Part shown: positions 1 to 21,467 of the stretch, in pieces | Layout: each line of letters opens with the position of its first letter | How positions within the stretch are numbered: position 1 is the stretch's first letter | Virus record (IMG/VR): IMGVR_UViG_3300024520_000555 | Location: 1-21,467 of that record | DNA length: 21,467 nt | Reading direction: 5' to 3' (one strand) | DNA from: a virus | Made by a program: the position numbers and the translations under genes | The notes under the pieces: model-generated | The model's input: the letters and a program-made list of their open reading frames with translations, nothing else | What the model was told of the DNA's origin: nothing | Databases searched by the model: none

Positions 1-148
1 TGCTGAAAAATGGGGTGTTCCGGAAAAATTAGTCCGCACTGATGCGAGCCGTCAGGAACTGACTCAGCAAATGGCTGGTATGGCCGAACAAGCTGTTGCA
101 GAAGGAGTTCCGCCGGATCAAATTGCTAAAATGGCACAAACTGTATGA
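1..148 (+). CDS. Head-tail connector (portal) protein, C-terminal end only
   Basis: Only the last 48 codons are in the window; the frame enters at position 2 and stops at TGA 146-148. The peptide begins AEKWGVPEKLVRTDASRQEL and ends in a helical, Gln/Ala-rich tail. This matches the end of podovirus connector proteins (Bacteriophage head-to-tail connecting protein family), where a G-V-P-x-x-L-(I/V)-R segment is followed by a Gln-rich helix. In that family the protein forms the dodecameric ring at one capsid vertex through which DNA is packaged and ejected. Position directly upstream of scaffold and capsid genes supports the call. The TGA overlaps the next start by the ATGA arrangement. The identification rests on a short fragment plus context. 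Confidence 0.7.
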   Translation, partial: AEKWGVPEKLVRTDASRQELTQQMAGMAEQAVAEGVPPDQIAKMAQTV

Positions 149-453
149 GCGTTAAATCAAAGCCCTCTTGGAATCGCGTTATTGATATTCGCGATGCTGC
201 CAAGACGGCGGATAAAATGGGTCTTGATGGAGTGGTTCGTTCTCAGGAATCCGAGAATGAATTAAATGCTCTTGTTGCTTCTGTTTTTACAACACCTGCC
301 GGTGAAAGTTTAATGGACTATTTAAAATCAATCACACTAAATAATGTGACTGGTCCCGGTATTGATGATATGGCATTACGACACCTCGAGGGCCAAAGAT
401 TTTTAGTCGGCATTCTTGCGCGACGTATGGAAAAAGGAAAGGAACAACGATGA
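145..453 (+). CDS. Bbp19-like small phage protein
   Basis: A 102-residue soluble protein between portal and scaffold. Residues 48-60 carry an F-T-T-P-A-G-x-x-L-x-x-Y-L segment and residues 82-85 an E-G-Q-R motif followed by a short helix. That pairing (F-x-T-P-x-G near the middle, E-G-x-R about 30 residues later) is the signature I associate with the Bbp19 family of Bordetella phage BPP-1 and many alphaproteobacterial phages. Its function is unknown; the conserved place beside the portal gene suggests a head assembly or packaging accessory role, which is inference. It starts inside the portal stop (ATGA) and its own stop overlaps the scaffold start, so translation of the three genes is probably coupled. 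Confidence 0.65.
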   Translation: MSVKSKPSWNRVIDIRDAAKTADKMGLDGVVRSQESENELNALVASVFTTPAGESLMDYLKSITLNNVTGPGIDDMALRHLEGQRFLVGILARRMEKGKEQR

Positions 454-1280
454 AGTTTCCAAAACCCACATTCAGTTCCGATATAGATGGAAGTGGTGGT
501 GATATCTCTTCGGGAGAACGACCCGAATGGATGCCTGAAAAATTTTGGAATACCGATACTGATTCTGCCAATATAGAGAATCTGGCCAAATCATATTCAG
601 AAACTGAAAAACGACTTGGCGAGATTACTCGTGGCGGCAAAACCTCTGAGGAATGGAATGCAGAAACGCGAGCAGAAATTGCCAGCGAGCTAGAGGCCAA
701 ACGTCTCGAGCAACGTCCGGAAACAGCGGATCAATATAAATATGAAATGCCAGAGGGCCTTAATTTGCCGGAAGGCTCTGAGTGGCAAATGGATGAATCT
801 GATCCGCTCCTTAAATGGTGGAAAGAGACATCATATCAAAATGGTTTAAACCAAGAGCAATTTGATGCTGCTGTAAAAGATTATGTTCAGATGCAAATTG
901 ACTCCTTGCCCAATTACGAACAAGAAATGAAAAAACTGGGCGATAATGCTTCTGAACGCATAAAATCGGTTAATCTTTTTTCTAAGGCTAATTTCAGTGA
1001 GGAAACACAAAAAGCCCTTGAAGGGTTTTTGGTCGATGCTTCCGGAGTTGCCATGATGGAGGAGATAATCGATTTGACCAAGAACACCCAAATCAATGCT
1101 CCGGGTTCTCCAATGAATGTCGTTCAGATAAAAACGAAAGAACAAATCAAGCAAATGCAGCGTGATCCGCGCTATTGGGATAGCAACAAGCGCGAAGCTT
1201 CATATGTAGCCGAGGTAAATGCAGCCTGGGAGGCTGCGTTCCCCGGCGATCAAGAATCTGCACCCCTCAACGCATCCTAG
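450..1280 (+). CDS. Capsid assembly (scaffolding) protein
   Basis: A 276-residue, acidic, mostly helical protein directly upstream of the capsid gene, the usual place of the T7 gp9-type scaffold. Near the N-terminus is the motif R-P-E-W-M-P-E-K-F-W (about residues 24-33), followed by L-A-K-S-Y-S-E-T-E-K, both typical of podovirus scaffolds. Near the C-terminus D-P-R-Y-W-D-x-x-K-R is followed by a Tyr/Val-rich helix, also a family feature; the C-terminal helix of such scaffolds usually contacts the coat protein. Scaffolds direct procapsid assembly and leave before DNA packaging. Translation starts at an ATGA overlap with the preceding gene, with GAAAGGA just upstream as ribosome binding site. 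No protease motif is visible. Confidence 0.88.
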   Translation: MKFPKPTFSSDIDGSGGDISSGERPEWMPEKFWNTDTDSANIENLAKSYSETEKRLGEITRGGKTSEEWNAETRAEIASELEAKRLEQRPETADQYKYEMPEGLNLPEGSEWQMDESDPLLKWWKETSYQNGLNQEQFDAAVKDYVQMQIDSLPNYEQEMKKLGDNASERIKSVNLFSKANFSEETQKALEGFLVDASGVAMMEEIIDLTKNTQINAPGSPMNVVQIKTKEQIKQMQRDPRYWDSNKREASYVAEVNAAWEAAFPGDQESAPLNAS

Positions 1281-1288
1281 CTTGAGGG
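1264..1288 (+). other. Perfect 7-bp inverted repeat at the end of the scaffold gene
   Basis: CCCTCAA (1264-1270) and TTGAGGG (1282-1288) are exact reverse complements around an 11-base loop that contains the scaffold stop codon. No T-run follows, so it is not a standard intrinsic terminator. It could stabilise or mark a processing point in the head mRNA before the highly expressed capsid gene. Could be chance. Confidence 0.35.
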
Positions 1289-1411
1289 CATGTAGCGCCA
1301 CGGTCAGTTTGCGGCCCTGTTGAAACCGTTCCGGCCCCGAAAGGCATAACCGGAATACGGCAAAATAGCACAACCGTTAGACCTAGGTGAAGCTGAGAAG
1401 GAGAAAGCCTA
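1281..1411. promoter_or_regulatory. Scaffold-capsid intergenic region with a second hairpin
   Basis: This 131-bp gap contrasts with the overlapping genes around it. It holds an imperfect hairpin: CCGTTCCGG (1326-1334) against CCGGAATACGG (1350-1360), with a two-base bulge. It ends in a strong ribosome binding site, GAGAAGGAGAAAG, just before the capsid ATG. No convincing sigma-70 pair was found; a TTGAAA at 1320-1325 lacks a partner -10. In T7 the corresponding gap carries a strong promoter for the capsid gene, so a phage-polymerase promoter here is possible but cannot be recognised without sister genomes. Confidence 0.4.
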
Positions 1412-2230
1412 ATGGCTAATACCATCTCTACTGCCTTCATCGAGCAGTTTGAAGCGGATGTGCATCTTGCCTATCAACGGCAGGGTTCACGCCTTCGGAA
1501 TACTGTTCGTACGAAGAACGGCGTAGCAAACAAAACGACTTTCCAAAAAGTCGCCAAGGGCGCTGCGTCACAGAAATCGCGCGGCGGCGATGTGACGCCA
1601 ATGAATTTGGCCCACACCAATGTCAACGTGACCCTTCAGGACTGGTACGCATCAGAGTATGTCGATGATCTCGATGAACTTCGGATCAATATCGATGAAC
1701 GTATGGTGGCTGCTAGTTCTGGTGCTTGGGCGCTAGGTCGCAAGACTGACTCGCTTATCACGACTGCGATGGATGCCACTACCAGCACGATTGCTCACGG
1801 TTCTGCGGCTTTGACAAAAGCTAAAGTAACCGAGGCGTTTGAAACTCTCGGTAATAATGATGTACCGGAAGATGGCGGACGCTATTGGGTTGTTGGCTAT
1901 CAGCAATGGACCGATCTGATGGATTTGCAAGAGTTTGCAAGTCTTGACTATATCGGCCCCGGCGAAGGCCCGTGGCTGGACGGTGTAACTGCGAAAAGTT
2001 GGCTTGGTTTCAACTTCTTCGCATTTTCCGGGCTAGATGTTGCGTCTAATATTCGCAAAACATTTGCCTATCATCAGTCATCGATGGGTCATGCCATTGG
2101 TGCAGACGTAGAACTTGATGTTACTTGGCAAGGTCAAAAGCAAGCTCATCTGTTTGTTAACAAGATGCAGATGAATGCGGTTTTGATTGATGCCGAAGGT
2201 ATCATCGAAGTTTCATGTCAAGAAAGCTAG
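1412..2230 (+). CDS. Major capsid protein (Phage_capsid_2-like)
   Basis: A 272-residue protein recognised as the podovirus coat family grouped as Phage_capsid_2. Typical segments are the N-terminal T-A-F-I-E-Q-F-E-A-D-V-H-L-A-Y-Q, then R-L-R-N-T-V-R-T-K-N, then F-Q-K-V-x-K-G and a Y-V-D-D-L-D-E-L stretch, followed by A-L-G-R-K-T-D near residue 109. These proteins adopt the HK97-type fold and form the icosahedral shell. The length is normal for this compact family; no cleavage prodomain is evident. It has the strongest ribosome binding site of the head region (AGAAGGAGAA) and its own leader, in keeping with the high copy number needed. The downstream small gene follows after 12 bases. Confidence 0.9.
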   Translation: MANTISTAFIEQFEADVHLAYQRQGSRLRNTVRTKNGVANKTTFQKVAKGAASQKSRGGDVTPMNLAHTNVNVTLQDWYASEYVDDLDELRINIDERMVAASSGAWALGRKTDSLITTAMDATTSTIAHGSAALTKAKVTEAFETLGNNDVPEDGGRYWVVGYQQWTDLMDLQEFASLDYIGPGEGPWLDGVTAKSWLGFNFFAFSGLDVASNIRKTFAYHQSSMGHAIGADVELDVTWQGQKQAHLFVNKMQMNAVLIDAEGIIEVSCQES

Positions 2231-2242
2231 GGGGGTAAGATA

Positions 2243-2506
2243 ATGGCATTTGCTTATACAAGTCTCACCGCTCTCGCATATGGCAATAGCTTTACGCTTT
2301 GGCACTATATCGGTGCTGATGCTAAGGCTACGGTGGATAGCGCGGGCTTTTTTAACGACGCTATTAGTGTTCTCAAGGTCAACGATGTAATTCTTGTCGT
2401 TGACTCAGCCACTCCAACCGTTACGTGGATGGTGGTTTTGTCCAACGATGGAACCAATGTCGACGTCTCAGATGGAACGGCCATCAGTCTAACAGACACC
2501 GATTAG
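2243..2506 (+). CDS. Small post-capsid protein, possible capsid decoration protein
   Basis: An 87-residue, Cys-free, acidic, beta-rich protein with the pattern T-L-W-H-Y (18-22), A-T-V-D-S-A-G-F-F-N (29-38), a V-x-D-V-I-L-V-V strand and an acidic T-D-T-D end. Small proteins with the pattern T-x-x-x-G-(F/Y)-F-x-x-A-x-x-x-L-x-V-x-D-x-I are common immediately after the coat gene in podoviruses of alphaproteobacteria. Placement between the coat gene and a strong terminator, which keeps it in the high-abundance mRNA segment, fits a structural protein bound to the shell. The decoration role is inference; the family has no experimentally assigned function that I can name. A very G-rich ribosome binding site (GGGGGGT) precedes the start. 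Confidence 0.6.
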   Translation: MAFAYTSLTALAYGNSFTLWHYIGADAKATVDSAGFFNDAISVLKVNDVILVVDSATPTVTWMVVLSNDGTNVDVSDGTAISLTDTD

Positions 2507-2512
2507 CGAATT

Positions 2513-2550
2513 GGAACGGGGGCGCTTATAGGGCGCTCCCGGTCCTTTTT
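2513..2550 (+). terminator. Rho-independent terminator after the capsid genes
   Basis: A 13-position stem pairs 2513-2525 with 2533-2545 (one A-G mismatch and one G-T wobble, otherwise Watson-Crick and GC-rich), with a 7-base loop at 2526-2532. It is followed at once by TTTTT (2546-2550). This is a textbook intrinsic terminator. It lies just after the coat and post-capsid genes and before the tail adaptor gene, so it would lower tail gene expression relative to capsid. Confidence 0.85.
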
Positions 2551-2561
2551 AGGAAAGCAAC

Positions 2562-3155
2562 ATGGCTGATAGCAATATCACTATATCCAGTGAAGCTCTT
2601 GTAACTATTGGTGGCTCCACTATTACCTCCTTTACCCAAGGTATAACGGAATCCAATGTGGCTTCTGTTATTTATGAAAATTATGTTGCCTCTGAAATTG
2701 GCCGTGTTCGGTGGAATTGGGCTAAAACACAATTCTCTTTAAATAAGCGTTCAGACGCTCCCCTCGAAAGCTGGGATTATGGATATGATATTCCCTCTGA
2801 TCTTTTGATGTTGCATCGTGTTACGCACGGAGATAGCGATATCGTTTTTGAGCGTTTCAAGGATTTAATTTATACAGATACAGACAATGATTCGGATGAT
2901 GTTGTTGCGCATTACACATACCGTGTTGATGAAAACGATTGGCCTGCTGACTTCAAGGGCGCAATAATTATTGGTCTTGCTTCACGGTTTGCTTTTTCTC
3001 TTGCCCGAGATGCTGAATATGCAATGAGCCTTAATCAAGAGGCAAAATTGCTCATGGCAGAAGCTAGGCGCAATGATGCACAAAGTCAGACCGCTAAAAG
3101 AATGGACGTTACAAGACTGTCTAAATCGAGACTGCTTGGCGCAGGTCGTGCATGA
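2562..3155 (+). CDS. Tail tubular protein A (adaptor, T7 gp11-like)
   Basis: A 197-residue protein of the podovirus adaptor family that sits under the portal ring and carries the nozzle and fibres. It starts with the usual pattern: a short N-terminus, then E-A-L-V-T-I-G-G-S-x-I-T-S-F (residues 11-24), then a Y-x-x-x-V-A-S-E-I-G-R-V-R-W-N-W-A segment. A P-x-D-x-L-x-L-H-R-V strand follows, and a helical end (A-S-R-F-A-F-S-L-A-R-D-A) packs beneath the portal. Length is normal for the family (about 190-200). AGGAAAG supplies the ribosome binding site; the gene begins 11 bases after the terminator T-run and its stop overlaps the next start (ATGA). Confidence 0.85.
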   Translation: MADSNITISSEALVTIGGSTITSFTQGITESNVASVIYENYVASEIGRVRWNWAKTQFSLNKRSDAPLESWDYGYDIPSDLLMLHRVTHGDSDIVFERFKDLIYTDTDNDSDDVVAHYTYRVDENDWPADFKGAIIIGLASRFAFSLARDAEYAMSLNQEAKLLMAEARRNDAQSQTAKRMDVTRLSKSRLLGAGRA

Positions 3156-5077
3156 CAAAAGTTAGACGATTACAAAATTCTTTTGTTTCGGGGCAACTCG
3201 ACCCTGGAATGAGAATGCGTTCCGATATCTCAGCTTATAAAAATGGCCTGGAAACTCTTACAAATTTTAGGCCGTTACTGCATGGCGGCGTATCCCGTAG
3301 ACCGGGAACGAAATACATGGCCACCCTCAATGGGAAGTCCAGATTGGCGAAGTTTGTATTTTCTGAAAGCCAGCAATATATAGTGGCATTCCAGGCCAGC
3401 CGTATCGATGTGTATAGTTCAGACGGCTCTCTCGATCAGACAATCTCATCTAGTGTTCCATATACCTTGGCACAGCTTGATGAATTGAGATGGGCGCAAG
3501 CTGGCGATACCATGATCGTTGTTCACGAAGATCATCCTATTTATGAATTAAAGCGCACAGGCGCTTCTTCGTTTACTTGGTCTCTTTTAACATTTGAGCA
3601 AGATTCTTCCGGCGCTCCGCTTCATCAGCCATATTACAAATATGCACAAGAATCCATCACGCTAACTCCGAGCGCTACTACGGGCAGCGGCGTTACGCTT
3701 ACCCTTTCGTCCGGACATTGGACTACAGATTATATAAATGAAATTATCCGATATAAGGCAAAAGAGATTCTTGTTACCGGATATACCTCTGCAACGGTTC
3801 TTACCGGAACTGTACGGGAAACTCTGCCATCGACAACTGCTGATACCGATTGGGATGAACCGGCATTTCATGATGTCAAAGGCTATCCTCGAACAGCTAG
3901 ATTTCACTTACAGAGATTAATATTTGGTGGATCAAAGTCTCTTCCCGATACATTGTTTGGTTCTCACATTGGCGCATTTTATAAATTTAGTCTTGGTACG
4001 GCACAAGATGCTGAAGGCTTTCAGCAAACCATTGGTAGCGATCAAGTAAATTCAATCATGAATTTGGTGTCTTCTCGGCACTTGCAAATATTCACCAACC
4101 AAGCTGAATTTTTTGTGCCTACCACTGAGGCTGTTCCCTTCACTCCCACGAATATCGCTTTTCAAGAGCAAACCAGTTTTGGGAGTCTCGATGTTCCGCC
4201 ACGCAAAATGGATGGTGTGACTTTATTTGTTGATAGAACAGGAAAGCATCTTAGGGAGTTTTTGTTTTCAGACATTGAGCAAGCATATTCATCGGAATCT
4301 CTTTCCAAGCTCGTTCCTGAAATTATGGGGACTCCTAAGGATTGTGAGGTTTTGTCTGGTTCCAGTGAACATCCTGAACAATATTTATACATCATCAATA
4401 CTGATGGAGATGTTGCTCAACTCAATACGATGCGCTCTGAGAGTATATCTGGATGGTCTAAGTGGCAGACAAAAACAGGTGATAAATTTATATCCATCAC
4501 AGAGGTGGAAGATGCCATTTTTTTCTGCGTCGAGAGAAGTATAAATTCTTCTACTGTCTATTATTTAGAAAAACTAGATTATACCAGCACTCTTGATTGC
4601 AATATCACAAAGACTGGATCGGAGATAACAGCATGGACCGGGCTTTCTCATCTTGAGGGGGAAAGCGTAGACATTCTTGATAATGTCGATACGACTCATG
4701 GCGGAACATATACTGTAGCTTCTGCTGCAATTACATCTACTGCGGCGCACAGCAATGTTGATATTGGATTTGATTTTGCTCCGACGATAACAACCCTTCC
4801 TGTGGAGTTCACTCTATCTATAGGAACTATTTTAGGTGAATTGAAACGTATTGCGCGTGTCAATCTAGCTGTTATTGATTCCTACACATGGACTATTGGT
4901 AGCAATGTTGTTCCCTTATATGAGGTCACTGATGATTTGAGTGCAGCACCTGTTGCCAAGACCGGAACGTATGAATTTTTCATTCTGGGCTATGATAAAT
5001 TAGGCCAAGTTACAATTACGCAAGATGCGCCATTGCCATTGACAATACTTGGTATAGAAAAAGAGGTGGTTTTCTAA
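3152..5077 (+). CDS. Tail tubular protein B (nozzle, T7 gp12-like)
   Basis: A 641-residue beta-rich structural protein. The N-terminus has the conserved podovirus nozzle pattern: N-S-F-V-S-G-Q-L-D-P-G-M (residues 9-20), then R-S-D-I-S-A-Y-K-N-G-L, N-F-R-P-L, and G-G-V-S-R-R-P-G-T-K-Y (about 45-55). The remainder has the alternating hydrophobic pattern of a propeller-like tail protein. In podoviruses this protein forms the tubular nozzle below the adaptor, through which DNA passes. The T7 counterpart is of similar but somewhat larger size. The start overlaps the adaptor stop and its own TAA overlaps the next ATG (TAATG), so it is embedded in a coupled operon. No enzymatic motif was seen. Confidence 0.82.
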   Translation: MTKVRRLQNSFVSGQLDPGMRMRSDISAYKNGLETLTNFRPLLHGGVSRRPGTKYMATLNGKSRLAKFVFSESQQYIVAFQASRIDVYSSDGSLDQTISSSVPYTLAQLDELRWAQAGDTMIVVHEDHPIYELKRTGASSFTWSLLTFEQDSSGAPLHQPYYKYAQESITLTPSATTGSGVTLTLSSGHWTTDYINEIIRYKAKEILVTGYTSATVLTGTVRETLPSTTADTDWDEPAFHDVKGYPRTARFHLQRLIFGGSKSLPDTLFGSHIGAFYKFSLGTAQDAEGFQQTIGSDQVNSIMNLVSSRHLQIFTNQAEFFVPTTEAVPFTPTNIAFQEQTSFGSLDVPPRKMDGVTLFVDRTGKHLREFLFSDIEQAYSSESLSKLVPEIMGTPKDCEVLSGSSEHPEQYLYIINTDGDVAQLNTMRSESISGWSKWQTKTGDKFISITEVEDAIFFCVERSINSSTVYYLEKLDYTSTLDCNITKTGSEITAWTGLSHLEGESVDILDNVDTTHGGTYTVASAAITSTAAHSNVDIGFDFAPTITTLPVEFTLSIGTILGELKRIARVNLAVIDSYTWTIGSNVVPLYEVTDDLSAAPVAKTGTYEFFILGYDKLGQVTITQDAPLPLTILGIEKEVVF

Positions 5078-5535
5078 TGGGTGCCGCAGCATTACCGATG
5101 ATTATGGGCGCAGTTAGTATGGGATTCCAATTGAAAGCTGCTGGAGAAGCCCAAAAACAGGCTGATTTGGAAAGACAGCAATACGATGCGCAGCGTGAGG
5201 CGATTCGAGTTCAAGGATTGCAACAGGAAGCAGCAGAGATGCAGCGTCATCGCCAATTACTACAGGCGTCTATAGCGCAAGGTGCAGCACAAGGTCAAAG
5301 AAATCCCCGTACTGGCGGAACACCAGTCGCTAGGGATACTTTCGCATTGGCAGAATTAGATAGAACTTTATCAACTATTCGGTCAAATACACTTACTGGA
5401 ATACAAGTTAATCAACTTGGTGCAGCACAATCTAAAGCCGAGGCTCAATCCAAAAAATGGTCTGCTTTTGGAAAAGCGGCCCAAACTGGATACTCTTCGT
5501 ATAAATCTTATAAATCAATAAGTAAGACAACGTAA
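5077..5535 (+). CDS. Internal virion protein (T7 gp14-like)
   Basis: A 152-residue protein with a short Gly/Ala/Met-rich hydrophobic N-terminus (residues 1-18), then a long Gln/Glu/Arg-rich amphipathic helix likely to form a coiled coil (about 20-75), a Gly/Pro/Arg-rich turn (about 75-87) and a second helical part with a Ser/Lys-rich end. Architecture, size and place after the nozzle gene fit the small ejection protein of T7-type phages, which enters the outer membrane during DNA delivery. Primary sequence is poorly conserved in this family, so the call depends on architecture and order. Both ends are TAATG overlaps. Confidence 0.65.
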   Translation: MGAAALPMIMGAVSMGFQLKAAGEAQKQADLERQQYDAQREAIRVQGLQQEAAEMQRHRQLLQASIAQGAAQGQRNPRTGGTPVARDTFALAELDRTLSTIRSNTLTGIQVNQLGAAQSKAEAQSKKWSAFGKAAQTGYSSYKSYKSISKTT

Positions 5536-8500
5536 TGGTTAATAGAACCTATAGATCGGAAATCTCGGTTAATATCCCTGGTATAGTCCGTTCGGCAAAT
5601 TTATCAGAAGGATGGAGTCAAGCCGCTGATCAAATTGGTCAATTATCACAGCATTTTTTTAATAAGACTGCTGAAGAAATTGGCATAAAGGGGACGAAGG
5701 CTGGCACACGGGATGTTTCCAATCTCACTAAGGATCAATTGAAAGATTTTCAGCTTCATGATGACGAGGAGAAAGTTTTTAATGCCGCTTATAACGCTTC
5801 AGCTATAGCTGCATATGAGTATCGCATACAGACGCATATCGATGAACAGGCCAATACATTTTATCTTAATAATCAATTTAATTTAGAAAATTTTTTAGAA
5901 GAATTTAAATCCTTTCAATCTGGCTTAACCCAGAACATGGACGAGGATTTAGTCCCAAGTGCTAATATGTATGCCGAACAATATGTGAGTAAGTATGGAA
6001 AAGAGATTGCGGGAAATCAAAAGCGACAAGCCGATAAGCAACTTAGCGCCGATATTGATAAGGATGTAAAATCAAAAGTAGACACAATCCTATCTAATAT
6101 AAGAAACGAAGGTGAGATTTCTGAGGCAACATCTCAAGAGATCGATGCACTTACTAAGACCTTAGAAGACGGCGTTACTGCTAATCTAGTGACCCCGGAA
6201 AAATATAATCTCACATTTAGTCAGCTAGATACTTCGATCCCCCGTGCTTTGGGATATCATGAATTAAGAGGTTACACCGATCAGATTGCTCAGTCTTTTG
6301 CCCCCTATGGCGGCGCTGAAATACCTCCACCAGCTAGCTATTTCGAAGAACAGGAAAATTTAAGGACTGAGGCCAAGACAGCTAGTTCTTTGTTTTTTGA
6401 TGCCATAATTGATGGCGATCATCCATTAACAAAGGATATGTCTCCGGATCAAAGGACTGAGTTATCTGAGCTACTAAGACAAGATGAGAAACAACTGCTG
6501 GCCCACGAAGCCACTCTACAAGCAGAAATAAAAGAAAATCAAGACAACAACATAAAAGTAATAGATTCTGAATTTGAGTTAAAAATAGAACAACAGGCTA
6601 CCGTGTGGTTAGGCCTTCTTGAGCAAGGAAACCTTACGGAAATCCTCACACAGTATTACTCCTTAGAAAAAGAAATTAATGCATGGAAGGAGGACAATCC
6701 AAGTAATGCAGATATTCATATAAAAGCAAATGATCGCTTGAAGCAACTCGAGGGTGAATTGCAGGCTGCATATGGAAAGCGCCAAACAGCCAAGAATGCA
6801 GAAGACACCCTACAGGCTGCACAAGCGGATGTTACCAGGCTTATGGATCGACCTCCGTCGCTCACAGGAATGGCAATAACAAAAGGAGAAAAACAAAGCA
6901 TTGCAACGGTGTATACGCAGCTCGCTCTTGAAATCACGGGCGAGCCAAACATGGCCCGCTTGTTTTTAGATGACCGAGGTATTTCAGAAATTCTGAAACT
7001 GGTGGCTAAAAACCTTCCCTTACCCGATCAAATAATAAATCAAATGAATATGGCGGGTATGCCCAATCAAGAAAATAGTTTTGAGATTGTAAGTGGCATA
7101 GGGCAATTTTTAAAAGCCGCTGTTATCGATCATGCTGCTAATGATGCTAATGTAGGTGAAACAATAGAGCCCGGCGAGATTCCTCCTAATATTTTAGCAC
7201 AGATAAATAATGAATCATTAGCAAATCTAATTAACATATCGTCTCTAGCAAATCTTGGGGTTTTGTATGAAGCCAATTGGCACCAGATGAATGAAGCTAG
7301 GAGGGCTATTGATAAAAGAGAAAACGCGGAAGAAAGTGCAAGAAACGCAAACTTTGGTAGCTCGGAAGAGATGATCGATTTTAATCTACAGGAGGCGCTT
7401 CAGAATTGGACACCTAAGGGTGCACTTAATTTCTTTGAGGAAGTAAATATCAAGAGACTACGAGGTGACGGTACATGGGATGCAGAAAAAGCTATACTTG
7501 GAAAAATTTGGGAAGGTATTTGGGGTGGTAAATTTACCACTTTGCCCATTGTGGCGATCTTAGGCAATAAGCCATCCGATGAACCGCTACCTAGATTTGT
7601 CGTGGAAGAAATACGGAATACTGCCAAAGCTCTGATGGAGATATATGGATATTCAAAAAATGGCCAAGCCAAAGCATTCCAACAGGCTTTTGAAATAATT
7701 CAGGAAAGAAATAATATTGGTTTCACTAACGTGGGCGGCACGGAGAAGATAGTGCCTTATCCGCTGGAGGCCCAGCCGAGTTCACTATTTGTTACTGATA
7801 TACCACATGCCGGTGGGGCCATAAATACTCTTATTTCTGAGATGGCTATATACGAATTATTGGCTCCTCTATTTACAGACAATGTAATGTTTGATGTAGA
7901 TACAGACTTTGATTTGTATGAAGCTATTAGAACTGGCGAGATCGAAGCAATACCGATTTCAAAACAGGGCAAAGAAAACCAACAGCAATATCGTTTTGTT
8001 TGGCACAAAGAAGAAGGGACCACTCCTATCTATGAAAGATTTGGTGAGAATTTAATATGGAGTCTTCCACAAGACGAAAGCCCACCGCAATGGCTAACCA
8101 ATGTTTTGAGAAAATCTGCTGAAGACGCAACAGTATTTGGAGAAAAGGTTCCCATTGTTCAAGAAATTCTTTTTTTAGATAATGTAGTAAAACATTTTTC
8201 CGATAAATATAAAAAGACAATGAAGCTCGATGAAAATAATCCCAACTTGTTTGAAAGAATAGAAAATAGAGCATCTGAAATTACACAGATTCTCAAAATG
8301 AAATGGGGGGCAAATACTGGCGACAGTACGGTCCTTGAAGAGGTGCCTGATGTTGGGGAGGCTGACCAAAGCAAAATCCCTCTATCGTTTATTGGGGGTT
8401 ATTCGGTAAACGAAGACCTAACCGATGAAAAGTCAAGCGCTCGAGCAAATGAGATTATCATAGCTCTCGATGATGATATCGAAGCAGAGTTCACATCCGC

Positions 8501-9230
8501 GTTCACACCCGCTGGCCCAGGTGGCGGCGGAACAAGAGAACAGGTTGAGGAGGCTCCTGAGGGCACTGTTTCAGATGAAGATGCTATGCGTGACTTCCTG
8601 ACTGGAAGTGGCTGGAGACTTGCGTCATCGCCCGACACTGAGGCCAATCTTGTTCAGCACAGGGAATTAATTGATTTGGGCATATTCCCTGAAATGAATG
8701 ATGCAAAACTTTTCAGCTTTATGTCTTCAGAAACAAAAATAAATGAAGCAGCTAATGAAAATATAGATGCAAAATCTGTACTGGCAAAGTTTGTTCCGAT
8801 AACAAAAGGACTTAAACCATCAGACCTTGAAGATATTTCCAAAATATTTTTTACGGAAAATCCTTTAAGAACTAAAAAAGCAAGTGTGCCTGCTAAAGAT
8901 CAAAATAAGATAACCAAAGGCATGACACCTGAGGGCGCTGCGCTCTTTAATAAAATATTAGATAATCCAACCCGTTATCTTGTAATGGCAACTCTCGAAG
9001 AGCTTGAAATATTGAGTGCTTCCTCTCTGCCTGAATCATTCCTTGAATTTGTTGATGATGAAATACAAGTCAGAATGTCTCAGAAAGAGCCCCAGAGAGC
9101 AGGAGAAACGCGGGAAGAATATTGGAAACGCATGCATCTTAAAAAAGCTGGCGAAGAAAAGCGTCTTAAACTTTCGCAACATCTTGAACATCAAAGACTT
9201 TCCGCAAAAAACTATCCTCCGACTGGATAA
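5535..9230 (+). CDS. Large internal virion protein (T7 gp15-position, unusually long)
   Basis: A 1231-residue, largely helical, hydrophilic protein with no signal peptide or clear membrane segment. The N-terminal 150 residues look like other podovirus internal proteins: L-S-E-G-W-S-Q-A-A-D-Q-I (24-35), a long helical region, and F-N-A-A-Y-N-A-S-A-I-A-A-Y-E-Y at about 82-96. Residues about 300-460 are strongly coiled-coil-like. A Pro/Gly linker with G-P-G-G-G-G lies near residue 995, and the C-terminus is highly charged. In T7 the gene at this position encodes gp15, part of the ejected core, about 747 residues; this one is about 480 longer and I recognise no domain in the extra part. No lysozyme or transglycosylase motif was seen. 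The start overlaps the previous stop (TAATG). Confidence 0.65.
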   Translation: MVNRTYRSEISVNIPGIVRSANLSEGWSQAADQIGQLSQHFFNKTAEEIGIKGTKAGTRDVSNLTKDQLKDFQLHDDEEKVFNAAYNASAIAAYEYRIQTHIDEQANTFYLNNQFNLENFLEEFKSFQSGLTQNMDEDLVPSANMYAEQYVSKYGKEIAGNQKRQADKQLSADIDKDVKSKVDTILSNIRNEGEISEATSQEIDALTKTLEDGVTANLVTPEKYNLTFSQLDTSIPRALGYHELRGYTDQIAQSFAPYGGAEIPPPASYFEEQENLRTEAKTASSLFFDAIIDGDHPLTKDMSPDQRTELSELLRQDEKQLLAHEATLQAEIKENQDNNIKVIDSEFELKIEQQATVWLGLLEQGNLTEILTQYYSLEKEINAWKEDNPSNADIHIKANDRLKQLEGELQAAYGKRQTAKNAEDTLQAAQADVTRLMDRPPSLTGMAITKGEKQSIATVYTQLALEITGEPNMARLFLDDRGISEILKLVAKNLPLPDQIINQMNMAGMPNQENSFEIVSGIGQFLKAAVIDHAANDANVGETIEPGEIPPNILAQINNESLANLINISSLANLGVLYEANWHQMNEARRAIDKRENAEESARNANFGSSEEMIDFNLQEALQNWTPKGALNFFEEVNIKRLRGDGTWDAEKAILGKIWEGIWGGKFTTLPIVAILGNKPSDEPLPRFVVEEIRNTAKALMEIYGYSKNGQAKAFQQAFEIIQERNNIGFTNVGGTEKIVPYPLEAQPSSLFVTDIPHAGGAINTLISEMAIYELLAPLFTDNVMFDVDTDFDLYEAIRTGEIEAIPISKQGKENQQQYRFVWHKEEGTTPIYERFGENLIWSLPQDESPPQWLTNVLRKSAEDATVFGEKVPIVQEILFLDNVVKHFSDKYKKTMKLDENNPNLFERIENRASEITQILKMKWGANTGDSTVLEEVPDVGEADQSKIPLSFIGGYSVNEDLTDEKSSARANEIIIALDDDIEAEFTSAFTPAGPGGGGTREQVEEAPEGTVSDEDAMRDFLTGSGWRLASSPDTEANLVQHRELIDLGIFPEMNDAKLFSFMSSETKINEAANENIDAKSVLAKFVPITKGLKPSDLEDISKIFFTENPLRTKKASVPAKDQNKITKGMTPEGAALFNKILDNPTRYLVMATLEELEILSASSLPESFLEFVDDEIQVRMSQKEPQRAGETREEYWKRMHLKKAGEEKRLKLSQHLEHQRLSAKNYPPTG

Positions 9231-9241
9231 GAGTTTAATAA

Positions 9242-12200
9242 ATGGCTGAATCCAGATTTAATAATGAAGCCCCAGGCGAATCTTGGGAGCCTTCGCCTTT
9301 AAATTATAGTCCTCCGACTCCTGCCGGGATGCCGCCTTTCCGCGCAACCGAGTCTTCCGTTATGATTCGCGATCATCAATGGAGTCCGTTGCGGATTATA
9401 TCGGAAGGGTTCAAGCATAATAATATATTTGCCAGCGTTGCTGCTTCCGATTCTCACAATAGGGCTATTAGGCAGGCAGAGGGAGAAGATGCTCCTGATA
9501 TTGATCCATTTGAAATAGGCAAATATTCTCTCATGTTTCCTTTGGAATATGTGGGATTAACCAAAGAAACATCTGTTTATCTAACTGATAGAAGGATTCG
9601 TGAAGAGTTATTGTCTAAACAGATTATGCAGTCTAATGGTTGGTATACCGCACTAGGGTCGCTTGCGGGAGCAGTAACCGACCCCTTGCAAGTAGCAGTT
9701 CCCTTTGGAGCGTTAAAAACAGGCATCGGATTTGCACGTGGTTTTAAAACTACAGCTACACCGACATTCCTGGCTATGACGCTCGATGAAATGATTTTGA
9801 GCGATACTCAGCCAACACGATCAGCCGAAGAAAGTATGATGAATGTAGTTTTGTCTACTGGCATTGTAGGCATATTTGGAGGAATAGCAGGGCAATTTGG
9901 CAGCAAGTATGTCAATAGACTTTCAAAGCAGTATTTGGATGATGTAGATAATTTTTCATCTAGTACTCGCGGTGGTCCAGGGAGTCCTCCCTTTCCAAAA
10001 ACTGGTGGTGGAAGGGAAGTCCATCCAGGCGCGGACGATACACGGCCAATATTTAAAGGTACGGGGGCCGCTGCAACAAGAGAAGGATTTTCTGGCCCAA
10101 CTCCGCGTGAAGAGCGGGAAGCGGCGGGTTTAGCACCGGCATTTGGGCTAGAGAGACTTCCGGATACTCCGTTTAAAAGACTTTTAATGTCTCCGATAAC
10201 ATTTAATCGAGAAGTCACTGCGGGCTTAATCGAAAGCCCCGGTCTATTTTACAATGCGAACTTTCAGCTTCAAGCAACAGAAGTATCTGTAGAAACGAAA
10301 ATTGCTACTAACTGGCTTTATGATCTTGTAGAGACTTTGAATGTCGGTATTACAGAATATGCTTCTATGCGAGGACATAATCTAGGAGACAGTGCAACAG
10401 AACAAGTTATTGGCCGCGCTAAACTTGGTATTCAAGATACTTTTGGTAAAAGTCCTGATGTAACTGAAGCGCAGTATAGAGAGCAAACCACTATAGCCTT
10501 GCGTAATAACGAGGCTCATGAAAATCCAAATGTTGTGACTTATGCAAAACGTGTCAGGAAATTATTAAATAGATTGAGAGATGAGGCTATAGACGCTGGT
10601 TTATTTTCGGCTCATCATCGTTCCAATATTAAAAGACTTAGAACTGAAATTGAAGCACTTGAGGACAGCATTAAAGGTGTTCGTGAGGCTATAGGAAAAC
10701 AAAGAGAAATTATCTCTGAATTAGAAAAGAAAATTGGGGATTCAGAGCTTGCTACGGGAACAGAAGCTATACTGGCCGAATTACAGGCGGCAAGGAAAAA
10801 GTTAACTACATTACAGGGTATTGCCAAAGCCAAGACAGGCAAAAGAAGACAAGAATTAAAGAAAGAAAAATCCCTACAAGAGAATATTGATAGGATTGAA
10901 GAAGAGGGGCCAACTGTCTTCAATGAAGAAGGCTATGTGCCTCGTATTTGGCGCATTGATAAAATAGAGGCAAATGAAGCAGGTTTCCGGGAAGTAATAG
11001 GAAAATACCTACTAGATAAAGGTGTGCCGCTTCGAACTCTTGATAAAGAGCTTGATCTAATGCTTGAGCGCATTCGCCGGGATCATGATTTTGGTGCTTT
11101 AGGCGACAATAATCCAGGCATTGCACGATCTGCAAGAGAACGGCTTATTGATTTGCCTGATAGTGCGCTTTTTGAATTTATTGAAAATGATATTGAAACT
11201 ATCTTGCGGGCGCATGTAAGAACTTTTGCGACTGACTTGGAAATAGTCAAGCGCTTCGACACTGTTGATATGTATGACACAATTCAAGAAATGAAGCGTC
11301 TGGGAGAAGAATATATAAATTCTCTGCCAGCAGCAGAAAAAGCAAAAGCAAAAAAGATTCTTGAGCAAAATATAAATGATATAGGAGATTTAAGAGATAG
11401 GCTGCGTGGCACATATGGCCTTCCCGATGATCCATATAGACTTTTGTCAAGATTTTACAGAGTAATGAAGCAGTGGAATTACATATCAATGCTTGGCGGC
11501 GTAGTTTTGTCGGCTCTTCCTGATCTTGCGAGACCAATGATGACTGAAGGGTTCCATAGAGTGTTTGGAACATCATATGCTCTTCTTCAGCACAGTTCTC
11601 ACATACGAAAATTAAGTCAAAAAGAAACTCATCGTTCGGGAACTGGTGCCGATATGGTGATGAATACTCGCGCTTTAGCGATGTCAGATATGTGGGGAGA
11701 TGTATTTGGCCGTCAAACAGGATTAGAAAAAATTCTTCATCGTGGTGCTGAAGCATTTTCAATGATTAACCTGCTTAATCCCTGGAACGCAGCCATCAAA
11801 GAATGGGCGGGTTCAATTGTTGCTTCCCGCATCTTTGAATCTGCCGATCTCTGGGTTAGAGGAAACGAGGTATGGGGAAAATATAAACAAGCGCCCCATG
11901 ATTTTGTTAAATTGGCACGATCTGGTATCGATCTCCCTATGGCACAACGAATAATGAAAGAGTTCTATAAACATGGTGATATTGGCCATAAAGATGGAAC
12001 GCTTATGCGGGACATTCTTAAAAGCTCAAGACCAAATGATATAGATGCATTTATTGCTCTTCATATCGCGAGAGCTCGTAAACAAGGAAGTGTTTTTCTT
12101 GCGAATACAGACGCATGGGACGATTTAGAAGCTGTTATGCATTTTCGTGCTGCGGTTAAACAAGACGTTGATCGAACCATCGTTACTCCCGGTGCGGCAG

Positions 12201-12727
12201 ATAGACCATTGTGGATGTCTACAGAACTCGGCTCTGTTATTTCTCAATTCAAAGGATTTGCTGTTGGTGCAGCACAGCGTGTTTTGATATCCGGTCTTCA
12301 GGAAAGACAGGCTTATAATCTTTATGGTTTAGCTATGTTAGTTGGAATGGGTGTTTTTGTTAATCAACTGAAAAAAGACCTCTCTGGATATGAATACGGC
12401 CAAGATTCTCTGCCCGAAACAATTCTTGCGGGAATAGATCGCTCGGGAGCTTTGGGGTATTTTACAGATATCGAAAGAGCTTTAGCTGCTTTTTCCAATA
12501 ACTCTAGTATTTTCCAGGGAGAAAGAAATCTTCCTGACAGAGTTGTTGCTGGTTCTATACTTGGCCCAACAGCTTCTCGGCTTATAGACTTACGAAAAGT
12601 ACTGAGCGATACTTCAAGAGGAGAATTTGGTGAAGGTACAGCGGGTGCAATTAGAAGAATGTTTCCATTAAATAATCATTTTGCACTAAACAAAATGTTT
12701 GATGAAGCGCAACAGGCAGCACGGTAG
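9242..12727 (+). CDS. Large internal virion protein (T7 gp16-position ejection protein)
   Basis: A 1161-residue protein in the place of T7 gp16. Several hydrophobic Gly/Ala-rich stretches (about 136-170, 199-220, 745-765 and 1020-1040) could enter the cell envelope. A long coiled coil spans roughly 445-560 and ends in E-E-G-Y-V-P-R-I-W, a motif I associate with very large podovirus internal proteins. The pattern L-G-G-V-V-L-S-A-L-P-D-L-A-R near residue 750 and S-Q-F-K-G-F-A-V-G-A-A-Q near 1003 are also typical. The family is ejected into the host to complete the DNA channel. The N-terminal lytic transglycosylase domain of T7 gp16 is not visible, so wall cleavage must lie elsewhere if present. 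The ribosome binding site is weak. Confidence 0.7.
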   Translation: MAESRFNNEAPGESWEPSPLNYSPPTPAGMPPFRATESSVMIRDHQWSPLRIISEGFKHNNIFASVAASDSHNRAIRQAEGEDAPDIDPFEIGKYSLMFPLEYVGLTKETSVYLTDRRIREELLSKQIMQSNGWYTALGSLAGAVTDPLQVAVPFGALKTGIGFARGFKTTATPTFLAMTLDEMILSDTQPTRSAEESMMNVVLSTGIVGIFGGIAGQFGSKYVNRLSKQYLDDVDNFSSSTRGGPGSPPFPKTGGGREVHPGADDTRPIFKGTGAAATREGFSGPTPREEREAAGLAPAFGLERLPDTPFKRLLMSPITFNREVTAGLIESPGLFYNANFQLQATEVSVETKIATNWLYDLVETLNVGITEYASMRGHNLGDSATEQVIGRAKLGIQDTFGKSPDVTEAQYREQTTIALRNNEAHENPNVVTYAKRVRKLLNRLRDEAIDAGLFSAHHRSNIKRLRTEIEALEDSIKGVREAIGKQREIISELEKKIGDSELATGTEAILAELQAARKKLTTLQGIAKAKTGKRRQELKKEKSLQENIDRIEEEGPTVFNEEGYVPRIWRIDKIEANEAGFREVIGKYLLDKGVPLRTLDKELDLMLERIRRDHDFGALGDNNPGIARSARERLIDLPDSALFEFIENDIETILRAHVRTFATDLEIVKRFDTVDMYDTIQEMKRLGEEYINSLPAAEKAKAKKILEQNINDIGDLRDRLRGTYGLPDDPYRLLSRFYRVMKQWNYISMLGGVVLSALPDLARPMMTEGFHRVFGTSYALLQHSSHIRKLSQKETHRSGTGADMVMNTRALAMSDMWGDVFGRQTGLEKILHRGAEAFSMINLLNPWNAAIKEWAGSIVASRIFESADLWVRGNEVWGKYKQAPHDFVKLARSGIDLPMAQRIMKEFYKHGDIGHKDGTLMRDILKSSRPNDIDAFIALHIARARKQGSVFLANTDAWDDLEAVMHFRAAVKQDVDRTIVTPGAADRPLWMSTELGSVISQFKGFAVGAAQRVLISGLQERQAYNLYGLAMLVGMGVFVNQLKKDLSGYEYGQDSLPETILAGIDRSGALGYFTDIERALAAFSNNSSIFQGERNLPDRVVAGSILGPTASRLIDLRKVLSDTSRGEFGEGTAGAIRRMFPLNNHFALNKMFDEAQQAAR

Positions 12728-12735
12728 GAAGCAAT

Positions 12736-14781
12736 ATGCCAATTACAATTAGTGATACTACTCCAAGGGTTGTAACCGTTGTCGGCGGTACGCCACAAAC
12801 GGCTTTTACTGTTAGTTTTGAATGGTTTGCGGATGCTGATCTCAAAGTCTACAAGGATGGCGTTCTTCAGAGTTTGACCACTCATTACACAGCAACAGGT
12901 GCTGGGGTGTCCGGTGGCGGCACCGTGACCTTTGGAAGTGCTGTTAGTAATGCAACAGTTACCATTATTCGAGATATGGCCATTGCCAGAACTGCCAATT
13001 TCCCTGTTTCCGGATCATTTGATATCGGCGCTTTAAATGATGATCTTGCAAAAATCACGCTTATGCATCTCCAAACTGAGCGTGATATTGAGAAGCTCAT
13101 GTTTAAGGCTGATCCTTTTGATACAGTAAATGATTTTACAATACCAATTAAGGCAACAAGGGCCTCAAAGATATTTGGTTTTGATGCCAATGGCGATCCT
13201 GAAACCACTCTAGCTTCAGCAAATCTTACAACTCTTGGGACAATTACATCTGATATCACGGCTGTAGCCGGTATATCTGCAAATGTAACTACGGTTGCGG
13301 GAATAGCTGCAAATGTTACAGCGGTTGCTGGCGATGCAACTGACATTGGCGCAGTAGCAGCCAAGGCTACCGAAATTGGCCGACTTGGTACAGCAGACGC
13401 TGTTGCTGACATGAATACTCTAGGTACAGCTGCAATCGTGACTGATATGGACTTGTTGGCTACAAGCGCAAACGTCACTGCCATGGGATTGTTGGGAACA
13501 AGCGGTAATGTTACCGCAATGGGATTGCTTGGAGTCTCAGGTGTTATCACAGACATGGGTATTTTAGGCACTGCTGATGTCGTATCAGACATGAATGTTT
13601 TGGGTACGGCTGACGTAGTAACCGATATGAATGTCCTGGCTACATCAGATGTTGTGGCCGATATGAATACCCTGGCTACATCCGATATCGTTACCGATAT
13701 GAATTTGCTGGGAACAAGTGCAAATGTGACCGCGATGGGCCTCCTCGGTGTATCTGGCGTTATCACTGATATGGGAATTTTGGGAACTGCCGACGTAGTA
13801 GCAGACCTGAACACTCTCGGCACCGCCGATGTAGTGTCCGACATGAACACTCTCGGCACGGCTGACGCAGTGAGCGACATGAATACCCTGGCAGCGATAG
13901 CTTCCGACATAACGTCCGTGGCTGCTGATGCAACAGATATCGGGGCCGTGGCAGGGAAAGCCACAGAGATTGGACGGCTTGGCACTGCCGATGCAGTGGC
14001 GGACCTTGCCATCCTAGGCACGGCAGATGTCGTCACAGATATGAACGTGCTCGCTACGGCGGATGTCGTCACAGATATGAATGTGCTCGCCACCGCAGAC
14101 ATAGTCACTGACATGAACACACTCGGCACGAGCGCAAACGTAACCAATATGGCTACTGTGGCGACCAACATTGCTGGTGTTAATTCGTTCGCTGAACGCT
14201 ATCGCGTAGCATCCAGTGATCCGACAGGTAGCCTCGATGAAGGCGACCTCTATTACAACACGACCAGCAACAAGCTCAGATTTTATAACGGCACAAGCTG
14301 GGCGGATTCAGTTGCCACTGCTCAAGTCACATCAGTCGCGATCTCCGGCGCTGATGGCGTTAGCGTTACATCCGGTTCGCCCATCACAACCAGCGGCACC
14401 ATCGCGCTATCCGGCACTGGCCTCACGCCGAGAACAGGTGCAACGGGAAGTGCAAATATCCCGAGCGGAACGACAGCACAGAGAGACGGCTCTCCTGCTG
14501 CGGGGATGTTTAGATATAATTCAACAACCAATGAGTTTGAAGGATATGCCGGTTCTTCCCCGGCCTGGGGATCAATTGGCGGCGGCGCTGGATATTTCCT
14601 AGGCAATACAGCCGCAACCGGCGACACAACTTCAGGGCTTGAAGACATCTTCCGCGTGAATAGCGCTACCTGTGACAACTCATGTGAAATCGCAAGCGGC
14701 ACAAATGCCAGTGCCACGGGACCGCTTACAGTTTCGTCGGGAGTGACAGTAACCGTGAGCGGCGTATTGGCAGTGATATGA
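12736..14781 (+). CDS. Tail fibre with T7 gp17-type N-terminus and repeat stalk
   Basis: A 681-residue fibre. Residues 1 to about 130 match the phage T7 tail fibre N-terminal domain that docks on the tail: V-S-F-E-W-F-A-D-A-D-L-K-V-Y, then a G-G-x-V-T-F strand, I-I-R-D near 78 and a helical L-M-H-L-Q-T-E-R-D segment near 109. Residues 217-384 and 415-474 are 12-residue repeats of the type L-G-T-A-D-V-V-T-D-M-N-V. The C-terminal part has G-D-L-Y-Y-N-T-T-S-N-K-L-R-F-Y-N-G-T (503-520) and a beta-rich end, G-P-L-T-V-S-S-G-V-T-V-T-V, common in fibre tips. It probably forms a trimer joining the virion to the short fibres encoded downstream. Base composition changes to GC-rich inside the repeats. 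AGGAAGC is the ribosome binding site. Confidence 0.85.
   Translation: MPITISDTTPRVVTVVGGTPQTAFTVSFEWFADADLKVYKDGVLQSLTTHYTATGAGVSGGGTVTFGSAVSNATVTIIRDMAIARTANFPVSGSFDIGALNDDLAKITLMHLQTERDIEKLMFKADPFDTVNDFTIPIKATRASKIFGFDANGDPETTLASANLTTLGTITSDITAVAGISANVTTVAGIAANVTAVAGDATDIGAVAAKATEIGRLGTADAVADMNTLGTAAIVTDMDLLATSANVTAMGLLGTSGNVTAMGLLGVSGVITDMGILGTADVVSDMNVLGTADVVTDMNVLATSDVVADMNTLATSDIVTDMNLLGTSANVTAMGLLGVSGVITDMGILGTADVVADLNTLGTADVVSDMNTLGTADAVSDMNTLAAIASDITSVAADATDIGAVAGKATEIGRLGTADAVADLAILGTADVVTDMNVLATADVVTDMNVLATADIVTDMNTLGTSANVTNMATVATNIAGVNSFAERYRVASSDPTGSLDEGDLYYNTTSNKLRFYNGTSWADSVATAQVTSVAISGADGVSVTSGSPITTSGTIALSGTGLTPRTGATGSANIPSGTTAQRDGSPAAGMFRYNSTTNEFEGYAGSSPAWGSIGGGAGYFLGNTAATGDTTSGLEDIFRVNSATCDNSCEIASGTNASATGPLTVSSGVTVTVSGVLAVI
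13384..13887 (+). repeat. 14 tandem 12-codon repeats in the fibre stalk (block 1)
   Basis: Fourteen uninterrupted units of 36 bases encode L-(G/A)-(T/V)-(A/S)-x-x-(V/I)-x-x-M-x-x in the fibre (residues 217-384). Spacing is exact with no insertions. Units are alike at protein level but differ at many synonymous positions; for example the first Leu is TTA at 13564, TTG at 13600 and CTC at 13816. Confidence 0.9.
13978..14157 (+). repeat. Five further 12-codon repeats in the fibre stalk (block 2)
   Basis: Five units (residues 415-474) of the same 12-residue motif follow a 30-residue interruption. The interruption, D-A-T-D-I-G-A-V-A-G-K-A-T-E-I-G-R, closely copies the segment at residues 200-216 that precedes block 1, so a lead-in plus repeats has been duplicated. 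The last unit is degenerate. Confidence 0.85.
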
Positions 14782-14791
14782 GGAGAATTAA

Positions 14792-15766
14792 ATGAGTACC
14801 CTTAAAGCCGATGCGATCACATCGGCCAGTTCAAATACCGATGTTGTAATCACGGGTGCAGGATCAGGCGTCCCTGATATCGAGGCGTCGTTCAAGGTGG
14901 GCGGATCAGCCGGGGTTCCCACTGCTTCAATCCAAGACGATGCCGTAACCCTTGCGAAAATGGCAACGGGGGTTGACGGGGTAGTTATCACCTACGATGC
15001 GTCAGGCAACCCAGTCCACGTTGGCCCGGGAACTGACGGTCAGGTTTTAACCAGTACCGGCGCTGGCAGTCCACCAGCGTTTGAAGCTGTTAGCGTCAAT
15101 AATGGCAACTGGTCGGGCACCGACCTCAGTGTTGCCAATGGTGGAACCGGGGCGTCCACATTCGCATCAAACAACGTCCTATTGGGTAATGGGACGAGCG
15201 CTCTTCAGGTCGTCGCGCCCTCGACAAGTGGGAACATCTTGACGAGCAACGGAAGTACCTGGCAATCGACGGCAGCAGCCAGTGCTGGGATGACCATGGG
15301 AACGGAGGTCGCGACTACTTCCGGTAACAACGTAACATTTGGTAGTATTCCGGCAGGAACTAAGATGATTGTGTTGGGGCTGGACGCCGTGTCAAGCAAC
15401 AGTAGCGGCATACTAATAGTTCAACTAGGAGATTCTGGAGGACTCGAAACATCCGGCTATCTCTCAGTCGCCTCCAGAGCCATAAACGCCAATGTGTCTT
15501 ATACTTCAGGCTCCACCGCTCATTTCTCATTGCAGAACTCCAATGACGGTGCGGGTATCACGCATTCCGGTTCAGTAATTTTTACCTTGCAAGATTCCAC
15601 TAACCATTGCTGGACAATGTTCGGAACCATGTCGTGTCCAGCGTCCAGCAATAGGCAAAATACTTGCGCTGGACGTAAACAGCTATCGGGGGAATTGACA
15701 CAATTAAAATTCTTTAATGCTAGTGGTAGTTTCAACGCCGGTTCGGTGAACATAACTTATATGTAA
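14792..15766 (+). CDS. Short tail fibre / receptor-binding protein 1
   Basis: A 324-residue protein. Residues 1-50 begin M-S-T-L-K-A-D-A-I-T-S and contain G-S-G-V-P-D-I-E-A-S-F-K-V-G, shared almost exactly with the second short fibre. A repeat-like linker holds L-S-V-A-N-G-G-T-G-A-S-T and L-L-G-N-G-T-S-A-L (about 112-136), common in fibre shafts. The C-terminal domain from about 168 has a pattern I know from phage adhesins: I-P-A-G-T-K-M-I-V, V-Q-L-G-D-S-G-G-x-E-T-S-G-Y, and a final F-N-A-G-S-V-N-I-T-Y. It is predicted to bind a cell-surface receptor; which one cannot be read. GAGGAG is the ribosome binding site. The chaperone-like gene follows after 13 bases. Confidence 0.75.
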   Translation: MSTLKADAITSASSNTDVVITGAGSGVPDIEASFKVGGSAGVPTASIQDDAVTLAKMATGVDGVVITYDASGNPVHVGPGTDGQVLTSTGAGSPPAFEAVSVNNGNWSGTDLSVANGGTGASTFASNNVLLGNGTSALQVVAPSTSGNILTSNGSTWQSTAAASAGMTMGTEVATTSGNNVTFGSIPAGTKMIVLGLDAVSSNSSGILIVQLGDSGGLETSGYLSVASRAINANVSYTSGSTAHFSLQNSNDGAGITHSGSVIFTLQDSTNHCWTMFGTMSCPASSNRQNTCAGRKQLSGELTQLKFFNASGSFNAGSVNITYM

Positions 15767-15779
15767 CTAGGAGAATAAT

Positions 15780-16163
15780 ATGTTTCTATCGATCACCGGC
15801 GTCACGGCTGATAATAGATTAGCTAAGTATCAGCCATTTGAGATTGAAGCTGATGCCGACACCCATGCAGCGGCTTACAGCGGGTTTGTGGTTCAAGACC
15901 CCGGCGGTAATCAGTCTTTATGGACAATCGATGCATCCGCAAAGACAGTCACCCGCGATACCGATGTTGAAGCTGCCGCCGCCACCGCTCTGGCTTGGGA
16001 ACAAGTGCGCGGTGAGCGCAATAGGTTGTTGACTGAAACGGACTGGTGGGTTTTGCGTGGTTCGATCACTGACGCACAGACCGCCTATCGCACAGCACTT
16101 CGCGATCTTCCGGCGAACACGGCTGATCCCTCAAATCCCACATGGCCAGAGGAGCCTAGCTGA
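15780..16163 (+). CDS. Tail fibre assembly chaperone-like protein
   Basis: A 127-residue protein ending in the motif of the phage tail assembly chaperone family (PF16778 type): E-R-N-R-L-L-T-E-T-D-W-W (80-91), then Y-R-T-A-L-R-D-L-P (107-115), then P-S-N-P-T-W-P (121 onward in outline). Such proteins are usually encoded just after a fibre gene and assist its folding or trimerisation. The N-terminal 70 residues are a small beta-rich domain. AGGAGAAT precedes the start. Its stop overlaps the start of the next fibre gene (TGATG). The assignment to a specific fibre partner is inference from adjacency. Confidence 0.72.
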   Translation: MFLSITGVTADNRLAKYQPFEIEADADTHAAAYSGFVVQDPGGNQSLWTIDASAKTVTRDTDVEAAAATALAWEQVRGERNRLLTETDWWVLRGSITDAQTAYRTALRDLPANTADPSNPTWPEEPS

Positions 16164-16903
16164 TGACCTCAACCTTAAAAGCTGACGTTCTCACCAGCAA
16201 AACGACCAACGGTGATCTAAGTATTTCCGGCGACGGCTCCGGTGTTCCTGACATCGAGGCCTCGTTCAAGGTTGGTTCCGTAGCCGGTGTTCCGATGGCT
16301 AGTATCCGCACAAGTTCTGGAACCGCGAGCAGTTCGACTTTTCTGCGAGGCGATGGAACTTGGAATGCACCAGCGGCTGGCGGCGGTGCTTGGAATATAA
16401 TCGGCACGGCAGTTGCTAGTGACAGCGCTACAGTGACCGTCACAGGGCTGAATAGCACCTATGACACCTTTGTAATTGCCATTTCGGACATGGTTCCCGC
16501 TACAGATGATGCGAACCTTGATTTCCGATTAGGTGACGCAAGTGGGATCGATACGACTTCCGGCGATTATCGATATCACTCCGGCGTAGTTGTAGATAAT
16601 TCAACCAGCTATGCAGCAACTTCTAGTACCTCAGATTCAGTTATAAGAATAGGCGGAGGCATTGGGAACGCCACTGGGGAAGGGATGGGGGCTATGCTGT
16701 ATTTAACCCAGCCGGGAGATGCCACTACATTCCCCAAACTTATTGGACACTGGACGTCCATAAGCGCTGAACCAAGAACGAGGGGAGGCACGGTACATGG
16801 GCATAGAACAGCGGTTATAACTGTCGACCGCGTACAGGTTCTTATGAACACAGGCAACATAACTTCAGGCCGAATGACAGTATGGGGAATCGCTCATGCC
16901 TAG
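16163..16903 (+). CDS. Short tail fibre / receptor-binding protein 2
   Basis: A 246-residue protein. Its N-terminus, M-T-S-T-L-K-A-D-V-L-T-S and then G-S-G-V-P-D-I-E-A-S-F-K-V-G, is homologous to short fibre 1, but the C-terminal domain is different. From about residue 72 it follows the common adhesin plan: A-W-N-I-I-G-T-A-V-A-S, then Y-D-T-F-V-I, L-D-F-R-L-G, D-Y-R-Y, G-N-A-T-G-E, and near the end V-D-R-V-Q-V-L-M-N-T-G-N-I-T-S-G. That plan recurs in short fibre 3. Shared N-terminus with swapped tips implies a common attachment site and different receptors. The start is a TGATG overlap; the stop overlaps the next start by 8 bases. Confidence 0.75.
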   Translation: MTSTLKADVLTSKTTNGDLSISGDGSGVPDIEASFKVGSVAGVPMASIRTSSGTASSSTFLRGDGTWNAPAAGGGAWNIIGTAVASDSATVTVTGLNSTYDTFVIAISDMVPATDDANLDFRLGDASGIDTTSGDYRYHSGVVVDNSTSYAATSSTSDSVIRIGGGIGNATGEGMGAMLYLTQPGDATTFPKLIGHWTSISAEPRTRGGTVHGHRTAVITVDRVQVLMNTGNITSGRMTVWGIAHA

Positions 16904-17147
16904 ACACCATATGGTTAACGACGCACAGGTCGCCTTCACCCCAGAGGAGGAAGCCGCGCGCGATGCGGAGGAGCAAGCCTGGGCGGATGGCGCAGCAGCC
17001 AGAGCAGCAGAAGCGGTTCAGAACAATCGCCGTGGTGCCTACCAAGCAGAGGCTGACACACTCTATTTTGAGGAGCAGGCGGGTGAGGTGTCTGCCGGAA
17101 CTTGGGCCGCGAAGCGTGCCGAAATTAAATCGAGGTATCCAAAATGA
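16896..17147 (+). CDS. Small fibre-associated protein, paralogue A
   Basis: An 83-residue, Ala/Glu-rich, helical protein starting M-P-R-H-H-M and containing F-T-P-E-E-E-A-A-R-D-A-E-E and, at the end, I-K-S-R-Y-P-K. It is 62 of 83 residues identical (no gaps, hand count) to the protein at 17874. Small proteins ending in I-K-x-R-(Y/F)-P-K directly after fibre genes are frequent in phages, and I take them as chaperone-like fibre partners. The pattern R-x-A-Y-x-A-E-A-D ... R-Y-P can be aligned loosely with the R-N-x-L-L-x-x-T-D ... D-L-P of the PF16778-type protein at 15780, so they may be distant relatives. Its start lies 8 bases inside the preceding fibre gene and its stop overlaps the next start (ATGA). 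Confidence 0.62.
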   Translation: MPRHHMVNDAQVAFTPEEEAARDAEEQAWADGAAARAAEAVQNNRRGAYQAEADTLYFEEQAGEVSAGTWAAKRAEIKSRYPK

Positions 17148-17857
17148 GTACCATTGAATCTGATGCCGTCACAGCCGCAACCGGCACGAACACCAATTTA
17201 GCACTAACCGGCAAAGGCACCGGCAAGGTTGCGATTGGTGATGCGTCCTTGCTTTTTCCTGATGCTGATGGATCATCAAGCGGCGATGTCCTCCAAACAA
17301 ATGGAAGTGGCACCCTCAGTTTCGCAACACCTTCTGGAGGTGCTTGGACTATGATTACACATACTGTGGCAACGGCGGCATCTACTATCTCTTTCACAGG
17401 GTTTGATTCGTCAACTTATGGCGCGTACCAAGTGTTTTGGCGATATACCCCTGGCACTGATAATTCGCGGCTTTATTTGAGAACGTCGAGCAATGGTGGA
17501 AGCTCATACGATTCCGGTGCTACAGATTATCGATATGCAGGCACGACGACGAACGATAGTAACGCTACGGCTATCGAGTATTCTGCGGGTAATGACCACA
17601 TAACCTTACAAGGTGCGAACGGTGGAAACGCCTCGGGCGAACACAACATGGGATACCTTTTCATAGTAAACCCCGACGCCGCCGTGAATTGTTATATCAA
17701 CATTTTCAACGCTAATCAGTGGGACGACGTAAAGATGGCCTACTTTGCCGGTGCTGCCATGCGGGCGAGTGCCGCTGATGTAGATGCTATTCAACTTTAC
17801 CCCAACAACGGAACTGCTACTGGCGAGTTTACATTTTTGGGAATGAAAAAAGCGTAA
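17144..17857 (+). CDS. Short tail fibre / receptor-binding protein 3
   Basis: A 237-residue protein. It starts M-S-T-I-E-S-D-A-V-T-A-A-T, like the other short fibres, then has a fibre-shaft segment with G-K-G-T-G-K-V-A-I-G-D and V-L-Q-T-N-G-S-G-T-L. The C-terminal domain from about 64 follows the same plan as short fibre 2 (A-W-T-M-I ... L-Y-L-R-T-S ... D-Y-R-Y ... G-N-A-S-G-E ... A-A-D-V-D-A-I-Q-L-Y) with low overall identity. It is a predicted adhesin tip of unknown specificity. The start is inside the stop of the previous small gene (ATGA overlap), and the partner small gene follows after 16 bases. Confidence 0.75.
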   Translation: MSTIESDAVTAATGTNTNLALTGKGTGKVAIGDASLLFPDADGSSSGDVLQTNGSGTLSFATPSGGAWTMITHTVATAASTISFTGFDSSTYGAYQVFWRYTPGTDNSRLYLRTSSNGGSSYDSGATDYRYAGTTTNDSNATAIEYSAGNDHITLQGANGGNASGEHNMGYLFIVNPDAAVNCYINIFNANQWDDVKMAYFAGAAMRASAADVDAIQLYPNNGTATGEFTFLGMKKA

Positions 17858-17873
17858 AGGATAATTAATTAAA

Positions 17874-18125
17874 ATGTCTAGACATCATATGATCGACGGG
17901 GTGGAGGTCGCCTTCACCGCTGCGGAAGAATCCGCGAGAGACGCACAGGAGCAGGCATGGGCCGATGGCGCGGCGGATAGAGCGGCGGAAGCAGTTCAGA
18001 ATAACCGCCGCAACGCTTATCAAGCTGAAGCTGACCACCTCCATCTAGAAGAAGAGCGCGGCGAGGTAGCGGCAGGAACGTGGGCTGCGAAGGTCGCCGA
18101 GATCAAAACAAGGTTTCCCAAATGA
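17874..18125 (+). CDS. Small fibre-associated protein, paralogue B
   Basis: An 83-residue paralogue of the protein at 16896 with equal length and 21 substitutions, mostly near the N-terminus. Shared landmarks are R-H-H-M, E-Q-A-W-A-D-G-A-A, A-V-Q-N-N-R-R, A-Y-Q-A-E-A-D and I-K-(S/T)-R-(Y/F)-P-K. It follows fibre 3 just as paralogue A follows fibre 2, so each fibre appears to carry its own matched partner. AAAGGATAA is the ribosome binding site. Its stop overlaps the start of a truncated fibre-like reading frame at 18122 in exactly the way paralogue A overlaps fibre 3. Confidence 0.62.
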   Translation: MSRHHMIDGVEVAFTAAEESARDAQEQAWADGAADRAAEAVQNNRRNAYQAEADHLHLEEERGEVAAGTWAAKVAEIKTRFPK

Positions 18126-18184
18126 GTACCATATCACTTGGCCGGATGAATCGGCTTAACTTTAACTTTAGAGGAATTTTATAA
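18122..18184 (+). pseudogene. Truncated start of a further fibre gene
   Basis: After paralogue B the sequence AAATGAGTACCAT repeats the junction at 17142-17154, where fibre 3 starts inside the stop of paralogue A. Here the frame reads M-S-T-I-S-L and then diverges, ending at TAA 18182-18184 after 20 codons. The simplest reading is that a fourth short fibre gene once stood here and was lost, leaving only its first codons. The stop overlaps the ATG of the next gene (TAATG), so it may now act as a short coupling leader peptide. The match is only 13 bases, so chance is not excluded. Confidence 0.5.
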
Positions 18185-18519
18185 TGACAGCCGGAAGCCA
18201 AAATGAAATTGAACCGAGACAAGATCATTTTCAAACATTGACTCATACGGTCTTAACCACAAGCGCCACAAGCCAAGTGGCAAAAGCCGCAAATGTGAAT
18301 AGAAAATATCTTCTCATTCAAAATGATGATGCCAGTGACGCTGCTTATATTAAGGTTGGTGACACAGCAGTCGCCAATCAAGGAATTAAGATTGTTGCTG
18401 GTGGCAGCTTCGTAATGTCCAGGCATAATGGAAATCTCTCGACATTAGCTGTAAATGCTATTCAAGGAACTTCGGGCGAAGTTTTGCTTATTACTGAAGG
18501 GGTTAACAGAACATCTTAA
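18184..18519 (+). CDS. Small structural protein of unknown role, end of the fibre module
   Basis: A 111-residue protein without membrane segments or Cys. Residues about 40-90 are beta-rich: R-K-Y-L-L-I-Q-N-D-D (41-50), A-A-Y-I-K-V-G-D-T-A-V-A, G-I-K-I-V-A-G-G-S-F. Small single-domain proteins with this pattern (L-L-I-Q-N ... Y-x-x-x-G ... G-x-x-L-x-x-G) are common in phage virion modules, sometimes as head or tail decoration. I cannot name the function. GAGGAATT lies upstream, and the start overlaps the vestigial fibre frame. Base composition is AT-richer again here, so it probably belongs to the phage backbone and not to the exchanged fibre cassette. Confidence 0.6.
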   Translation: MTAGSQNEIEPRQDHFQTLTHTVLTTSATSQVAKAANVNRKYLLIQNDDASDAAYIKVGDTAVANQGIKIVAGGSFVMSRHNGNLSTLAVNAIQGTSGEVLLITEGVNRTS

Positions 18520-18665
18520 TACCTCTTTTGTTATGTAAGCCTGTAAATTTCACGATATTGCTGTTTCATCGTATTTGGTTTACGCTTAAAGCTATTCCAG
18601 ATAGACTTTTGGGTACTTGTCTTGGGCGACGAAGACCAAGGCGATAAAAACATCAATGAGGATTC
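18520..18665. other. Non-coding gap between fibre and lysis genes
   Basis: These 146 bases have no usable reading frame. The only structure I see is a weak alternative hairpin: GTCTTGG (18619-18625) with CCAAGGC (18636-18642), or GTCTT (18619-18623) with AAGAC (18632-18636); the two cannot form together. No T-run follows. No clear promoter was found. Being one of only two real gaps in the rightward region, it is a likely site for a late promoter or mRNA processing. Confidence 0.4.
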
Positions 18666-18833
18666 ATGATAATAAAATGGATTACTGATCGATCTATTGA
18701 ACCATCAAGTTGGGCAGCAGCGGCGGCAGCTATTGTTGGTGTATCGGTTCTAATAGATAACTTTTGGATTGCCGTTGCGGGCATTGCAGTTGCAGCCGTC
18801 TCTATCGTTCTTAGAGAGCGCGGATTGATTTGA
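18666..18833 (+). CDS. Small two-TM membrane protein, holin candidate
   Basis: A 55-residue protein from ATG 18666 to TGA 18831-18833. It has two hydrophobic helices, about residues 16-30 (W-A-A-A-A-A-A-I-V-G-V-S-V-L-I) and 33-49 (F-W-I-A-V-A-G-I-A-V-A-A-V-S-I-V-L), separated by D-N, and a charged C-terminus R-E-R-G-L-I. The N-terminal M-I-I-K-W-I-T-D-R-S and the size are typical of small phage holins. GAGGATTC supplies a good ribosome binding site. Gene order, first of the lysis block and upstream of the endolysin, supports a holin. An antiholin for the 3-TM protein downstream is the main alternative. Confidence 0.7.
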   Translation: MIIKWITDRSIEPSSWAAAAAAIVGVSVLIDNFWIAVAGIAVAAVSIVLRERGLI

Positions 18834-18851
18834 CACAGATTGTGATTTTAC

Positions 18852-19079
18852 GTGTGGATGATCGTTCTCGTGGTCGCAACCAAAGTGAGCCTAACTGCGG
18901 TATTATTCCGACATGATGCGTCTATCACTACGGATATGATATGGCCTAATAAGGCCGCTTGCGATCTTGTCCGCACAGACCATTTACTTAAATATCCATC
19001 TCCTGATAATGCTGATCTGATTTGTTTACAAGTTCCAGATCATGTATCAAGAAAATATTCAAAGAAAATTGATACTTGA
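18852..19079 (+). CDS. Small membrane-anchored or exported protein of the lysis block
   Basis: A 75-residue frame starting at GTG 18852, or at ATG 18858, which gives 73 residues; neither has a clear ribosome binding site and the frame is closed just upstream. The N-terminus, M-W-M-I-V-L-V-V-A, followed by T-A-V-L-F, looks like a short signal or anchor; the rest is polar with Cys at 38 and 58, which could form a disulphide in the periplasm. It resembles the many small phage proteins with an N-terminal W-x-(I/V) stretch and two Cys found near lysis genes, but I cannot assign a function. Its TGA overlaps the start of the next gene (TGATG). An outer spanin role would need a lipobox, which is absent. 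Confidence 0.5.
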   Translation: MWMIVLVVATKVSLTAVLFRHDASITTDMIWPNKAACDLVRTDHLLKYPSPDNADLICLQVPDHVSRKYSKKIDT

Positions 19080-19411
19080 TGGATATTGCATCCCTCAAGA
19101 CATTCCTTCCTATCGCTATCCTGGCACTCACAGGATTAATTGCGCTCGTCAAAGTTAAGGCGAGAGCGGATCAAACATATCAAGATATGGTTGGTGCAAG
19201 AAAGGATTTGGATAGACTTGAAAAAGAGGCAGCAGATTGGTCACGGACTACTGTAAAACTTGTGGCTCAGTTAGATCAGGCTGAAAAAAATATCACTAAA
19301 CTGTGGTCTGCAAACGAGAGTGTTTTATCGCGAGAAGACAAGGCTCGTGATCGGTTGGACGACAGGTTCACATCGCTGCGTGATCGCTTCGGTAATGGCG
19401 ATACCAAGTGA
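19079..19411 (+). CDS. Membrane-anchored coiled-coil protein, candidate inner spanin
   Basis: I place the start at ATG 19079, which overlaps the previous stop (TGATG); a TTG three bases earlier is less likely. The 110-residue protein has one N-terminal membrane helix (about 6-24, L-K-T-F-L-P-I-A-I-L-A-L-T-G-L-I-A-L-V) and then a long charged coiled coil (about 31-75), with an Arg/Asp-rich end. That topology, and the place just before the endolysin, fits an Rz-type inner-membrane spanin; DUF2730-like phage proteins have a similar outline. No separate or embedded Rz1-like lipoprotein was found, so the assignment is tentative. The stop overlaps the GTG start of the endolysin by 4 bases. Confidence 0.5.
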   Translation: MDIASLKTFLPIAILALTGLIALVKVKARADQTYQDMVGARKDLDRLEKEAADWSRTTVKLVAQLDQAEKNITKLWSANESVLSREDKARDRLDDRFTSLRDRFGNGDTK

Positions 19412-19791
19412 GCGGATTGCATTATGCAAAGTGTTCTGAAATTCCTGCAAGAATGTGGCCTTGCAAGTTCTTCAAGCCACATGAAATTGCCTGCAAAGGG
19501 ACCGGCTCCATCCTCATTCACGCCGAGGCTCTGATGGCGCTCGATCAGTTAAGGATGAATCTTGGTGTGCCTATTTTTCTATCATCCTCGTATCGCTCCC
19601 CTTACCATAATTCATGTGTGGGTGGCGCGCCAAAATCGAGTCATTTAGAGGGCCATGCGCACGATGTCCAATTGAGAGGTATGGATAAATCCAAGTTGCG
19701 GGACGAGGCAGAGCGCGTTGGTTTCACTGGATTTGGAATGAGATACCGGACATTCATGCACATCGATATGGGCAGGCGAAGGGAGTGGTAG
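19408..19791 (+). CDS. Endolysin, peptidase M15 (Peptidase_M15_3-like)
   Basis: A 127-residue single-domain enzyme. The zinc-site signature is clear: S-S-Y-R-S (59-63), S-H-L-E-G-H-A-H-D (78-86, with H79 and D86 as ligands) and F-M-H-I-D (116-120, H118 as third ligand). F-F-K-P-H-E-I-A-C (21-29) is the usual domain start. Family members cut peptide bonds in the peptidoglycan stem peptide. There is no signal peptide, so release depends on a holin. The GTG at 19408 overlaps the previous stop (GTGA) and is chosen for coupling; an in-frame ATG at 19456 would remove 16 residues ahead of the domain. No cell-wall-binding domain is present, as is usual for phages of Gram-negative hosts. Confidence 0.85.
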   Translation: MSGLHYAKCSEIPARMWPCKFFKPHEIACKGTGSILIHAEALMALDQLRMNLGVPIFLSSSYRSPYHNSCVGGAPKSSHLEGHAHDVQLRGMDKSKLRDEAERVGFTGFGMRYRTFMHIDMGRRREW

Positions 19792-20250
19792 ATGCTTGAT
19801 TTTATTATGACGGCACTAACAGGTGGTGCTACAGGCATACTTGGATCGGTTTTGGGAAAAGTATTTGGGTTCATTGATGGTTGGCAAGAAGAGAAAAAAG
19901 CCAAAAATGAACATGCCAGAACTATGGAGATGACAAGACTCCAGAATGAATTACGTTCTCAAGAGCTTGAAAGTGAATTGGGTATTGTTGAAGCCCAGGC
20001 GGCAGGGGCTGCGAAGACAGCAAGTTATCAGCACGATATATCCGCTGGAGTAAGTTATCCATGGGTTGCAGCGATATTACGACTGGTTCGCCCGCTTTTG
20101 ACATTCGCTCTGATAGGTCTGATGCTTTTCATTTACATTCGCATAAGTGATCTTGCGCAGCAGGAAGCTATAATTCAAAGCGTTATTTATATGTCGTCAA
20201 CGGCAGTGCTTTGGTGGTTTGGTGATAGGGCTATGCGACCAAAGAATTAG
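19792..20250 (+). CDS. GTA-type 3-TM holin
   Basis: A 152-residue protein with a Gly-rich hydrophobic N-terminus (about 1-28), a charged helical middle (32-75), and two strong membrane helices (about 100-117 and 128-143) ending in W-W-F-G-D-R. This layout and the W-W-F-G-(D/E)-R end match the family of three-TM holins described for release of gene transfer agents in alphaproteobacteria, which is also common in their phages. It follows the endolysin stop with no gap, with GGGAGTGG as ribosome binding site. It is the last rightward gene; its stop overlaps the stop of the leftward regulator by 4 bases, so no terminator can lie between them. Confidence 0.75.
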   Translation: MLDFIMTALTGGATGILGSVLGKVFGFIDGWQEEKKAKNEHARTMEMTRLQNELRSQELESELGIVEAQAAGAAKTASYQHDISAGVSYPWVAAILRLVRPLLTFALIGLMLFIYIRISDLAQQEAIIQSVIYMSSTAVLWWFGDRAMRPKN

Positions 20251-20690
20251 TTTGAATTTTCCTTGATAAATTTATCTTGAGCTAATTCAAGGCAATTTAT
20301 CGCAGATTCTATGTTCGTATAGATATTTTTTGTTTCTTCGGAAGCAAACAATGAAACTCTAGGTCTGATTGTTGGGTCTGGATATGAAACATTGGCGCTG
20401 CCATTACATTTCTTTAAATGCTTTATGGCATTTGAAATCTCTTGTCTGACGTCAGGTAATTTTTGCCTGTCTTTTGGATGAATGTCGATTTCATAATCCA
20501 ATGCCTCAAGTACAGCATCCACTCTGACCAAGTGCATGTTTCGCTTCCCGCTTTCATAATTAGCTAATGTAGCGGGTGTGGTATCTGCCATGCTTGCAAG
20601 CGTTAGCTGACTCAATCCACGCTCTTCTCTCATGCGTCGGATTTCTTTGGCAACCCAATGGGGCTTATATGGTAATTGCTTTGTTGTCAT
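20247..20690 (-). CDS. XRE-family helix-turn-helix regulator
   Basis: A 147-residue protein. Residues 13-68 form a typical Cro/CI-type HTH domain: I-R-R-M-R-E-E-R-G-L-S-Q-L-T-L-A, then the recognition-helix region T-P-A-T-L-A-N-Y-E-S-G-K-R, and L-E-A-L-D-Y-E-I near 61-68. The C-terminal part is helical with no peptidase motif, so it is not a LexA-like cleavable repressor. The ATG is fixed by an in-frame stop just upstream. It is the last gene of a leftward operon opposing the late genes. Likely role: repressor or control of early/late switching; an antitoxin-like or Cro-like protein is possible. The ribosome binding site at the start is poor (AAAGGC 11 bases away). Confidence 0.82.
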   Translation of the reverse strand: MTTKQLPYKPHWVAKEIRRMREERGLSQLTLASMADTTPATLANYESGKRNMHLVRVDAVLEALDYEIDIHPKDRQKLPDVRQEISNAIKHLKKCNGSANVSYPDPTIRPRVSLFASEETKNIYTNIESAINCLELAQDKFIKENSN

Positions 20691-20759
20691 ATTAATTTAT
20701 TGCCTTTATAGTTATGTCACCTCCCCTCCCGTTGGTGAGCGCTCCGTTATTCAAATTGG
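20691..20759. promoter_or_regulatory. Leader of the regulator gene with 8-bp palindrome
   Basis: The 69 bases upstream of the XRE start contain GAGCGCTC (20737-20744), a perfect palindrome that could bind a dimer or form a small hairpin. On the minus strand a strong ribosome-binding-like GGGGAGGTGA lies about 30 bases before the ATG, but no reading frame starting there runs into the regulator gene. No clear promoter was recognised. Confidence 0.3.
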
Positions 20760-21146
20760 CTATTCCCTGGTAGTTTCAGAATAGCGGAGTCGCTTTTTCA
20801 GTTGAAAAGTTATTTCGTCATCTGACATTTCATCTATGATACGCGACATTTCTTTTGCCCTTTCCAACGGTGAAGAACCGTCGAAACTAGGGAAAAGGTT
20901 CTTTATTTCGTGAACCTTGAGCGTGACGCGGGAACGCGCTAATCCCGCTTTTTCTGCCAGCAACCGCGTTAAAATTTCGACCTCGATCCTTAAATCCCGC
21001 AAGTAAGTATCAACTGGCGTAGGCTCATTGAAAAATATGCACGGCCCACGCTCAATCTCTATTTCTTTATCAACGATTTGAGCCGCCTTATTGTACCTTT
21101 CAAGACTGGCATCATCATTCTCTTCTTCGGTAAATTGCATCGTCAT
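20760..21146 (-). CDS. Unknown helical acidic protein
   Basis: I choose the ATG at 21146 (128 residues) over longer upstream options because GAGGAGAGGAT lies directly before it and it forms an ATGA overlap with the stop of the preceding gene. The N-terminal 30 residues are very acidic (F-T-E-E-E-N-D-D). The middle has P-V-D-T-Y-L-R-D-L-R and a long Leu/Glu/Arg helix (about 45-82), and the C-terminus is charged with a further helix. No Cys pair, membrane segment or known motif was seen. I do not recognise the family. Its place between a Cys-rich small protein and the regulator suggests an early or accessory phage gene. Confidence 0.6.
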   Translation of the reverse strand: MTMQFTEEENDDASLERYNKAAQIVDKEIEIERGPCIFFNEPTPVDTYLRDLRIEVEILTRLLAEKAGLARSRVTLKVHEIKNLFPSFDGSSPLERAKEMSRIIDEMSDDEITFQLKKRLRYSETTRE

Positions 21147-21370
21147 ATCCTCTCCTCTTTTCTCCTCATGTGACGTCTGACCTGTCCGGTACTTCTGTTG
21201 TTTCTCCTGGAACGAAATTCCACATGGTCGTAATCCCCAGTAACACGAAATTCCATATCGTGAACAAGTCCACAATCACAACAGACAATCTTATAGTCTT
21301 TCATTATCGGGTAACACCATCTTGACCAGCGTTTAGGATGCATTTCTCTTTCGACATTTATTTTTGTCAT
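21143..21370 (-). CDS. Small Cys-rich phage protein (zinc-knuckle-like)
   Basis: A 75-residue basic protein. It contains K-I-V-C-C-D-C-G-L-V-H-D-M (27-39), with C30, C33 and H37 as possible metal ligands and C19 as a possible fourth, and the conserved-looking end R-S-T-G-Q-V-R-R-H-M-R-R. I have the impression that this pair of motifs is widespread in short proteins of alphaproteobacterial phages, function unknown. A nucleic-acid-binding role is likely from charge and the Cys knuckle (inference). The start at 21370 is fixed by a strong ribosome binding site, AGAAAGGAG, on the minus strand. It is the first gene of the leftward operon. Confidence 0.72.
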   Translation of the reverse strand: MTKINVEREMHPKRWSRWCYPIMKDYKIVCCDCGLVHDMEFRVTGDYDHVEFRSRRNNRSTGQVRRHMRRKEERI

Positions 21371-21391
21371 TCTTCTCCTTTCTAAAAACTA

Positions 21392-21419
21392 GATATAGGA
21401 ATACAGGCCCACCAATCAA
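21392..21419 (-). promoter_or_regulatory. Candidate sigma-70-like promoter of the leftward operon
   Basis: Read on the minus strand, TTGATT (21414-21419) and TATATC (21392-21397) are separated by 16 bases, each matching four of six consensus positions, and lie upstream of the ribosome binding site of the gene at 21370. The -35 overlaps the palindrome at 21411-21425. Matches of this quality are frequent by chance. Confidence 0.35.
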
Positions 21420-21439
21420 ATTGGTTTATGAGGGCTTGT
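21403..21439. promoter_or_regulatory. Palindrome with nested stem, candidate operator
   Basis: ACCAAT-CAA-ATTGGT (21411-21425) is a perfect 6-bp inverted repeat with a 3-base centre. It is flanked by a second pair, ACAGGCCC (21403-21410) and GGGCTTGT (21432-21439), complementary except for one G-T wobble, with TTATGA unpaired on one side. It could be a dimer-binding operator overlapping the -35 of the leftward promoter, or an RNA hairpin in the leader. There is no T-run for a terminator in either direction. Confidence 0.45.
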
Positions 21440-21441
21440 GT

Positions 21442-21447
21442 TTGACA
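21442..21447 (+). promoter_or_regulatory. Perfect TTGACA -35 hexamer facing right
   Basis: TTGACA on the plus strand lies just beyond the palindrome. With 17-base spacing the -10 would begin at 21465 and run off the window, so it cannot be judged. If real, it would make this a divergent control region with the palindrome between two promoters. Confidence 0.22.
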
Positions 21448-21467
21448 TTCCAGCTCACTCTTGAATC

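Follow-up and report, generated by a model that had tools for sequence, protein, structure and literature searches.

The window analysed here, a stretch of 21,467 nucleotides of DNA from a marine podovirus (IMG/VR record IMGVR_UViG_3300024520_000555), encodes an array of three short fibres, each followed by a small partner gene, that probably forms a branched complex for receptor binding in which the three sockets are non-equivalent and every fibre has a chaperone of its own to fold it. The array is a new variation on known systems of branched receptor-binding proteins (RBPs) and tail fibre chaperones, and its design is undescribed in the literature searched, which covered few subscription papers. 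The large fibre encoded upstream would be attached to the tail as an anchor, its C-terminal domain offering a platform into which the three short fibres would plug via N-terminal peptides of ~30-45 residues belonging to three non-equivalent classes. The beta-sandwich, lectin-like tip of each fibre may bind the host surface, and the small protein encoded directly after the tip would fold and trimerise it; in this partner the N half would hold the cognate tip, and generic trimerisation would fall to the helical C half. Tip and partner N half recombine as one cassette, bounded by the docking peptide or linker on one side and the partner C half on the other, and arrays gain or lose units. The features concerned are:

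12736..14781, + strand: presumed anchor fibre, 681 aa, with LED-like repeats mid-protein and a C-terminal ANC domain; matches a PHROG tail fibre protein
14792..15766, + strand: fibre 1, 324 aa; class I docking peptide (residues 1-45), linker, TIP1 tip (residues 165-324)
15780..16163, + strand: partner 1, 127 aa; beta-rich N half (residues 1-59) and helical PF16778 C half; putative modular tail fibre chaperone
16163..16903, + strand: fibre 2, 246 aa; class III docking peptide, linker, TIP2 tip (residues 73-246), predicted 12-stranded beta sandwich
16896..17147, + strand: partner 2, 83 aa; PARn N half (tip-matched) and PARc C half
17144..17857, + strand: fibre 3, 237 aa; class II docking peptide (TGTNT...GKG), TIP2 tip
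17874..18125, + strand: partner 3, 83 aa; 75% identical to partner 2
18122..18184, + strand: fossil fibre start, MSTISLGRMNRLNFNFRGIL and a stop, 20 codons; resembles the start of fibre 3

The three short fibres of 324, 246 and 237 aa reported by the first-pass annotation, each directly trailed by a small ORF, are all present in the window; the start of partner 2 overlaps the stop of fibre 2 by 8 nt, and the start of fibre 3 overlaps the stop of partner 2 (ATGA). The M-S-T start ascribed to all three fibres does not hold for fibre 2, which begins MTSTLKAD. Gene order is identical in a second assembly (L005/L023, 99.98% identity over 6.4 kb), and thus the array is not a misassembly of a single contig. 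A backbone gene (9242-12727) used as query matched only other assemblies of the same virus. About 60 related loci in viral contigs share this design: behind an anchor lie one, two or three units, in each of which a docking peptide and a tip are followed by a partner.

The large fibre upstream of the units is presumed to be the anchor. Its ANC domain (~83 aa, residues 599-681; profile E=2e-31) lies directly upstream of the array of docked fibres in every locus with upstream sequence, and one locus (L070) encodes an ANC protein that itself bears a docking peptide. The LED_rpt match of the anchor falls under the Pfam cut-off, and no Pfam match to a T4 gp10-like domain was obtained.

The docking segments of fibres 1 and 2 are 69% identical (z=16.6 versus shuffled sequences), and that of fibre 3 is related to both (40% identical to fibre 1, z=5.9; 35% identical to fibre 2, z=5.0). 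Across the related loci three classes can be distinguished. Of 16 arrays with three units, 15 carry one dock of each class, independently of the tips that they bear (4.2 expected, p=5e-5, a value too small because related arrays are not independent; classes I and III are labelled by a post hoc motif and these two differ at few positions). Unsupervised clustering of the docks with k=3 did not recover classes I and III, and four groups recovered them in part. A label-free test, with p likewise too small, found the docks within one array to be less alike than expected by chance (identity 0.499 versus 0.547, p=1e-4). The one-of-each pattern could stem partly from descent from one old triplication.

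Three non-equivalent docking classes suggest a separate socket for each fibre, so that one virion could carry all three. The first-pass annotation had instead allowed for a single shared site, for which the fibres would compete or alternate, the array being a menu for virions. The homology of the docking peptides (35-69% identical in the window) would suit such a site, as would the ability of units to change position (unit 2 of L031 = unit 1 of L032, 88% identity over 1.1 kb). However, interchangeable sites give no reason for the divergence of docks within an array or for the presence of one of each class, nor for the change of dock that accompanied the relocation of a tip between L035 and L038: unit 2 of the former and unit 3 of the latter have DNA that is ~99% identical beyond the initial 120 nt, and these encode class III and class II peptides, respectively. 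Competition of the fibres for one common site is thus improbable, and a shared site is unlikely overall. The three fibres might also form one heterotrimer, with one chain per docking class, which would account for the usual presence of one of each and for a ceiling of three units, but one- and two-unit arrays exist, and a single array can mix tip folds (TIP2 beside Gly-rich or C1q-like tips), each with its own chaperone. Such tips could not co-trimerise, an argument that covers the tips and not the docking part, and the heterotrimer is very improbable.

The tips were described initially as different from one another; they are divergent, but not unrelated. Those of fibres 2 and 3 both match phrog_14820 and are 30% identical (z=12), and the tip of fibre 1, which has a homologue in gp43 of phage HTVC019P, belongs distantly to their fold family (hhalign E=7e-25). 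A sequence search of solved structures gave no match to the fibre, and Foldseek found no match to the tip fold in the PDB below 0.001. VIA-align gave middling Z scores, up to 8.1 for beta sandwiches resembling galectin, invertase and Pgp3, and 7.3 for a fibre of Haloferax tailed virus 1; with such scores and no Foldseek match, the tip is designated only a lectin-like beta sandwich. Clustering of tips and partner halves by single linkage proved too coarse, as tips were drawn together through their linkers.

The expectation that PF16778-type chaperones follow the fibres was borne out for partner 1 (E=2.3e-13, above the cut-off) but not for partners 2 and 3, which have no Pfam match; these two are 75% identical to each other (z=30), as the first-pass annotation had stated. 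The AlphaFold2 model of partner 1 (of very high mean pLDDT) has a beta N domain followed by helices, a layout also seen in Pam3 gp25. The matches listed for this model by Foldseek and VIA-align include a homologue of its C half (PDB 2kz6) and neither TfaMu (5YVQ) nor Pam3 gp25 (7YPX), and the partner sequence likewise matched neither TfaMu nor gp25 in a PDB search. PARc was considered as a distant PF16778 domain and rejected, with no homology detectable by hhalign (probability for APC versus PARc negligible); nor did PARc match any solved structure. Partners 2 and 3 are therefore termed chaperone-like from their position and their pairing with tips, not from membership of PF16778.

This pairing was evident among 68 non-redundant units: TIP1 tips are followed by an APCn N half in 6 of 6 cases, and TIP2 tips by PARn in 42 of 47 and by APCn in none (Fisher p=8e-8; here too, p-values are too small because related arrays are not independent). 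A third N-half family is common to three of four Gly-rich tips. Whether the C half is PF16778 or PARc does not depend on the tip (p=0.68), and all four N/C combinations are present. Within TIP2, tip distances correlate with N-half distances (Mantel r=0.55, p=0.0002), also after removal of docking distance (r=0.53), and the docking peptide is not significantly correlated with the N half once the tip is accounted for (r=0.13, p=0.11). A variable, tip-matched N domain joined to a generic helical C domain, as indicated by this co-variation and by the partner 1 model, matches by analogy the modular chaperones that serve the tail fibres of Mu and Pam3. The 83-aa partners might instead be accessory virion proteins, or others, that merely travel with fibre genes, a reading with which the failure of PARc to match Pfam or the PDB and the position of a PARc relative beside a retroelement in phage ACA1 would agree. 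This is rather unlikely, somewhat more so than a shared docking site, in view of the finding that a given N half and tip family can be followed by either PARc or PF16778, and of the co-variation of N half with tip.

The proposal of fibre and cognate chaperone cassettes with exchanged tips is well supported by near-identical viruses that differ by a tip and its matching partner N half. L024 and L054 are 99.7% identical over 6.2 kb up to the start of the first fibre, beyond which the dock class is the same but tip and partner N half are different, and identity then returns, at 91%, in a stretch that runs from the C half of the partner to within the following fibre. Identity between L079 and L025 (98%), and between L079 and L083 (98%), breaks at the tip, resuming in L025 at the partner C half, whereas L079 and L082 (99.5% over 8.2 kb) differ in all that lies downstream of partner 1. 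L011 and L075 carry a 97% identical tip on class III and class I docks, respectively.

The number of units is also variable (one, two or three in 26 complete arrays), as the first-pass annotation had supposed, and relatives do not always carry the same three. No complete array has more than three, and three is the commonest count, which does not fit the premise that podoviruses usually carry one fibre. The units could be in-place copies produced by recent tandem duplication and drift, with docking classes devoid of functional meaning, as might be suspected from the similarity of partners 2 and 3, from a pair of sister tips that does occur in L026 (100/99 support), and from the fossil starts that end some arrays. 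The fossil in the window, MSTISLGRMNRLNFNFRGIL, which the first-pass annotation did not describe, overlaps the stop of partner 3 as real fibre starts overlap the preceding gene and is possibly the trace of a lost unit; similar dock remnants close the arrays of L067, L070 and L082. Recent in-place duplication of fibres 2 and 3, which would accord with the duplicated units of the first-pass annotation, is not supported by their tips, which are not sisters (AU test p=0.0046), and partner 2 is no closer to partner 3 than is a partner in L006/L026 (77% identical). Recent duplication is accordingly improbable as the origin of the array.

The branched complex favoured here resembles the podovirus systems of K1-5, with an adapter and RBPs bearing hepta- or undecapeptides, and of G7C and KP32, with an anchor-branch (PMC6872550), as well as the branched TSP1-4 system of Ackermannviridae (PMC11414711), in having a presumed anchor and several putative RBPs, each with a short conserved N-terminal dock and an exchangeable C-terminal binding domain. 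As in such multi-RBP systems, several fibre genes each combine a conserved docking peptide with a variable binding domain. Unlike these systems, the tips here are small beta sandwiches without a recognised enzyme domain, each has a separate chaperone gene, and the docks are homologous classes rather than unrelated peptides. Tfa-type chaperones (Mu Tfa and cyanophage Pam3 gp25) bind the tip through an N-terminal domain that is variable, and their helical C-terminal domain is conserved (PMC9608196); the partners are similar in lying directly 3' of the fibre and in being two-part proteins of which only the N half varies with the tip, but they differ in that several occur per locus, one per fibre, in that the 83-aa forms are much shorter, and in that PF16778 and PARc, C halves with no detectable homology to each other, are interchanged. 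The module of Alteromonas phages A5 and V22 likewise joins a fibre to its cognate chaperone, the two being transferred jointly among marine phages that are only distantly related, but there is one unit per phage as described and the chaperones are of the DUF4376 type (PMC10579305).

Among isolates, Pelagibacter phage HTVC019P has a similar row of short fibres (gp40-gp48) bearing TIP1 as well as three TIP2 tips, with a PARn-PF16778 partner behind them, but its N termini are different, no STLKAD-type docking peptide is present, and a single partner follows three TIP2 fibres. Searches of 50,697 phage records by tblastn gave no match to fibre 2 or to the class I docking and linker segment; searches for close isolates gave three weak, half-length matches to partner 2, and matches to only the tip or linker of fibre 1. 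In genome contigs, the docking profile matched one metagenome-assembled contig labelled Halobacteriovorax, which is probably a co-binned viral contig, and, weakly, one of Magnetococcales.

A more general docking code may be suggested tentatively, its chances falling a little short of even: widespread, uncultured, mostly marine podoviruses would share an adhesin platform that accepts exactly three mutually exclusive plugs, any tip family would fit on any plug, and a tip would travel with the matching half of its chaperone, the other half being a shared recombination hinge. Nearly all proteins of such arrays are annotated as hypothetical in this group, and the pairing of tip with N half allows a chaperone to be assigned to its fibre from sequence. 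The points at which fibres and chaperones can be taken apart are marked by the swaps that distinguish near-identical viruses. The specificities of dock, tip and chaperone would be separable in sequence, and, if the proposed arrangement is true, abundant uncultured marine podoviruses keep and exchange several adhesins without losing assembly.

The 21.5-kb IMG/VR virus fragment encodes the structural half of a podovirus, whose tail tube B protein has its nearest counterparts in Methylophilales phage MEP301 and in pelagiphages, at 29-31% identity. Two large virion proteins are followed by a presumed anchor fibre and a trio of short fibres; behind every short fibre sits its own small partner gene. 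A second assembly shows this order too (99.98% identity):

12736-14781, presumed anchor fibre (681 aa), ending in the domain ANC
14792-15766, first short fibre (fib1), tip family TIP1; partner 1 follows (N half APCn, C half PF16778)
16163-16903, second short fibre (fib2), tip family TIP2 (phrog_14820); partner 2 follows (N half PARn, C half PARc)
17144-17857, third short fibre (fib3), also TIP2; partner 3 follows (PARn and PARc)

The fibre region has a GC content of 0.49-0.59 versus 0.40-0.42 for most neighbouring genes, as expected of an exchanged region. The fib2 and partner 2 genes overlap by 8 nt, and the start codon of fib3 overlaps the stop of partner 2 (ATGA); both junctions recur in the related loci L007, L024, L026 and L032. 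The anchor fibre contains a long run of repeats of about 14 residues (13390-14160, LGTADVVTDMN...; Pfam LED_rpt match below cut-off). A helix-turn-helix regulator (20247-20690, minus strand, XRE-like by eye), opposed to the structural genes and just after genes of lysis type, hints that the phage may be temperate.

Profiles made from the window and its relatives delimit three parts in each fibre: a docking peptide (about 45 residues), a linker, and a tip (about 160-180 residues). Docking peptides were classified by motif as I (NTD-type), II (GTNT insertion) or III (NGD-type). By hhalign, TIP1 is distantly related to TIP2 (E=7e-25). The fib2 model (mean pLDDT 85.6) shows an extended docking part and a tip folded as a 12-stranded beta sandwich, which resembles many uncharacterised phage proteins in BFVD, and galectin-like folds only loosely.

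Related loci (L003-L094) were obtained from four scans of viral contigs, and a gene ending in ANC precedes the array wherever upstream sequence is available. A manual count over 26 complete, non-redundant arrays gave 15 with three full docked fibres, 6 with two, 5 with one and none with more; thus unit number varies, three being commonest, in keeping with the expandable array proposed in the first-pass annotation. Its proposal of unit duplication is not supported for fib2 and fib3, whose tips are not sisters (AU p=0.0046), whereas those of L026 are; so copying within arrays occurs, but the window's present tips differ in how they arrived. Unit loss is suggested by a fossil fibre start 3' of partner 3 (18122-18184), together with docking remnants in L067, L070 and L082. 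Directly after the anchor gene, L070 (4756-5259; also L071, 1364-1867) encodes a 167-aa protein with an N-terminal docking peptide and a C-terminal ANC; such a protein may lengthen the branch by docking and presenting another platform.

Across 68 non-redundant fibre/partner pairs, TIP1 occurs with APCn (6 of 6) and TIP2 with PARn (42 of 47) but never with APCn (Fisher p=8e-8), and a third N-half family accompanies three of four Gly-rich tips. Both tip families occur with either C half (p=0.68), and each of the four N-half/C-half combinations is found. Within TIP2, tip and N-half distances correlate (r=0.55, p=0.0002); the correlation of docking peptide with N half, tip held constant, is not significant. 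The same division of labour is evident in the cryo-EM structure of Pam3 gp24/gp25, where binding to the fibre tip falls to a non-conserved N domain and trimerisation to a conserved helical C domain (PMC9608196). Partner 1, as modelled by AlphaFold2 (pLDDT 94), has the gp25 domain order, beta-rich N domain and then helices. The proposed pairing of fibre and putative chaperone, one gene per fibre, is borne out by the N half.

Tip swapping, likewise proposed, is visible between near-identical relatives. L024 and L054 share 6,210 bp at 99.7% identity, as far as a first fibre of the same docking class that bears TIP2 in one and, by eye from HTVC019P gp40/gp41, a C1q-like tip in the other; the N halves of its partners are unrelated, and 91% identity resumes in the C half and next fibre start, ending in 30/30 stretches. 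Outside this comparison lies an assembly artefact: the end of the L054 contig (8050-8134) repeats the contig's linker region in reverse complement. Between L079 and L025 (98%) the match breaks off at the tip and returns with the partner C half. L082 matches L079 at 99.5% over 8.2 kb, but all that lies downstream of partner 1 differs, and L082 has only a 48-aa docking remnant there. Unit 2 of L035 and unit 3 of L038 encode one and the same fibre (~99% DNA identity) except for the first ~35 codons (class III versus class II), and one tip, 97% identical, sits on a class III dock in L011 and on a class I dock in L075. Thus what is exchanged is the tip together with the N half of its partner, and tips can be separated from their docking peptides.

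The single shared docking site of the first-pass annotation is now unlikely: docking peptides within arrays are less alike than under random dealing (0.499 versus 0.547, p=1e-4, no class labels), and three different labels occur in 15 of 16 three-unit arrays (4.2 expected), under the motif rule; L038, one of these 15, owes its third label to an unclassified dock. Because the rule was set after the data were seen and the arrays are related, more weight attaches to the test that needs no labels and to the pairs L035/L038 and L011/L075. Class orders I-II-III, I-III-II and II-I-III all occur, and TIP1 is found on all three classes. Common triplication would account for the existence of the classes, but does not alone say why an array keeps one of each when tips are replaced and the order varies; this would be explained by three non-equivalent sockets on the anchor, at which the fibres would be incorporated.

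The isolated pelagiphage HTVC019P (L095) has a related row of short fibres with TIP1 and TIP2 tips; at 6671-8506 it carries three tandem TIP2 fibres annotated as hypothetical proteins and then one PARn-PF16778 partner. In Pseudoalteromonas phage ACA1 (L097, 4863-5138), a PARc-like small protein directly follows a diversity-generating retroelement reverse transcriptase. Branched receptor-binding complexes are known in phages K1-5, G7C and KP32, where anchor and receptor-binding proteins are joined by distinct short peptides (PMC6872550), and in Ackermannviridae, with domain-coded positions (PMC11414711); Alteromonas phages are known to exchange fibre and chaperone (PMC10579305), and marine metaviromic islands contain tail fibre genes (PMC3909814). 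No description was found in the literature searched of up to three homologous, non-equivalent docking classes combined with a putative chaperone gene per fibre and exchange of tips together with half-chaperones.
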